The notes under the pieces: generated by a model | Told to the model about the DNA's origin: nothing | The model's input: the letters and a program-made list of their open reading frames with translations, nothing else | The model's database searches: none | Shown here: positions 1 through 64,000 of the stretch, in pieces | Layout of the letters: every line of letters starts with the position of its first letter | How positions within the stretch are numbered: position 1 is the first letter of the stretch | Made by a program: the position numbers and the translations under genes | DNA from: Candidatus Pelagibacterales bacterium | GTDB taxonomy: Bacteria; Pseudomonadota; Alphaproteobacteria; Pelagibacterales; AG-422-B15 | Direction: 5' to 3' | DNA length: 64,000 bases | Assembly: GCA_028412835.1 (NCBI GenBank) | Contig: JAONQW010000002.1 | Location: 62,001 to 126,000, forward strand

Positions 1-363
1 AATCCCTACAACTCTTTTATTTGGGAGATACGCGACATGTGCACTGCCAATGAAAGGGGCCATATGATGTTCACAATGCGATTCAACTCTAATATCTTTA
101 AGCATAACAATTTCATCATACCCACCTGTTTCAGAAAATGTTTTAGAAAGGAACTCTCTCGGATCTTGGGCATAGCCTGCATACCAATCTCTGTAGGCTT
201 TAACAACTCTCTTTGGAGTATCTAATAAACCTTCTCTATCAGGATTTTCACCAACGAAGCTTATTAATGTTCTAACAGCTTTTTCAGCTTCAGCATTACT
301 AGGTCTCTTAATCTGAGCCTTTTTTATAGTTTTTTTAGTAACACTTTTTTTCTTCTTTTTCAT
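1..363 (-). CDS. folE: GTP cyclohydrolase I (C-terminus cut by window edge)
   Basis: My minus-strand translation from the ATG at 363 gives [64 protein letters not shown]...[28 protein letters not shown]; [18 protein letters not shown] is the FolE signature. Open at window edge so absent from the ORF track. Confidence 0.93.
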
Positions 364-413
364 AACTGGCGTTTCTACATCAAAAGAGATGTTTTTATAA
401 GGTAAATATACAA

Positions 414-806
414 TTAATTTAGTTTTTTATTGCCTAACGGCAAATCCAATGAAAATGATGGAATTTTAGCTAAAAACTCCTCACCATCGTCTAACTGCAT
501 CTTATAATTACCCTTCATAATACCACTAGTAGCATTTAAAGGTGTTCCGCTGGTATAAGTAAATTTACCACCGGGTTTAATTGTAGGCTGTTTACCAATC
601 ACTCCTTTACCTTCAACTTCTTGTTTTTTACCATTTGAATCGATAATTTCCCAATACCTACTTTTAAGCGTTACAGACTTAATACCGAGATTCTCAATTG
701 TGACATGATAAGCCCAGACATAATAATACTCTTCAGGAATAGATTGATCATCAAGGTATTCTGGTATCACTGAGATTTTAATTGAGCGACTTACTTGGTT
801 GTACAT
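414..806 (-). CDS. apaG: ApaG domain protein
   Basis: 130 aa; [15 protein letters not shown]...[14 protein letters not shown]...[27 protein letters not shown] is typical of ApaG. Confidence 0.93.
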
Positions 807-954
807 AGTAAATATATATTAACAGGAAGTATATTAATCAAACAATAAAATTAATTTAATTTTCATTAAGGCTTATTTGTAATTTATCTATTTTTAATGG
901 TAATATGTAATAGAATATTAAAACTTAATTTGAAAAAAAATTAGATCTCATTAA

Positions 955-2511
955 ATGAAAAACTTTAAAGAATTAGCATTAGAATCCAAGGCTTGGCCAG
1001 TTGTAGAAGCAAGAAAAATTTTAGATAGAGTAACTAAATCTGGTAATAAAAGTATAAACTTACAAACAGGGTATGGTCCAAGTGGTCTGCCACATATTGG
1101 TACTTTTGGTGAGGTAGCTAGAACTACAATGATCTATAATGCTCTTAAGAATTTAACTGATTTAGAAATAAATCTCCTAACTTTTTCTGATGATTTAGAT
1201 GGTCTTCGAAAAGTTCCAGACAATATTCCAAATACAAAGCCCTTAGAAGAAAACTTGAATAGGCCACTAACATCAATTCCTGATCCATTTGGCACTCATC
1301 CAAGTTTTGGTGAACATAATAATGCTATGTTAAGAGACTTTTTAGATAAATTTGAATTTAATTATGAATTTAAAAGCGCTACAAATTTATATAAGTCAGG
1401 CTTTTTTGATGAACAGTTGATTAATGTTTTAAGGAATCATGATAAAATAAAAAATATTGTTTTACCCACTTTAGGTGTGGATAGACAAAAAACCTATAGC
1501 CCTTTTTTGCCAATATGCCCTGATACAAATAAAGTATTAGAGGTTGAGATCCTTGAGACTAAATTAGATAATAATTCAATTACGTATAAACATAATAATA
1601 AACTTTATGAAGTTCCAGTAACAGGTGGACATTGCAAACTACAATGGAAAGTTGACTGGGCAATGAGATGGATTGCTTTAGGCATTGACTACGAGATGTA
1701 TGGAAAAGACTTAATACCAACATTTCAACTTTCAGCTAAAATTTGTCGTGCTTTAGGAGGTAATCCTCCTGAAAATTATTTTTATGAATTATTCCTTGAT
1801 CAAAATGGTGAGAAAATTTCCAAATCTAAAGGTAATGGCCTGACTATAGATCAGTGGTTAAGCTATGCTCCACCAGAAACACTAAGTTACTTCATGTATC
1901 AGAATCCAAGACGAGCTAAAAAATTATTTTTGGATGTCATTCCAAAATCAACAGACGAATTCATATCTCTATTAAATAAATTTGATAAACAATCAGACAA
2001 AGAAAAATTAGATAGTCCAATTTGGCATATTTTTAACGGAAATCCATTAATGCACAGTGTGCCTGTCAGTTATAATATCTTGCTAAACTTAGTATCCGCT
2101 AGTACTGAAAATGATTCTTCAATAATTTTGGATTTTGTTGAAAGGTATGTTGGCAAAATTGAAAATAAAAATTTAGAATTTTTAAAATCTTTAATTGATT
2201 GTGTCACAAATTTTAATAATGATGTTTCAAAAAATATATCAAACTTTAAAACTCCAAATACAAATGAAATTAAAATATTCAATGATCTAATTAGTAGATT
2301 GCAAAAAATGAAAGATGAAACTGATGCAGAAATAATACAAACTGAGATATATCAAATAGGAAAAGATTATGAGTTTGAAAATCTTAGAGACTGGTTTAAA
2401 TTAGTTTATCAGGTTTTATTTGGTAAAGATGATGGACCAAGATTTGGAACTTTTGTTGCAATTTATGGTATTGAAAAAACTATTAAATTAATTGAAAGTA
2501 GACTTATCTAA
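955..2511 (+). CDS. lysK: Lysyl-tRNA synthetase, class I
   Basis: 518 aa; GPSGLPHIGTFGEVART and KISKSKGNG class I aaRS motifs. Confidence 0.93.
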   Translation: MKNFKELALESKAWPVVEARKILDRVTKSGNKSINLQTGYGPSGLPHIGTFGEVARTTMIYNALKNLTDLEINLLTFSDDLDGLRKVPDNIPNTKPLEENLNRPLTSIPDPFGTHPSFGEHNNAMLRDFLDKFEFNYEFKSATNLYKSGFFDEQLINVLRNHDKIKNIVLPTLGVDRQKTYSPFLPICPDTNKVLEVEILETKLDNNSITYKHNNKLYEVPVTGGHCKLQWKVDWAMRWIALGIDYEMYGKDLIPTFQLSAKICRALGGNPPENYFYELFLDQNGEKISKSKGNGLTIDQWLSYAPPETLSYFMYQNPRRAKKLFLDVIPKSTDEFISLLNKFDKQSDKEKLDSPIWHIFNGNPLMHSVPVSYNILLNLVSASTENDSSIILDFVERYVGKIENKNLEFLKSLIDCVTNFNNDVSKNISNFKTPNTNEIKIFNDLISRLQKMKDETDAEIIQTEIYQIGKDYEFENLRDWFKLVYQVLFGKDDGPRFGTFVAIYGIEKTIKLIESRLI

Positions 2512-2520
2512 CTTATTTCT

Positions 2521-3561
2521 ATGGATAAAATTTTAATAAATCTACTAAGACAATTTAATCCTGAAACTGCACATAATATTTCTCTTAAATTATTAAAATA
2601 CGCCCCAGTATTCCCCAGTGTATATAAACATAAAAGTCTTGAGCTTAAAGTTGCAGATTTAAGTTTTATAAATCCTATTGGAATGGCAGCTGGGTTCGAT
2701 AAAAATGCTGAAGTTTTTAATAGTCTAGCTAAGATTGGCTTTGGGTTTACTGAATGTGGAACTGTTACACTGCATCCTCAGTATGGAAATCCTAAACCAA
2801 GAGTCTTTCGTTATATTGAAGATCAAGCCATAGTAAATAGACTTGGATTTAACAATAAAGGTATAAATAATTTTCTATCTAATCTTGCAAAAAGAAATAA
2901 TTTTGGATCGCCAGTAGGAATTAATATTGGTCCAAACAAGGACAGTAAAAACTTTATTGATGACTATGTCAATCTAGCCAATCAAGTACATGATTATGCA
3001 GACTATATAACAATAAATATATCATCACCCAATACTGAAAATTTAAGAAATTTGCAGAATAAAAATGAACTTGAAGAATTGATAAAAGTATTAGTCTCCT
3101 CGTTAAATGATAAAAAAATACAAAAACCAATCTTTATAAAAATAAACCCAGATGAAAATAAAGAGAGCTATAAGGATATAGTTAATTTAGTAAATAAATA
3201 TTCTATTACAGGCTTAATTATATCCAATACTACAATTCACCGTGGAAATGATTTATCTAATAAAATACAAAATGAATCTGGAGGCCTTTCTGGTAAACCA
3301 CTTTTTAGTAAAGCAAATGAAATTTTAGAATTGCTATATCGAGAAACACAAGGTTCAGTCGTTTTAATTGGGGTAGGTGGTATTTCAAGTGGTTACGATG
3401 CCTATCAAAAAATAAAATTAGGAGCGTCTCTCGTGCAACTTTATTCAGCTTTTGCTTTTCAGGGACCTAATCTTATTAATCGTATGAACAAAGAGCTTGC
3501 ACAGCTAATTAAAAAAGACGGTTTTAATTCTATTTCAGAAGCTATAGGGTCTGGAATATGA
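2521..3561 (+). CDS. pyrD: Dihydroorotate dehydrogenase (quinone)
   Basis: 346 aa; NPIGMAAGFDKNAE, TVTLHPQYGNPKPR, NISSPNTENLRNLQ, GVGGISSGYDAYQKI. Confidence 0.95.
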   Translation: MDKILINLLRQFNPETAHNISLKLLKYAPVFPSVYKHKSLELKVADLSFINPIGMAAGFDKNAEVFNSLAKIGFGFTECGTVTLHPQYGNPKPRVFRYIEDQAIVNRLGFNNKGINNFLSNLAKRNNFGSPVGINIGPNKDSKNFIDDYVNLANQVHDYADYITINISSPNTENLRNLQNKNELEELIKVLVSSLNDKKIQKPIFIKINPDENKESYKDIVNLVNKYSITGLIISNTTIHRGNDLSNKIQNESGGLSGKPLFSKANEILELLYRETQGSVVLIGVGGISSGYDAYQKIKLGASLVQLYSAFAFQGPNLINRMNKELAQLIKKDGFNSISEAIGSGI

Positions 3562-4430
3562 TATTTATTCCTTTATCAGTAAAATCTAATCCTGAAGATT
3601 CTTTAGAAATTAATCGTAAGCCTACTTTAAATAAAAACATATTTATTACTGGGGCTGCATCAGGAATTGGTAAAGCTACAGCCCTATTTTTTTCAAAAAA
3701 AGGCTGGAATGTTGGTTTATTTGATATCAATGAAGAGGGATTACAAGAAGTTGCAAATGAAATTGGACACAATTCCTGTATGTTTAAAAGGCTTGATGTT
3801 ACCAACTTAGAGCAATGGACAGATGCAGTTGATGCTTATAGTGAATATACAAATGGTAAGTGCGATCTTTTTTTCAATAATGCTGGTATTGCTGCTTTCA
3901 CAGGAAGAATTGAAGATATACCAATTCAAGAAGCACATAATATAGTTAATATAAATCTTAATGGGGTTATTAATGGGGTATACAAAGTTTTACCTCTTTT
4001 GAAAAATACAAATCAAAGCATGATTATAAATACAGGTTCAGTAGGAAGTTTTTTACCCGTTCCTGGAGCAGCTGTATATTCAGCAACTAAATTTGCGGTA
4101 AGAGGATTGACAGAAGGTCTTAATATTGAATTTGCAAAACATGGAATTAAAGTTAGTGAGCTTAATCCTTGGTTTACTGAAACACCAATTTTAGATGCAA
4201 AACAATCTACACCATTAATGGATGGGGCTTTGCAACGTGATGTTATAAAGTCTAAATCTGTTATACACACAACAGAAAAAGTTGCTAAACGTGTATTCAA
4301 AATTTATCACACAAGAAGTATTCACAATGTTGTTGGCTTTACTGGCAACTTAGCTGTATTTATAATGCGTTACTGTCCAGCAATTATAAGGCGAATGTCA
4401 CGTAAAATATATGCTGACTATTTTTCTTAA
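3558..4430 (+). CDS. SDR family oxidoreductase
   Basis: FITGAASGIGKATALFF, NNAGIA, YSATKFAV; ATGA overlap with pyrD stop. Confidence 0.85.
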   Translation: MIFIPLSVKSNPEDSLEINRKPTLNKNIFITGAASGIGKATALFFSKKGWNVGLFDINEEGLQEVANEIGHNSCMFKRLDVTNLEQWTDAVDAYSEYTNGKCDLFFNNAGIAAFTGRIEDIPIQEAHNIVNINLNGVINGVYKVLPLLKNTNQSMIINTGSVGSFLPVPGAAVYSATKFAVRGLTEGLNIEFAKHGIKVSELNPWFTETPILDAKQSTPLMDGALQRDVIKSKSVIHTTEKVAKRVFKIYHTRSIHNVVGFTGNLAVFIMRYCPAIIRRMSRKIYADYFS

Positions 4431-5302
4431 ACAGACCTTTTAGCTTTATCGGCCTCATTTGACGATTTAATCATATTTCTTAGTTTATCCCATTCTTCAT
4501 CGGTAACATCCTTAAGCATATCGTAAAAGCTACCAGCGTGGTTTAACCATTGGGCACCATCAATCGTTACTATCTCACCTGTTAAATATTCACATCCATC
4601 AGCCATAAGAAAAGTTGCAAGATTAGCTAATTCTAGCAGTTCTCCAGTTCTTTTCATTGGTATAGCGTCCATTAAATTAGCTCCTTTTCCACCTGGTGCG
4701 AGTCTATCCCAGGCACCTTTTGTAGGAAATGGACCAGGCGCAATTGCATTTAGTCTAATTCCTCTATTGCCCCATTCAGCAGCTAATGACTTTGTCATTG
4801 TCGCTAAACCAGATTTAGACATTGCTGAGGGTACTGTGAAAGGGCCACTGCTATGAACCCAAGTTGTTATAATAGAAATAACACTGCCATTTAATTTGTT
4901 ATCTAACCATCTTTTTCCAATAGCATTGGTTGTGTAAAAAGTTCCATTAAAAACAATATTTGAAATTGCGTTAAAAGCTTTTGGTGACAAATCTTCAGTT
5001 CTGGAAATAAAATTGCCAGCAGCATTATTTACTAAACCTGTTAGAGGTCCTTCAGCCCAAATCTCTTCAACCATATCTTCTATAGCTTCAGGAACTTTAA
5101 TATCACAAGATATACCTTTGACAGATCCACCATGTAACTCCATCATTTCTTTTGCAGATTCATCAAGAACTGATTTTCTTCTCCCACAAATGTATATTTC
5201 AGCACCCAGCTCTAAGTAACGAGTAGCCATTGCCTTACCTAAGCCTGAGCCTCCACCAGTAACTAAAATTCTTTTACCTTTTAATAAATCTTTTTGAAAC
5301 AT
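4427..5302 (-). CDS. SDR family oxidoreductase (2,4-dienoyl-CoA-reductase-like)
   Basis: LVTGGGSGLGKAMATRY, LVNNAAGNF, LTGEIVTIDGAQWL. Confidence 0.85.
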   Translation of the reverse strand: MFQKDLLKGKRILVTGGGSGLGKAMATRYLELGAEIYICGRRKSVLDESAKEMMELHGGSVKGISCDIKVPEAIEDMVEEIWAEGPLTGLVNNAAGNFISRTEDLSPKAFNAISNIVFNGTFYTTNAIGKRWLDNKLNGSVISIITTWVHSSGPFTVPSAMSKSGLATMTKSLAAEWGNRGIRLNAIAPGPFPTKGAWDRLAPGGKGANLMDAIPMKRTGELLELANLATFLMADGCEYLTGEIVTIDGAQWLNHAGSFYDMLKDVTDEEWDKLRNMIKSSNEADKAKRSV

Positions 5303-5312
5303 ACTTCTCTCC

Positions 5313-6041
5313 TTAGCCTAGTGAATTTAAAATTGGAAAATATTCAATAAAAAAGAATGCAATTTCTTGCATTCGATTAGTTAGAATAAGGACTCCAAAT
5401 AAAATTAGCAAGAGTCCCGTAAAAATTTCTATTGGACGAATATAAGACCTTATTTTAATAAGGAATTTTAAAAAGTATCCTATGCCTGCAGCAGCTAACA
5501 AAAATGGAATTCCTAAGCCAGCAGAATAAGTCAATAAAAGCCATATTCCAAAATAAATACTGTCAGAACTTGCAGCGACTGACAAAACACTTCCTAAGAT
5601 TGGACCGATACATGGTGTCCAACCAAAAGCAAATGAGATACCTACAATGTAAGAGCCTATCAGGCCAGGCTTGAAATTCTCTATTTGAAATCTAGTATCT
5701 TTATTTAAAAATTTAAACTGAATTAAATGAGTAAAGTGAATTCCAAAAAGAATTATAATAATTCCTGCTGCAATTCGAAAATAATCTAAATATTCGTATA
5801 AAATATTACTTATTGAACTAGCGGTGGCTCCAAGAAGAGTAAAAACAGTTGAAAAACCTAAAACGAAAGCTACTGCAAACTTAAATACACTTATCTTCTC
5901 TTTATTTTCTTCGTCTATAATTTTATCCAGCGAAGTACCAGCTAGGAAGCATAAGTAGCCAGGCACTATTGGCAAAACACATGGTGAAAGAAAGCTTAAT
6001 AAGCCTGCTAAAAATACAAAAGCAAATGATATCTCTTCCAA
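5313..6041 (-). CDS. Cytochrome c biogenesis protein CcdA family
   Basis: 242 aa polytopic; FLAGLLSFLSPCVLPIVPGYL and FGWTPCIGPILGSVL cysteine motifs. Confidence 0.9.
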   Translation of the reverse strand: MEEISFAFVFLAGLLSFLSPCVLPIVPGYLCFLAGTSLDKIIDEENKEKISVFKFAVAFVLGFSTVFTLLGATASSISNILYEYLDYFRIAAGIIIILFGIHFTHLIQFKFLNKDTRFQIENFKPGLIGSYIVGISFAFGWTPCIGPILGSVLSVAASSDSIYFGIWLLLTYSAGLGIPFLLAAAGIGYFLKFLIKIRSYIRPIEIFTGLLLILFGVLILTNRMQEIAFFFIEYFPILNSLG

Positions 6042-6044
6042 AAC

Positions 6045-6812
6045 TTATGTCTTTCTCAATCTACGAAACATTTCAGCACTAATCCATCCCATAAAGCCTG
6101 CTAAAAATACAGCCAGTAATCCATATATTAATGGAAAGTTGATAGCTAAGTTGTGAATCACTGACTCAATTCCAATTCTTTTAACTTTAAAGTCATAATT
6201 ATAACCTTTCTTTAACTCTGAATTAATCAATAGGTAAACTGATACTGTATAATTACCTACTGGAACAGTATTTGGAATTGGTATATTAGTTTTGAACAAA
6301 TTACCATCAAGAATATCAATTTGTGTTGAATCATTATTTATAGCAAATAAATCAAGATTATTTTTATTTCTTTTCATAGCATTCATAAAATCATGTCTAT
6401 CTTTAGGCATTCTTATTTTGCCCCATTCAATTTCTTGAGTATCTTGATCTGATAATAAAGTAATATTATTTTTATTAAGAATCTCATCGTTAATTTCAGT
6501 TGTACTTATTAAATAATAGAAGCCAGGAACTTCTTTAAAAGTTACTTCAGCATTGTTTAACCAAAATCCAAAAAAAGGTTTCTTTTTTCTTACCTGTACA
6601 GTTTGTGGGGGTCCTTTAACTTCAATAATAACATCACCCTTTGCATCTCTTGGCAATGATGGGTCAGAATAAAATGCACCAAAAACAAGCAAGTCTTGTC
6701 CAGAAAAATTTGCTCCTATGGTAATTTCATTTAGATCTGATCCAATTACTAAAGCACTTGCATTACCTTGATATATAAATAAAGAGATAAAAATAGCTAA
6801 AATATTTCTCAT
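6045..6812 (-). CDS. TIGR02186 family protein
   Basis: Signal peptide, IGANFSGQDLLVFGAF, C-terminal TM; adjacent to a TSUP transporter as is usual for this family. Confidence 0.8.
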   Translation of the reverse strand: MRNILAIFISLFIYQGNASALVIGSDLNEITIGANFSGQDLLVFGAFYSDPSLPRDAKGDVIIEVKGPPQTVQVRKKKPFFGFWLNNAEVTFKEVPGFYYLISTTEINDEILNKNNITLLSDQDTQEIEWGKIRMPKDRHDFMNAMKRNKNNLDLFAINNDSTQIDILDGNLFKTNIPIPNTVPVGNYTVSVYLLINSELKKGYNYDFKVKRIGIESVIHNLAINFPLIYGLLAVFLAGFMGWISAEMFRRLRKT

Positions 6813-6814
6813 TT

Positions 6815-7738
6815 TTAATATAACTCTTTAATTACTGATATTGAAAAAATATCTGTAGGTTGAATCAAAAGATCAGTTCCAATTTTAAATGCTACTGCCA
6901 AAACTATAATTGCTAATAAAGCTCTTAGCTCTTCACCTCTAAATTTATTAGTAAATATTACTCCCAGTTGTGCTCCTATAACCGAAGAGAGAATTAAACT
7001 GAAAGCCAGAACTGCATCTACAGCAAAAGTTGAAGTCGCATGAAGCAAAGTAACAAAAGCAGTTATAAAAATAATTTGAAATAATGATGTACCAATTACT
7101 TTTGAAGTTGGCATACCAAGAAAGTAGATCATTGAAGGTATTAGAATGAAAGATCCTCCAATACCCATTGTTGCAGATAATATTCCTATAAAATATCCAA
7201 TTATGATTGGAGGTATGACGCTAATATATAAATTAGAAGAATAAAATCTTACTTTAAATGGAAGTCTGTGTGCCCAGTTATGATAATGTAACTTTCTTTT
7301 AACAGTTCTTTTTCTAATTCGATCTCTAATCACTTGAGAGCTTTCAATTAACATTAGAGTTCCAATTGAGAATAGAAGTATAAAATAAACTATTGCTAAA
7401 AAAGTTTCAATTTGTCCTGCGTTGGATAGTAGTTTAAAAATCCAAATTCCAGTAAAGGATCCAAATAACCCACCCAATAATAAATACATACCCATTTTAA
7501 CATCTACTAATCCCTGTCTCCAATGTGATAGTGCTCCCGAAACAGATGCGGCTACAATTTGATTTGCAGAAGTAGCCACGGCCACATTTGGTGGAATACC
7601 TATAAACATTAGCAATGGAGTCATTAAGAAACCACCGCCAAGACCTAACATACCAGATAGAAATCCCACAGCTCCACCAAGTGACAATATTATAAAAATA
7701 TTAACTGAGAGCTCTGCAATGGGCAGATAAATATTCAT
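6815..7738 (-). CDS. Sulfite exporter TauE/SafE (TSUP) family transporter
   Basis: GFLSGMLGLGGGFLMTPLL and GILSATMGIGGSFILIPSM duplicated motif. Confidence 0.88.
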   Translation of the reverse strand: MNIYLPIAELSVNIFIILSLGGAVGFLSGMLGLGGGFLMTPLLMFIGIPPNVAVATSANQIVAASVSGALSHWRQGLVDVKMGMYLLLGGLFGSFTGIWIFKLLSNAGQIETFLAIVYFILLFSIGTLMLIESSQVIRDRIRKRTVKRKLHYHNWAHRLPFKVRFYSSNLYISVIPPIIIGYFIGILSATMGIGGSFILIPSMIYFLGMPTSKVIGTSLFQIIFITAFVTLLHATSTFAVDAVLAFSLILSSVIGAQLGVIFTNKFRGEELRALLAIIVLAVAFKIGTDLLIQPTDIFSISVIKELY

Positions 7739-7814
7739 AATTTATGCATTCTTTTTAACTTTAAATATATTATATATGTTGATATTAATTTACTATCAAA
7801 ATAAGAAAGAATTC

Positions 7815-9584
7815 ATGGTTTATAAAAGTCCTATAGCAGACTTCAAATATAATTTAGATATGTTGGGGTATAACTCTTTTGCTGAGTCAATCGATCAGTT
7901 TAAAGACTTCGATACTGAAACTGTAATTAGTGTAGTTGAGCAAGTTGCTAAATTCAATGAACAAGAAATGGTTGATAGCAATAAGAAAGCTGATCGCGAA
8001 GGTATTGTTTATATTAAAGATGGCAAAGAGGGCCCAGAGGTGAAAACTCCAGACTATTTTAAGCCATTGTATCAAAGCGTTATTGAATCAGGATACATTG
8101 GTGCTTCTAATCCAACTGAGTATGGAGGTGGAGGTGCCCCATTTGCTATGGGAATACTCAATGGTGAAATTGGCATCGCATCAAATATGGCTTTCTATAT
8201 GGGGCCTGGCTTAAGCCAAGGAGCAATAAAAGCTATTCTAAAAAAAGGTAACAAAGAATTAAAAGATAAATATCTTCCAAAAATGATTTCAGGTGAATGG
8301 ATGGGAACCATGTGTTTAACTGAACCGCAGTGTGGAACTGATTTAGGGCTTATTAGATCAACTGCAACTCCAGAAGAAGATTACTATAAATTAAATGGAC
8401 AAAAAATCTGGATATCTTTTGGGGAACACGATCTTACGGAAAATATTATTCATCTTGTGCTTGCACGACTACCTGATGCACCAGAAGGCATTAAAGGTAT
8501 AAGTCTATTTCTTGTTCCAAAAAGACTGGATGATAATTCTAGAAATCCAATTTTTTGTGGAGGGTTAGAGCATAAATTAGGCATCATTTCTTCACCAACA
8601 TGTGTAATGAATATGGATGACGCAAGAGGGTGGATGATTGGTGAACCAAATAAAGGTATGGAAGCTATGTTTCTTATGATGAATGATGCAAGACTAAAAG
8701 TAGGACTACAAGGTGTTGCTATGTCAGAGATTGCTTATCAAAATGCATTAGATTTTGCCAAAAATAGAAGACAGATGCGTTCTGTTGTGAAAGATAAACA
8801 AGAGTCTGATGCCAAAGCAGACAATATAATAGTACATCCAGATGTTAGACGAATGCTTATGAATGTTAAGTCAACTACAGAAGCAATGAGATCTCTTTGT
8901 ATTTATACTTCTATGAAAATTGATTTAGCAGAACATCATCCAGATGACTCAGTGAGAGAAACAGCTGAAGATTTTGCAGCTATAATGACACCAATTATCA
9001 AATCATACTGTAGTGAAAAAGGATTTTTAAACTGTTCAGATTCATTGCAAGTCTTGGGAGGTAGTGGTTTTACTAAAGAATATCCATTAGAGCAGTATAT
9101 GCGTGATGTGAGAATTGCTCTAATTTATGAGGGAACTAATGGTATTCAAGCATTAGACTTGGTTGGAAGAAAATTAACCATGCACAAAGGCAGGCTTTTA
9201 CAAAACTTTCAAAAAGAAGTTCAACAATTTATAAATGAAAATAAGGATAACGAAAACATTTCAACTTTTATAAAAGCTTTAGAAGCTGCAGTAAAAGAAG
9301 TAATGGTTTCAACTATGTGGCTGATGCAAAATGGTATGCAAGATCCTGAAAACGCTTTGTCTTCAGCGTCTGACTACTTAAATTTAGTAGCTTTGACTTC
9401 ATTAACTTACATGTGGGCAAGGATGGCAAAATTTTCTGATGGAAAAAATGAACCTCAGCACAAGACTAAAATTAAGACAGGTACTTATTTTATTGATAAG
9501 TTTATTCCAGAATTACAAATGTATTCAAAAAAAGTTCAGTCTGGAAAATCAACCTTAATGGAAATGGAAGTTGAGGAATTTTAA
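7815..9584 (+). CDS. Acyl-CoA dehydrogenase with C-terminal extension (DmdC-like)
   Basis: ~589 aa; MCLTEPQCGTDLGLIRS, QVLGGSGFTKEYPLEQYMRDVRIALIYEGTNGIQALDLVGRK. ATG at 7815 preferred over the upstream in-frame start at 7776. Confidence 0.85.
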   Translation: MVYKSPIADFKYNLDMLGYNSFAESIDQFKDFDTETVISVVEQVAKFNEQEMVDSNKKADREGIVYIKDGKEGPEVKTPDYFKPLYQSVIESGYIGASNPTEYGGGGAPFAMGILNGEIGIASNMAFYMGPGLSQGAIKAILKKGNKELKDKYLPKMISGEWMGTMCLTEPQCGTDLGLIRSTATPEEDYYKLNGQKIWISFGEHDLTENIIHLVLARLPDAPEGIKGISLFLVPKRLDDNSRNPIFCGGLEHKLGIISSPTCVMNMDDARGWMIGEPNKGMEAMFLMMNDARLKVGLQGVAMSEIAYQNALDFAKNRRQMRSVVKDKQESDAKADNIIVHPDVRRMLMNVKSTTEAMRSLCIYTSMKIDLAEHHPDDSVRETAEDFAAIMTPIIKSYCSEKGFLNCSDSLQVLGGSGFTKEYPLEQYMRDVRIALIYEGTNGIQALDLVGRKLTMHKGRLLQNFQKEVQQFINENKDNENISTFIKALEAAVKEVMVSTMWLMQNGMQDPENALSSASDYLNLVALTSLTYMWARMAKFSDGKNEPQHKTKIKTGTYFIDKFIPELQMYSKKVQSGKSTLMEMEVEEF

Positions 9585-9586
9585 AA

Positions 9587-10768
9587 TTAAAACTTTAATT
9601 GTTTTGCGGCTAAGTCCAACATAATTTCTTCTGAACCACCACCAATTGCATTAACTCTTACCTCACGATAGATACGTTCAACTTTGCCTGGACCACTATT
9701 AGCTCTTAGATAGCCAGCACCACCAAGAATTTGCATTGCTTCTCGAGCACAATATTCCATTGTTTTACTTGCCTGTACTTTAAGTAGAGAAAGATCTGCA
9801 GTTGGTTTTTCTCCATTCATAACTCTCCATGTTAGAAGTTCCATGTAAGCTTTTGTTGCGTTCACCATTCTAGACATCTCAGACAGTTTATGTCTAATAA
9901 CTTGATTTTCAATTAGAGGCTTTCCAAACGTGATTCTATCTCTTGCCCACGCAACAGACTCATCAATACAAATTTGAGAATATGCATTCATTCCTGCCGC
10001 AAGACCCAAGCGCTCTTGGCTGAAGTTAGACATAATTCCTGCCCAACCACTATTTTCTCCACCAATTAAATTTTCTACGGGCACTCGACAATCATCAAAG
10101 TATAGAACTGCAGTATCAGATGCAAGCCAGCCCATTTTTTTTAAGGGGGTTTGGGTAAATCCTGGCGTGCCTTTTTCAACGACAATTGCAGATATGCCAG
10201 AAGTTCCAGGACCACCTGTTCTACATGCAATCACATAATAATCAGCACGCATACCCGAAGTAATAAACATTTTTGATCCATTTAAAATATAATCACTTCC
10301 ATCCCTTATCGCCTTAGTCTTAATGCCAGCTACATCAGATCCCCCTGAAGGTTCAGTCACTCCAAGACAAGCAATTTTATCTCCTGCAATAACTGGGGTT
10401 ATATATTTTTCTTTTTGTTCTTCAGTTCCAAGGGCAAGGATTAGAGGTAGTGAAATATTAAGTGACAATAAGCTTGCTGCTATACCGCCACTTCCTTGCG
10501 CAAGTTCCTCTGAAGTTACAATACCATGAAAAATGTCTATACCCTCGAAAGTACCACCATATTGTTCAGGATACCCCATCCCCAATAAGCCAAAATCTCC
10601 AGCTTTTTTATATAATTCTCGAGGAAATTCACCGGCTTCTTCCCACTCTTCAACAAAGGGAGCAATTTCCTTTGCTACAAATTTCTTTAATTCTTCTCGC
10701 CAAGCATGGTGTGACTCATTATAAAATAAATTTTCTTTACCTGGGGCGATTCCAGCTGGGGGTATCAT
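9587..10768 (-). CDS. Acyl-CoA dehydrogenase family protein
   Basis: 393 aa; CLGVTEPSGGSDVAGIKTKA, MQILGGAGYLRANSGPGKVERIYREVRVNAIGGGSEEIMLDLA. Confidence 0.9.
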   Translation of the reverse strand: MIPPAGIAPGKENLFYNESHHAWREELKKFVAKEIAPFVEEWEEAGEFPRELYKKAGDFGLLGMGYPEQYGGTFEGIDIFHGIVTSEELAQGSGGIAASLLSLNISLPLILALGTEEQKEKYITPVIAGDKIACLGVTEPSGGSDVAGIKTKAIRDGSDYILNGSKMFITSGMRADYYVIACRTGGPGTSGISAIVVEKGTPGFTQTPLKKMGWLASDTAVLYFDDCRVPVENLIGGENSGWAGIMSNFSQERLGLAAGMNAYSQICIDESVAWARDRITFGKPLIENQVIRHKLSEMSRMVNATKAYMELLTWRVMNGEKPTADLSLLKVQASKTMEYCAREAMQILGGAGYLRANSGPGKVERIYREVRVNAIGGGSEEIMLDLAAKQLKF

Positions 10769-11613
10769 AGTATTTCACAAATTCCATTTTTAAGAACAAC
10801 CTTATCTCTTTCTTTAACCCTTGACTGAAAATGTACACTATCATCTTTTTTCCATATTTCAGTTACAATGGTTTCACCTGGAAAAACAGGAGATGAAAAC
10901 CTTACGTTAAATCTTTTAAGTTTTTTACTATCTTTTTCACATAAAACTTCAACAATTGATCGGCAAGCAACTCCGTAACTACAAAGTCCATGTAAAATTG
11001 GTTTTGGGTAACCAGCCATTTTTGCAAAACTTGGATCAGAATGTAGTGGGTTTGAATCGCCTGAAAGTCTAAATATTAACGCCTGATCCTTAGTTGTACT
11101 TACTTCATGAACAATGTCAGGCTTACTATCTAATTCAATTGGAGTGGAAGCTGGAACATCTTCCCCACCAAAACCTCCATCACCTCTTGCAAAAGTTTTA
11201 CTTATTAATGTGCACAAAGGAGAGTCATCTTTCTTTAATTTCACTTTTGTTTCAGTCTCTATAATTGCTCCTTTTGATTCTCCTCGGTCAAAACAGTTAA
11301 TAACTCTTGTATCTAAAATAACATCAGCGTTTGAAGGAATAGGTTGATGCAAAGTTATACCTTGTTCACCATGAACAACCATTACCATATTTAATTTAGC
11401 TTTAAGCAATAAAGGAGATTTGTATTGAAAATTAGTTGCCATACTAGGAAAGGCTATCAATCCATTTTCATATACATATTTTAACTCATTAGTATCCATT
11501 GGATCTTTGCCAAGCCCAATACCAAGACTATAAATAATAGAATCTCTTTGAGAATACGATAACTCGAGATTTTTTTCTTCGAGTGACATAATTTCTTCGT
11601 AGTTAATGGCCAT
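10765..11613 (-). CDS. MaoC-type hydratase (enoyl-CoA hydratase 2 family)
   Basis: RLSGDSNPLHSDPSFAKMAGYPKPILHGLCSYG hydratase-2 motif; 4-bp overlap with 9587..10768. Confidence 0.88.
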   Translation of the reverse strand: MAINYEEIMSLEEKNLELSYSQRDSIIYSLGIGLGKDPMDTNELKYVYENGLIAFPSMATNFQYKSPLLLKAKLNMVMVVHGEQGITLHQPIPSNADVILDTRVINCFDRGESKGAIIETETKVKLKKDDSPLCTLISKTFARGDGGFGGEDVPASTPIELDSKPDIVHEVSTTKDQALIFRLSGDSNPLHSDPSFAKMAGYPKPILHGLCSYGVACRSIVEVLCEKDSKKLKRFNVRFSSPVFPGETIVTEIWKKDDSVHFQSRVKERDKVVLKNGICEIL

Positions 11614-11692
11614 TTTTTTATATCTATAATTTAAGATTTACTTTATGTTTAAATGATTGAATTTGTAAGCATTTTTTAATAAAAATATAATT

Positions 11693-12535
11693 ATGTCAAA
11701 ACCATTTGAAGTAACTATTGAGAATAGCATAGCACATATTATTTTCAATAATCCTGAAAAAAGAAATGCAGTAACGCTAGAATTCTGGACAGCCTTTCCT
11801 GAAGAAGTTAATAAACTTAACGACAGAGGTGATATCAGAGCTCTTGTAATTTCAGCTATAGGTCCAACATTTTGTGCTGGGTTAGATCTTGCTATGATGA
11901 CAGAAATAGGGCTGGGCACTGGGCCGAATGATGAAACTGGAAGAGTAAGAGGTCATTTTAGAGAGCAAGTTTTAGAAATGCAAAAATGGGCAAGTTGTAT
12001 CGAAGATGCTCGTTTTCCAGTAATAACTGCAATTCAAGGTGGATGTGTAGGTGGTGGAATAGATTTAATTTGTGCTGCCGACATAAGAGTTGCAAGTGCC
12101 GATGCTTTTTTCATTGTTGAAGAAATTAATATTGGTATTGTCGCTGATATTGGAACTCTTCAGAGATTACCAACTATAATTCCAGCCGGTATTGCAAGAG
12201 AATGGACCATGACAGGAGATAAAGTCTTGGCAGATAGAGCATACGAGGTTGGTTTAATTAATTACGTAGAAGCTGACCATGAAGCAGCTATTAAAAAGGC
12301 ATTTGAAATTGCAGAAAACTTAGTTTCTAAGTCACCACTAGCAATGTGGGGAACTAAAGAAGCAATTAATTATTCCCGAGATCATTCAATTCAGGATGGT
12401 TTAAATTTTGTATCATTATGGAATGCAGGCATGTTACACCCTGAGGATGTTACTGCTTCAGCGATGGCAAAAATGCAAAAAAAGAAACCGGTCTATAAAG
12501 ATTTAAAAGATCGAATTTATCTGAAAAAAAAATAA
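11693..12535 (+). CDS. Crotonase/enoyl-CoA hydratase family protein
   Basis: GPTFCAGLDLAMM, AIQGGCVGGGIDLICAADIRVAS. Confidence 0.9.
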   Translation: MSKPFEVTIENSIAHIIFNNPEKRNAVTLEFWTAFPEEVNKLNDRGDIRALVISAIGPTFCAGLDLAMMTEIGLGTGPNDETGRVRGHFREQVLEMQKWASCIEDARFPVITAIQGGCVGGGIDLICAADIRVASADAFFIVEEINIGIVADIGTLQRLPTIIPAGIAREWTMTGDKVLADRAYEVGLINYVEADHEAAIKKAFEIAENLVSKSPLAMWGTKEAINYSRDHSIQDGLNFVSLWNAGMLHPEDVTASAMAKMQKKKPVYKDLKDRIYLKKK

Positions 12536-12555
12536 TAATTTTTTAATACTAGTTT

Positions 12556-13425
12556 ATGCGATTCAAAAAAGGAATTATTTTAGCAGCAGGCAAAGGTACC
12601 CGCTTGAGCCCATCAACTACAGTTGTAAGTAAGCCAATGCTTCCAGTCTATGATAAGCCAATGATTTATTATGCTTTGGCAAATCTTATGCTGGCTGGTG
12701 TTAAAGAAGTACTATTTATTTCTACAAAAACAGATGTGAAGATTTTTAAAAAACTACTTGGTAATGGAAAAAGCTTAGGAATGAAGTTTTCATTTACCTA
12801 TCAAAAAAAACCAATTGGTATTCCTGACGCAATAAGTATTGGTAAAAATTTTATTAGTAAAAAAAGTTTTATCTTAGCACTTGCAGACAATTTATTTATT
12901 GGTAAAAGCTTTAATAATACATTAAAAAAAGTTCAATCAACAAATAAATGTGCTGCAGTTCTTGCTGTAAAAACTAAATACCCATCTAAATCAGCAGTGA
13001 TACACTTTAATAATAAAAAAGAAATTTTATCAATTATAGAAAAGCCAAAAAAACCCAAAAGTAAATGTACAATTCCTGGTTTATATTTTTATGATGAAAA
13101 ATCGATAGATTGTGCCAAAAAACTTGTCCCTTCAAAAAGAGGTGAGCTTGAAATAGTTGATGTTCATAAATTTTATCTTAGTAAAAATGAGTTAGAAGTT
13201 TTTGAATTAAGCAGTGATATTAAGTGGTTTGATACTGGCGACTCCAATGAAATGTTAGAAGCAGCAAATTATGTAGCTAAGTATCAGAAAAAAAATAAGG
13301 AACTAATTGGATCTGTAGAATTAATTGCCTTTCAAAACAAATGGATCAATAAAAAAAATTTCCAAAGTTTAATACGAAAACTTCCTAATTCTGAATATAA
13401 AGTAAATCTAGAATCATATTTGTAA
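12556..13425 (+). CDS. Sugar nucleotidyltransferase (glucose-1-phosphate thymidylyltransferase-like)
   Basis: GIILAAGKGTRLSPSTTVVSKPMLPVYDKPMIYYAL. Confidence 0.88.
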   Translation: MRFKKGIILAAGKGTRLSPSTTVVSKPMLPVYDKPMIYYALANLMLAGVKEVLFISTKTDVKIFKKLLGNGKSLGMKFSFTYQKKPIGIPDAISIGKNFISKKSFILALADNLFIGKSFNNTLKKVQSTNKCAAVLAVKTKYPSKSAVIHFNNKKEILSIIEKPKKPKSKCTIPGLYFYDEKSIDCAKKLVPSKRGELEIVDVHKFYLSKNELEVFELSSDIKWFDTGDSNEMLEAANYVAKYQKKNKELIGSVELIAFQNKWINKKNFQSLIRKLPNSEYKVNLESYL

Positions 13426-13928
13426 TGTTATACAAAAAAGACCTAATCAATCTTTTAGATATATCTGGTTGTGATTATTTTATTAAAGAACATGAAGCTT
13501 TACATACTGTTGAAGATTCTAAAGCTCATAGAGGAACAATTTCAGGAGCTCATTCAAAAAATTTATTTTTAAAAGATGCTAAGGGACAATTTTATTTACT
13601 TAGTATTGAGGAGAATACATCTATAGATTTAAAAAAAACTATGAAGCACATAGGTTCAAAAAAGCTATCATTTGCAAAGTCTGAATATTTATATTCAATT
13701 TTAGGAATTGAACCAGGCTCGGTAAGCCCATTTTCATTAATAAATGATAAAAATAAAAAAGTTATTTTTTATTTAGATAAAAAATTTTTAGATTCTGAAA
13801 AAGTTAATTTCCATCCGTTAGTGAATACTGCAACAATAAATATTTCTACGTTAGATATGATTAGTTTTGTGGAAAAGCATCATAACTCAGTAAATTTGCT
13901 AGATTTAAAGTTATTAGAGCAACTATGA
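13425..13928 (+). CDS. YbaK/prolyl-tRNA synthetase-associated domain protein (trans-editing type)
   Basis: HEALHTVEDSKAHRGTISGAHSKNLFLKDAKGQFYLL, LGIEPGSVSPFSLINDKNKKVIFYLDK. Confidence 0.88.
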   Translation: MLYKKDLINLLDISGCDYFIKEHEALHTVEDSKAHRGTISGAHSKNLFLKDAKGQFYLLSIEENTSIDLKKTMKHIGSKKLSFAKSEYLYSILGIEPGSVSPFSLINDKNKKVIFYLDKKFLDSEKVNFHPLVNTATINISTLDMISFVEKHHNSVNLLDLKLLEQL

Positions 13929-13969
13929 AGATATTATAAGTTTATTTAATGTAAATTAGATAGACTGAC

Positions 13970-14404
13970 TTATTGACCAAGTATTTTCCAAATTCCAGAA
14001 GCTGATAGTATAGTTTTCTCACCAGATTTTATTGAGCCTTCAACAAAAATTAAGGATCTTGTCATTTTAGTAATAGTAGCCTCACACTCAACTATTTCAT
14101 CTAATAGCCCGGGTGAAACAAAATTTGAGTTTAAAGATATTGTACTAGTAGATTTTTTCCCACATGCTGAAAAAGCTACTGAGCCAAAAAAAATATCAGC
14201 TAGAGCCATTGAAAAACCACCATGGGCTATACCTTGAGCGTTCAAGTGCTTGTCTAATATCTTAGCTATAAACTTAAATTTATTATCAGAGTCTTTTTTA
14301 TAATACATTGGTCCAATGAGGACATCAAAACCTGCGTGCCATCCTAATTTTTTGTAGCCATCAGGAACCCATGTTGGAGTATCTTGTGTTTTTAGCATGA
14401 CCAT
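13970..14404 (-). CDS. PaaI family thioesterase (hotdog fold)
   Basis: NAQGIAHGGFSMALADIFFGSVAF, SLNSNFVSPG. Confidence 0.8.
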   Translation of the reverse strand: MVMLKTQDTPTWVPDGYKKLGWHAGFDVLIGPMYYKKDSDNKFKFIAKILDKHLNAQGIAHGGFSMALADIFFGSVAFSACGKKSTSTISLNSNFVSPGLLDEIVECEATITKMTRSLIFVEGSIKSGEKTILSASGIWKILGQ

Positions 14405-14608
14405 AAATTATTCTTTCAGCGTGTGTTTGGAATGTTGTTCTATAATTTAGTACCATGGTGGTCAACATATATATCTAGTAAAATTGGCAACGATTAATAT
14501 CTGTGTCAAATAGTTAACATATTGAATTTATGATAAAAAATACCCTTTTATTTATCTATAAAGACTGTATGTTTATTTCTTTCTATTCAAAAAAAAGGAA
14601 TCGTAATA

Positions 14609-15790
14609 ATGAGAGAAGCAGCAATTATTTCTACAGCAAGAACTGGTTTAGCAAAAGCTATACGAGGTGGATTTAACAAAACCCATGGAATTACAATGGG
14701 TGGTCATACAGTAAAACATGCAATTGCGAAAGCAGGAATTGAAGCTGGTGAGGTAGAAGATATTATTTTTGGATGTGGACAACCTGAAGCTGCTACTGGT
14801 CATAATATTGGAAGAAATGTTGCAATAGCTGGTGGATGTCCAGTTACTGTTCCTGGAACTACTATTAATAGATTTTGTTCTTCTGGACTACAGTCTATTG
14901 CAGTCGCTGCGCAGAGAATAATTGTTGATGGTGTCAAGGTAACAATAGGTGGTGGCGTTGAGTCAATTTCAATGACACAAACAAATATGAATATGAAGCA
15001 TCTTGTAGAACCTGAGTTACAAAAAGTTTGTCCAGCACTATGGATGCCAATGATTAATACAGCAGATATAGTTGCAGAGAGATACAATGTATCGAGAGAA
15101 GCACAAGATGAATATTCTTTACAAAGTCAGCAAAGAACCGCGGCAGCCCAAGAAGCTGGTAAGTTCTCTGATGAAATTGTTGCATTGCAGACTAAAATGA
15201 ATGTTATGAACAAAGAAACTAAAGAAGTAACTGAACAAGAGGTTACAGTTGATAAAGATGAATGTAATCGTCCTACGACGACTCTAGAAAATTTAGCAGC
15301 TCTTAATCCAATTAATGGACCAGATAAATTTATTACTGCAGGTAATGCAAGTCAATTATCTGATGGTGCTTCATCATGCGTATTAATGGATCTTAAAGAA
15401 GCAGAAAAAAGAAATATTGAGCCTATGGGTATTTTTCGAGGGTTAGCTATTGGTGGTTGTGAGCCTGATGAAATGGGGATTGGTCCTGTAATAGCAGTTC
15501 CAAAATTATTGAAGCAGCACAATCTTACTGTAGATGATATTGATTTGTGGGAACTAAATGAGGCTTTCGCATCTCAAGTTATTTATTCTCGTGATCAACT
15601 AGGTATTGATAATGAAAAACTAAATGTTAATGGTGGATCCATTTCCATTGGTCACCCTTATGGAATGACTGGCTCAAGAATGACAGGCCATCTTTTAATT
15701 GAAGGTAAAAGACGTGGTGCTAAATATGGTGTTGTAACTATGTGTGTCGGTGGTGGAATGGGTGCCGCAGGCTTATTTGAAATTATATAA
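14609..15790 (+). CDS. Acetyl-CoA C-acyltransferase (thiolase)
   Basis: [51 protein letters not shown]. Confidence 0.93.
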
Positions 15791-16225
15791 GTGTTAAAAA
15801 TTAAGACTTTTATTTATTTATTAGTTTTTTTATCTTTTAGTACTGTGAGTTTAGTTAGTGCTGAAACACTATCAGATTTAGATAAATCTAAAATTAAGTC
15901 AGTGGTTGAAAAACAATTGCAAGCTTTTGCTGAAGACGATTTTGAAGAAGCTTATTTCTATGCCGCTCCATTAATCAAACAAATTTTTTCTTCTGTAGAA
16001 GTCTTTAAAAATATGGTCACCACTCAATATCAAGCAGTGTACAGGCCGAAAAAAATTGACTTTGGGGACGTAAAAATAATAAGAGGAGCCCCAACTTTAA
16101 GTGTTTTTTTAGTAGATCCTGATGGCAATTTTGTAACAGCTATTTATTTAATGCAACAACAGTCAGATCTTAGTTGGTTAATATCTGGATGCTATTTAAA
16201 AACCTCAGACTTTGAACAAATTTAA
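15791..16225 (+). CDS. DUF4864 domain protein, secreted
   Basis: GTG start; signal peptide; VEKQLQAFAEDDFEEAYFYAAPLIKQIF...YRPKKIDFGD. Confidence 0.75.
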   Translation: MLKIKTFIYLLVFLSFSTVSLVSAETLSDLDKSKIKSVVEKQLQAFAEDDFEEAYFYAAPLIKQIFSSVEVFKNMVTTQYQAVYRPKKIDFGDVKIIRGAPTLSVFLVDPDGNFVTAIYLMQQQSDLSWLISGCYLKTSDFEQI

Positions 16226-16226
16226 G

Positions 16227-17468
16227 CTACTTAGAATTATTAATAATTTCTTGATAAAATTTTAAACTATCTTTTTCTATTCGCCTTTGCGTTGTACGAT
16301 CAACTTCTACTAGGCCAAATCTTGGCTTATATCCAAATAACCATTCAAAATTGTCTAGAAAAGACCAATAATAATATCCTCTAATATCCAAACCATCATC
16401 AAGACATCTTTGAACTCCCTCAAGAGCAGTTTTAATGAAGCTAATTCTTTGATTGTCATCGTCTGTCCCTATACCGTTTTCAGTAACAATCATTGGACAA
16501 TTAATTTTTGGTGCAACATACCTTAAAACATTTTCGAGTGACTCAGGATAGTACTCGTATCCCATAACAAGCATTTCAGAGTTATTTGTATTTGGCATAA
16601 TAATGCCATCAGGACCATATGTATGTCTTGTATATGTTTGTATTCCTACAAAGTCGTCATTTTTTATCATGTCTAAGCATACATCAACAGCTTCTGAATA
16701 GGCTTTGTCTCGCACCTCTTTACCACCATCAACAAACTGGTAATCCATGATTGACAAGGTCACTCCAACGGGCTGATTTTTATTTAAATTTGCTTTAATA
16801 ATTGGAACAGATTTTACATGTGCCTCCATCATACAATCTCGAATTTTAAATGGATGACCAAAAAGAAAGGGTCCAAAATTATCTAAGCTTGAGCCACACG
16901 ATTTTGCTGCCTCATTTACAAATGGCATAATAGTTTTCATCCCATTAGTTGGATAATTTGGAAAGCTATGAGCGAAGTGAGCTGTTAGATTAGCTTCATT
17001 TATTGTGCATACTGTATCTATATAATCTCCAAGCTCTCTTGATACTTTTTCAGCATACTTTAAGTAATTATCAACATTATCTGACTTTTCCCATCCACCT
17101 TTGGCCGTAAACCAAAGAGGTGATGTGAAGTGTTGATACGTAACACATGTTTTTAAATTTTTTTCATGACAATAATCCAAAACCTTCTTGTAGTGATCGA
17201 TTGCCTCTTGAGAATATTCACCTTCTGATGTTTCTATCCGTGCCCATTCAATTGACAACCTATAAGATTGAATTGAATGATTGGCTATTAAATCAATATC
17301 TTCTTCGTATCTATTCCATTGATCACAAGTAATACCGGATGGTTCTGCAAAGGCAGTATTTTTTGTGTTTTCAAGTAACCAAAAATCAGAGTTGGTATTA
17401 TTGCCTTCAACTTGATGTGCAGCTGTTGCAGTTCCCCATATAAATTCTTTTGGTAAATTTAATTTCAT
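16227..17468 (-). CDS. Glycoside hydrolase family 1 (beta-glucosidase/galactosidase)
   Basis: FIWGTATAAHQVEGNN, YRLSIEWARIE, TINEAN acid/base region, IVTENGIG nucleophile. Confidence 0.93.
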   Translation of the reverse strand: MKLNLPKEFIWGTATAAHQVEGNNTNSDFWLLENTKNTAFAEPSGITCDQWNRYEEDIDLIANHSIQSYRLSIEWARIETSEGEYSQEAIDHYKKVLDYCHEKNLKTCVTYQHFTSPLWFTAKGGWEKSDNVDNYLKYAEKVSRELGDYIDTVCTINEANLTAHFAHSFPNYPTNGMKTIMPFVNEAAKSCGSSLDNFGPFLFGHPFKIRDCMMEAHVKSVPIIKANLNKNQPVGVTLSIMDYQFVDGGKEVRDKAYSEAVDVCLDMIKNDDFVGIQTYTRHTYGPDGIIMPNTNNSEMLVMGYEYYPESLENVLRYVAPKINCPMIVTENGIGTDDDNQRISFIKTALEGVQRCLDDGLDIRGYYYWSFLDNFEWLFGYKPRFGLVEVDRTTQRRIEKDSLKFYQEIINNSK

Positions 17469-17471
17469 AAT

Positions 17472-18506
17472 TTATAGAAATTTAGCGTTTGAATAATGCT
17501 TAATAATATACTTTTTTAAATCATGTACCAAATCTTTTTTTATCAGCGTAACAATTGCACCACCAAATCCAGCACCGGTTAATTTTGAACCTAATGCTCC
17601 AAAAGTATTGGCAAGCTCAACTAATTTATCTAAGTTCATAGTTGATACTTCATAATTATTTTTTAAAGATAGATGGCTTTCAGTCATTAATCTTCCAAAT
17701 GAATCATAATCAGTGTGAAGTAAATATAATTTTCCTTTTTCAACTCTCAAATTTTCTAAAATTACATGTTTAGCTATTTTAAGCTCATCATTAGTTAATT
17801 GTTTTTTTATCTCTTTATTTAATTCTTTAATTTCACAGAGATAATTAACGTTTAGTTTTTTTGCAACTACTTCACATAAATTTTTTTTTTGATTAAAATT
17901 ACTATTACTTAAAATTCTTGATTCTCCACTATCAATAATTACAAACTCATAGTCAGGTAATAGGGGTATTAATTCATATTTTTTATTTAATGTATTTAAA
18001 AATAAAATGCTGTTTAATTTTCCATATATAGACGCAAACTGATCCATTAATCCACCACCTACTTTGACAAAATCTCTTTCTACTTGAAGAGCTAGCTCTA
18101 CTAATTCTGAATCTGTTACGTTAATTTTATATTTTTTGATTAATGCTCTTAATGTACTTACAGTAATTGCCGCGGATGATGACAAGCCAATTCCAATTGG
18201 AAGATTGCTATCAATATTAAAAATTATTTTAGATATTTTTATATTATATTTAGTTGCAATTATACTACATGAACCAATTATAAAATCAGGCCAACCATCT
18301 TGTTTCCGAAAATCTGAAGTTATAATAATTTGTTCTTTATACTGTCTCGAATTTATTATGATTTCGTTAGTATTATTATTATCCTCTAAAAGCACTTTAA
18401 TACTTCTATTAATTTGTAATGGTAATACAGAACCACCATTATAATCTAGATGCTCACCAAGAAGATTGATCCGACCATTAGCCTCTGTATTAATTTGTAT
18501 TTTCAT
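17472..18506 (-). CDS. galK: Galactokinase
   Basis: GRINLLGEHLDYNGGSVLP, LPIGIGLSSSAAITV, LGSKLTGAGFGGAIV. Confidence 0.92.
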   Translation of the reverse strand: MKIQINTEANGRINLLGEHLDYNGGSVLPLQINRSIKVLLEDNNNTNEIIINSRQYKEQIIITSDFRKQDGWPDFIIGSCSIIATKYNIKISKIIFNIDSNLPIGIGLSSSAAITVSTLRALIKKYKINVTDSELVELALQVERDFVKVGGGLMDQFASIYGKLNSILFLNTLNKKYELIPLLPDYEFVIIDSGESRILSNSNFNQKKNLCEVVAKKLNVNYLCEIKELNKEIKKQLTNDELKIAKHVILENLRVEKGKLYLLHTDYDSFGRLMTESHLSLKNNYEVSTMNLDKLVELANTFGALGSKLTGAGFGGAIVTLIKKDLVHDLKKYIIKHYSNAKFL

Positions 18507-18516
18507 TAAATTAATC

Positions 18517-19845
18517 TTATTGCTTCAGGTTAATTTCTCTAACTATATTAGTGTAAAACTCTTTACTATATTTAAAGTTAGCCAGGAAAATTATAGCTAT
18601 TGTCCCTGATATAGCTGGATATAAATAACCCATTTGAAATAATCCTAATAGAACACTTTTGTCTTGGTTTATCTCTTGAGGAATATAATTGTTGTTTTCT
18701 AAAATTTTACCAGCTAACCATCCGCTTAAACCAACTCCAAATTTAAAGAAAAAATTAAAAAAAGAGTTCAAGATACCTTCGGCCCTTATATCAGATTTCC
18801 ATTCTCCGTACTCAACAGTATCTGACAGCATTGACCAAATCATCACACCAGCCATTCCAAATCCAATAAATCCAAAGCTAGCAAAGAAAGCCAGTATCCA
18901 AAAATTATTATAGCCTATTAAATAGAATATTATTAAATCTGAAATAACATAAAGTAGTGTACCAATAATAAAAATATCTTTTTTTTCTAATTTATTTTTG
19001 ACAATATTAGCAATCCACGCCCCTAAAATGATTTGTAATATAGCTCCTAAAACGATTGGACCAAAAAACTGCTCTAAATTTAAATTATATTTAATAAAAT
19101 AGACAATAGTTGCTGTTTTCATATTATTAGCAACCCAAGTTGTTGAGATTGCAATTAAAATGAGTTGAAATGGCTTGTTTTCAATTAACATTTTAAAGAT
19201 TTTTTTTAAGTCATACTTACTGTTGTCATACTTAGCAAAAGACTCTTGAGTATTGTAAAAACATAAAATCAAAAAGATCAGAGCAACAATTGCAAAACAT
19301 GAAACTGCAAATACAAAACCATTTTTTTGATCTCCAAACATACTGACCAATGGTAGAGTTAGACTTGCTACAACTATAGCACCACAACTTGCTGCAATAT
19401 ATCTATAAGACGATAGTGATGTTCGCTCATCAGCGTCTTGAGTCATTGCTGGAATTAAAGAACCATAAGGAACACTTAATACAGTATATAAAGTTGTAAA
19501 CGTGATATAGGTAGATAATGCCCATATAAATTTACCATTTGGACTCAAATCAGGTGAATAAAAACAAAGAATGATTGCTATTAATGTTGGAACTGATGCA
19601 AAAAGTAGATAAGGCCTAAATTTACCCCATCGTGTTCTTGTTCTATCCGCAATATATCCCATTAATGGATCAGTAAAACCATCCCAAATCTTTGCAATAA
19701 AAAAAACTAATCCAGCCTTACCTGGACTTATGCCAAATATATCTGTGTAAAAAAATAGTAGATAAAAAACAGTCAGCTGCCACATGATATTTATACCAAA
19801 ATCTCCACCAGCATAGAAAAATTTTGATTTAAAATTCATCTTCAT
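18517..19845 (-). CDS. GPH/MelB-type sugar:cation symporter (MFS)
   Basis: IAKIWDGFTDPLMGYIADRTRTRWGKFRPYLL. Confidence 0.9.
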   Translation of the reverse strand: MKMNFKSKFFYAGGDFGINIMWQLTVFYLLFFYTDIFGISPGKAGLVFFIAKIWDGFTDPLMGYIADRTRTRWGKFRPYLLFASVPTLIAIILCFYSPDLSPNGKFIWALSTYITFTTLYTVLSVPYGSLIPAMTQDADERTSLSSYRYIAASCGAIVVASLTLPLVSMFGDQKNGFVFAVSCFAIVALIFLILCFYNTQESFAKYDNSKYDLKKIFKMLIENKPFQLILIAISTTWVANNMKTATIVYFIKYNLNLEQFFGPIVLGAILQIILGAWIANIVKNKLEKKDIFIIGTLLYVISDLIIFYLIGYNNFWILAFFASFGFIGFGMAGVMIWSMLSDTVEYGEWKSDIRAEGILNSFFNFFFKFGVGLSGWLAGKILENNNYIPQEINQDKSVLLGLFQMGYLYPAISGTIAIIFLANFKYSKEFYTNIVREINLKQ

Positions 19846-20975
19846 AACGATTTATATGTTTCTGCAACAAGTTCTAGAGCCCGATTATCACCAAGCATTG
19901 ATCCAGTAAGAAGATTCATTGTATAAGCAATACTCAGATTATTTTCTGGATCTGTGAATGCCATTGAGCCACCCCAACCAGTGTGACCAAACGATCTACC
20001 ACTAGTTCCAAACAATTTGCCACCACCAATACTAAATCCAACTGGGCTCCATTGCATGGGCCTCTTCATTACTTGGTCATCGCCCTTTATTTCAATTGAA
20101 GTCACACTTTCCAATGTCGAATTGCTTACTAAGCTACTATTATAAAAATAATCGTATAGTTTAGCTAGCGATATTGAGTTACTATGACAGTTTAATGCAG
20201 GAATTTCTGCTACTTTAAACTCTTCTGTATTTGAAGTTCTAGTTCTATTGCCTGGGTTTAGAAAAGCACTCATCGTATAATTATCTATTTTATCTCGATC
20301 ATTAAATGCGGCATTCAAATTAGCAGAACTTATAAGTTCTGCTACTTCACTATGATGACTAATAGGTGTCCCGATTGTACATGATACATTTAGTGGATCA
20401 ACCAATTCTTCTTTTAAAAAACTACCAACTGACTTTCCTGAAATTCTCTTGATAAGCTCACCGACTAAGAAACCAATAGATTTTGCATGATAGCAAATTT
20501 TAGTACCAGGTATATGTAACGTTTCTTGGGCAGCTAATAATTCAGTGCAATAATTCCAGTTTAGAAAATCTGACTCAGTCATTTTTTCTTTCCACGCATA
20601 TAACCCTGCTTGATGTGATAATAAAGTTCGAACTTTAATATCTGTTTTATTGCTTGCACCAAATTCTGGCCAATATTCTGATACCTTGCTATCCAAATTT
20701 AGCTTGTCTTTTTCAATTAAAATAGCAAGACACATGGCTATAATACCCTTGCCAGTTGAATGTACACAGACAGTTGTTGTCGGAGCCCATAAATCAGTTT
20801 TATCTTTATTTTTAAAACCACCAGCCAAATCTATTAACAGTTTACCATTAGAGTAAACTGCAAATGATGCCCCTATATCAATTGAAGAAGCTAAGTTTGC
20901 ATTGAATTTGTTATATACATTTTCAAAGCGCTTCTCATATACTCCATAATTAGAAGATATCTCCATAGCACTCAT
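19842..20975 (-). CDS. Serine hydrolase (beta-lactamase/class C-like)
   Basis: VCVHSTGKGIIAMCLAIL SxxK motif, YHAKSIGFLVGELI, FGHTGWGGS; overlaps transporter start by 4 nt. Confidence 0.88.
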   Translation of the reverse strand: MSAMEISSNYGVYEKRFENVYNKFNANLASSIDIGASFAVYSNGKLLIDLAGGFKNKDKTDLWAPTTTVCVHSTGKGIIAMCLAILIEKDKLNLDSKVSEYWPEFGASNKTDIKVRTLLSHQAGLYAWKEKMTESDFLNWNYCTELLAAQETLHIPGTKICYHAKSIGFLVGELIKRISGKSVGSFLKEELVDPLNVSCTIGTPISHHSEVAELISSANLNAAFNDRDKIDNYTMSAFLNPGNRTRTSNTEEFKVAEIPALNCHSNSISLAKLYDYFYNSSLVSNSTLESVTSIEIKGDDQVMKRPMQWSPVGFSIGGGKLFGTSGRSFGHTGWGGSMAFTDPENNLSIAYTMNLLTGSMLGDNRALELVAETYKSL

Positions 20976-21018
20976 TTATAGTGTAATCCTGCTTATAATT
21001 ATATATGATTTTTTTCTT

Positions 21019-21936
21019 ATGAAAGAACAAACAAACGCAGAGATAGATTTTGCAAAAAAATATTATCTTGGATTCTTTTTAGCTCTTTCAGCAGGTTTGA
21101 TATGGAGTTTTGGTGCTCCTACTATTAGATATATGGTAGATGCTCAAATTTACCAGTGGCATTATTTATTCTGCAGAGGAATTACTGTAGCGACAATTTT
21201 AATATTTTTTTTACTATATAAAGAAGGAATGCAGTTTCATCATAATTTTAGAAGAGTAGGGATATCAGGAATTATAGGTGGCGTAGGACTAGCCTTTGCA
21301 TTCATCTTTTTTATTTTTGGAATGACTTTTACATCTGCTGCAACAACCTTGTTTATGATTGGAACCCAACCACTTTTTGCAGGATTGTTTGCCTATATTT
21401 TTTTGAGAGAGTACGTTAAATCCGCAACTGTTGTGGCATGTTTCATTTCATTATTTGGAATGTTTTTAATGGCATACAATGACTGGTATGCAGGAACCTT
21501 GCTTGGTTGGCTATTCGGATTATTATGTTCTATTGGATTTTCTATTTTTGCAGTAAGTTTGAGATGGCGTCCAGATACGCCTAAATTTACAACGATAATA
21601 ATTGCTGGAATAACTTGTGCGTTGTTTTCTGTTATTATGATCATCCTTTCAGGTGATGATTATTCAATGCCTCTTAGAAATATTTTGCTCAGCATGCTTC
21701 ATGGAACATTTGTTGCAACAGGTTTAATTTGTCTCAGCATCGGTGCAAGATATTTACCAGCAGCAGAATTTATGCTTCTTTCTCTTTTAGAAGTAGTAGG
21801 AGGCGTGCTGTGGTGTTGGATTCCAATATTTGGTATAAATGAAGTTCCATCTACAGTCACATTATTTGGTGGAGTAGCGATTATCTTTTCGATTGCCTAT
21901 CACACAATTGGAACTAGACATAGATCAGCAGTTTAA
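21019..21936 (+). CDS. EamA/DMT family transporter
   Basis: 305 aa, ten predicted TM, duplicated EamA pattern. Confidence 0.85.
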   Translation: MKEQTNAEIDFAKKYYLGFFLALSAGLIWSFGAPTIRYMVDAQIYQWHYLFCRGITVATILIFFLLYKEGMQFHHNFRRVGISGIIGGVGLAFAFIFFIFGMTFTSAATTLFMIGTQPLFAGLFAYIFLREYVKSATVVACFISLFGMFLMAYNDWYAGTLLGWLFGLLCSIGFSIFAVSLRWRPDTPKFTTIIIAGITCALFSVIMIILSGDDYSMPLRNILLSMLHGTFVATGLICLSIGARYLPAAEFMLLSLLEVVGGVLWCWIPIFGINEVPSTVTLFGGVAIIFSIAYHTIGTRHRSAV

Positions 21937-21963
21937 ACTTTATAAATCTGGAAAGGAAAAAAT

Positions 21964-22923
21964 ATGAAAATAGGTTTTATTGGCTTAGGAAACGTAGGCT
22001 TTAAATTAGCAAATAGTATTATAGAAAGTGGTTTCGATTTATTAATTAATGATCTTGATAAAAATACAGGTAAGTTATTAATTGAAAAAGGAGCAAAGTG
22101 GATTGAAACTCCAAAAGAATTAGCTCAAGAGTCTGAAATATCAATTACCTGCCTTCCAAGCCCATCAGTTGTATCCAACGTATTGGAAGGGTCAAAAGGC
22201 TTAATTGAAGGTATGGGTCCAGGAAAACTCTGGATTGAAATGAGCACAACTGACGACAAGGAAATGCAAAGACTTGCAAGTTTAGTTATTGATAAAAATG
22301 CATTTGCCATTGAAGCTCCAGTGTCTGGCGGATGTCATAGAGCTACAACTGGAAATATTGCAATTTTAGTTGGTGGCACTAGAGAGGCATTTGATTTAGC
22401 AATGCCTGCCTTGTCTGCTATTGGGTATCAAATTTTACATATTGGTCCAATTGGAAGTGCATCAGTTTTAAAAGTTGCAACTAATTATTTAGCTTCTACC
22501 CATTTAGTGGCAGTTGGTGAAGCTTTAATGGTTTGTAAAAAAGCAGGTCTAGATTTACCTACAGTTTATGAAGGTATTAAAATAAGTTCTGGAAATAGCT
22601 TCGTTCATGAAACTGAAAGTCAGGTAATAATGAATGGCAGTTATAATATTAATTTTACTATGGATTTAGTTTGTAAGGATGTTGGCTTGTTTGAAAAACT
22701 TGCTCAAGATATGCAAGTACCAACAGAGGTTTCCCCACTGATAACAAAAATATTTAAAGAAGGTAGAGAAAAATATGGAGACCGTGCATGGTCTTCAATG
22801 ATAGTAAAAAGACTGGAAGATGCTTGTGGTGAAGATTTAAGAGCTTTTGGTTATCCAGCTGAATTAGCAGATGACACGCCAAGACGCAAAGGGTATGAAG
22901 TTATACCTAATAATATCAAATAA
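21964..22923 (+). CDS. NAD(P)-dependent beta-hydroxyacid dehydrogenase (3-hydroxyisobutyrate dehydrogenase family)
   Basis: IGFIGLGNVGFKLANSI, EAPVSGGCHRATTGNIAILVGG, KVATNYLAS. Confidence 0.88.
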   Translation: MKIGFIGLGNVGFKLANSIIESGFDLLINDLDKNTGKLLIEKGAKWIETPKELAQESEISITCLPSPSVVSNVLEGSKGLIEGMGPGKLWIEMSTTDDKEMQRLASLVIDKNAFAIEAPVSGGCHRATTGNIAILVGGTREAFDLAMPALSAIGYQILHIGPIGSASVLKVATNYLASTHLVAVGEALMVCKKAGLDLPTVYEGIKISSGNSFVHETESQVIMNGSYNINFTMDLVCKDVGLFEKLAQDMQVPTEVSPLITKIFKEGREKYGDRAWSSMIVKRLEDACGEDLRAFGYPAELADDTPRRKGYEVIPNNIK

Positions 22924-22929
22924 TATTGA

Positions 22930-23595
22930 ATGAGCATTCTACCTGACTTTTTAAGAATAAAAAATGTACCTACAGTTTCATGGAGCTCAGATCGGCCTTT
23001 AAATTTTAAGCCAAAAATAAAAACATTATTTTTCCTAGTATTAGGGCTAACTATTTTTGGATTTGGTGAGTCGCTTTTAATTCATTCAGCAATTGGACTT
23101 AGCCCGTGGGTAGTTTTAGCGGAAGGATTAGCAATCAACTTTAACTGGTCTATTGGTTTTGCTATGTTTGCCAGTAGTGTGGGTGTTTTATTATTTTGGT
23201 TCCCATTAAAACAACAGCCAGGAGTGGGAACGATATTAAATATTTTAGTTATCGCAGGCACTATTGAACTTTCAATGTATCTATTTGATTTTTCAACTGA
23301 TAGTAATTTCATAAATCTGATAGTTGGTTCAGTTGGAGTAGTATTGGTTGGGTTTGGAAGCGGCATATATCTAACAGCAAATCTTGGTCCTGGCCCAAGA
23401 GACGGATTAATGACTGGATTGCAGCGTGTTACGCAATACCCAATTGCTTGGGTAAGAGTTTGTATAGAAGTATCAGTAGTAGGTGTAGGTTGGGTTCTTG
23501 GAGGTACCGTAGGAATAGGCACATTGCTTTTTGCTTTTGGTATTGGGCCAGCAGTAGCTTTTGGACTTCACATTGTTGCAAAAGTGAATAAATAA
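22930..23595 (+). CDS. YczE/YyaS/YitT-like membrane protein
   Basis: LGLSPWVVLAEGLA, LTANLGPGPRDGLMTGLQ; hydrophobic. Confidence 0.75.
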   Translation: MSILPDFLRIKNVPTVSWSSDRPLNFKPKIKTLFFLVLGLTIFGFGESLLIHSAIGLSPWVVLAEGLAINFNWSIGFAMFASSVGVLLFWFPLKQQPGVGTILNILVIAGTIELSMYLFDFSTDSNFINLIVGSVGVVLVGFGSGIYLTANLGPGPRDGLMTGLQRVTQYPIAWVRVCIEVSVVGVGWVLGGTVGIGTLLFAFGIGPAVAFGLHIVAKVNK

Positions 23596-23734
23596 TTAAA
23601 TCAGATACTTACTCTTATATTATTCTGTTCTATTTTGGTGACTTGAAACATCGATAAAATAAGTTAAATGAACATCTAAGATTTTTTTCAAAACTAATAT
23701 TAAATTGAAAAAATTATTATATGGAGTGGTTTAT

Positions 23735-24217
23735 ATGTTTTTTATAAGAATTTTATTTGTAATATTATTTACAGTTAGCATTGCTGTTGCGGCAGGTGGG
23801 AGTGGTGGCTCAAGTGGTGGCTCAGGAGGTGATGGAGTTAACTATGGTAAATATTCTGCTGAACTAAAGCCTATCTTTGTAATGATAAATAATGAAATGT
23901 ATGAAGAAGCATTAATAGAACTCGAAACCTTTGTTTATGAGAATCCACAAAGTGCTGATGGATGGAATTCTATTGGTTTTGCATCAAGAAAATTGGGAAA
24001 CTTTGAAGATGCAGAAATATATTATAGTTTAGGCTTAGAAATAAATTCTGAGCATAAGGGCATCTTAGAGTACCAAGGCGAACTTTATATTCAAACAAAC
24101 AGAATCGAAAAAGCAAAAGAAAATTTAGCAATTTTAGATAAAATGTGCAGTTTTAACTGTTCTTATAGAGATAAGCTTGCAAGAAAAATTGATGATGCTA
24201 TAGCTTCAGCTTTTTGA
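23735..24217 (+). CDS. Secreted TPR-containing protein with Gly/Ser-rich N-terminus
   Basis: SD-like GGAG upstream of ATG at 23735 (ORF track uses TTG at 23705); signal peptide then GGSGGSSGGSGGDG; two TPR-like helical pairs. Confidence 0.75.
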   Translation: MFFIRILFVILFTVSIAVAAGGSGGSSGGSGGDGVNYGKYSAELKPIFVMINNEMYEEALIELETFVYENPQSADGWNSIGFASRKLGNFEDAEIYYSLGLEINSEHKGILEYQGELYIQTNRIEKAKENLAILDKMCSFNCSYRDKLARKIDDAIASAF

Positions 24218-24222
24218 ATTAG

Positions 24223-25107
24223 TTAACTAATCCTATTAACTTTTTTTGTTTGTAACTGTAAAAAGCTTAAGATCAAAGGCGCTATCAATGAAATATAAAG
24301 GCCAATCACTAAATAAGAGACTGCTGCTTCAACACTATGGTTAAAATTTATTATTTCTAGAATTTGATCAACACTTCTATTTAATTGAATAAAGCCAGCT
24401 AAGGCTAAAATTGTAGATAAAATTTTAAATGCTAAATTTTGAGGGCTTTCAAAATTAAAATATTTAATATCTATAATTTGGCCTATAAAAAATCCCATAA
24501 CTAAACTTCCTAGTGCTACAGAAACTATTTTATCCTCTCCGTCTGGCCAAGTTAAGTAGAGTAATAAAATACAACTTAGATAAATAAGAAAATGTTTTAA
24601 ATTTGATAGGTTTCTAATCCATAAACCTTTATCTCCCAATAGGACATTCAATAAAAATATTGATATTAGTCCAAATATAATTCCACCGATTACATCCGAG
24701 GTATCATGAACCCCCAAATAGATTCTACTAAATGAAATTGTAAGAATTAAAAATATTAATAAAACTTTCAAAAAAATATTTTTTGTATTTAAAAATAAAA
24801 ATCCCCAGATAACGACTGCCAATTGAGCATGACCACTAGGAAAACCATAAGAAAGATCAACAGGGCTTGCCCAAGGGTCAATATTAAGGATAACGTCAGG
24901 TCTGGGATCTTGAAAAAAATCTTTTAAATAAGTGTTTATGAGTGCACTAATAAAAACAAATAATGTAAATGTTCCAAATACTTTCCTATCAAAAAACCAA
25001 AAACAAAAAGGGACAAATAGAAACAAAAAATCTTTATACCCTAACCAAGTAACATATTGAAAAAAAATTGTTAAATTAGGACTCCTAATTGAATTTATCC
25101 ATTCCAT
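24223..25107 (-). CDS. PAP2-type phosphatase membrane protein
   Basis: LKDFFQDPRP, YGFPSGHAQLA, RIYLGVHDTSDVIGG. Confidence 0.9.
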   Translation of the reverse strand: MEWINSIRSPNLTIFFQYVTWLGYKDFLFLFVPFCFWFFDRKVFGTFTLFVFISALINTYLKDFFQDPRPDVILNIDPWASPVDLSYGFPSGHAQLAVVIWGFLFLNTKNIFLKVLLIFLILTISFSRIYLGVHDTSDVIGGIIFGLISIFLLNVLLGDKGLWIRNLSNLKHFLIYLSCILLLYLTWPDGEDKIVSVALGSLVMGFFIGQIIDIKYFNFESPQNLAFKILSTILALAGFIQLNRSVDQILEIINFNHSVEAAVSYLVIGLYISLIAPLILSFLQLQTKKVNRIS

Positions 25108-25113
25108 ATAAAT

Positions 25114-25701
25114 TTACTCTTGTTTATATCCATATTCGAGAGAAGCATCTGTAATAGCATGATAGAAAGAATCAGCAAAACTCCTATAAGCCATAAAGTT
25201 ATATGTATTTGGATTATCGTTTAGCATATCAATTGAAAATGCTATTCCATGATAGACTGAGTTAGCACAATTATTTATTTTAAATTCATTTAAGTCTAAT
25301 GGACATCCTTTCTTAATAATATTAATTGCATTTTCACCTGCTATTTGAAGAATGATACGTGAGTGAGATAAATCAGTTATTGCAAAATCTTCATCAGAAC
25401 AGCTAGTATTAATTTGATCAAGAATACTTATATTACTCGAAACAATAGTCCATACCTTTGGACCATTCCATTGTATTCTTGTTTTTAAGTTGGCTGAAAC
25501 TGTACCAGGACTAGCTGATAGTATTTGACTGTCAATTTTCAACGAGGATATATCTAGCTTACTAGTTTTATACTGAACAATTTGATATATTTTAGCATTT
25601 GTAATTTCTGAAATTTTTATAATTTTATTAATACTTTTACCTTCAAAATTACCAAAATATCCCAATACAGCTGTATTAGCTAGTGGTGAAACTCTACTCA
25701 T
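25114..25701 (-). CDS. soxG: Sarcosine oxidase gamma-type subunit
   Basis: Last gene of a heterotetrameric sarcosine-oxidase-like operon; DLSHSRIILQIAGENAINIIKKGCPLDL is typical of SoxG. Confidence 0.82.
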   Translation of the reverse strand: MSRVSPLANTAVLGYFGNFEGKSINKIIKISEITNAKIYQIVQYKTSKLDISSLKIDSQILSASPGTVSANLKTRIQWNGPKVWTIVSSNISILDQINTSCSDEDFAITDLSHSRIILQIAGENAINIIKKGCPLDLNEFKINNCANSVYHGIAFSIDMLNDNPNTYNFMAYRSFADSFYHAITDASLEYGYKQE

Positions 25702-28694
25702 GACCTTACCCTTTGACCTTCTGGATCTACATAGTGTTGAGAAACAACCTCAACAGGAATAGAAACATTTTTAAGTGGGGATACTGCAAATATTTTTTCA
25801 CCTATTTTATTTTTCCCATCTTTTATGATAGCTAATGAAAAAGGATTATCAAATTCTACACTCCAACAAGAAGCTGAAATATATCCTAATTTAGGAACTG
25901 GCAATAAAGAATTCTCATTCTTAATGAGATATGACCCTTCAGGAATAGATGTTTTTTTATCAATTGGAACTATACCAACAATCCTTTCTCTGTCTGGTTC
26001 ATTGAATGCTTTTCTACTTAGTGATCTTTTTCCAACAAAATCCTTTTTTTGACTAAGCATATTTTCAAGTGATAAGTCATAAGCAATGGTTCGACCATCA
26101 ATTTCTGAACCCGCTACATGTCCCATTTCAATTCGAAGTATAGATAGAGCTTCAGTACCATACGGCTGTATATTAAATTCTTTTCCAAGATCAATAATTT
26201 CATCCCACATTAGGTTGCCAAAATCAGACATTATATTTATCTCATAAGCAAGCTCACCTGAAAATGAAATTCTAAATATTCTTGCAGTAGTATCTTTAAA
26301 TTTAACTTCTTTATAACCCATGAATGGCAATGCTTCATTTGATAGATCTTCACTTGGAAAAATTCTACTTAAAAGCATTCTGGATTTAGGTCCAGCAACT
26401 GCTGCGCTTGCCCATTGTTCAGTTGTAGAAACTACACTTACATCTAATTCAGGCCATACGACTTGTAGATAATATTCTAAATGCATAAGAACATTAGCAG
26501 CTTGCGCAGTTGTCGTAGTCATATGAAAATTATTTTCAGAAATTCTAGTAGTTGTTCCATCGTCAAAAACTACACCATCTTCTCGAAGCATTACACCATA
26601 GCGAGCTTTACCAATTGGCAATTTTAAAAAAGCATTGGTATAAATTCTGTTAAGAAATTCTGCAGAGTCTTTTCCCTTAATATCTATCTTACCCAACGAT
26701 GTAACATCGCATACACCTACATTTTTTCTTACATTTAGAGCTTCTCTTTTTGAAGCTTGATGAAGTGTCTCTTTATTTTCTTTATAATATCGGGGTCTCA
26801 ACCAAAGGCCAGCATCGACAAAAACGGCGCCGTGTTGTTCGTGCCATTGGTGCATAGGAGATTTTCGAGTTGCTTTGTAGTTTTTTCCTACCTCACGACC
26901 AATTATTGTACCTATGGTCACTGATGTGTAAGGTGGTCGAAAAGTAGTATGGCCAACCTCTGGAACAATTTTCTTTTCAAGTTCAGAAACAAGCTGCAGT
27001 CCATTTAGATTACTTGTTTTGCCCTGGTCTGTCGCCATGCCCAAAGTGGTATATCTTTTTACATGCTCAATCGATCTAAAGCCTTCTTGAACAGCAAGCT
27101 GAATGTCTGATACTGCTACATCATTTTGAAAATCAACAAATCTTTTATAATGTTTTTTATTTGGTAAGGGCATACACCAGAACTTATCATGCTGGCCATA
27201 TTGTTTTTCATCAGAAATTGGAATTAATGTTGCTATACCATTCTTTGTTATTTCATTTGATAGATTAAAGCCCTTTTCAAAACCTTCTTTTAAACTTTTT
27301 TGTAAAGTCATACTTCCATTAGCTGAACCAATCACAGTTTCCTTTTGTCGTGATTTGTCTGGTAAAAAGGTGTCTGAATTTGCATCATATTTTAATTTGT
27401 TTCCAGATTGTGAGGCTAAATGTACAGTAGGTGTCCAGTTGCCTGAAACAAATACACTATCACACGCTATTTCTTCTAAATTTTTATATCCATCTTTATT
27501 ATTATTTAATTCACCAACAGTTACAGATTTTACTTTTTTATATCCTGAGGTATTTGCAATTCCATGAGAAAACTTAATTTGAATTCCTAATTTTTTAGCT
27601 TCATTTACTATACCAGCATCAGAGTCATTTCTTGTATCAATAATGATTGGAGCAATACCTTGATTCTTATATTCGATTGCTGTTTCATAAGCTGTATCAT
27701 TATTTGTAAATATAATTGGTTTCTTTCCAGCAAGTACTCCATAAATTTTTAGATATTCTTTGGCTGATGATGCAAGCATGATTCCTGGCCTATCATTATT
27801 TGCAAAAACTAAAGGACGTTCAATTGAACCAGTTGATATGATGACCTGCTTAGCTCTAATATACCAAAGCCTTTGTCTTGGGGAAAAAGCCACTGGATTA
27901 TCTAAGTGGTCCTTGCAGCGTTCAAACATAACTAACATATTGTGATCATAGTATCCAAATACCTGAGATCGTTTTTTTAGTATTACATTAGGCAGAGATT
28001 TTAATTCAGCAATCGCTTCTTCGACCCACTCATCACCATTTTTGTTGCCTATAGTCACATTATCAATCAAAAGTGAGCCACCAAATCTGGGCTTATCCTC
28101 TGCCATTATAACGCGTGCACCATTTTTTGCTGCCGCCAAAGCACTTGAAATTCCAGATGGTCCAGATCCAACAACTAGAATATCACAGTGTTCGTATTGA
28201 TGCTCATACCTATCAGGGTCAGGTTTCAAAGAAGCTGTTCCCATACCAGCAGCTTTTCTAATAATTGGCTCATAAACTTTATACCAAAAACTTTTTGGCC
28301 ACATAAAAGTTTTGTAATAAAAGCCTGCTGGGAAAAACCTATTTAAAAAATTATTTATTGCCCATACATCAAAAGATACTGATGGCCAGCAATTTTGACT
28401 TTCTATTCTTAAGCCTTTAACTAGCTCAACTTCAGTAACATTTACATTTGGTTCAGTTATATCATTTTTATAGAGCTGAACTTTACCATTAGCATCTTCA
28501 ACACCTGCAGCAATAATTCCTCTAGGCCGATGATATTTAAAGCTTCTTCCAATAAGATGAACTCCATTCGCAAGAAGTGCAGAAGCTATTGTATCACCCT
28601 TGTATCCAAAATACGTTTTACCATTAAAAATAAAAGAAATTTTTTTATTTCTTTGGATTTTACCTCCATCTTTAATTCTATACTTTTGCATCAT
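25698..28694 (-). CDS. soxA: Sarcosine oxidase alpha-type subunit
   Basis: 998 aa; FNGKTYFGYKGDTIASALLANG, LVVGSGPSGISSALAAAKNGARV, C-terminal GCV_T-like half. Confidence 0.92.
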   Translation of the reverse strand: MMQKYRIKDGGKIQRNKKISFIFNGKTYFGYKGDTIASALLANGVHLIGRSFKYHRPRGIIAAGVEDANGKVQLYKNDITEPNVNVTEVELVKGLRIESQNCWPSVSFDVWAINNFLNRFFPAGFYYKTFMWPKSFWYKVYEPIIRKAAGMGTASLKPDPDRYEHQYEHCDILVVGSGPSGISSALAAAKNGARVIMAEDKPRFGGSLLIDNVTIGNKNGDEWVEEAIAELKSLPNVILKKRSQVFGYYDHNMLVMFERCKDHLDNPVAFSPRQRLWYIRAKQVIISTGSIERPLVFANNDRPGIMLASSAKEYLKIYGVLAGKKPIIFTNNDTAYETAIEYKNQGIAPIIIDTRNDSDAGIVNEAKKLGIQIKFSHGIANTSGYKKVKSVTVGELNNNKDGYKNLEEIACDSVFVSGNWTPTVHLASQSGNKLKYDANSDTFLPDKSRQKETVIGSANGSMTLQKSLKEGFEKGFNLSNEITKNGIATLIPISDEKQYGQHDKFWCMPLPNKKHYKRFVDFQNDVAVSDIQLAVQEGFRSIEHVKRYTTLGMATDQGKTSNLNGLQLVSELEKKIVPEVGHTTFRPPYTSVTIGTIIGREVGKNYKATRKSPMHQWHEQHGAVFVDAGLWLRPRYYKENKETLHQASKREALNVRKNVGVCDVTSLGKIDIKGKDSAEFLNRIYTNAFLKLPIGKARYGVMLREDGVVFDDGTTTRISENNFHMTTTTAQAANVLMHLEYYLQVVWPELDVSVVSTTEQWASAAVAGPKSRMLLSRIFPSEDLSNEALPFMGYKEVKFKDTTARIFRISFSGELAYEINIMSDFGNLMWDEIIDLGKEFNIQPYGTEALSILRIEMGHVAGSEIDGRTIAYDLSLENMLSQKKDFVGKRSLSRKAFNEPDRERIVGIVPIDKKTSIPEGSYLIKNENSLLPVPKLGYISASCWSVEFDNPFSLAIIKDGKNKIGEKIFAVSPLKNVSIPVEVVSQHYVDPEGQRVRS

Positions 28695-28966
28695 TAATCG
28701 TGTAGTTCTTCCTGTATTTCTAGAGTTTTAATTATTTCATGAGTTGCTGTATTTCGATGAACTTTAAACCATCGACGACATCCTGAAGTATGGTGCCATA
28801 ATTCTAAATGTTTTCCACGAGGGTTGTTTCTGTAATAAACAAAACTATCCCACTCCAAATCACTTATTTCACTATTTAATTCTGGACGTTTAATAGTTGC
28901 ATCACCACCATAAGAAAATTCATTTTGTGAACGCTCACCACAATACGGACATTTAATTTCAAGCAT
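28694..28966 (-). CDS. soxD: Sarcosine oxidase delta-type subunit
   Basis: MLEIKCPYCGERSQNEFSYGGDA...YYRNNPRGKHLELWHHTSGCRRWF; internal Met chosen as start. Confidence 0.9.
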   Translation of the reverse strand: MLEIKCPYCGERSQNEFSYGGDATIKRPELNSEISDLEWDSFVYYRNNPRGKHLELWHHTSGCRRWFKVHRNTATHEIIKTLEIQEELHD

Positions 28967-28967
28967 A

Positions 28968-30224
28968 TCAGCTAATCCAAGTTTTTGTACCAAGACCCTT
29001 TTCATCAAGAAGATGTCCTGTATGAAACCTATCAAGTTTAAAAGGTATACTTAATTCATGGGGTTCATTGGTAGCAATAGTATGTGCAAATGTTAGTCCA
29101 GAAACTGGTGTTGCCTTAAAACCACCATAACACCAACCACAATTCAAATACACCCCATCGATATGAGTCTTATCAATTATTGGTGAGCCATCCATTGACA
29201 TATCCATAATACCTCCCCAAGTTCGTAATATTTTAAGTCTACTTAAATTTGGAAACAGAGCGACACCTTCGGTTAGCACATGTTGAATAGTTGGGAGATT
29301 ACCTCTTTGAGCGTAACTATTATAACCATCTAAATCACCACCCATAACCATTTCACCTTTATCAGATTGACTGCAGTAGAAATGTCCTGCACCAAAAGTT
29401 ACTACACCATCAAGCATTGGTTTTACTGGTTCAGACACACAAGCTTGCAATACATGGGCTTCAATTGGTAAAGTCATATTTAACTTTTCAGCAAGTATCG
29501 AAGTACTTCCAGCAACACATAAACCAACTTTTTTTGTCTTAATATTTCCACGTGAAGTTTGTACTCCTGATACTTTTCCATTTTCAATATCAAAACTATT
29601 TACTTCACAGTGCTGAATTATATCAACTCCTAAATCATCAGCCGCTCTTGCATATCCCCATGCAACTGCATCATGTCGGGCTGTTCCACCAATTGGCTGC
29701 AACAAACCACCGAATATTGGAAAGCGAGCATTGTCTGAAAAATCTGCAAAAGGAATCATTTTTCTTACTTCTTCACGACCAAGGAGAGAAGCGTCGATAC
29801 CATTCAACCGCATTGAATTACCTCTTCTAGAGAAAGAATTTATTTGTGCGTCTGAGTGCGCAAGATTTAGAATCCCCCTTGGAGAATACATCACATTATA
29901 GTTCAGTTCCTGACTTAAATCTTTCCACATCTGCATACCATGATCATAAAAAAGATTATTAGCATCGTGCATATAATTTGATCTTAATATGGTAGTATTT
30001 CTTCCAATATTACCACCACCGATCCAACCTTTTTCAAGGATAGCAATATTCTTTATTCCATAATCTTTTGCAAGATGATATGCCGTAGCCAATCCGTGAC
30101 CACCTCCACCAATGATAATGGCATCATATTCTTTTTTGGGTTCAGGATCTCTCCAAGCCACATCCCAATTTTTATGGCCATTAAATGCATTTTTGATTAA
30201 ACTAAAAATTGAGTATTTCTTCAA
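28968..30224 (-). CDS. soxB: Sarcosine oxidase beta-type subunit
   Basis: YDAIIIGGGGHGLATAYHLAKDYGI, GGNIGRNTTILRSNY, CGWCYGGFKATPVSG. Confidence 0.92.
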   Translation of the reverse strand: MKKYSIFSLIKNAFNGHKNWDVAWRDPEPKKEYDAIIIGGGGHGLATAYHLAKDYGIKNIAILEKGWIGGGNIGRNTTILRSNYMHDANNLFYDHGMQMWKDLSQELNYNVMYSPRGILNLAHSDAQINSFSRRGNSMRLNGIDASLLGREEVRKMIPFADFSDNARFPIFGGLLQPIGGTARHDAVAWGYARAADDLGVDIIQHCEVNSFDIENGKVSGVQTSRGNIKTKKVGLCVAGSTSILAEKLNMTLPIEAHVLQACVSEPVKPMLDGVVTFGAGHFYCSQSDKGEMVMGGDLDGYNSYAQRGNLPTIQHVLTEGVALFPNLSRLKILRTWGGIMDMSMDGSPIIDKTHIDGVYLNCGWCYGGFKATPVSGLTFAHTIATNEPHELSIPFKLDRFHTGHLLDEKGLGTKTWIS

Positions 30225-30289
30225 AATATTGACCTCTAATATATAATAACATAGTAACTTTATTGTAATTTAAAAGATAATATTAACTA

Positions 30290-31273
30290 ATGTCAAAGAA
30301 TAAGAACTATCGAATTGATAATCTGCAGTACTGTAATTGGTCTAAGGAAATATTTGAATCTAATCGTGAAGCAGGTCTTGATGCTATTCATGTGACTATT
30401 GCATATCATGAAGATTATGATGAAGTTCAGGAAAATTTTGAAGAATGGAAAGAGTATTTTGCAATTTATCCCGAGCTAATTTTTCAAGGTAGATCATACT
30501 TAGATATAGAAAAAGCACATAATGAAAATAAAACAGCTGTTTTCTTTGGTTTTCAAAATTGCTCTCCTATCGAAGATGATATTAAGTTAGTAGAGTCAGT
30601 TCATCAAATGGGTGCAGTTTTTATGCAGCTTACCTACAACAATCAATCACTACTAGCAACTGGATGTTATGAGGAAAATGATAGTGGTGTCACAAGAATG
30701 GGAAAGGAAGTTATTAGAGAAATGAATAGGGTTGGCCTAATTATTGATATGTCACATTCTGCAGATAAATCCACTTTTGATGCTATTAATCTTTCTGAAA
30801 AACCTATTGCTATTACACATGCTAATCCATTATTTTGGCATAAAGCAAAAAGAAATAAACCTAATGATATTCTAAAAGCCTTAGGTGAATCTGGTGGAAT
30901 GCTAGGATTGTCTTTATACCCGCATCATTTACTAGATGGAACAAATTGTACCTTAGATAGTTTTTGTCAAATGGTTGCAAAAACTGCTGAAATTATTGGC
31001 ACTAAAAATTTAGGTATTGGTTCGGATCTTTGTTTGAAGCAACCTGACAGTATTGTGGAATGGATGAGAAATGGAACTTGGACTAAGACTAAAGATTATG
31101 GGGAAGGAACAGCCTCTAATGCTGCTTTTCCTAATCAGCCTGAATGGTTTCAAGATGCAAGAGGGTTTAATAATATTGAAAAAGGCTTAAAGAAAGTAGG
31201 CTTTAATAATGAAGAGTTGCACGGAATTTTAGGTGATAATTGGTTTAATTTTTATAAAGATTATATTAATTGA
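30290..31273 (+). CDS. Membrane dipeptidase (peptidase M19)
   Basis: HVTIAYHEDYDE, MQLTYNNQSLLATGCYEENDSGVTRMGKEVIREMNRVGLIIDMSHSADKST. Confidence 0.9.
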   Translation: MSKNKNYRIDNLQYCNWSKEIFESNREAGLDAIHVTIAYHEDYDEVQENFEEWKEYFAIYPELIFQGRSYLDIEKAHNENKTAVFFGFQNCSPIEDDIKLVESVHQMGAVFMQLTYNNQSLLATGCYEENDSGVTRMGKEVIREMNRVGLIIDMSHSADKSTFDAINLSEKPIAITHANPLFWHKAKRNKPNDILKALGESGGMLGLSLYPHHLLDGTNCTLDSFCQMVAKTAEIIGTKNLGIGSDLCLKQPDSIVEWMRNGTWTKTKDYGEGTASNAAFPNQPEWFQDARGFNNIEKGLKKVGFNNEELHGILGDNWFNFYKDYIN

Positions 31274-31275
31274 TT

Positions 31276-32937
31276 ATGCCAGATATCAATCATCGCAATC
31301 CCAAAGAGATTATGACCTTGTCACGCCTAGGTTCATTTTATCAATCAAAATTATCATTCTTAAGAAGCTTTATAAGAGAGTTTAAAGATTGGGAATTTAA
31401 CAAAGACTTATTCGAGCTAGATGAGAGCGGTTATGGTACAGCTGTTTACTCTGTCAAAAAAGACAGTCGAGCATATTCATTAGTTTGCTTTGCAAATGAA
31501 TTAAATTCTACTGAGCGATCAGATCGAGTCATTGCTACTAAGTGGGATGCCGCGTTTGTACTTCATGACGGGATTCCAACTAAAGAAGATATTAAGCGAT
31601 TGAAAGAAAATGTTCCAAAACAAGAAGTAGGGAGAGTTTCCTATAAAGAGTTAACTTTATCTAGAGCAAATAAGTCTGTAAGAATTTTTGAACATACAGT
31701 TGACGCGTTAGCAAGTGGACAACAGCCGGATGAAAATATTGTAAAAGACGTTGGCTATTTATACAGAACTACAGCAGTTTATGGTTCTGGTAAATTTGGT
31801 TTAGCTGATCGCTATAGAATTAAGGAACGTTCTGAAATATGTGGTCCATTTAGATTAGAAATGATGCTTGTTTATTTAGTTCGTCAATTTACTTTTGATC
31901 AAGTAAATCATATTGCCAAATCTAGAAATCCAACTTCAGCTGTTAAGTTATCAGATGACATTGCAAGAAATCTAGGAATTGGCAATTCTACGGGATTAGG
32001 TATGGCCCCTTTTATAGTTAATCATCCTACATTGTTACACAACTGGATTTATTCAAGAGAAGAAGCTTTAAAACAAATTCGTTCTATTGAGAAGGTAGAA
32101 ATTAATGATTTTAATAAGTTTAAAGAGTGCTTTGAAAAATCAAAATTAAATATAAATACTTGGAAAACAGATAGTAAATATCAAATCAATAAGATTAAAA
32201 TTTTAATTAAAGATCTAGAACATTTTGAAAAAAAATATTTATTTAATTTTGAGTTTAACGAAAAATTTTTATGGAATAAATTATACTTATGGATTGAAAA
32301 TGAGCTAAGTGAAGAAGGGATTGAATATATTGTTTCAATGCTCATGGAACCGTATGATAATATTGTAAATCCTTTGGTAGAAAAAATGAGTTCAGAGGAG
32401 GATCTTCATTTTGATATTCCTGGAGAAAGATTAGTGAGTGATTTGATTGATATAATACAAATTAATTATTCTAGTATATTAGATATAGATTTTAATTCTT
32501 CAGAAGAAATTACAAATTTTTGGTTTATCTCAAAAAATAAAGAAGAGCCTAGAGTCGCTAATAGATATGAGGAAGAGGGGTCTGAATTAGAGCAGCCTCT
32601 TGCCATAGCTCGAGATGTTTCTGAGCTTTTTAAAAGACTAAAAGATTTTAGCTCATCAAAAACTATTGCTGAGTTCTTAATGTCCAATAATGATTTACGA
32701 CATGCGGTTCGGCGTTGTTTTATCATAGAAAAATTTCCATATTCAGAAATTCAAGATAATACAATTGGATCAAAATTAGTTCCAATTGATATGTTGAGAT
32801 TAAAATTATCATTTTTTGGGGCACAAAAATTTGATCCACGTTCTGATAAATGGCTACGTATAAATATGTATCAAGGTGCGCCTTTAATAAATGAATTAAA
32901 AAATACAGATGATACTTGGATTTATAATCGACTATGA
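31276..32937 (+). CDS. Conserved protein of unknown function in M19/DUF3726 operon
   Basis: Long ORF (ATG at 31276), same strand, tightly spaced with both neighbours; I recognise no domain. Confidence 0.8.
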   Translation: MPDINHRNPKEIMTLSRLGSFYQSKLSFLRSFIREFKDWEFNKDLFELDESGYGTAVYSVKKDSRAYSLVCFANELNSTERSDRVIATKWDAAFVLHDGIPTKEDIKRLKENVPKQEVGRVSYKELTLSRANKSVRIFEHTVDALASGQQPDENIVKDVGYLYRTTAVYGSGKFGLADRYRIKERSEICGPFRLEMMLVYLVRQFTFDQVNHIAKSRNPTSAVKLSDDIARNLGIGNSTGLGMAPFIVNHPTLLHNWIYSREEALKQIRSIEKVEINDFNKFKECFEKSKLNINTWKTDSKYQINKIKILIKDLEHFEKKYLFNFEFNEKFLWNKLYLWIENELSEEGIEYIVSMLMEPYDNIVNPLVEKMSSEEDLHFDIPGERLVSDLIDIIQINYSSILDIDFNSSEEITNFWFISKNKEEPRVANRYEEEGSELEQPLAIARDVSELFKRLKDFSSSKTIAEFLMSNNDLRHAVRRCFIIEKFPYSEIQDNTIGSKLVPIDMLRLKLSFFGAQKFDPRSDKWLRINMYQGAPLINELKNTDDTWIYNRL

Positions 32938-33548
32938 GAACTTCAAGTGAAATAGAAACAATTTCAAAAAGAGCAACTAAAGCTGCAGGATTTCCATGGG
33001 GTATTGCAGAAGAAGTAGGAAAAAATATTAAGAGTCTTGAGCTTTTAAGTATTTCAGGAATTGAAAACCTAAGTTTATACCTTGAACAGGTTAAAGGAAA
33101 AGAGACATTTGGACCAAAAGAAATAAGTAAAGAAAATAATATAAAACCAAATTCATTTTGTCCTTTCTATACTGGATCTGCATTATTAGACTCTGCAAGT
33201 AAAGTTGAGGAAATTAAAAATATTACTTTGTACTCAATTAATTTTCCAATTTTATTAATACCTTTTATTAATCGTCTTTCAGATAGAATAGGTAAGAAAA
33301 TTAAATTACAAATAGATGATCATAGTTTTATGTTAAATTTGAATAAGTTTATTGCAACAGACACTAATCTTATGGGATTAATAATTGAAAATGCAAAAAC
33401 TGTTAAAATAGAAATTCAAGAGAATGAAGATTCATTTAAGAGTAAAATTTGGGATCAATTATATGAACTTTCAACTGAGACATTTGTTGAGGAAACAGAT
33501 CGACTTAAGGAAAATGCTGCTGGTGCAGGGCTTGCTGACAATGATTAA
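32934..33548 (+). CDS. DUF3726 domain protein
   Basis: SEIETISKRATKAAGFPWGIAEEVGKNIKSLEL; 4-nt overlap with upstream gene. Confidence 0.75.
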   Translation: MRTSSEIETISKRATKAAGFPWGIAEEVGKNIKSLELLSISGIENLSLYLEQVKGKETFGPKEISKENNIKPNSFCPFYTGSALLDSASKVEEIKNITLYSINFPILLIPFINRLSDRIGKKIKLQIDDHSFMLNLNKFIATDTNLMGLIIENAKTVKIEIQENEDSFKSKIWDQLYELSTETFVEETDRLKENAAGAGLADND

Positions 33549-33550
33549 CT

Positions 33551-34549
33551 TTAACTCTGTAAAGAAATAATTTTATTATATAAATCTTCTTTTATATTTA
33601 TTGGTGTATCGGCATTTGCTTCTGCATTAGCAATTCGTTTACTGCCAGGTACTCTTGGACCATCTTGAGATTCAATGTTATTGATTAAGTTTGTAATTTT
33701 CTCTTCAAAGCCTTTGGAATATTTTTCTGGATTAATGGCAATAAAAAATTGTCCAGTCCCAGGAGGCCCTCCTTTGCCATCTGCAAATGAACTAGCTTCA
33801 GTTCCTAAGTTGGCTCCAGTTAAGCAGGCTGTCATTATCTCAACAAATAAACCAATTCCAAATCCCTTATAACCACCGGTAGGTGCCATTGTACCCGTTA
33901 AAGCAATAGAAGCATCCGTAGTATCCTCCCCATTAGGACCAAATGCCCATCCAGTTGGGATTGACTCACCTGATTTGGCTCTTACAGATATCTCACTTTT
34001 TGCAACGACACTTGCTGATTGATCTATTAAGATTTTCACACTGCCTTTATTATAAACAGCTACTGAAATAGGGTTTGTTCCTACCACTGGCTTGATGCCA
34101 CCTACAGGCGCAATAGAAGCAGGTGCATTTGTAAAACCAATACCAATTAATTTTTCTTTAGCTAATGCTTGAGTGTGATATCCCAGAACACCACAGTTAT
34201 AAGAATTAGATATTGCTAAAGAAGCTATTCCATTTTCTTTTGCCGCTGGAATAAGTTCTTTGAAACCTAATGTTATAGCTCTATGAGCAAAACCATTATC
34301 TGCGTCAACAGCAAAAGCCACTGCCGATTGAGAATTAATTTTTGGACTAGCCAACCCTTTAACTTTTTGACATTGAAGATGTAGACAATAAATTGGTAAG
34401 TAGTGAAAGCCATGACTCTTAATACCTTCTAATTCAGCTGCAATAATTCCATGTGCTAATGGTTGAGCATTTTCTTCCGATGCTCCACAGGCCATTAGTG
34501 TCTTTTTTGCTAATTCAAAAGCATCATTCTTAGGTAATTGTGCATCCAT
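33551..34549 (-). CDS. Ldh/malate dehydrogenase-like (YlbC/DpkA) family oxidoreductase
   Basis: KSHGFHYLPIYCLHL, VVGTNPISVAVYN, GGYKGFGIGLFVEIMTACLTGA. Confidence 0.88.
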   Translation of the reverse strand: MDAQLPKNDAFELAKKTLMACGASEENAQPLAHGIIAAELEGIKSHGFHYLPIYCLHLQCQKVKGLASPKINSQSAVAFAVDADNGFAHRAITLGFKELIPAAKENGIASLAISNSYNCGVLGYHTQALAKEKLIGIGFTNAPASIAPVGGIKPVVGTNPISVAVYNKGSVKILIDQSASVVAKSEISVRAKSGESIPTGWAFGPNGEDTTDASIALTGTMAPTGGYKGFGIGLFVEIMTACLTGANLGTEASSFADGKGGPPGTGQFFIAINPEKYSKGFEEKITNLINNIESQDGPRVPGSKRIANAEANADTPINIKEDLYNKIISLQS

Positions 34550-34554
34550 TTAAA

Positions 34555-35988
34555 TTAGAGTTGGATACCTACATTTTTAACTTGCAAATAACCTTTAATA
34601 GCTTCTTGTCCTTTTTCTCGACTATAGCCAGATTGTTTGTATCCACCAAATGGTGTGGCAACACTCCCTGTAAACCAGCTGTTAACATATACTTGTCCAG
34701 CTTGAAGTTGATTCACAGTATTTGTTGCTTGATCAATATCTTTAGTAAAGACACCCGCTGCTAATCCAAATGCAGTATCATTTGCAATATGAATAGCCTC
34801 CTCTTTATCTTTATAAGTTAAAACTGATAAAACTGGGCCAAAAATTTCTTCTTGTGCAATTGTCATGTCATGCTTTACATCGTCAAAAACAGTAGCTTCA
34901 AAGAAATATCCTTCTCGCTCAATGCGTTTACCTCCTGCAACTGCAGTGGCACCTACTTGTTGACCAGAACGTGCATAGTTTTCAACTTTTTGTAATTGTT
35001 GTTCAGATATTAATGGAGTTAACTCAACTCCATCATCATGACCGTCTCCAACTTTTAAACCTTTTGCCATGTTTGCTAATTTTTCAACAAGCTCATCTTT
35101 AACAGACTCATGAACCACCACTCTTGACATTGCAGAGCAAATTTGACCAGCTTGTCCAAAGATTCCACCTTTTGCAGCATTTACTACCTTATCAAGATCT
35201 GCATCAGGAAATACTACAGCTGCAGATTTCCCCCCCAATTCTACTACAGCTGGAATTGCTCTTTCAGCAGCTGCGTGTAAGATTTTTTTACCTGTTAATA
35301 CTGAGCCAGTAAACGTAACTTGGCTAACATCTTTGTGTGCGGTAATCATTGATCCTGCTTCATTACCATAGCCACAAATTATATTTATTAAGCCATTAGG
35401 TACATTAGCATTGTGAATTGCTTTAGCAAAATGGTCTGCGGTAGCAAGAGGTGTAAGTTCAGCAGTTTTAATTACAGTTGCATTACCAGCCGCAAAAGCT
35501 GGCGCAAGTGACCTTGCTAACATCGACATTGGAAAATTCCAAGGGACAATATGTGCTGACACTCCATATGGTTCTAACAGAGTATAATCAATCACTGTAT
35601 TATTTACTGGAATAGTGTTGCCTTCAAGTTTGTCTGTTAGACCACTGTAGTAATCAAAATAATTAGCTGCATCATTAAATTCATGAATTGCGCCAGCAAG
35701 TGGCTTACCGTTTTCACTGCATAATAAACTTCCACCATCATTAGCAACTTTTCTTAATTCATTAGCAATAGTTCTCATTAACATTGCACGCTCCATCGGA
35801 GGCATATCCACAAGCACTCTTGAGTTATGTGCTTGAAGAGCAGCATCGACTGCCATATCTACTTCTTCTTGTTTAGCACATGAAACTTCACCAATAACTT
35901 TGCCAGTAGCGGGATTATTTACTTCAATAACTTCACCAGATGAACTTTCAATCCACTGGCCATTAATATAATTTTTACATTTTTGCAT
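34555..35988 (-). CDS. Aldehyde dehydrogenase family protein
   Basis: FTGSVLTGKKI, VVELGGKSAAVVFPDADLD, GQICSAMSR, EEIFGPVLSVL. Confidence 0.93.
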   Translation of the reverse strand: MQKCKNYINGQWIESSSGEVIEVNNPATGKVIGEVSCAKQEEVDMAVDAALQAHNSRVLVDMPPMERAMLMRTIANELRKVANDGGSLLCSENGKPLAGAIHEFNDAANYFDYYSGLTDKLEGNTIPVNNTVIDYTLLEPYGVSAHIVPWNFPMSMLARSLAPAFAAGNATVIKTAELTPLATADHFAKAIHNANVPNGLINIICGYGNEAGSMITAHKDVSQVTFTGSVLTGKKILHAAAERAIPAVVELGGKSAAVVFPDADLDKVVNAAKGGIFGQAGQICSAMSRVVVHESVKDELVEKLANMAKGLKVGDGHDDGVELTPLISEQQLQKVENYARSGQQVGATAVAGGKRIEREGYFFEATVFDDVKHDMTIAQEEIFGPVLSVLTYKDKEEAIHIANDTAFGLAAGVFTKDIDQATNTVNQLQAGQVYVNSWFTGSVATPFGGYKQSGYSREKGQEAIKGYLQVKNVGIQL

Positions 35989-36068
35989 ATCAGAATTTAA
36001 CTCTAAATTATTAACGATAGCAATAGATATTCTATTACTTAAGAAAAATTATAATGTTTATTTAAGTT

Positions 36069-36698
36069 TTAGTTAAGTAGTGTTGCTACTAAATGTATAC
36101 GATCTTCTTCACCACCATTAATGGCTGTATGGTATTTGGTATTATCAGTTATATAAATATTTCCATCTGAGGGAATGTGAAAACCTGTATCTTCTATAAA
36201 CATACGAGATCCATAGTTAGTCTTAATAGATACATGAATACGTTTTTCTGGATCACGGTGCCAGCTTAACGTTGTTCTTGGAGGCATTTTAATAATTCTA
36301 CAACGACCTATTGCAAAGTGTTCACTTAAGGTTTCGTAAACATGTTTAAAATAAGTATCATTTAATTTTGCATTGAATAATGTGTAGCGTGATTCGTCCA
36401 TGTATGGTTCACGTTCCATTTCTTCAAAAGAAGAGTCAGGTTTTGTCCAATATTTACCTCTTATATTGCCACCAAACCATTCATCTAACTCTTTTTCATC
36501 ATAATTAAGACAAATTGCATTGGATTTAAGGAGACCATCTTTTTGTGGTTGTTCAAAAGGTCTAATTTGAATTAGCTGATCTACAGCTTCACGCATTTTA
36601 CTGATATCAAATGAGATATTCTCGTATTTTTGAACGTACTCATTCATATTAGTAAATGAAGATATTAAGTCTGTATTTTTTAATTTAATTGTAGTCAT
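36069..36698 (-). CDS. Aspartyl/asparaginyl beta-hydroxylase-like 2OG oxygenase
   Basis: RIIKMPPRTTLSWHRDPEKRIHVSIKTNYGSRMFIEDT...HTAINGGEEDRIHLVA; HxD...H arrangement. Confidence 0.7.
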   Translation of the reverse strand: MTTIKLKNTDLISSFTNMNEYVQKYENISFDISKMREAVDQLIQIRPFEQPQKDGLLKSNAICLNYDEKELDEWFGGNIRGKYWTKPDSSFEEMEREPYMDESRYTLFNAKLNDTYFKHVYETLSEHFAIGRCRIIKMPPRTTLSWHRDPEKRIHVSIKTNYGSRMFIEDTGFHIPSDGNIYITDNTKYHTAINGGEEDRIHLVATLLN

Positions 36699-36858
36699 TA
36701 ATATGTATCCTTAACTAATATAGCCTTTTTAGCAAAATTTTCGATATATAAAATGATCAAATTGTCGCAATCTATCAATATAAAAGGTTTAATAAAACTA
36801 TTGATTTAGCTGAATTAACTCTGTTAGAGTGAAAAACAAATTTTTATTAGGATATTAA

Positions 36859-37947
36859 ATGAGCAGTGTTAAACAAGATTTTGTTAAATTTGACCAAGTA
36901 GATAAAAGTTATGACGGCAAGGTTCTAGTTGTTAAAGGTTTAGATTTAGATATAGCAGAGGGTGAATTTCTTACACTTCTTGGACCATCTGGGTCAGGAA
37001 AAACCACCACTTTAATGATGTTGGCTGGTTTTGAAACGCCTACAAATGGGGAAATTTATTTAGATGGTGATCCAATATCAAGCATTCCTCCTCATAAAAG
37101 AGGTATTGGAATGGTATTTCAAAACTACGCTCTTTTTCCCCACCTATCAGTTTATGAAAATTTAGCATTTCCTCTTAAAGTCAGAAAGATATCAAATGAT
37201 ATTATAGATGAAAAAGTTAATAAAACTCTAGAAATGGTTTCTCTTGGAGATTTTGGTATGAGGATGCCAGCTCAATTATCAGGAGGACAACAACAACGTG
37301 TTGCAGTTGCTCGATCATTGGTTTTTGATCCTAAATTAGTTTTAATGGATGAACCATTAGGTGCTTTAGATAAAAATTTACGTGAAAGTATGCAATATGA
37401 ATTAAAACACATTCACGAAAGCTTAGGCGTTACAGTTGTCTATGTAACTCATGATCAAAGTGAGGCACTTACTATGTCTAATAGAATTGCAGTATTTAAT
37501 GATGGTCATGTTCAACAGTTATCTGGACCAAATGAACTTTATGAGACACCAGTGAATTCATTTGTTGCAGAATTCATTGGTGAAAATAATACTATTACTG
37601 GAACTGTAAAAGAAATTTCAGGTAATCAAGCAAAAGTTGAAACTGATAAAGGTGAGAGTGTTATTGCTAATCCTATAGCAGTTAAATCTGTAGGAGAAAA
37701 AACTAAAATGTCATTAAGACCCGAACGTGTCATGATCAATCCAGCTGCTGCCCTAGAAAATAAATTTGATGCAAGCGTAGCTGAAATTATTTATCATGGA
37801 GATCATACTAGAGTACGTGTAAACATTTTAGACGATGATCAGTTCATCTTAAAAATTCCAAATTCTAGTGATGATATTAAGTTGAATGTAAATGATAAAA
37901 TTCAATTAGGTTGGTCCAGCTATGATTGCAGAGCTTTAGACTACTAG
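36859..37947 (+). CDS. potA: Spermidine/putrescine-type ABC transporter ATP-binding protein
   Basis: GPSGSGKTTTLMMLAGFE Walker A, LSGGQQQRVAVARSL, LVLMDEPLGALD, C-terminal TOBE. Confidence 0.9.
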   Translation: MSSVKQDFVKFDQVDKSYDGKVLVVKGLDLDIAEGEFLTLLGPSGSGKTTTLMMLAGFETPTNGEIYLDGDPISSIPPHKRGIGMVFQNYALFPHLSVYENLAFPLKVRKISNDIIDEKVNKTLEMVSLGDFGMRMPAQLSGGQQQRVAVARSLVFDPKLVLMDEPLGALDKNLRESMQYELKHIHESLGVTVVYVTHDQSEALTMSNRIAVFNDGHVQQLSGPNELYETPVNSFVAEFIGENNTITGTVKEISGNQAKVETDKGESVIANPIAVKSVGEKTKMSLRPERVMINPAAALENKFDASVAEIIYHGDHTRVRVNILDDDQFILKIPNSSDDIKLNVNDKIQLGWSSYDCRALDY

Positions 37948-38078
37948 ATCTAGTATAAAAAATCATTTTATCCACTAATTATTAAATAAGATTGTTTTAG
38001 GGGTTGCGTTATTCCCTGATACGTTCTGTAATAAACTCTTAATAATTAATTAATTAATAAATTAGGAGAGACTAAAAA

Positions 38079-39194
38079 ATGTCAAAACTATCTAAAATAA
38101 TATCTTTGATAGCTGTGTTTTTAGCTCCATCTCTTGCAACTGCAGCAGAAGTAAATGTAGTTTCTTGGGGAGGGGCTTATACAGAGAGTCAAAAATTAGG
38201 TTATGGTGACCCATATGCTGAGAAATCAGGAGTTGCTGTAAACTGGATCGATTATTCTGGTGGACTGGGTGAAATTAAAGCTCAAGTTGAATCAGGAGCA
38301 ATCACATGGGATATCATTGATGTGTACGCACGTGATACTATCATCGGTTGTGATGAAGGACTATTTGTTGAATTTGATTTCGACAATGACTTCCCGGCAG
38401 GTGTAAACGGTATGAAAGCAAGTGATGATTTCTTTGCTCCAATGCCTAGTAAATGTGCTGTAGGAAATATTCTATACTCATGGAACTATGCATTTAGTAC
38501 GGATGCATTTACATACAACGAACCAACTACAATGGCAGACTTCTTTAATCCCGATAAATATCCGGGCGTAAGATCTCTATATTCTAGTGCAATGTCTAAT
38601 TTAGAATTTGCTCTGGTTGCTGATGGAGTTGCTGGTGCTGATGTCTATGACTATATGGAAGAAAATGGTATCGATAGAGCGCTTGATAAAATAGCAGAAC
38701 TTTGCGATCACCCACAAGGTGGATGTATTTTCTGGTCTGCTGGCGCACAACCACCTGAGCAAATTGTTTCTGGTGAAGCTGTAATGGCAACTGGTTGGAA
38801 TGGCCGTCACTTTAACGCTATAGTTAATGAAGGTTCTCCAATGAAAATGGTTTGGGATGGTCAAGTCTTAGATTATGAGTACTTTGTTCTCGTAAAAGGT
38901 GGACCAAACCAAGCAGAAGCTATGGAAGCGCTAAAATACTTCACAAGTTCTGAAGGTTTAGCGGGTAGTGCGAAGCATATTGCTTATGCACCTTTCCGTA
39001 TCTCATCTCTTGATATTATCAATGCTGATGAGCCATGGTTTAATTCTCCTACAGCTGGTGCTGTAAGAATTATGCCTCACATGCCAACTGCACCTGCTAA
39101 TACTAAGAATTATGTCCTTATGAACCCAGAGTGGTACGCGGATAATAATACTGAGGTTAACGATGCGTGGGAAGCTTTCAAAGCTAACTTGTAA
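38079..39194 (+). CDS. potD: ABC transporter substrate-binding protein (PotD family)
   Basis: Signal peptide; VNVVSWGGAYTESQKLGYGDPYAEKSG; operon context. Confidence 0.88.
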   Translation: MSKLSKIISLIAVFLAPSLATAAEVNVVSWGGAYTESQKLGYGDPYAEKSGVAVNWIDYSGGLGEIKAQVESGAITWDIIDVYARDTIIGCDEGLFVEFDFDNDFPAGVNGMKASDDFFAPMPSKCAVGNILYSWNYAFSTDAFTYNEPTTMADFFNPDKYPGVRSLYSSAMSNLEFALVADGVAGADVYDYMEENGIDRALDKIAELCDHPQGGCIFWSAGAQPPEQIVSGEAVMATGWNGRHFNAIVNEGSPMKMVWDGQVLDYEYFVLVKGGPNQAEAMEALKYFTSSEGLAGSAKHIAYAPFRISSLDIINADEPWFNSPTAGAVRIMPHMPTAPANTKNYVLMNPEWYADNNTEVNDAWEAFKANL

Positions 39195-39202
39195 GTCAAT
39201 CC

Positions 39203-39236
39203 TTTCCTGGGCAGCCCGTGGGGGCTGCTCCGGAAA
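39203..39236 (+). promoter_or_regulatory. Stable stem-loop between substrate-binding-protein and permease genes
   Basis: TTTCC-T-GGGCAGCC-CGTGGG-GGCTGCTC-C-GGAAA: 8-bp GC-rich stem extended by 5 bp across one mismatch, 9 nt after the stop codon. Confidence 0.75.
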
Positions 39237-39287
39237 TTCAAATTTCTTTTTACTTTAAATTTTCCATAAATTACTTAGTCTATTACT

Positions 39288-40535
39288 GTGTCCGAAGCTA
39301 TTAGAACATCAGATGGAGAACTGCTTTCTGTTAAACTTAAAAAAGTAGAGTCTCGAAGAAGAACAACAGCATTACTGCTGGTTGCGCCACTACTTATATT
39401 TATACTTCTTGCTTATATATTTCCTATTTTTCAAATGCTGACCAGAAGTGTTGATAATACAGAAATGAATATATTATTGGCTAAGACTCATGTCGTTATT
39501 CAGCAATGGGACGGTAAAGAAATGCCAGGTGAGGAAGTCACCTCAACTTTTTATTATGAGTTTAAAGACTTAGTTGCAAATAAAAAACACGGTAAAATTG
39601 CAACACGTCTAAATTATGAAAAAGGTGGTTTTACAAGTTTAATAAAAAAGACTGCAAGAAAACTTGATACATTTGATGAAAGTGGAAATTTTCTTGAACA
39701 ATTTATGGGCGTTCATAAAAGATGGAAAGATATTGAATATTGGCTAGCACTTAAACGTTCGACAGTTTCTTATCATGGACGTAAATACTTAACTGCATTT
39801 GACTATGAACAAAAATTTGATGGGTCTTTCGAAAAGATTCCTGAAAAGAAGAGAATTAATGTTACTCTTTGGTTAAGAACTATTTTTGTTGCTGTTGGTG
39901 TTACCTTTTCTTGTTTTCTTTTAGCTTATCCAATTGCACATCTTTTGTCTGTTCTACCGGTGCGTTATTCAAACCTTTTGATGATTTGTGTTTTACTTCC
40001 ATTTTGGACATCCTTACTAGTTAGAACTTCAAGCTGGATGGTATTGTTGCAAAAACAGGGAGTGCTAAATGATGTTTTAGTTTGGGCAGGTATTGTTGCA
40101 GATGAAGGTAGGTTAGAATTAATGTATAATATGACAGGTACATTTATTGCAATGACACAGATTCTTTTGCCTTTTATGGTTCTACCTCTTTACAGTGTAA
40201 TGAAAACTATTCCACCAAGCTTGATGCGAGCAGCTACATCTATGGGCTCAACACCATTTCACGCATTTAGAAAAATTTATTTTCCATTAACATACCCTGG
40301 CATTAGTGCAGGATCAATTTTAGTTTTCGTTCTTGCTATTGGTTATTATATTACACCTGCTCTTGTAGGTGGATCTAAAGGCGTTTTAATAAGTAATCGA
40401 ATTGCATATCATATGCAGAAGTCTCTTGATTGGGGATTAGCAACTGCGATGGCTGCGGTACTTTTAATTGCGGTGCTGATTGTTTACTGGTTGTACAACA
40501 GACTTGTTGGTATTGATAATATGAGGCTAGGATAA
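39288..40535 (+). CDS. potB: ABC transporter permease (PotB-like)
   Basis: GTG start; C-terminal FHAFRKIYFPLTYPGISAGSILVFVLAIGYYITPALVGG EAA loop. Confidence 0.87.
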   Translation: MSEAIRTSDGELLSVKLKKVESRRRTTALLLVAPLLIFILLAYIFPIFQMLTRSVDNTEMNILLAKTHVVIQQWDGKEMPGEEVTSTFYYEFKDLVANKKHGKIATRLNYEKGGFTSLIKKTARKLDTFDESGNFLEQFMGVHKRWKDIEYWLALKRSTVSYHGRKYLTAFDYEQKFDGSFEKIPEKKRINVTLWLRTIFVAVGVTFSCFLLAYPIAHLLSVLPVRYSNLLMICVLLPFWTSLLVRTSSWMVLLQKQGVLNDVLVWAGIVADEGRLELMYNMTGTFIAMTQILLPFMVLPLYSVMKTIPPSLMRAATSMGSTPFHAFRKIYFPLTYPGISAGSILVFVLAIGYYITPALVGGSKGVLISNRIAYHMQKSLDWGLATAMAAVLLIAVLIVYWLYNRLVGIDNMRLG

Positions 40536-40536
40536 G

Positions 40537-41400
40537 ATGGCTTTACCAAAGTATACCGAGCCTCGTTATCGTATTTGGCATTACACTTACTTACTAATAT
40601 GTACTTCTGTATTTATATTTCTTATTGCACCACTATTTGTAATTTTACCTCTTTCATTTAACGCGGAGCAATATATTCATTTTTCGGATGGAATGCTTGC
40701 TTTAGACCCAGATGCCTTTTCACTGCGATGGTATGAGGATATGGTTTATGGTACTAAAAACCCATGGGGAATAGCGGTTAGAAATAGTTTTCAGATTGCA
40801 TTTTTTGCTACAATTGGTGCTACTACTTTAGGCACAATAGCAGCACTCGGTTTAAGTAGCAGGTATATGCCATATAAGGCATTGATAATGAGTATTTTAA
40901 TTTCACCTATGATTATCCCATTAATTATTTCAGGTTCTGCAATTTTCTTTGGGTTAGCTAAAATAGGATTAGCAGCATCTTTTCCTGGTGTAGTTATGTC
41001 TCATATAATTTTAGGCACACCATTTGTAGTAATTACTGTGACCGCTACTTTAAGTGGCTTTGATGATAGCATTACCCGAGCCGCATCAAGCCTAGGAAGC
41101 CCACCAACCAATACATTCTTTAAAATTACACTACCTCTAATCTTGCCAGGTATTATCTCAGGAGCTTTATTTGCTTTTGTAACGTCTTTTGATGAAATTG
41201 TAGTTATTTTATTTGTTGCTGGTGGCGAAAGATCACTTACAACCATTCCACTTCAAATGTGGACGGGCTTACGAGAACAATTGAGTCCTACAATTATGGC
41301 AGTAGCAACATGTTTAATTGTTATGTCTACTTTAATATTAGTAACAACAGAACTTTTGAGACGTCGTTCAGAGCGTATAAGAGGAATTACACCACAATAA
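40537..41400 (+). CDS. potC: ABC transporter permease (PotC-like)
   Basis: AASSLGSPPTNTFFKITLPLILPGIISGALFAFVTSFDE. Confidence 0.88.
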   Translation: MALPKYTEPRYRIWHYTYLLICTSVFIFLIAPLFVILPLSFNAEQYIHFSDGMLALDPDAFSLRWYEDMVYGTKNPWGIAVRNSFQIAFFATIGATTLGTIAALGLSSRYMPYKALIMSILISPMIIPLIISGSAIFFGLAKIGLAASFPGVVMSHIILGTPFVVITVTATLSGFDDSITRAASSLGSPPTNTFFKITLPLILPGIISGALFAFVTSFDEIVVILFVAGGERSLTTIPLQMWTGLREQLSPTIMAVATCLIVMSTLILVTTELLRRRSERIRGITPQ

Positions 41401-41467
41401 GTTTTTTATTATTAATTTTATTCAATAATTTATTTCTTATTTACATATAAACGTATATTTATTTCTT

Positions 41468-42283
41468 ATGAAAAAGACTTTTTCATATTCATCTAAAGAG
41501 TTATCAAAGCCTAAGCAATTTATTGTTAATAGTATAGAGAAAATTAGTGGCCGTAAAAAGCTTGAAAAACTATATCAACAATACGATGAAGAAAATAGAG
41601 AGCCACATCTTTTTTGGACAGATGTAAAAAATCTTTTAAAGCTAAAAATAAATGTTAGGTCCAAAAGAAAATTATTTATTCCAAAAAAAGGGCCATTAAT
41701 TTTAATTGCTAATCATCCCTTTGGCATTATTGATGGAATTATACTTGCTTCGTTAGTTTCAGAAGTGAGAACAGACTTTAAGATCATTACCCACGAAATA
41801 CTTAGATTTACGGAGGCTTCTCAACAATTTATTCTTCCAGTAGATTTTTCTAGTGGGAAAAAAGCATTAAAAAATAATGTGAAAACTGGAAGAGATGCCA
41901 AAAAATTTTTAGAACAGGGTGGTGTTATTATATTGTTTCCCGCTGGCGGAGTTGCTACTGCTAAAAAAATAAATCTGCCTGCAATTGATGCTGAATGGGG
42001 TAACCTATTAGGCTCACTAGTGCTCAAAACTAATGCAAACATATTACCAATATTTTTTGACGGTAAGAATGGAATTTTGTTTCATTTATTTGCTTCTAAG
42101 CTTAAGAGTCAGACATTAAAATACTCTTCCTACCTGCATGAAACAAAAAGAAAAATTGGTAAAACAATTGATATCTTTTACGGAGAAGTTATTTTAAATA
42201 AAAATTTAAGAATGATTGAAGACAAGAAGCAAATTACTCTGATGTTGAGAGATATTACGATGTCATTACCTGTTAGAAGTTAG
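41468..42283 (+). CDS. Lysophospholipid acyltransferase family protein
   Basis: PLILIANHPFGIIDGIIL (NHxxGxxDG), VIILFPAGGVAT. Confidence 0.8.
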   Translation: MKKTFSYSSKELSKPKQFIVNSIEKISGRKKLEKLYQQYDEENREPHLFWTDVKNLLKLKINVRSKRKLFIPKKGPLILIANHPFGIIDGIILASLVSEVRTDFKIITHEILRFTEASQQFILPVDFSSGKKALKNNVKTGRDAKKFLEQGGVIILFPAGGVATAKKINLPAIDAEWGNLLGSLVLKTNANILPIFFDGKNGILFHLFASKLKSQTLKYSSYLHETKRKIGKTIDIFYGEVILNKNLRMIEDKKQITLMLRDITMSLPVRS

Positions 42284-42286
42284 AAT

Positions 42287-42541
42287 ATGAATGATATAGC
42301 TAAACTTGAATATTTATTAAACAAAATAAAAGAACCTATTGTATGTGTAAAGTGTTCCAATGAATTTACTGCCAGTCAAACGGATAGTATTTCATTACAA
42401 GATTATCAAAAAGTAGATGTTGGATTTACTGAGCGTGGACTACAAATATGGTGTCAACGACATCAATTAAATATATGTCACATAAATTTTGAGGGTCATA
42501 AACTAGAATCTGACTTCAGATGTTTAGAAAAAAAAAGTTAA
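42287..42541 (+). CDS. Small uncharacterised Cys-containing protein
   Basis: 84 aa ORF directly after acyltransferase; CVKC...WCQRHQLNICHINFEGH. Confidence 0.55.
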   Translation: MNDIAKLEYLLNKIKEPIVCVKCSNEFTASQTDSISLQDYQKVDVGFTERGLQIWCQRHQLNICHINFEGHKLESDFRCLEKKS

Positions 42542-42596
42542 TTGCAATATATTTTAAGTAATCTAACTTTAGAAATATTAATAATTTAAATATTTT

Positions 42597-43763
42597 ATGT
42601 TAGAAATAAAAAATACTAATTGGAATTATCCAACACCAATTTGGTTTGGGCTCAATCGTACCACAGAAATTAAATTAGCTTTAAAAGAACTAAATATTAG
42701 TAAGCCACTGATCGTAACTGACCCACAATTTTCTGAAAACAAAAATTTTAAGAAAATATTAGAACATCTTTCCAAAGACTCTATTCAGTTTTCGATCTTT
42801 ACTGACATAAAAGGCAATCCAACAGGTAAAAATGTTAGTGAGGGTGTGCTTAAATTCAATACTGATGCTAATGATGGTGTAATTGCAATAGGGGGAGGCA
42901 GTGCTCTTGATGCTGGTAAAGCTATAGCTTTTATGTCCAAACAAAAAGAAGATTTATGGTTCTTTGAGGATGTTGGCGATAACTGGACCAAAGCAATCGT
43001 TAAAGATATGCCAAAGGTAATTGCTATCCCAACAACTGCTGGAACTGGATCTGAGACTGGACGCGCTTCATTAATTGTTGATGAAGATACCTATACAAAA
43101 AAAATAATTTTTCATCCATCAATTTTACCTGACCTTGTTATATTAGACCCAGAATTAACTACTTCATTACCAGCCCATCTAACCGCAGCAACAGGCATGG
43201 ATGCTTTAGCACACTGTCTTGAGGCATACTGCTCACATGTTTACCATCCGATGGCACATGGAATTGCAATTGAGGGGATTAAAAATATAAAAGATAATTT
43301 GGTTACTGCTTTCAATGATCCAAAAAATATTAATGCTAGATCTGCAATGTTAGTTAGCTCTCCAATGGGGTCTACCGCATTTCAAAAAGGGTTAGGTGCA
43401 ATTCATTCTTTAAGCCATCCAGTGAATGCTGTACATGACCTTCATCATGGACTAACCAATGCAATTTTCATGCCTTATGTTCTTAAATTTAATCAAGCAG
43501 AAATTGAAGCAAGGATAATCTTATTATCAAATTATTTAGAATTAAATGATAGATCATTTAATGGGTTTTTAAATTGGATACTTGATTTAAGAAAAGAATT
43601 ATCAATCCCACACACTTTAAAAGAACTAAAAATTGAATTTGATTTTGACACTTTAGCAGAAATGGCATTAGTCGATCCTTCTACTCCTACTAATCCAACT
43701 AATATAACAGTAAATGATATGAAAAAATTATATATTAATTCCTATGAAGGAAATCTTAATTAA
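42597..43763 (+). CDS. Iron-containing alcohol dehydrogenase
   Basis: AIGGGSALDAGKAIAF, TTAGTGSETGRASLI, GMDALAHCLEAY, HGLTNAIFMPYVL. Confidence 0.92.
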   Translation: MLEIKNTNWNYPTPIWFGLNRTTEIKLALKELNISKPLIVTDPQFSENKNFKKILEHLSKDSIQFSIFTDIKGNPTGKNVSEGVLKFNTDANDGVIAIGGGSALDAGKAIAFMSKQKEDLWFFEDVGDNWTKAIVKDMPKVIAIPTTAGTGSETGRASLIVDEDTYTKKIIFHPSILPDLVILDPELTTSLPAHLTAATGMDALAHCLEAYCSHVYHPMAHGIAIEGIKNIKDNLVTAFNDPKNINARSAMLVSSPMGSTAFQKGLGAIHSLSHPVNAVHDLHHGLTNAIFMPYVLKFNQAEIEARIILLSNYLELNDRSFNGFLNWILDLRKELSIPHTLKELKIEFDFDTLAEMALVDPSTPTNPTNITVNDMKKLYINSYEGNLN

Positions 43764-43764
43764 T

Positions 43765-44544
43765 TTATCCAGTATTTAATCCATTGCCATCTACAGCAAT
43801 TGATTGTCCTGAAACTTTATTGCCATCATCAGAAATTAAAAAAGAGCACATCTTTCCAATATCATCTTCTTCAATCCAACAATTCATAGAGGCTGCAGAT
43901 AAAAATTCTCTTTCTACAGATTTTTCAGAAGCACTTATGTATTTTGCCTTTGCCTTAATTACACCTTGCATGCGTTTGCCCTTTATTACGCCAGGCAAAA
44001 CAGCATTTACTCTAATCTTAAATTTCCCTAATTCCATTGCTGCTGTTTGTGTAAATCCAATAATTGCCCATTTGCTTGATGCATAGGGTGAACGAAGTGG
44101 AAATCCAAATATACCTGCAGTAGAAGATATATTAATAATTGAGCCACCTTTATTCTTTTTTAACATTGGGATTGCAAACTTTGTAAATAGAAAATGTCCA
44201 ATTACATTAGTTTTTAAAGTTTCTTCCCAACTCTTGTAATCTAATTTTTCAATTGCTCCAGTAGGACCAGAAATACCAACATTATTAATCAAACAATCTA
44301 TTTTATTGGTTATTTTTTTTACTTTTTTAAAAAAATTAATTACCGATTCTTCATTGTTAGCATCACAAGCATAAGCAAATATTTTATTCTTATATTTTAT
44401 ATTTTTATTAATTTTATCAATAAACTTTTGATTGATATCACACAAAAAAACACGTGCACCACGCTTTTGTAAAATTTTAGCTGTTGCGAGACCAATGCCA
44501 CTTCCACCAGCTGAGATGATAACGTTTTTATTTTTTAGTATCAC
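43765..44544 (-). CDS. SDR family oxidoreductase
   Basis: NVIISAGGSGIGLATAKIL, LINNVGISGPTG, YASSKWAIIG. Confidence 0.88.
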   Translation of the reverse strand: MILKNKNVIISAGGSGIGLATAKILQKRGARVFLCDINQKFIDKINKNIKYKNKIFAYACDANNEESVINFFKKVKKITNKIDCLINNVGISGPTGAIEKLDYKSWEETLKTNVIGHFLFTKFAIPMLKKNKGGSIINISSTAGIFGFPLRSPYASSKWAIIGFTQTAAMELGKFKIRVNAVLPGVIKGKRMQGVIKAKAKYISASEKSVEREFLSAASMNCWIEEDDIGKMCSFLISDDGNKVSGQSIAVDGNGLNTG

Positions 44545-44549
44545 TCAAT

Positions 44550-45869
44550 TTAGCAATCAATTGCATTATTACGTTGCCAATCGTATGCTGATAATTCAGA
44601 TTGAGCAGAGTATTCTTTTAACTCTCTTTTCTTAAGCCTTACAAAGTTAGATACAACCTTTGGTGAAAAAGCTTTTTTTGTAATATCGCTATTTTGGAAA
44701 AGTTTTATGGCACTATCAAGACTTGTAGGCAATTTTTTTACACGTTTAACTTTATGTCCCTCAGTATACATATTAATATCAAGCCTCTTACCGGGTTTGC
44801 GATTATTATTAATACCATCAAGGCCAAGAGCCAATAAACCAGCCTGAAGTAGGTAAGGATTTGCTGAACCATCAGCATGTCTTACTTCAAATCTTCCAGT
44901 ATCAGGAATTCTAATCATGTGGGTACGGTTATTTCCTGTATAGGTGACTGTACTTGGTGACCAAGTAGCACCTGATAACGTATTGGAAGCTCCAATTCGA
45001 CTATAACTATTTACAGATGGATTAAACAATGCCGAAAAACAGTCAGCAGATTTCATTATTCCACCTATAAATGAATACCCAAGTTTTGATAATCCTAATT
45101 CACCTTCACTATCCTCAAATAAATTTTTCTTTTTTTTCATATCCCAAACTGAAACATGCGCATGACATCCATTGCCAGTTAAATTTGGAAAAGGCTTGGC
45201 CATAAATGTTGCTCTTAATCCGTGTTTTTCTGCAATTGATTTAGCCATAAATTTAAAAAAAACATGACGATCTGCAGTTGTAAGGCAATCAGCGTAATGC
45301 CAATTCATTTCAAATTGTCCATTAGCATCCTCATGATCATTTTGATAAGGTTTCCATCCTAACTTTAACATAGCATCACATATTTCTTTGATAACGTCAT
45401 ATCTTCGCATCAGCATTGATTGATCGTAACAAGGCTTTGCTGCAACATCTCTGGGATCACTTATTTCTGTACCATCTTCACTAAGTAAGAAGAATTCACA
45501 TTCAACTCCTGTTTGCATGACCATATTTTTTTCTGCTAATTTTTTAATTTGTTTTTTTAGAATCACACGTGGTGACTGTTCAACAATTTTTCCATCCATA
45601 TATAGATCACTTGCAAGCCAACCAATTTCTGGTTGCCACGGTAATTGAATTAAACTGTCTGGATCAGGAATTGCTAACATATCTGAGTCAGCTGGTGACA
45701 TATCAAGATATGTGGCAAAGCCACCAAAACCAGCACCATTTTTTGCCATTTCATTGATAGCTTGTGACGGCACAAGTTTTGCTCTTAAAACACCAAATAA
45801 ATCTACAAAGCTAACTAAGAAGTACTTAATTTTTTTTTGAGATGCAATTTTTGATAGGTTGATGCTCAT
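44550..45869 (-). CDS. GlnT/GmaS-type glutamine synthetase (gamma-glutamylmethylamide synthetase candidate)
   Basis: GVECEFFLLSEDG, NDHEDANGQFEMNW, KPFPNLTGNGCHAHVSVWD, RFEVRHADGSANPYLLQAGLLALGLDGI; adjacent to MgsABC-type genes. Confidence 0.88.
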   Translation of the reverse strand: MSINLSKIASQKKIKYFLVSFVDLFGVLRAKLVPSQAINEMAKNGAGFGGFATYLDMSPADSDMLAIPDPDSLIQLPWQPEIGWLASDLYMDGKIVEQSPRVILKKQIKKLAEKNMVMQTGVECEFFLLSEDGTEISDPRDVAAKPCYDQSMLMRRYDVIKEICDAMLKLGWKPYQNDHEDANGQFEMNWHYADCLTTADRHVFFKFMAKSIAEKHGLRATFMAKPFPNLTGNGCHAHVSVWDMKKKKNLFEDSEGELGLSKLGYSFIGGIMKSADCFSALFNPSVNSYSRIGASNTLSGATWSPSTVTYTGNNRTHMIRIPDTGRFEVRHADGSANPYLLQAGLLALGLDGINNNRKPGKRLDINMYTEGHKVKRVKKLPTSLDSAIKLFQNSDITKKAFSPKVVSNFVRLKKRELKEYSAQSELSAYDWQRNNAIDC

Positions 45870-46093
45870 AATATGTTTAATTATGCTTCCTCATTTAAAA
45901 AAAAACAATACATAAATATTTATACTTTTAAGGAATTTTCAGGGACTAGACGTCTACATTAATTTCCGCTAACATTTATTCTTTAATATTTAAGTATTAT
46001 TTAACTCAAATTTCTATCGGTCAGTAAGCAAAAAATGCAAATTTTAAAAGATACCTTGTTGCTAAAAACTATACAGTCGAAGGCAAAAAACTA

Positions 46094-46978
46094 ATGTGTG
46101 GAATTGTAGGATTGTATCTTAAAACTAATAAATATGAAAAGTCGCTAGGCATATTTTTATCGAAGATGTTAGATAATATGGAAACGCGAGGACCAGATAG
46201 TGCCGGTTTTGCAATTTATACCAAAGAGGATAAAAAAAATTATAAATATTCTATCTGCCTCAATGATTTAAGTGAGAATGATTTTAAAAAGAAAATCAAT
46301 AAACTACTAAAAAAGAATACTATTAAGAAGTTTTCTGATCATATAATTTTAGATACTCCTGAGAAACCAAATAAAGTACTCAATTTATTAAAACATAACC
46401 TACAAGAAGTTTCACTGGTAGGTTATGGCAAAAGTATAAATATTTTTAAGCAAACAGGGAATCCAAGAGATATTGTAAAAAACTTCAACTTATCTTCTTT
46501 TTCAGGATCGCATGGTATTGGCCATACTAGAATGGCTACAGAAAGCGCAATAACTACTGAAGGCTCGCATCCTTATTCCACAGCAGAAGATGAATGTCTG
46601 GTACATAACGGCTCACTATCGAACCACAATAATGTGAGAAGAACTCTAATCAAAAAAGGTGAAAGCTTTAGTTCTGAAAACGATACTGAAGTTGCAGCTG
46701 GATATATCTCTAGTCAAATTTCTGCAGGTAAAGATCTTGAGAGCACTTTAAAAGAAAGTTTAAAAAATTTAGATGGATTTTATACCTTTATCGCCGGTAC
46801 AAAAAAAGGGTTTGCCTTATTAAGAGATGAAATAGCTTGTAAGCCAGCAGTTGTTGCAGAAACAGATGATTATGTTGCGATAGCATCAGAGTTTCAAGCA
46901 ATGGCACATTTGCCTGGTGTAAATGAAGCAAATATTTTTGAACCTGAGCCTGGGATTGTGTATTCGTGGGGCAATTGA
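46094..46978 (+). CDS. Class II glutamine amidotransferase (MgsA/GlxB type)
   Basis: MCGIVGLYLK N-terminal Cys, GIGHTRMATESAITTEGSHPYS, LVHNGSLSNHNNVRR. Confidence 0.9.
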   Translation: MCGIVGLYLKTNKYEKSLGIFLSKMLDNMETRGPDSAGFAIYTKEDKKNYKYSICLNDLSENDFKKKINKLLKKNTIKKFSDHIILDTPEKPNKVLNLLKHNLQEVSLVGYGKSINIFKQTGNPRDIVKNFNLSSFSGSHGIGHTRMATESAITTEGSHPYSTAEDECLVHNGSLSNHNNVRRTLIKKGESFSSENDTEVAAGYISSQISAGKDLESTLKESLKNLDGFYTFIAGTKKGFALLRDEIACKPAVVAETDDYVAIASEFQAMAHLPGVNEANIFEPEPGIVYSWGN

Positions 46979-47661
46979 TGAAGTTAGATTTAAAAAAATT
47001 AGCCTTAAGAGATGTGAATTCAAAACTGCAAAGTTTTGATAAAAGTAGCAAAGAAAAAGATTTTACAATTATTAATCCTGAGGGTTGTCATGCTTTATGT
47101 GTTGGTTTGGTGCATGCAATTAGTGTCACAATTAATGGACATGTTGGCTACTACTGTGCTGGCATGAATCAAAGTGCGCATATCACAATCAATGGCAATG
47201 TAAGCACAGGTGTTGGAGAAAATATGATGTCAGGAATTGTCCATGTAAAAGGCAACGCCTCACAATCTGCTGGAGCGACTGCACATGGTGGCTTGTTAAT
47301 TATAGACGGTAATGCCAGCTCGAGATGTGGTATATCTATGAAAGGCGTTGATATTGTAGTTAAAGGATCAGTTGGTCATATGTCTGCATTTATGGCCCAA
47401 TCTGGTACTTTATTGGTATGTGGTGACGCGGGAGATGCTCTTGGAGATAGCTTATATGAAACTGAAATTTTTGTTAAAGGCAAAGTTAAGTCACTGGGAG
47501 TTGACTGCATTGAAAAAAAAATAAAACCTAAGCATATAAAAAAAATAATAGAGCTATTAAAAAAAAGTAAGATTAAAAATATAAAACCTGAACAATTTAA
47601 AAGATATGGGTCAGCAAGAAAATTATATAATTTCAATATAGACAATGTATCTGAGTATTAA
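46966..47661 (+). CDS. Glutamate synthase GXGXG-domain subunit (MgsB/GlxC type)
   Basis: Beta-helix-like Gly repeats (INGHVGYYCAGMNQSAHITINGNVSTGVGENMMSG); overlaps upstream gene. Confidence 0.85.
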   Translation: MGQLMKLDLKKLALRDVNSKLQSFDKSSKEKDFTIINPEGCHALCVGLVHAISVTINGHVGYYCAGMNQSAHITINGNVSTGVGENMMSGIVHVKGNASQSAGATAHGGLLIIDGNASSRCGISMKGVDIVVKGSVGHMSAFMAQSGTLLVCGDAGDALGDSLYETEIFVKGKVKSLGVDCIEKKIKPKHIKKIIELLKKSKIKNIKPEQFKRYGSARKLYNFNIDNVSEY

Positions 47662-47663
47662 AC

Positions 47664-48992
47664 ATGAACGATAAAACTAAAACACATCCAAGAATTTCAG
47701 CAACCTTTGATGAATACACTAATTCTGAAATTCGTAGAGCAGCTGAAACAGGAATTTATGATATAAGAGGAGGGGGTTCAAAACGAAGACTTCCACATTT
47801 CGATGATTTATTATTTCTTGGTGCTTCAATTTCTAGATACCCATTAGAAGGCTATAGAGAGACTTGTAATACTAAAGTGACTTTAGGAACAAGGTACGCA
47901 AAAAAACCACTTGAACTTGATATTCCAGTTACAGTTGCTGGCATGAGCTTTGGGGCTTTATCTGGTCCTGCAAAAGAGGCATTGGGTCGTGGGGCAAGTG
48001 CTGCTGGAACTTCTACTACAACTGGTGATGGAGGCATGACTCCTGAGGAAAGAGGACAATCAAAACACTTAGTTTATCAATTATTACCCTCAAGGTATGG
48101 AATGAATCCAAATGATTTGAGAAAAGCTGATGCCATCGAAGTTGTTATAGGCCAAGGAGCAAAGCCTGGTGGTGGAGGAATGTTGCTTGGACAAAAAATT
48201 GATGATCGTGTGGCAGAAATGCGAACACTTCCTAAAGGTGTTGATCAACGATCTGCATGTCGACATCCGGATTGGACTGGACCAGATGATTTAAAAATTA
48301 AAATTCTAGAATTAAGAGAGATAACCAACTGGCAAGTGCCTATTTTTATTAAAATTGCCGGAGCAAGACCTTATTATGATACGGCCTTAGCTATTAAGGC
48401 AGGTGCAGATGTTGTGGTTATCGATGGCATGCAAGGCGGTACTGCAGCAACCCAAGAAGTATTCATTGAAAATGTTGGTCAACCAACCTTAGCGTGTATT
48501 AGACCCGCAGTTGAAGCATTGCAAGATTTAGATATGCACCGAGAGGTGCAATTAATTATATCGGGTGGCATTAGAAATGGAGCAGATGCTGCAAAAGCTA
48601 TAGCATTGGGTGCTGATGCAGTATCAATTGGATCTGCTGCAATGATTGCTATTGGCGATAATGATCCTAAATGGGAAGCTGAATATCAGGAGTTAGGTAC
48701 TATGGCTGGTGCCTATGATGACTGGCATGAAGGCAAAGACCCAGCTGGAATTTTTACCCAAGATCCAACTCTAATGAAAAGATTAGACCCAGTTAAAGCT
48801 GGCAAAAGATTGTCAAATTTTTTAAAAGTAATGACTTTGGAGGCACAAACAATAGCAAGGGCTTGTGGTAAGAATGATCTTCATAATCTTGAACCAGAAG
48901 ATTTAGTAGCATTAACTTTAGAAGCGGCAGCTATGGCAAAAGTTCCCCTGGCTGGGACTGATTGGATACCTGGAGCTAAAAAAAATAAGTAA
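47664..48992 (+). CDS. FMN-binding glutamate synthase domain protein (MgsC/GlxD type)
   Basis: DDLLFLGASISRYPLEGYRE, GASAAGTSTTTGDGGMTPEE, KPGGGGMLLGQKI, VVIDGMQGGTAATQEVF. Confidence 0.92.
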   Translation: MNDKTKTHPRISATFDEYTNSEIRRAAETGIYDIRGGGSKRRLPHFDDLLFLGASISRYPLEGYRETCNTKVTLGTRYAKKPLELDIPVTVAGMSFGALSGPAKEALGRGASAAGTSTTTGDGGMTPEERGQSKHLVYQLLPSRYGMNPNDLRKADAIEVVIGQGAKPGGGGMLLGQKIDDRVAEMRTLPKGVDQRSACRHPDWTGPDDLKIKILELREITNWQVPIFIKIAGARPYYDTALAIKAGADVVVIDGMQGGTAATQEVFIENVGQPTLACIRPAVEALQDLDMHREVQLIISGGIRNGADAAKAIALGADAVSIGSAAMIAIGDNDPKWEAEYQELGTMAGAYDDWHEGKDPAGIFTQDPTLMKRLDPVKAGKRLSNFLKVMTLEAQTIARACGKNDLHNLEPEDLVALTLEAAAMAKVPLAGTDWIPGAKKNK

Positions 48993-48999
48993 AACTAAA

Positions 49000-49353
49000 G
49001 TGAAAGAATTAATCTTTATCTATAATGCTAAAAGTGGGCTCACCCAAGCCGCAGTAGATTGGGCACATAAAATTATTTCACCAAAAACATACGAATGCAG
49101 TTTATGTAGTTTAACGTATGGCAATTTAGGTAAATATAGTAAATGGAGTAAGTTCCTTGAATCCTTAAATATGAATAAAAGCTTTATCTATGATGACCAA
49201 CTAAGTGATTTAAGTATTTATAACAATGAGTTATTGCCTTGTATCTTTCTTAGAGAGGATGATAATTACTCTGTACTACTTAATAATGATGAACTAGATC
49301 GCTGTGAAAATTTAGACGCTTTAATTAATCTTATTAAGGTAGAATTAGATTAA
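49000..49353 (+). CDS. Conserved uncharacterised protein
   Basis: GTG start 7 nt after upstream stop; IYNAKSGLTQAAVDWAHKIISPKTYECSLCSLTYG. Confidence 0.65.
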   Translation: MKELIFIYNAKSGLTQAAVDWAHKIISPKTYECSLCSLTYGNLGKYSKWSKFLESLNMNKSFIYDDQLSDLSIYNNELLPCIFLREDDNYSVLLNNDELDRCENLDALINLIKVELD

Positions 49354-49857
49354 TTATTTAACTAAACCAATTAATCTATTTAGATAATCTTTATTATTCC
49401 ATCTCGTTATTAGTTTTCCCAAGTCATGAGTTGTCTCTAAGGCAAATGATCCAAAAATCTTTTGAAAATTAGTTCCGAGAATAATTGATTTATTATTCAT
49501 AGCTAATAATTTCTCTTTTATTAAACTATCAATTTTTCTGTTTACTGTTTCACGAGGTAAATTTAAAGCGGAAGAAATACTTGTGACTGAAAGCCCAGAA
49601 TTTTTTTTTATTTTCTCATTAATGATTTCCTCAAATCTAAATGATAGATCATCAATTGAATTAGATCCTGATTTATTAATAGTATTAAGATAATAACCCA
49701 GAGTTATTTGAAGTATCATGAAGCTTTCATAATCAATTTTGAGTACTTGCCTAACCCTAAGATAAAAGTTAGATAAAAATATTGACCAATCATATAATCC
49801 TGAAGAAAAATCAGAAGTGATTGGTACTTTAAGTTCTTGATTAATATAGTTTTTCAT
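49354..49857 (-). CDS. Helix-turn-helix transcriptional regulator
   Basis: LSVTSISSALNLPRETVNRKIDSLIKEKLLAMNN winged-HTH pattern; divergent from surface protein gene. Confidence 0.7.
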   Translation of the reverse strand: MKNYINQELKVPITSDFSSGLYDWSIFLSNFYLRVRQVLKIDYESFMILQITLGYYLNTINKSGSNSIDDLSFRFEEIINEKIKKNSGLSVTSISSALNLPRETVNRKIDSLIKEKLLAMNNKSIILGTNFQKIFGSFALETTHDLGKLITRWNNKDYLNRLIGLVK

Positions 49858-49875
49858 TTGTTTTTAATCGTATTA

Positions 49876-49906
49876 TCAAAATGGATAATATCACCATTTT
49901 GGTGAC
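49876..49906. promoter_or_regulatory. Candidate operator: TCACCA-TTT-TGGTGA palindrome plus flanking AAAATGG repeat
   Basis: TCAAAATGGATAATATCACCATTTTGGTGAC in the divergent intergenic of HTH regulator and autotransporter-like gene. Confidence 0.55.
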
Positions 49907-49969
49907 ATGTACAGTATTGAATTTCAGTAAATCATATAAAACTTAATAATAAATTAAGAATAAATTTAC

Positions 49970-52900
49970 ATGTATACCAAGATATTTGTTTTAAAAAGCT
50001 ACAACTTATTACTAGTAATTATTACATTAACTGTTTTTTTAAGCACTAGCCTTGAAGCGGCAGATTATTATTGGACTGCTCAGGATGATGGGAGTACAAA
50101 AAATTGGTCTCATAGTCATAACTGGTCAGATAAAAGTGGCAACTCAATAAGTGGTTACCCTAATATTAGAAATGATAATGCTATATTCCAAACTGATGCA
50201 GCAGATGTCACGATAGATCGCTATGTAAGAATGGGAAAAATAACTATAAAAAATGCTTACACTGGAACTATAAATTTAAATGGCAATATATTAAATCCAA
50301 CAAGAGGATTTGCTCAATACAATGGAACAATACTAATACCTGCAAACTCTGACTTCAGAGTACATGGTAATGCAGCTGTTTTATATGATGGTGCTACAAT
50401 TACTTCACAGGGAGATGACAGTAATATTAAAATACAGCACAACTTAATTTTTAAAAATGGTTCAACAATTAATGCACCTAATTCCAATTCTGCATTTGAA
50501 GTCAGAGGAGGATTTAGAAATGAAGGTGGTACATTCAATCATAATAGTGGAACTCTAATAATGAATACTAGTAACAATTGGGGCGAGGCTGCGATCAAAT
50601 TCACTGGAACTGGATCCTTTTATAATATTGATTTTAGAGGAAACGTTAACAAAAAGATACATAATGATATCACAGTTGATAATAATTTATATATTAGAGG
50701 CAATGGTGATCTAATTGGTGGCACATCCAGCAGTGGGAAAAATATAACTATAAAAGGTGATTGGTGGCAACAATCTGGTAAAAACAACTTTACACACGCC
50801 AATGGAACAGTAACTTTTTCTGGATCAAGTAGTCAAAATATAACAAGTAATAATAATTTTCGTAATATCATAATCAATAATCCTTCTGGAGTTTTATTGG
50901 CAAATGACCTTACAAATATAACTTCTACACTAACAATTAATAATGGTTCTACATTGGATATTAATGGACAAGACCTGACAGCTGTGACTTTGGTAAATAA
51001 TGGTAATTTACAACTTTTAGGATCTGAAACAGTCAATATTACTACGATGGATACTGACAGTGGAACTGTTACTTATGATGGTTCTGGGGCTACTGGATTA
51101 GCTGCAGGTGATAATTATTATAATCTAATTTTTAATCAGTCTGGTACATCTACCTTGGATGCAAATTTAGATGTTAATGGGTCAGTTAGCATTTCTAGTG
51201 GAACATTAGATGCCAGCACAAGTAATTATAATATTAATGTTGGTGGTGATTGGACCAATAATGGGAGTTTTATATCTCGATCAGGACTGGTAACTTTTGA
51301 TAATAATTCTGATATATTTGCTGGAGGTACAAGTGCCACAAAAGATTTTAATAATGTAACTTTAAGTGGTGCAGTTGGAAGTCAGTCAGACAATATTCTT
51401 ATTGGTGGCAATTTTATATTAAGTGGCACAGGCACCTGGTATACAAATTGTAATACTATGACAATAAGTGGTAGTACAACAAATAATAGTGGTACGATTT
51501 CAGATACACTTACACCAACTGTATCATTTGATCCTGCAAATAGTTCTTCAACCCATGCTGCAAGTGACAATATTATTCTTACTTTTAATACAGCTATAAG
51601 AAAAGCTTCAGATAATAGTGACTTAACTGATTCTAATGTAGATGCTCACATTACTCTTAAAGATGCTAATTCGAGTGGATCTAATATTAATTTTGATGCA
51701 ACTATAGATGCTAGCGATAAAGTAATTACTATTAACCCTTCATCTGATCTAAATAGTTCACAAGTAGTCTATGTTGCTATTGGCAATACAGTCGAGAATG
51801 TTTGTAACACCGCATTGAGTGCTTCCTCTGCAACATTTACAACTGCCGATTCAACTGACCCCGTCTTAAGTTCATCTAGTCCAGCCGATGAAGCTACTGC
51901 AATTGCTGTAGATACTAATATTGTCTTAACATTTAATGAGGCTGTAGATGCTGAAAGTGGCAATATAATAATTGTTAGGTCTGAAGACGGCTCAACAGTC
52001 GAAACAATTGATGTTACTGACAGTCAAGTATCTGGTTCAGGATCAACAGAAATTACAATAAATCCTTCTGTAACCTTAAATGAGCAGACGGCTTATCATT
52101 TAACCATTGATGAAACTGCATTTGATGATAGCTCAAGTAATTCTTATGTAGGCATAAGTGATACTTCAACAATAAATTTTACTACTGCCGATGTAACAGC
52201 TCCTACTGTAACATTTAATCCAGCAGATAGTGATACTGGAGTAGGACGTGATTCAAATATAAATATTGAATTTAATGAAGCTATAGTAAACGCCGATACC
52301 TCTGAGATAACTAATAGTAATATTGCAAGTTTAATTATACTCAAAGATTCTAATTCAAATGGAAGTGATCTTGCGTTTAGTGCAACAATAGATACAGATA
52401 AAAAAATAATAACTATTGATCCTAATAATAATTTTTCATTAGGTCAGACAGTCTATGTATCAATTTCAGCAGTTGAAGATGCATCAGCCAATGAAACTAG
52501 TTTATCATCATCTACTTTTACTGTGACAACTACTGGCGAGACAATAGCTACTATTATTCCTGCAGATAGTAGCACAGATGTTTTAGCAAGTAGCAATATT
52601 ACTATTGGATTTAATACTGCGATTAGAAATTTAAATGATACTGAAATCACAAATGACAATATACATAGTTTAATAACCCTTAAAGACACTGATACAAACG
52701 GTACTGATATTCCATTTACTATATCAATAAACACTGCCAAAAAAGTTATAACCATCAATCCTATTTCAGACCTCTCCAGTGGTCAGAATATTTATGTTGC
52801 TATTGGGGCAACTGTTGAAGATGCATTCGACAATGCTACAACTGCAGCCTCGTCTATATTCACTATTATCGATAATGCAGCTCCTATTTTTACATTTAAC

Positions 52901-54289
52901 CCAGCTGATTTAGATACAAACGTAATTGTCAGTTCAAATATTATAATTACTTTTAATGAATTAATCAGAAATATTAATAACTCAACTTTAACAGACTCTA
53001 ATGTTGATAGTTTAATTACTTTGAAAGATGAAGATAGCAGTGGTTCTAATATCACCTTCAATGCTACAATTGATGAAGATAAAAAAATAATAACCATTAA
53101 CCCTACAAATAATTTTAATAGCGAGCAAGTTATATACTTAGCTATTGCAGCTGTTGAAGATCAAGCAGGCAATGCCACAGCTGCTACAAATATTTCTTTT
53201 ACAGCTAGAGATAGTGATCCTCCTACTGTGTCATTTTTCCCAAGCAATAGCGATGTAAATGTTTTACGCAATTCAGATATTACAATTTCATTTACTGAAG
53301 TAATTCGTAACTTAAACGATTCCCCAATTACAGACGCTAATATTGATAGTCTAATTACATTAAAACAAAGTAATTCATCTGGTGCTGATATTTTATTTGA
53401 TGCAGTTGTTGACTCAACAAAGGAAAATATCACTATTACCCCAACAAGTAATTTACCCCTGAATCAAGTTATATACGTTGCAATTGGCGCTTCTGTAGAA
53501 GACGAATGGGATAATGCAATAACGGCATCTTCTGCGTCATTTACAACAATTGATGATAGGCTATCAGTAACCTTCGATCCTGCAGATGGAACAACAGGAC
53601 TGCCTGTCAACACAAATGTAATAATGACATTTTCTGACGCAATAAGACATCTAGATGACTCATTAATAACTAGCGCTAATGTTGATGATCTTATAACACT
53701 TGAATATTCTTTTAGTAGTTCACCCATACCATTTGATGCAACTATAGATACAGTAAAAAAAATTATAACAATCAACCCGACCAATAATTTAATTCCAGGA
53801 GATATTATCTATGTTTCAATAGACTCAGTTGAAAATAGTTCTGATGTTGCAACCGGATTAGCCGCTGGAACGTTCAGTGTTGATGATACTATCCCCCCAA
53901 ATGTATTGATTAGTCCATCTAATGGATCTACGAATATTGAAGCTGATGCAATAATAACAATATATTTTGACGAAGAAATTAGACTACTTAACAACACATC
54001 TATAACTAACATTAATGTAGATAGCTTAATTACTTTAAGAGATACTAATTCAAACGGTGCTGATATAGCATTTGATGCTACAATTGATATTCATAATCAA
54101 CTAATATCGATTAATCTTAATGAGAACTTAGCAAGTGAGCAGACGGTCTATATTTTAATTGGACCCTCAGTTGAAGATTCTTATGACAATGCTACTTCAA
54201 CTACATTTTCTGTTTTTTCAACTGGAGACAGTATACCACCAAGTGTAAGCATTGACGCTGTATTAACCGTATCAGAAGGAGGAGCATAA
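49970..54289 (+). CDS. Secreted multi-repeat surface protein (about eight Big_5-like Ig repeats), no beta barrel
   Basis: Signal peptide; repeats TPTVSFDPANSSSTHAASDNIILTFNTAIRKASDNS..., PPTVSFFPSNSDVNVLRNSDITISFTEVIRN... etc.; stops at ...IDAVLTVSEGGA. Confidence 0.85.
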   Translation: MYTKIFVLKSYNLLLVIITLTVFLSTSLEAADYYWTAQDDGSTKNWSHSHNWSDKSGNSISGYPNIRNDNAIFQTDAADVTIDRYVRMGKITIKNAYTGTINLNGNILNPTRGFAQYNGTILIPANSDFRVHGNAAVLYDGATITSQGDDSNIKIQHNLIFKNGSTINAPNSNSAFEVRGGFRNEGGTFNHNSGTLIMNTSNNWGEAAIKFTGTGSFYNIDFRGNVNKKIHNDITVDNNLYIRGNGDLIGGTSSSGKNITIKGDWWQQSGKNNFTHANGTVTFSGSSSQNITSNNNFRNIIINNPSGVLLANDLTNITSTLTINNGSTLDINGQDLTAVTLVNNGNLQLLGSETVNITTMDTDSGTVTYDGSGATGLAAGDNYYNLIFNQSGTSTLDANLDVNGSVSISSGTLDASTSNYNINVGGDWTNNGSFISRSGLVTFDNNSDIFAGGTSATKDFNNVTLSGAVGSQSDNILIGGNFILSGTGTWYTNCNTMTISGSTTNNSGTISDTLTPTVSFDPANSSSTHAASDNIILTFNTAIRKASDNSDLTDSNVDAHITLKDANSSGSNINFDATIDASDKVITINPSSDLNSSQVVYVAIGNTVENVCNTALSASSATFTTADSTDPVLSSSSPADEATAIAVDTNIVLTFNEAVDAESGNIIIVRSEDGSTVETIDVTDSQVSGSGSTEITINPSVTLNEQTAYHLTIDETAFDDSSSNSYVGISDTSTINFTTADVTAPTVTFNPADSDTGVGRDSNINIEFNEAIVNADTSEITNSNIASLIILKDSNSNGSDLAFSATIDTDKKIITIDPNNNFSLGQTVYVSISAVEDASANETSLSSSTFTVTTTGETIATIIPADSSTDVLASSNITIGFNTAIRNLNDTEITNDNIHSLITLKDTDTNGTDIPFTISINTAKKVITINPISDLSSGQNIYVAIGATVEDAFDNATTAASSIFTIIDNAAPIFTFNPADLDTNVIVSSNIIITFNELIRNINNSTLTDSNVDSLITLKDEDSSGSNITFNATIDEDKKIITINPTNNFNSEQVIYLAIAAVEDQAGNATAATNISFTARDSDPPTVSFFPSNSDVNVLRNSDITISFTEVIRNLNDSPITDANIDSLITLKQSNSSGADILFDAVVDSTKENITITPTSNLPLNQVIYVAIGASVEDEWDNAITASSASFTTIDDRLSVTFDPADGTTGLPVNTNVIMTFSDAIRHLDDSLITSANVDDLITLEYSFSSSPIPFDATIDTVKKIITINPTNNLIPGDIIYVSIDSVENSSDVATGLAAGTFSVDDTIPPNVLISPSNGSTNIEADAIITIYFDEEIRLLNNTSITNINVDSLITLRDTNSNGADIAFDATIDIHNQLISINLNENLASEQTVYILIGPSVEDSYDNATSTTFSVFSTGDSIPPSVSIDAVLTVSEGGA
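51509..54230 (+). repeat. Tandem ~340-nt Big_5/Ig-like protein repeats
   Basis: Recurring FxPADxxTxVxxxSNIxIxFNEAIRNxxxxxITxxNVDSLITLKDxxSxGxxIxFxATIDxxKKIITINPxxxLxxxQxVYVAI. Confidence 0.8.
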
Positions 54290-55917
54290 TGTCTAAAATG
54301 ATTAAGATAATATGTTTCTTAGCGTTTGCTTCAACTTCAAATCTTGCATACGCAGTTAATATTGCAACTAATTCAGATATAACTTTTTCATTTACAGAGG
54401 CGGTAAGATTAATAGATAACACAATTCTGACTAACGAAAATGTTGGAAGTTTAATTACTCTAAAAAATACTGACGCTAGTGGCACTAATCTTTCTTTTAC
54501 CGCTACAGTCAATTCAGCAAAAACGATAATTACAATTAATCCTACCAATAACTTTACTAGTGGTCAGATAATTTATGCTTATATTGGTGCAACCGTTGAA
54601 GATTTCAATGACAATGTAATACCTGCGACTAGTAAAACTTTTACGGCAGAATACCTCGTTACGGACTTAACAAACCCTCTTGATGATGAGGATTTTGTTG
54701 GATTGCTTAAGGCACAAACTGAAACAGCAAAAAGATTTATTCAGCAATCTACAACTTCAGTATTAAAGCGCATGGAGTGGTTAAGAAGAAACAAAAATGA
54801 AAACGAGTTATCTCATCAGGGAGTGAGCGTTAATTTCATTGATGCAGATTTTAACAATCTTTCAAATACACTGCAATTTTCAAATTTCCTTAACCAGTCA
54901 GCAGATTTATTTTCCAATAATTGGGCTGTGTGGAGTGAAGGCAATATTACTTTAGGAGAAGTCGATGCAAATGGAAATTCATCATTAAGAGATGTTAAAA
55001 CAAATGGTATAACATTTGGTATTGATAATAAAATTGATGCAAATCATATTTTAGGTCTGGCACTAAGAATAGGTAAGGATAATGTTGATGTTGGGTCTTT
55101 GGGTAATGCATTAGATACTGATACTTATAGCTTATCTCTTTATGGAACTATGCCATACGATGACAAAACATATATTGATGGCACTTTAGGAATCAGTTTG
55201 CTGGATATGAATCTTACAAGAAGTCATGCTTCAGGAACTTTAACTGGAAGTAGAGAAGGTAAACAATTATATGGTTCATTAGTATACAGTGCGGCACTAG
55301 AAGAAAATTTAATCAAAATAACACCATATGGTCGAATAGATGGAGGCTATACAATTTTATCTAGCTTTAGTGATACAGGAACAGTTGCCGCAATAAAATA
55401 TGATGAACAAAAGATTACATCAGCGATGATATCCCTTGGTATTTTAGTAGATGACGAGATTGAAATAGGTAATCTTAAGTTAAATAGGTATGGACGACTT
55501 GAATATGGAAAAGACATAAGTTCTTCATCAGATGCTACAGTTTCTTATGTAGCTGTGCCCAACACAAAATATATTCTCAGTATTGATGATGAGGAATCGA
55601 ATAATATTAGAGCTGCGTTTGGTACCGATATTGAAACCCAATACAAATGGTCATATCAATTTGATTATGAGGTAAACTATAGATCGGGTTTATCTCATCT
55701 TAATACATTTAGTGCGGCAGCATTCTATGAATTAGGGCTGGATAGTATTATCAGTCTCTCGTTAGACAGTGAGCTTTCAACACATTCAATAGCAAAACTT
55801 GAGTTAGACACCAGGCTAAAGAATGGATGGTTTTTAAATGGAGCATACGAGATGAAAGATTATAGAGATCTCAGTAATGAAAATATATTAAGGCTTCAAG
55901 CGGTAAGATATTTTTGA
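54289..55917 (+). CDS. Autotransporter beta-barrel protein with own signal peptide and one partial Big_5-like repeat
   Basis: TAATG overlap with upstream gene; AGGAGG SD 6 nt before ATG; signal MSKMIKIICFLAFASTSNLAYA; partial repeat; C-terminal barrel ending ...LQAVRYF. Confidence 0.82.
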   Translation: MSKMIKIICFLAFASTSNLAYAVNIATNSDITFSFTEAVRLIDNTILTNENVGSLITLKNTDASGTNLSFTATVNSAKTIITINPTNNFTSGQIIYAYIGATVEDFNDNVIPATSKTFTAEYLVTDLTNPLDDEDFVGLLKAQTETAKRFIQQSTTSVLKRMEWLRRNKNENELSHQGVSVNFIDADFNNLSNTLQFSNFLNQSADLFSNNWAVWSEGNITLGEVDANGNSSLRDVKTNGITFGIDNKIDANHILGLALRIGKDNVDVGSLGNALDTDTYSLSLYGTMPYDDKTYIDGTLGISLLDMNLTRSHASGTLTGSREGKQLYGSLVYSAALEENLIKITPYGRIDGGYTILSSFSDTGTVAAIKYDEQKITSAMISLGILVDDEIEIGNLKLNRYGRLEYGKDISSSSDATVSYVAVPNTKYILSIDDEESNNIRAAFGTDIETQYKWSYQFDYEVNYRSGLSHLNTFSAAAFYELGLDSIISLSLDSELSTHSIAKLELDTRLKNGWFLNGAYEMKDYRDLSNENILRLQAVRYF

Positions 55918-55947
55918 TTTATAGGAAGCTTCTTTTAAGTTAGAAAA

Positions 55948-56021
55948 TGGTGCCCCTAGCTGGTTACGCTCCAGCGGCTGATCATTACCAATGACCTGCT
56001 TTACTATTAAGCGATAGGGGC
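55948..56021 (-). tRNA. tRNA-like cloverleaf, anticodon GGU (Thr-like), encoded CCA, non-canonical D and T loops
   Basis: Minus strand: GCCCCTA TC GCTT AATAGTA AAGC A GGTCA TTGGTAA TGATC AGCC GCTGG AGCGTAA CCAGC TAGGGGC A CCA. Stems 7/4/5/5 bp (one G-U), 7-nt anticodon and T loops. Confidence 0.55.
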
Positions 56022-56082
56022 TGATTAATCATATATTTTATTGTTCTTATTAGATTAACACTTATTATATTATCACTTATTT

Positions 56083-57012
56083 ATGAATAGAATTACTAAA
56101 ATATTAGGATCAAAATATCCAATCATTCAAGCTCCCATGGGTTGGATTGCGCGAAGTCAATTAGCTTCAGCAGTTTCAAATGCTGGAGGCTTTGGAATTA
56201 TTGAAACATCATCAGGAGAAACTGAAAATTGTAAGAATGAAATCAGAGCAATGAGTGATCTGACTGATAAACCTTTTGGTGTAAATCTGCCAATTTTATT
56301 TTTACAAGATGAAAGTATGATCAATTTAGTTATTAAAGAAAATATAAAATTTGTTACAACCTCAGCAGGCGATCCAGCAAAATATATTCATGTTTTAAAA
56401 GATGCTGGCATAACTGTATTTCACGCAGTTCCTAGTTTGGCTGGTGCATTAAAAGCTGTAAAAGCTGGAGTTGATGGACTTGTTGTTGAGGGAACAGAAG
56501 GTGGTGGATTTAAAAATCCTGAAGAAGTTGGTCTGTATGTATTATTGCAATCAATAAGAAGGCATACTGATATTCCAATGATTGCAGCAGGAGGAATTGT
56601 TGACGGTATTGGGATGGCAGCAGCATTTGCAGCTGGTGCTGAAGGCATTCAAATGGGAACTAGGTTTGTTTCATCTAAGGAGAGCCCAGTTCATCAAAAT
56701 TACAAACAAACTATTTTAGATTCAGACGAACAAGGAACTTATATATTAAATAAAAAATCTAAACCTTGTGTTCGTGCAATTAAAACAGATTTTACACATG
56801 ATATTTATGAAAAGGGTGAAATGGATATGTCGGCGATGTTAGGTATTAAGAAACTTTATTTTGAGGGTGACATGAATGCAGCTCCAGCACTGGCAGGTCA
56901 ATCCATGGGCTTAATTGATGAGGTTAAAGGTGTTAAAGAAATTATCAATGAAACAATTTCGCAGTTTAATGTAGTATGTAAAAAAATGGGAAATCATAAT
57001 TTTGCTAATTAA
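56083..57012 (+). CDS. Nitronate monooxygenase family protein
   Basis: PIIQAPMGWIARSQLASAVSNAGGFGIIE, EGTEGGGFKNPEEVGLYVLLQ, IAAGGIVDGIGMAAAFAAGAEGIQMGTRF. Confidence 0.92.
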   Translation: MNRITKILGSKYPIIQAPMGWIARSQLASAVSNAGGFGIIETSSGETENCKNEIRAMSDLTDKPFGVNLPILFLQDESMINLVIKENIKFVTTSAGDPAKYIHVLKDAGITVFHAVPSLAGALKAVKAGVDGLVVEGTEGGGFKNPEEVGLYVLLQSIRRHTDIPMIAAGGIVDGIGMAAAFAAGAEGIQMGTRFVSSKESPVHQNYKQTILDSDEQGTYILNKKSKPCVRAIKTDFTHDIYEKGEMDMSAMLGIKKLYFEGDMNAAPALAGQSMGLIDEVKGVKEIINETISQFNVVCKKMGNHNFAN

Positions 57013-57486
57013 ATGAAGTTTATAAGTCCCTTACCCACTGAAGCAAATAATAATTATCGAGGTTTAAAGCTTGCACTTTGGTTTTTTTATTTATATCTCA
57101 CTTTTATAGCATTTAGATCGTTTACACATATGTTTGCTCAAGATGCCGGCCTAAATTCAATAGCTTCAATTATAATTTTCCCAGAAGTTAATAGTTTAAA
57201 TCCTAATAGAGTAATTTATTTAATAGGCTCTTTATGGGGTGGGTCACAGATTGTTGTATTATTGATATCAATTGTAATTCTTATAAAATATAAAAGCCTC
57301 TTGTCATTAACCTGGTTAATTTTTGTGTTTGATAACATATTAAGAATTATAACGATGACGATGCATAATTTAGATCAGGCTTATCTTTCTTCTCCTGCAC
57401 CAGGAGGATTATTTGGGACAAGTATCATTTTATTTGTTACCCTTTTTATGTTTTTTATCTCGATTATTGAAAGGAAACAAAAATGA
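57013..57486 (+). CDS. Uncharacterised membrane protein
   Basis: 157 aa, several hydrophobic helices, directly downstream and overlapping next gene. Confidence 0.65.
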   Translation: MKFISPLPTEANNNYRGLKLALWFFYLYLTFIAFRSFTHMFAQDAGLNSIASIIIFPEVNSLNPNRVIYLIGSLWGGSQIVVLLISIVILIKYKSLLSLTWLIFVFDNILRIITMTMHNLDQAYLSSPAPGGLFGTSIILFVTLFMFFISIIERKQK

Positions 57487-57911
57487 AATTCGAAAATCGT
57501 GTCTACCCAAATAGAGAACAAATGAAAGGTTTCTTTGAAGCAAGTAATGATGATGGTCCTATTTTTATGGTCAATCTTTTAAAATTTAAAGAAAAGGCAG
57601 AATATAAAGATGGAAGGGAAACCAATCTCTCAGGGTATGAAGCTTACTCAATTTATGCCAAAATTATAGAAAAGCATCTTAAAGAAATTGGTGGTGAATT
57701 AATTTTAAAATCGAAGGTCACGCGGATGACAATCGGTAAAGTTGAGGAATTATGGGATGCTGTTGCTATAGTTAAATGGCCTTCCAAAAAAGTAATGGGG
57801 GACAACATGATGCCATCAGATCCTGTATTATTAGAAGGCTACCAGCACAGAGAGGCTGGGCTAGCAGGTCAATTAAATATTGAGTCTGTTGATATGGATA
57901 CTACTAATTGA
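57483..57911 (+). CDS. DUF1330-like protein
   Basis: GPIFMVNLLKFKEKAEYKDGRETNLSGYEAYSIYAKIIEKHLKEIGGELILKSKVTRM...YQHREAGLAGQ. Confidence 0.75.
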   Translation: MKFENRVYPNREQMKGFFEASNDDGPIFMVNLLKFKEKAEYKDGRETNLSGYEAYSIYAKIIEKHLKEIGGELILKSKVTRMTIGKVEELWDAVAIVKWPSKKVMGDNMMPSDPVLLEGYQHREAGLAGQLNIESVDMDTTN

Positions 57912-57928
57912 TCTATACACTTCTCCTC

Positions 57929-58972
57929 CTAATAATCTGGTGGTGAGTGCATTTCTGAAGCAATTACCAAAATATCATGTAGCATTGGTAACGACCATTT
58001 ACCCTTTAGATTATGCTTTTTATAATCTAAAATAAGATCACTCACAAAAATATTGTTATTTTTTTTTATTAAATATTTTTTATTTATTAATTTTTTTACA
58101 GAACGTCGAACAGTTGCAAAGGGTATTGCAGTAGATGCTGCAATCGAACTTATATTAACTGGCCTTAATATATCTGCCTCATAGAAATCTATATTTTTAG
58201 TATCAAAAATTTTTTTATTTTTATAAAAAAATAAGGCAGATGAAAGAATACAAGTCTCATTATAATTAAGGTTTGTATTTTGAATATAGGTTAGGGCTAT
58301 TAAGTAATACCAATGTAGAAGCATTAAGTTTTTTATATAAGAATCATCATCTAACTTGGAAAAATTAATATTACGAATTTTATGTTTGTTATTTAAAATT
58401 CCTTGACTAATTAAGCTGTCAATTAAAAAAGACCAATTCTTCGATAGCTGTTTCATGGCATTTAAATTATATTTTTTAAAAAGATTAGTATTGAATGGAA
58501 TGTCAAAATTTAATATCAGGCCAGCAGTTTTATCTTTTTGTATGAGATCAATATTCATCCATTCTTTAACAAATTTTCTAGATGTTTCTTTGGGAATTTT
58601 TGTATTTTTACTTATTGTCTCCAGTGTATTTTTATTATTGTAAACTGCTGGAAATTCAAATTTTAGTATTTGATGATTTATTAATTCATTAAATGGTAAT
58701 TGAAATTTTTTTAATGCATCATGGTATTGTGCGTTTGAATTATTTATGTGAAAAATAGCTGAATTAATTATAGTAAAGCTTAGAGGTGGTAGAAGATTTT
58801 GTTGTGCCCGAGATCCAAATGTTTCTTCTAATTTATTTCCCGCACTTACAGTATTGATAAAAAATTCACTAAAATCAGAGAAGTGTTGTAAGAATAATAT
58901 ATGAGCATTCAGTCTCGATATTGTTCCTAAAATTTTCTCAACTTCTTGTATGTTGTCAGGATTCAACATCAA
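57929..58972 (-). CDS. Transcriptional regulator with two HTH modules
   Basis: NTLETISKNTKIPKETSRKFVKEWMNIDLI and NISSIAASTAIPFATVRRSVKKLINKKYLI; second resembles the 49354..49857 regulator. Confidence 0.7.
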   Translation of the reverse strand: MMLNPDNIQEVEKILGTISRLNAHILFLQHFSDFSEFFINTVSAGNKLEETFGSRAQQNLLPPLSFTIINSAIFHINNSNAQYHDALKKFQLPFNELINHQILKFEFPAVYNNKNTLETISKNTKIPKETSRKFVKEWMNIDLIQKDKTAGLILNFDIPFNTNLFKKYNLNAMKQLSKNWSFLIDSLISQGILNNKHKIRNINFSKLDDDSYIKNLMLLHWYYLIALTYIQNTNLNYNETCILSSALFFYKNKKIFDTKNIDFYEADILRPVNISSIAASTAIPFATVRRSVKKLINKKYLIKKNNNIFVSDLILDYKKHNLKGKWSLPMLHDILVIASEMHSPPDY

Positions 58973-58983
58973 TAAAGTATATT

Positions 58984-59037
58984 GTAAAAAACCGAAATTG
59001 AATACTGTCGTTTATAAGAAACCTAAATTGAGTAATT
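58984..59037 (+). promoter_or_regulatory. Paired repeat motif copies A and B
   Basis: gtAAAAAACCGAAATTGAATACT and TATAAGAAACCTAAATTGAGTAATT, offset 30 nt. Confidence 0.55.
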
Positions 59038-59038
59038 T

Positions 59039-59338
59039 TTAATTATCAACAGTAAATTCATGAATAGCCTGACAATATTGAAGTATAAATGCTTTTCTCA
59101 TTGGCATTGGTGGCAAATGTTTAAAATCTAGTTTTTCAATCCATTTAATAAATTTAACAGGTATTTTTGTTTTTTTTGCAATTTCTTTTATTTGAATGTT
59201 AAGCTCAGTTCTTTTTGTCATAGAACTGACAATTTTATATTGAAGCTTATCAACTAGGGTATCTACCTCATTATTATGATTGCTATTAATTTCAATTTGA
59301 TGATAGCTCACGTTTTCCGAATAACTGCTTAAAGTCAT
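59039..59338 (-). CDS. Small HTH protein (helix-turn-helix, RodZ-like N-terminus)
   Basis: 99 aa; LNIQIKEIAKKTKIPVKFIKWIEKLDFKHLPPMPMRKAFILQYCQAI resembles HTH_25-type segment. Confidence 0.6.
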   Translation of the reverse strand: MTLSSYSENVSYHQIEINSNHNNEVDTLVDKLQYKIVSSMTKRTELNIQIKEIAKKTKIPVKFIKWIEKLDFKHLPPMPMRKAFILQYCQAIHEFTVDN

Positions 59339-59434
59339 AAAATATATATTTGTTTACTTGAATGGACATAAATTAAATATGCCCATTCGAGGCTTGAATA
59401 TAGAACACTAAAAATAAACACCAGTAAATTTGAT

Positions 59435-59490
59435 GATTAACCATATTCGGTTTTTTTAACATTAAAATTAACCATATTCGGTTTTTTTAA
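59435..59490 (-). promoter_or_regulatory. Paired repeat motif copies C and D
   Basis: Two copies of ATTAACCATATTCGGTTTTTTTAA, offset 31 nt (reverse orientation relative to A/B/E/F). Confidence 0.7.
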
Positions 59491-59502
59491 AATAAGAACT
59501 GG

Positions 59503-61902
59503 TTACTCAATAGTTTTAAAGAATTCTTTAATCCCAATAGAGGTGATCTTATCTACTACGGCCGCTTCCATGTTTGCTTCAAACGGCCCAACCAGTATTC
59601 TATGGAATACCGGGTCACTAGATTCTGTTTCTTTAACCAGAACATTTTCTCCAATTGCTTTCATTACTGCGTTTGCAACTTTCGATGCTTTGTCTAAGTT
59701 TTTAAATGCGGCAATTTGAATAAAATTCTCGTTAGGTGCCTGTACTTCTTGATTAACTAATACTTCTTCATTTTCATTTTCTTGTAATTCTTCTTCTTCA
59801 GCTAATCGTAATTCCTCTTCAGCAATACGCAATTCTTCCTCAGCAATACGCAGCTCTTCTTTAACTAAGTTTTCTTCTACAATTTTTCTAAAAGCAATTG
59901 TATCGGAATTAATTTTGGCAGCTTTCTCTATTGCTTTTTCATTACGCAAATCAAGCATCATTTGATTAATCTTAACTGCATCATTATATTCTTTAATAGA
60001 CTTATTGATTTGCTTTGCTTTTTCTAATTCTTTGGAACGTCTTGCTGCTTCAACTAGTCTTGCTTCATTAACTTCATCTATAATTTTAAGAGAAAAATAA
60101 TCTTCAGTTGAAACTACTGCATTTGAAATAGACATTTTTAAATTAATTTCTTCGACATCTTGGGGCGGTAAACCTGCTAAAACTAAGTCAGAGGATAAAA
60201 ATGCCAGCCATCCTGGAAGGTCATCACCATTTTCCTGTAAGACTTCATACCTTATCGTTCCAGGACCAGTAATAATAAATGTATCTTTAGCTATTTGGAA
60301 TTGATTTTGTGTGAATGCATCACTTGAAAAAGTTCGTAATGCCGTTGCTTCAGGATTATATAAAACTTTAAGAGTTGGATTTTGTAATGATAAAGGCTTA
60401 TTGACATAGGCAATATATTTTTCTGACCATCTGATGAAACTATCTTGAATTTCTATCGCTAATTGATTTAAACCCATATTTTCAAAATTATCTGGTAAAA
60501 TATCTTTTCCTACTGATGCATAAATCTGACCAATACTATACTGCATTTCTGTGTAAGCTAAATCACGTCTTAATTCCGCAACCAATAAACTTGCCTCTTC
60601 CCTAATAACTTCTAACTCGCCAAATCTTGATATCTTTTGAGCATTTTGCACTTGATCACTTATTTTTGTTGCGACATCTAAATATCTTTGTGCCGTATCA
60701 TACTCTTCAATCGCTAGGCTGTAATTAATGCTAGCAAGATGTACTTGAGATAAAATAGTCATTGAAATTGCAAGATGTTGCTCTGTTGCAAGCTGGTTAT
60801 TTGCATCATTTGCTTTTTTCACAGAAGGAGCAGAAAATACATTGAGTAAATTAGCCCCAATTGAAACACCATATTGAGTTGAATCTTGATTCATTAAGTA
60901 TTTATTGCTGTTATATGCATAAGCAGCATTAAATTTTAACCCTGGCAATAACGAAACCATTGATGCTTTAGCCTCTTTGTTGGAAATTCTTTTTAGATAT
61001 CTACTTTCCATTAATTCAGGTCTTGAAAATAGAGCTACTTCTTCCATTTCAGTGACACTCAAATCAATAGTTGCCAGTGGTTTCAGTGTGTCAATTAATT
61101 GAAAGCCTTCACTTGGCAATAAACCCATTAAAGTTGCCAATTCAGTCTTAGAATTAATTAATGCTCTTTTTTGTGTCTGCAGTGTTCTTTGAATATCAAG
61201 TAATTCTTTTTGATATAAAAGTGCATCAACTGGTGCAGATAAAGTTAATTCCTCAATATACTTAGAATCTTTTAAGGCAATTTCTACTTTAACTAACAAA
61301 GGAGATAATTTTTGTAATAAATTTTCTGCAGCTTTAGCATTCCAATAAGCCCGAATAACATCACGGGTAATATTTTGAATTGATTTTCTCTCTAATTCTT
61401 TTGCAATTAGATAACGATTAGCTTGTTGACCAGCTCTAATATAAGACAAACCAAAATCTAGGGCATTCCATGTAAATTCGATATCTCTTGTGGTCTGCCA
61501 TTTTTCTGCCCCTACGGTATAAGTGGGATCACTAAGAGCCTCTGGCGATGTATCATTAATTGAAGTAACACTAGTACTTGGCTGATAACGAGTATACTCG
61601 GAGTAACCTGCATTAGCAGCTAAGTCAGGAAGCATGTCAAATTTAAGCAAGTTATTTTGTCTTTGTTGTAATGCAGAATTCATAACTTCAACACGTAGAT
61701 CACGATTATTTCTAATTGCTAAAGAAATAGCCTTATAAAGATCTATGCTTTCAATCGAGTCTTCATATTTTAGGTTAGCTAAATCAGCCTCTATTGATTG
61801 TAAAATTCTTTCATCAGAAATAGGAACAGGAGTTCGCGCACAAGCTGATAAGAAAATAAATAATAAAAGTAAGCTAAAAAATTTACTTGTTAAAATTCTC
61901 AT
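59503..61902 (-). CDS. TolC-family outer-membrane lipoprotein with C-terminal Ig-like segment, coiled coil and SPOR domain
   Basis: Lipobox LSAC; TolC-type repeats (ISLAIRNNRDLRVEVMNSALQQRQNNLLKFDMLPDLAANAGYS); GPGTIRYEVLQENGDDLPGWLAFLSSDLVLAGLPP; EELRIAEEELRIAEEELRLAEEEE; FIQIAAFKNLDKASKVANAVMKAIGENVLVKE...RILVGPF. Confidence 0.85.
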   Translation of the reverse strand: MRILTSKFFSLLLLFIFLSACARTPVPISDERILQSIEADLANLKYEDSIESIDLYKAISLAIRNNRDLRVEVMNSALQQRQNNLLKFDMLPDLAANAGYSEYTRYQPSTSVTSINDTSPEALSDPTYTVGAEKWQTTRDIEFTWNALDFGLSYIRAGQQANRYLIAKELERKSIQNITRDVIRAYWNAKAAENLLQKLSPLLVKVEIALKDSKYIEELTLSAPVDALLYQKELLDIQRTLQTQKRALINSKTELATLMGLLPSEGFQLIDTLKPLATIDLSVTEMEEVALFSRPELMESRYLKRISNKEAKASMVSLLPGLKFNAAYAYNSNKYLMNQDSTQYGVSIGANLLNVFSAPSVKKANDANNQLATEQHLAISMTILSQVHLASINYSLAIEEYDTAQRYLDVATKISDQVQNAQKISRFGELEVIREEASLLVAELRRDLAYTEMQYSIGQIYASVGKDILPDNFENMGLNQLAIEIQDSFIRWSEKYIAYVNKPLSLQNPTLKVLYNPEATALRTFSSDAFTQNQFQIAKDTFIITGPGTIRYEVLQENGDDLPGWLAFLSSDLVLAGLPPQDVEEINLKMSISNAVVSTEDYFSLKIIDEVNEARLVEAARRSKELEKAKQINKSIKEYNDAVKINQMMLDLRNEKAIEKAAKINSDTIAFRKIVEENLVKEELRIAEEELRIAEEELRLAEEEELQENENEEVLVNQEVQAPNENFIQIAAFKNLDKASKVANAVMKAIGENVLVKETESSDPVFHRILVGPFEANMEAAVVDKITSIGIKEFFKTIE
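59789..59857 (-). repeat. 21-nt in-frame tandem repeat encoding EELRIAE
   Basis: AATTCTTCTTCAGCTAATCGT / AATTCCTCTTCAGCAATACGC / AATTCTTCCTCAGCAATACGC. Confidence 0.8.
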
Positions 61903-61949
61903 AAGACAGATTAGTAAGCATGGTTAATCAACATTACTATCACTAGTTT

Positions 61950-62016
61950 GTTAAAAAACCGAAAATGGGTAATTTTGATTACATTTTGATTTAAAAAACC
62001 CGATTATGGGTAGATC
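61950..62016 (+). promoter_or_regulatory. Paired repeat motif copies E and F
   Basis: TTAAAAAACCGAAAATGGGTAATT and TTAAAAAACCCGATTATGGGTAGATC, offset ~40 nt, in divergent promoter region. Confidence 0.7.
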
Positions 62017-62114
62017 ATAATCTGTGTGAATGAAAAAGTGCTGTATATCAAACAAATACAATGATTATTTAGTAAATTATATGAAGTCTAGTCATCAAAA
62101 ACTATTTATTACTT

Positions 62115-64000
62115 ATGAAAATTAATAAATTAATTTATCCACTCGAAGCGCGTGTCATGTTGGATGGTGCCGCTGCGATAGATGTAATTGATAATGTTGA
62201 CGATATTCTCCAAATCAAAAAAACCCAAACAATTGATAGCGTTAAGTTTATTGAACAAACTAAAGAAACCTCCTTACCATTTGTAAATGTAGAGCGAGAC
62301 CAGAGGGATCAAAAAAATAAAAATATTGTTTTCATTGATGCAGCAGTGCAAGACTATCAAACCTTAGTCGATGCGTTTGATACGGAAACAGAAGTCTATA
62401 TTATTCAAAGTAATCAAGATGGTTTCTTGGTTATGCAAAATTATTTAGCACAAGAAAATAATATTGATGCAATTCATATCATTGGTCACGGTAGTGCTGG
62501 ACAAATTGCTTTTGGTACTGCATTACTTAATGAATTAACCTTAGAAGAATATAAATCTTCATTAAGTACAATTGGTGCAAGTCTTACCGCTGATGGTGAT
62601 ATTTTATTTTATGGTTGTAACATTGCTGATGGCAAAACTGGTGAAACGCTAATCAATCAAATTGCATCGATAACTAATGCTGATATTGCTGCGTCAGACG
62701 ATATTACGGGCCAAGGTGGTGACTGGGATCTTGAAAAACATATTGGTATAATTGAAGCAAGAAATATTGAAGTTATTGATTATCAACATTCTTTAATTAC
62801 AGGAGTAGCTAGCAATGATTCCAGTGTAGTTGTAAACAACGCTTCAAATGTAAACTTTAATAACAGTGGTTCTGGTGGTTATCAGGACCCTTCATCAGAT
62901 CGGTTTGTTCTGGTTCAGGAAAGGGCAGATGTAACGAGTGGAACAGGTACATTAAATTTTGATGTCAGTGGTACTCATTCTAGTTATACGCCAAGCAGTG
63001 ATAACCCTATCCACGTTTATATGCTTTTTTCAAATGACAATACTGATGGCAATAGCAGGAGATCAGGCGACCGAACTGGAGTAGTAACATTTGATAATGC
63101 TATTATTGGAGTATTTACAACTCCTGCTAATACCATTGCAAAGACTGGAATATCACAGGCAAATGGTACTTTTGCTACCTCTGGCTCAAGTAACTTTGGA
63201 AAAAGGGATTTTGAATTTAATGGTGGTGCTGCAGGTCCTGGAACTGAGGGTTCAAAGGACTGGTTTGTAATATCCAATTCAGGTAAAACAATTGAAGTAG
63301 GTTCAAAGAATGGAGCTAAAGGTGATTTTATCAGGATCATTACGGCTGCACCTGTATCAAATACCGCTCCTGTTGCTCGAAATGATAGAGGAATTATTAA
63401 TGAAGATGCAACTCTAAATGTATCAAATAATGCAAATGCTAATGTTTCAGCTGATAATAACATAAATACCACGGGTGAACATTCAGGAGATGTAATTAAC
63501 ACCAACTTAGCTGGTAGGCAGGATACCGATGCTGATGGCGATACTCTTACAGTTACTGAAATACGGACAGGAAGCTCAGAGGGTAGTGGTACAGCGGGAT
63601 CACTTGGTTCCTTTTTATCAGGAACATATGGTCGCTTAAGAATTTATTCAAATGGAGCTTATGATTATATAGCTGATCTAAATGCTGCAGATGCACTTGA
63701 TCCTGGTGATACAGCTACTGATAGTTTTAACTACACTATAAGTGATGGTAATGGTGGAACGGACAAAGCCGTGATAGAAATTGTGATTATTGGAGTTAAT
63801 GATGATATTACTGCGATCAATGATACTGATGCAGTTAATGAGGATGCAACAATTACGCGGAATACATCAAGCACGCAAGAATTAGATCATGATGACACTG
63901 ATGCTGACGGCGATGATGCTTCTGGTAGCTTTACCATAACAGCAATTCGTACAGGAAGAGAGTCTGGAAGCGGCACGGCTGGTACAGTCGGACAAGCACT
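62115..64000 (+). CDS. Giant surface protein: LEPR-xLL-like N-terminus, DUF4347 domain, VCBS-like repeats (truncated by window)
   Basis: My translation: MKINKLIYPLEARVMLDGAAAIDVIDNVDD...NIVFIDAAVQDYQTLVDAF...IHIIGHGSAGQIAFG...ILFYGCNIADG...NDSSVVVN...DTDADGDTLTVTEIRTG...YTISDGNGGTDKAVIEIVIIGVND; open to window end. Confidence 0.88.
   Translation, partial: MKINKLIYPLEARVMLDGAAAIDVIDNVDDILQIKKTQTIDSVKFIEQTKETSLPFVNVERDQRDQKNKNIVFIDAAVQDYQTLVDAFDTETEVYIIQSNQDGFLVMQNYLAQENNIDAIHIIGHGSAGQIAFGTALLNELTLEEYKSSLSTIGASLTADGDILFYGCNIADGKTGETLINQIASITNADIAASDDITGQGGDWDLEKHIGIIEARNIEVIDYQHSLITGVASNDSSVVVNNASNVNFNNSGSGGYQDPSSDRFVLVQERADVTSGTGTLNFDVSGTHSSYTPSSDNPIHVYMLFSNDNTDGNSRRSGDRTGVVTFDNAIIGVFTTPANTIAKTGISQANGTFATSGSSNFGKRDFEFNGGAAGPGTEGSKDWFVISNSGKTIEVGSKNGAKGDFIRIITAAPVSNTAPVARNDRGIINEDATLNVSNNANANVSADNNINTTGEHSGDVINTNLAGRQDTDADGDTLTVTEIRTGSSEGSGTAGSLGSFLSGTYGRLRIYSNGAYDYIADLNAADALDPGDTATDSFNYTISDGNGGTDKAVIEIVIIGVNDDITAINDTDAVNEDATITRNTSSTQELDHDDTDADGDDASGSFTITAIRTGRESGSGTAGTVGQA

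Follow-up and report, generated by a model that had tools for sequence, protein, structure and literature searches.

The gene pair examined here lies in a 64,000-nucleotide stretch of DNA (the window) from a marine, SAR11-type member of the Pelagibacterales, and it raises the question of how an autotransporter came to be divided between two overlapping genes, and whether the two products still act together. Classical autotransport depends on a covalent link between passenger and barrel, and a passenger translocated in trans would be unusual. At this locus the signal peptide, the passenger and the barrel are not on one polypeptide: they are spread over two ORFs that share one base in a TAATG stop-start, with no stop codon inside the 1439 and 542 codons of the pair, and all that the barrel ORF retains as a mini-passenger is a single truncated Ig-like domain. 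The coordinates of the features are collected in Table 1.

Table 1. Features of the split autotransporter locus, in window coordinates.
Feature	Position	Strand	Size	Basis and details
Substrate-binding protein gene, PotA-type ABC operon	38079..39194	+		Window orthologue of the donor gene
Passenger gene	49970..54289	+	1439 aa	ORF; Pfam Big_5, E 8.8e-74, 8 stretches
Strand A of ninth Big_5 domain (passenger tail), PPSVSIDAVLTVS	54236..54274	+		Alignment with fused PPTVSIDAVITAS; model
Insert	54275..54360	+	86 nt	Last four passenger codons/Shine-Dalgarno, TAATG, signal peptide, two mature codons (VN)
Shine-Dalgarno AGGAGG	54277..54282	+		6 nt 5' of the barrel-gene ATG; sequence
Barrel gene	54289..55917	+	542 aa	ORF, Pfam, AF2
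Acquired signal peptide, MSKMIKIICFLAFASTSNLAYA	54289..54354	+		AxA-type cleavage site before VN, deduced from sequence
Ninth Big_5 domain, strand B to end, without strand A	54361..54657	+		Pfam, AF2
Autotransporter beta-domain PF03797	54928..55671	+		E 1.6e-34, profile 1-255/255

The passenger consists, from its N-terminus, of a signal peptide, a repeat-rich region without a Pfam family, eight complete Big_5 repeats with a CopC-like Ig fold (aa 514-1422), and a C-terminal tail; a Pfam profile search of the 1439-aa protein found no barrel domain. The barrel protein consists of the acquired signal peptide, a Big_5 domain without strand A, a linker helix, and a barrel that matches the whole profile of the 12-strand domain PF03797, the mark of a type Va barrel. 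This layout agrees with the preliminary description, which had reported the overlapping ORFs with their Shine-Dalgarno motif, a passenger lacking a barrel followed by a gene that has one, and a signal peptide on the second gene leading into a Big_5 repeat partway; the Pfam match to that repeat begins at profile position 9. A sequence search of the PDB gave no match for either protein, and no relatives of the split pair were found in the viral contigs searched.

The position of the cut was placed with the help of a structural model. When an intact repeat was modeled with AF2 (pLDDT 94.5), strand A comprised residues 4-7 and strand B residues 21-25, and the closest solved fold was CopC (6nfq, E 2.7e-05), so that the Big_5 (PF13205) identity is upheld by both the profile match and the CopC-like Ig fold. 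In the ninth repeat, the sequence is cut behind residue 13. With this model-based boundary, strand A lies on the passenger tail and the mature barrel protein starts in the A-B linker. The signal peptide had been described as sitting where a repeat begins; it was found to lie inside the ninth repeat, after the first strand. That strand is indeed absent from the barrel protein, and it is still present as the C-terminus of the passenger. The truncated Ig domain was modeled by AF2 with a pLDDT of 84-92 and is followed by a low-confidence helix at 112-146 that matches the usual linker. Over the barrel, AF2 (run on an 8-row alignment) failed, with a poor pLDDT of 24-45, and the barrel topology therefore rests on Pfam.

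The split form occurs in 2 of the 53 family genomes. One is the window genome (G000), a MAG that is 72% complete, with 1.02 Mb in 36 contigs; the other is G003, a 98% complete MAG of a second species in the same genus, in which the passenger is interrupted by a contig end inside the repeat array, leaving 324 aa visible. Six genomes of the sister genus carry one open frame instead, complete in five of them (1971-1972 aa) and stopped by a contig end in the sixth. The barrel protein is approximately 70% identical to this fused form, starting only past the signal peptide. At the junction site the fused orthologues are free of gaps and read SIDAVITAS followed directly by IATNSDITF, whereas the split form reads SIDAVLTVS, EGGA and a stop, then MSKMIKIICFLAFASTSNLAYAVN and IATNSDITF. 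At the nucleotide level the difference is the 86-nt insert between TC(A/T) and ATT, which is absent from all fused orthologues and has left all of the target bases in place.

A sequencing or assembly artefact in a gene that is truly fused might be suspected in a MAG with repeats, the more so as the G003 contig ends inside the same repeat array. However, two species have the same insert, approximately 10% diverged, and the gene from which it was copied can be located; no plausible artefact yields such an insert. The presence of the same junction in the genome of the second species rules out an assembly error, and we give this explanation almost no weight.

In terms of polarity, the tree groups the two split copies in a single clade, sister to the fused copies, a topology that by itself would also allow the split form to be ancestral and the fused form to have arisen by deletion. 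That history would require exactly 86 nt to be removed with both the reading frame and the domain rebuilt, yet the insert was copied from another gene's 5' end and interrupts an Ig domain, and all of the outgroup autotransporters in the tree (more distant members of the family and the order) are single ORFs. A deletion is accordingly a very improbable origin of the fused form. The preliminary description had suggested that an ancestral single autotransporter was split and had called for a comparison of fused and split orthologues; the suggestion is borne out by the fused genes of the sister genus and by a clean insert of identified origin.

The source is an SBP_bac_8 gene, which encodes an ABC-transporter substrate-binding protein (SBP). 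Its 5' end is reproduced imperfectly in the insert, and the likeness spans the Shine-Dalgarno motif, the stop/start overlap, the signal peptide and the first two mature codons, VN. The SBP_bac_8 gene of G003, which sits after a PotA-type ATPase gene, is identical to the G003 insert at 77/86 positions and to the window insert at 74/86 (BLASTN E values of 1.7e-28 and 4.8e-24, respectively), and no further strong copy of the insert was found by BLASTN in either genome. Since the SBP orthologues have VN in their mature N-terminus (EVNVVSWGG), the copying ran from the SBP gene to the autotransporter. The window's own SBP gene was ruled out as the direct donor, as it is identical to the insert at only 57/85 positions, and for the same reason the copying probably took place in a lineage resembling G003. 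Gene fission through the capture of a signal peptide is thus close to proven.

The two split copies are far more alike than the genomes that carry them. Among 81 reciprocal best hits between G000 and G003, taken from approximately 0.3-0.4 Mb of stretches per genome, amino-acid identity had a median of 81%, and identity at fourfold sites one of 0.43 (sd 0.10). For the split genes, fourfold-site identity was 0.79-0.82 (dS of approximately 0.31), a value that was exceeded by one gene only among the sampled pairs. The downstream neighbor also differs, being a nitronate monooxygenase gene in the window and a RidA-like gene, as read from its sequence, in G003; the corresponding site of G002 is empty, and that of G004 holds no autotransporter. 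Because the pair has different locations in the two genomes and its similarity is far above the genome divergence, it was most likely transferred between species once it had been split, and it has probably spread horizontally in its split form.

Several other features of the region and of these genomes were observed. The autotransporter region is flanked by two genes, one on each side, whose winged-helix motifs look alike (window 49354-49857 and 57929-58972, minus strand); only the first has a Pfam HTH match, a weak one. Further upstream, at window 44550-48992, genes with glutamine-synthetase-like and GATase, GXGXG and glutamate-synthase domains look like a gamma-glutamylmethylamide/N-methylglutamate (methylamine) pathway; their glutamate-synthase subunit is near-identical in G002 and G004 and was not found in G001, G003 and the sampled sister genera. 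Two orthologues of the nitronate monooxygenase (G001:C21:14327-15250 and L161 310-1236) have a TAG in the matched stretch and slightly shorter C-termini, and in the G002 gene a TAG is the next-to-last codon. Another gene pair shared by G000 and G003 is unusually similar (98% amino-acid identity, fourfold-site identity 0.835; L123 10841-12016 and L104 135-788), perhaps owing to recent transfer or to strong constraint on the gene.

Since the insert is common to both copies of the split pair, all differences between the window and G003 postdate the split and can be read for selection. With a pooled synonymous difference of 0.253 as the neutral yardstick (two sequences, simple counting method), a pseudogenized autotransporter would be expected to have lost constraint in its pieces. 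No such loss was seen: 37 nonsynonymous changes were observed against 186 expected in the passenger (320 aa compared), and 33 against 249 in the barrel gene. The acquired signal peptide had 4 against 14 (P 4e-4), and the P values for these three parts ranged from 4e-4 to 1e-79. Within the divided domain, 20 changes against 58 expected were counted in the truncated Ig part, and 2 against 7.2 in the severed strand-A tail (P 0.015, which is modest taken alone). The four EGGA codons evolved neutrally (2 against 2.2), i.e., they are constrained only as a Shine-Dalgarno sequence. The strong purifying selection after the split indicates that passenger and barrel are both still useful.

Published split autotransporters have been judged differently. 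In the Rickettsia sca and Brucella bma loci, the autotransporter gene is present as consecutive ORFs that are called pseudogenes (PMC1388218, PMC8111173); those of Brucella bma arise through stops and frameshifts, and are recognized by having no ORF with both a signal peptide and a barrel (PMC8111173). By analogy with Rickettsia sca1 and Brucella bma, the insertion could have broken a surface adhesin here as well, with both pieces becoming pseudogenes, and only two MAGs are known to carry the split form. In contrast to those loci, however, the downstream ORF has gained a ribosome-binding site and a signal peptide, so that one ORF holds both signal peptide and barrel. In addition, the long frames are free of stops, passenger, barrel and signal peptide are all under strong purifying selection, and the split form has apparently spread horizontally. 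Decay is therefore largely refuted, and the selection after the split and the spread both contradict the possibility, raised in the preliminary description, that a recent disabling mutation produced the junction. That both halves are kept by selection suggests a natural two-part autotransporter.

How such a pair may work can be outlined as follows. A classical type Va autotransporter with Big_5 repeats was cut into a translationally coupled two-gene pair when 86 nt of an SBP gene, with its ribosome-binding site, start codon and signal peptide, were copied between the strand-A and strand-B codons in the last Big_5 domain. Judging from its own signal peptide, each half would then be exported through Sec. 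The barrel protein would insert into the outer membrane, bearing a Big_5 domain without strand A, and the passenger tail, which carries that strand, would complete the truncated Ig domain, resulting in a non-covalent re-association of passenger and barrel. Three features favor re-association: the Ig halves are complementary (strand A on the passenger, strands B onward on the barrel protein), the tail is conserved, and the genes were transferred jointly. The anatomy also fits the proposal of the preliminary description that a separately exported passenger may re-associate by complementing an incomplete strand. In G003, which is 98% complete, neither a second PF03797 barrel nor a TpsB-type POTRA_2 or a secretin was found, and the neighboring barrel is thus the only recognized type V partner of the passenger. 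From these data it is likely that the halves act together, and strand complementation is a good working hypothesis for how they may reassemble; our preferred reading, that the two halves of the split type Va autotransporter still form one unit with the tail completing the truncated domain, is given a probability of roughly 0.6.

Other routes were considered. Export of the passenger by a TPS or a secretin-based system was rejected, as neither POTRA_2 nor a secretin was found in G003. A programmed frameshift to a fused product was likewise rejected, because it would place the signal peptide in the middle of the Ig domain and because the ATG has its own strong Shine-Dalgarno motif.

Type Va barrels are not known to translocate passengers in trans in nature, nor is a mechanism known by which these 12-stranded barrels could do so. 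The main rival is therefore a periplasmic passenger: the two proteins would divide the labor without interacting, the barrel protein as a small autotransporter that shows one Ig-like domain, and the passenger as a periplasmic or otherwise released protein. A signal peptide on each protein fits such an arrangement, and selection on both genes does not require that the products interact. On the other hand, the severed strand A is conserved although the adjoining EGGA is not, the genes still overlap and were transferred together, and an Ig domain without strand A is expected to be unstable by itself. This arrangement is thus considered unlikely, if the most serious competitor, and a complementing pair remains the reading we prefer.

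The pair resembles several known systems in part. It shares the PF03797 barrel, the linker helix and the repeat passenger with the classical monomeric autotransporters (type Va), of which the fused orthologues are ordinary members, and it differs from them in having passenger and barrel on two polypeptides with a signal peptide on each. In two-partner secretion (type Vb), passenger and translocator are also separate, co-encoded and exported by Sec (PMC3297439). The same applies to this pair as far as its signal peptides indicate, but the barrel is of type Va instead of an Omp85/POTRA barrel, and the split is recent; profile searches found no POTRA_2 in G000 or G003, and no Pfam or NCBIfam match to a TPS domain in the passenger, and the pair is not a two-partner system. 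An autochaperone, the C-terminal region of a passenger, can aid passenger folding when it is supplied as a separate polypeptide (reviewed in PMC8151025); those separations are experimental, whereas this one is natural and runs through one Ig-like domain. The SAR11 coastal autotransporter adhesin of the Pelagibacterales is encoded by large single genes (approximately 5-9.5 kb) with variable repeats, with no split form found in the part of that source available to us (PMC12636525). In the open-access literature, neither a natural functional split autotransporter nor gene fission by signal-peptide insertion was found, an absence that is not proof. The pair could tentatively be regarded as a two-subunit variant of type V secretion, in which a type Va barrel and a separately exported passenger are joined by strand complementation after capture of a cassette in one step and horizontal spread, although we hold this to be somewhat less probable than not.

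Other autotransporters were also noted. The window genome has a second, fused one of 835 aa (L006 1405-3912, on G000:C35) that is 22% identical to the barrel protein, and Pelagibacterales family f2 has clusters of autotransporter genes side by side (G054:C3 61652-68094 and G042:C1 50830-56942).

In summary, the locus records a bacterial gene fission with unusual clarity: the recipient, the donor, the exact insert, the fused ancestor and the selection after the split can all be read in the sequence. It indicates that a single copying event can turn one secreted protein into two exported proteins encoded by overlapping genes. If the halves re-associate, the pair would be a naturally evolved autotransporter in trans, with a bearing on whether a covalent link between passenger and barrel is needed, and it would offer a ready system for probing that question.

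What the first reader, a model, noticed from the sequence alone, without database searches (positions are those of the whole stretch)
55948..56021. tRNA-like cloverleaf (GGU, CCA-ending) lacking the canonical elbow motifs
On the minus strand 74 nt fold with exact tRNA geometry: 7-bp perfect acceptor GCCCCTA/TAGGGGC, discriminator A plus encoded CCA, 4-bp D stem, 5-bp anticodon stem, TTGGTAA loop (anticodon GGU), 5-bp T stem. The D loop is AATAGTA (no G18G19) and the T loop AGCGTAA (no T54T55C56). G1-C72, C2-G71, G35 and U36 match known bacterial threonyl identity elements. Established precedent: staphylococcal tRNA-Gly species lacking GG/TPsiC motifs are diverted from translation to peptidoglycan synthesis. 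This could be a non-ribosomal aminoacyl donor, a regulatory tRNA mimic, or a decayed tRNA; stem preservation argues against simple decay. It sits right after the autotransporter gene.
Basis: partly seen in the sequence, partly recalled or inferred. Interest (0 to 1): 0.78.

Follow-up and report, generated by a model that had tools for sequence, protein, structure and literature searches.

The report
Housekeeping threonine tRNA with alternative elbow
The flagged RNA is very probably an ordinary working threonine tRNA of a SAR11-type ocean bacterium, but the contact that bends it uses a different pair of bases (A18 with G55 instead of G18 with U55), a swap that recurs in many phage and SAR11 tRNAs.

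Summary
The cloverleaf is real: it is the only Rfam hit in the window (50.9 bits), and ARAGORN misses it. It is not a decayed tRNA and probably not a non-ribosomal donor. In its family each of the 45 genomes with a TTGGTAA-type tRNA-Thr(GGU) has exactly one (33 of this type, 12 of a second non-canonical type, never both, none canonical). So it is most likely the housekeeping tRNA that reads ACU/ACC. Stems covary perfectly (9 of 21 pairs changed on both sides, none broken) while the D, anticodon and T loops never change. This swap is systematic. In phage tRNAs that no search pattern selected, G18/U55 = 694, A18/G55 = 96, discordant = 10. It appears in 28 anticodons and in 116 of 148 genomes of the window's order (Pelagibacterales), but no other genome among 399 sampled across the phylum. 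Many of that order also lack TruB, the Psi55 synthase, though the window's family keeps it. I read this as an alternative, functional tRNA elbow that I could not find described. Why it is kept is unknown.

The parts
55948..56021 (-). tRNA-Thr(GGU) gene, 74 nt with encoded CCA
   Evidence: Rfam RF00005 50.9 bits; conserved with compensatory stem changes in relatives
56015..56021 (-). acceptor stem 5' strand GCCCCTA (pairs with 55952-55958); G1-C72 and C2-G71 as in tRNA-Thr
   Evidence: sequence; 3 of 7 pairs change on both sides between relatives, none broken
56002..56008 (-). D loop AATAGTA: A14 A15 T16 A18 G19 T20 A21; A18 at 56005 replaces G18, G19 at 56004 kept
   Evidence: Rfam alignment; invariant in all six distinct sequences
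55985..55991 (-). anticodon loop TTGGTAA, anticodon GGU at 55987-55989
   Evidence: sequence; invariant
55964..55970 (-). T loop AGCGTAA: A54 G55 C56 G57 U58 A59 A60; G55 at 55969, C56 at 55968
   Evidence: Rfam alignment; invariant; same loop with A18 in phage and SAR11 tRNAs
55948..55951 (-). discriminator A73 and encoded CCA
   Evidence: sequence

Best explanation
This is the housekeeping tRNA-Thr(GGU) of a Pelagibacterales (SAR11-order) genome. It is charged by ThrRS and reads ACU/ACC in translation. Its D and T loops form the usual L-shaped elbow with a coordinated alternative set of tertiary contacts: A18 opposite G55 instead of G18-Psi55, A54-U58 instead of U54-A58, with G19-C56 kept. 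The same coordinated set evolved or spread in many tRNAs of phages and of SAR11. Such tRNAs cannot carry Psi55 or T54, because neither uridine is there. SHOWN by computation: the tRNA structure, selection on stems and loops, single-copy and mutually exclusive distribution, the 18-55 association, the loss of TruB in many SAR11 genomes. INFERRED: that it is charged and used in translation, that A18 and G55 touch, and that loss or bypass of T54/Psi55 modification let the alternative elbow arise.
For: Rfam tRNA 50.9 bits. 25 of 60 relatives carry it. Stems: 9 of 21 pairs with changes on both sides, 126 of 126 cells paired, partners slid by 1-3 columns give 0 double changes; D, anticodon and T loops invariant. 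In family f1, 45 of 54 genomes have a TTGGTAA-type Thr(GGU) tRNA: 33 type A (AGCGTAA) and 12 type B (GTCAGTA), never both, none with TTCRA. The 28 tRNAs of G006 (100% complete) and the 24 of G000 contain no other Thr(GGU); Thr(UGU) is canonical. 180 of 329 Thr codons in seven window ORFs are ACU/ACC. Alternative elbow: loop-blind perfect cloverleaves give G18/U55 833, A18/G55 191, discordant 12; phage tRNAs not selected by any pattern give 694/96/10, Fisher p 4.6e-111. Exhaustive viral scans: G18 with AGCGTAA or AGCATAA 1 hit against 22 true tRNAs with A18 for the longer variable loop and more than 119 hits for the shorter one (84 distinct true cloverleaves); A18 with TTCGA 61 string hits, 0 true tRNAs. 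Pelagibacterales: 116 of 148 genomes have pattern hits, nearly all genuine A18/G55 tRNAs for Val, Phe, His or Thr.
Against: No expression, charging or structure data. G000 is only 72% complete, and G006 also lacks tRNA-Asn and tRNA-Cys in its bins, so absence of another Thr(GGU) in a single genome is not decisive. The family pattern requires TTGGTAA and would miss an ATGGTAA-loop tRNA like the one in G037. The 18-55 association counts sequences, not independent events. The A18-G55 contact is inferred from covariation. TruB loss does not explain the window's own family, which keeps TruB.
Confidence: 0.83

Rival explanations
1. A tRNA diverted from translation: a Thr-tRNA donor for a non-ribosomal reaction, like staphylococcal tRNA-Gly for peptidoglycan.
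For: Elbow motifs depart from canon; the loops are invariant; stems and Thr identity elements are kept.
Against: It is the only Thr(GGU) tRNA found, ACU/ACC codons are abundant, and the same elbow occurs on tRNAs of 28 anticodons, which argues for a general structural variant and not a pathway for one amino acid.
Confidence: 0.05
2. A decayed tRNA or att-site remnant of mobile elements.
For: The gene is an insertion hot spot: partial copies lie near it in G011, G028 and G008, flanks differ between species and type A is identical across genera.
Against: All stems are kept through compensatory changes and the loops are invariant; it is single-copy and usually the only Thr(GGU) tRNA.
Confidence: 0.03
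3. The alternative elbow is an adaptation for escape: it evades elbow-reading enzymes (TruB, TrmA, TrmH) or tRNA-cutting defence nucleases, was selected in phages, and reached bacterial chromosomes with mobile elements.
For: Common in phage tRNA arrays of many anticodons; type A and type B of the Thr gene swap at the same ggt-side locus; type A is 100% identical between genera whose other tRNAs average 91% identity, with only 1 of 21 identical; islands at the gene carry restriction-modification genes.
Against: No nuclease or enzyme was shown to discriminate; SAR11 flanks show that Val and His copies are at conserved SAR11 loci, which is vertical inheritance; no phage copy of the exact type A gene was found in the phage collection.
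Confidence: 0.25
4. Near-neutral drift after loss of T54/Psi55 modification: without TruB and TrmA/TrmFO, U54 and U55 lose their special value and other isosteric elbows are tolerated.
For: TruB is not found in 88 of 106 good Pelagibacterales genomes (all of genera g6, g9, g10), and there the alternative elbow is most common (about 82 of 87 TruB-less f2 genomes against 1 of 7 with TruB, my count from the tables). TrmFO: only MnmG-like hits far below the cut-off.
Against: The f2 contrast follows genus boundaries, so it is one or few events. The window's family keeps TruB and still has A18/G55 on tRNA-Thr. Phage tRNAs act in hosts that are not known here.
Confidence: 0.35

Closest known systems
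canonical bacterial tRNA-Thr(GGU) (e.g. G037 of the same order, GCCCACATAGCTCAGTTGGTAGAGC...GTTCAATTC)
   Same: cloverleaf, anticodon GGU, G1-C72 and C2-G71, discriminator A, CCA, G19 and C56
   Different: A18, A54, G55, U58; 7-nt D loop AATAGTA and 4-nt variable loop; missed by ARAGORN
SAR11 tRNA-Val(GAC) and tRNA-His(GUG) with AATAGTA/AGCGTAA loops
   Same: identical D and T loops on other tRNAs of the same order
   Different: other amino acids; 5-nt variable loop in Val; loci conserved across SAR11
Acinetobacter phage Ac42 tRNA-Met (HM032710, 80657-80731) and many IMG/VR phage tRNAs
   Same: same AATAGTA/AGCGTAA elbow; annotated simply as tRNA-Met
   Different: phage-borne; a tRNA-Met near the same place in phage 133 has the same acceptor stem but the canonical GG/TTCGA elbow
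staphylococcal non-proteinogenic tRNA-Gly (own knowledge)
   Same: departure from G18G19 / T54 Psi55
   Different: extra gene copies beside canonical tRNA-Gly, serving peptidoglycan; here no canonical copy was found and the elbow keeps G19 and C56

Membership tests
tRNA (RF00005) | cloverleaf with 7/4/5/5 stems, 7-nt anticodon and T loops, CCA | tested here: met
   Rfam 50.9 bits over the gathering score 29; structure and covariation
tRNA-Thr(GGU) | anticodon GGU and Thr identity elements G1-C72, C2-G71, G35, U36 | tested here: met
   sequence, invariant in relatives
tRNA-Thr(GGU) | charged with threonine | not testable with these tools
   needs acid northern blot or an in vitro charging assay
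canonical tRNA elbow | G18-Psi55 and U54-A58 | tested here: not met
   A18, G55, A54, U58
canonical tRNA elbow | G19-C56 | tested here: met
   both present in the Rfam alignment and invariant
non-ribosomal aminoacyl donor tRNA (staphylococcal type) | present in addition to a canonical isoacceptor that serves translation | tested here: not met
   no other Thr(GGU) in G000 or G006; single-copy mutually exclusive types in 45 genomes
decayed tRNA | broken stems, unconstrained loops | tested here: not met
   126 of 126 cells paired, 9 pairs with double changes, loops invariant

The most novel reading that the evidence does not exclude
Nature uses a second, coordinated tRNA elbow (A18 with G55, often with A54-U58 or G54-G58) that is widespread in phage tRNAs and in the housekeeping tRNAs of SAR11. 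It dispenses with the supposedly universal G18-Psi55 contact and is selected because it escapes elbow-dependent modification or cleavage.
Probability: 0.25. Interest if true: 0.85.

Novelty: new variant of a known kind. Interest (0 to 1): 0.62.

Why it matters
G18-Psi55 is described as a universal elbow contact (PMC4810234 calls Psi55 universally conserved). A systematic alternative in one of the ocean's most abundant bacterial groups and in many phages gives a natural set of matched tRNAs to test what T54, Psi55 and Gm18 are for, and it affects annotation: ARAGORN misses this gene. It also gives a way to test whether phages use elbow changes to protect their tRNAs.

Tried and rejected
(1) I first took the order for SAR86 and read identical Val/His genes in SAR11 contigs as transfer between classes; the flanks showed that the f2 genomes are themselves SAR11, so that claim was dropped. 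(2) A loose canonical-Thr pattern TTGGTAAN{13,18}TTCRA gave only noise, about as many hits as its reversed control. (3) The 61 viral hits for A18 with TTCGA looked like counter-examples but none is a true tRNA with that D loop; several resemble tmRNA. (4) Phage origin of the exact gene: no full-length relative in the phage collection. (5) Promoter and terminator scan around the gene: nothing informative. (7) Literature: full-text searches for A18/G55, G18-U55, noncanonical elbows and phage tRNA T loops found no description; the library holds only open-licence papers, so older structural work on 54-58 and 18-55 variants may exist.

Full report
WHAT IS THERE. They are the only Rfam hit in the 64-kb window: tRNA, 50.9 bits against a gathering score of 29. 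ARAGORN reports no tRNA. The strand folds at -27.8 kcal/mol, z -3.07. The covariance-model alignment fixes the numbering. The D loop AATAGTA is A14 A15 T16 A18 G19 T20 A21 and the T loop AGCGTAA is A54 G55 C56 G57 U58 A59 A60. So G19 and C56, the outer elbow pair, are kept; position 18 is A, 55 is G, and 54/58 have exchanged U and A.

SELECTION. 25 of 60 relatives have the gene, most of them identical over 74 nt, with a few variants. Six distinct sequences, including one from another alphaproteobacterial family, were aligned. All 126 cells are paired, 9 of 21 pairs have changes on both sides, and sliding the partners by 1 to 3 columns gives no double change. The D loop, anticodon loop and T loop do not vary at all. 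This is a functional tRNA, not a remnant.

HOUSEKEEPING ROLE. The window's genome (1.02 Mb, 36 contigs, 72% complete) has 24 tRNA hits and relative G006 (100% complete) has 28. The only other Thr tRNA is a canonical Thr(UGU). Across 54 genomes of the family, a pattern for tRNAs with a TTGGTAA anticodon loop finds tRNA-Thr(GGU) in 45. 33 have this type (A) and 12 have a second type (B, T loop GTCAGTA, with G18 G19); no genome has both and none has a TTCRA T loop with this anticodon loop. The more distant G037 has a canonical Thr(GGU) and G043 a type B-like one. In seven ORFs of the window 180 of 329 Thr codons are ACU or ACC. Charging and use in translation are inferred.

THE ALTERNATIVE ELBOW IS SYSTEMATIC. 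A scan of IMG/VR for this D loop and T loop in tRNA spacing found 23 loci, 22 of them full cloverleaves with several different anticodons. The exact loops also occur in SAR11 tRNA-Val(GAC) and tRNA-His(GUG) and in Acinetobacter phage Ac42 tRNA-Met. In the related phage 133 a tRNA-Met close to the same gene, gp57B, has the same acceptor stem but the canonical GG/TTCGA elbow. Controls: G18 with the AGC[A/G]TAA T loop gave 1 hit in total, while A18 with it gave 22 true tRNAs and, for the shorter variable loop, more than 119 hits, of which 84 distinct sequences pass the cloverleaf filter. A18 with TTCGA gave 61 string hits but no true tRNA. For T loops TGCRA, which keep U54 and A58, there were 65 distinct true tRNAs with A18 and 2 with G18. 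So the coupling is between positions 18 and 55, and 54/58 varies partly independently (U-A, A-U, G-G, C-A, A-A). A finder that requires perfect stems but looks at no loop base gave, on all DNA fetched, G18/U55 833, A18/G55 191 and 12 discordant, with A18/G55 on 28 anticodons. Restricted to phage tRNAs that none of my patterns had selected, the counts are 694, 96 and 10 (Fisher p 4.6e-111). Sequences are related, so the p-value overstates independence; about a quarter of tRNAs could not be assigned at position 18 by this simple rule.

DISTRIBUTION. The window's order is Pelagibacterales: flanks of the Val gene in family f2 match SAR11 contigs. In that order 116 of 148 genomes have pattern hits; nearly all are genuine tRNAs (Val, Phe, His, Thr), with a handful of chance strings. 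In a sample of 387 genomes of the class the strict loop pair occurs only in this order and in one other family (f10, a Thr(GGU)). Among 399 genomes sampled across the phylum with the looser pattern, the only match that is visibly a tRNA is the window's own (judged by eye).

WHY. A U55-less tRNA cannot carry Psi55 and a U54-less one cannot carry T54. TruB (Psi55 synthase) is found in 50 of 148 Pelagibacterales genomes and not found in 88 of 106 good ones, which are whole genera of f2. TrmFO gave only weak MnmG-like hits. In f2 the alternative elbow is concentrated in the genera without TruB, but the window's family keeps TruB. Loss of modification is therefore a plausible door-opener in f2 but not a requirement. 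The wide use by phages suggests either tolerance or an advantage; a selective reason (escape from modification enzymes or nucleases) is a hypothesis only.

GENE MOBILITY. Type A is identical between genera whose other tRNAs average 91% identity, with one of 21 identical. Types A and B sit at the same locus next to a gamma-glutamyltransferase gene in several genomes. Insertions lie on the 5' side of the gene and leave 5' fragments of it: 38 nt in G011 with 8.4 kb of cargo (PLD/SNF2 helicase and type IIG restriction-modification genes), and 20 nt in G028 with 5.3 kb carrying a urease operon. No recombinase gene of at least 80 aa was seen in either. The gene is thus an insertion hot spot, which may explain the changing flanks and the replacement of one type by the other.

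NOVELTY. Reviews held in the library describe G18-Psi55 as a conserved contact, Psi55 as universally conserved, and list noncanonical tRNAs without this variant (PMC4810234; PMC7609411; PMC7912444). Full-text searches found no description of an A18/G55 elbow in bacterial or phage tRNAs. Older structural and suppressor-tRNA work that I remember on 54-58 and 18-55 variants is not in the library, so novelty is likely but not certain.

Noticed in passing
L450 (G011:C2) 2443-10986: 8.4-kb insertion between a 38-nt 5' copy of the tRNA and the intact gene; carries a PLD/SNF2 helicase gene and a type IIG restriction-modification gene, no recombinase ORF of at least 80 aa.
   Followed up: partly
L451 (G028:C3) 2020-7449: 5.3-kb insertion between a 20-nt 5' copy and the intact tRNA gene; carries a complete-looking urease operon (my reading of the ORFs, not domain-tested).
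   Followed up: partly
L452 (G008:C10) 3864-3908: Decayed 3' copy (nt 30-74, 84% identical) about 2 kb from the intact gene, followed by a duplicated flank.
   Followed up: no
L454 (G024:C1), near 109090-109133 of the contig: Only the 3' half of a type B tRNA-Thr(GGU) is present at this locus; the 5' half is replaced by other sequence. An intact copy was not looked for.
   Followed up: no
Pelagibacterales genera g6, g9, g10 (e.g. G038, G043): TruB (TIGR00431), found in all 14 control genomes, is not found in 88 of 106 good genomes of the order; these lineages apparently lack Psi55 synthase.
   Followed up: partly
G043:C1 97115-97188 and type B genes (L453, L455, L456): A third elbow variant on Thr(GGU): G18 G19 and U55 kept, but 54/58 are G/G (T loop GTCAGTA).
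   Followed up: partly
window 49970-55917: Two adjacent genes: a 1439-aa protein with eight Big_5 Ig-like repeats and a 542-aa protein with one Big_5 repeat and an autotransporter beta domain, overlapping by one base; possibly a split or two-partner surface protein.
   Followed up: partly
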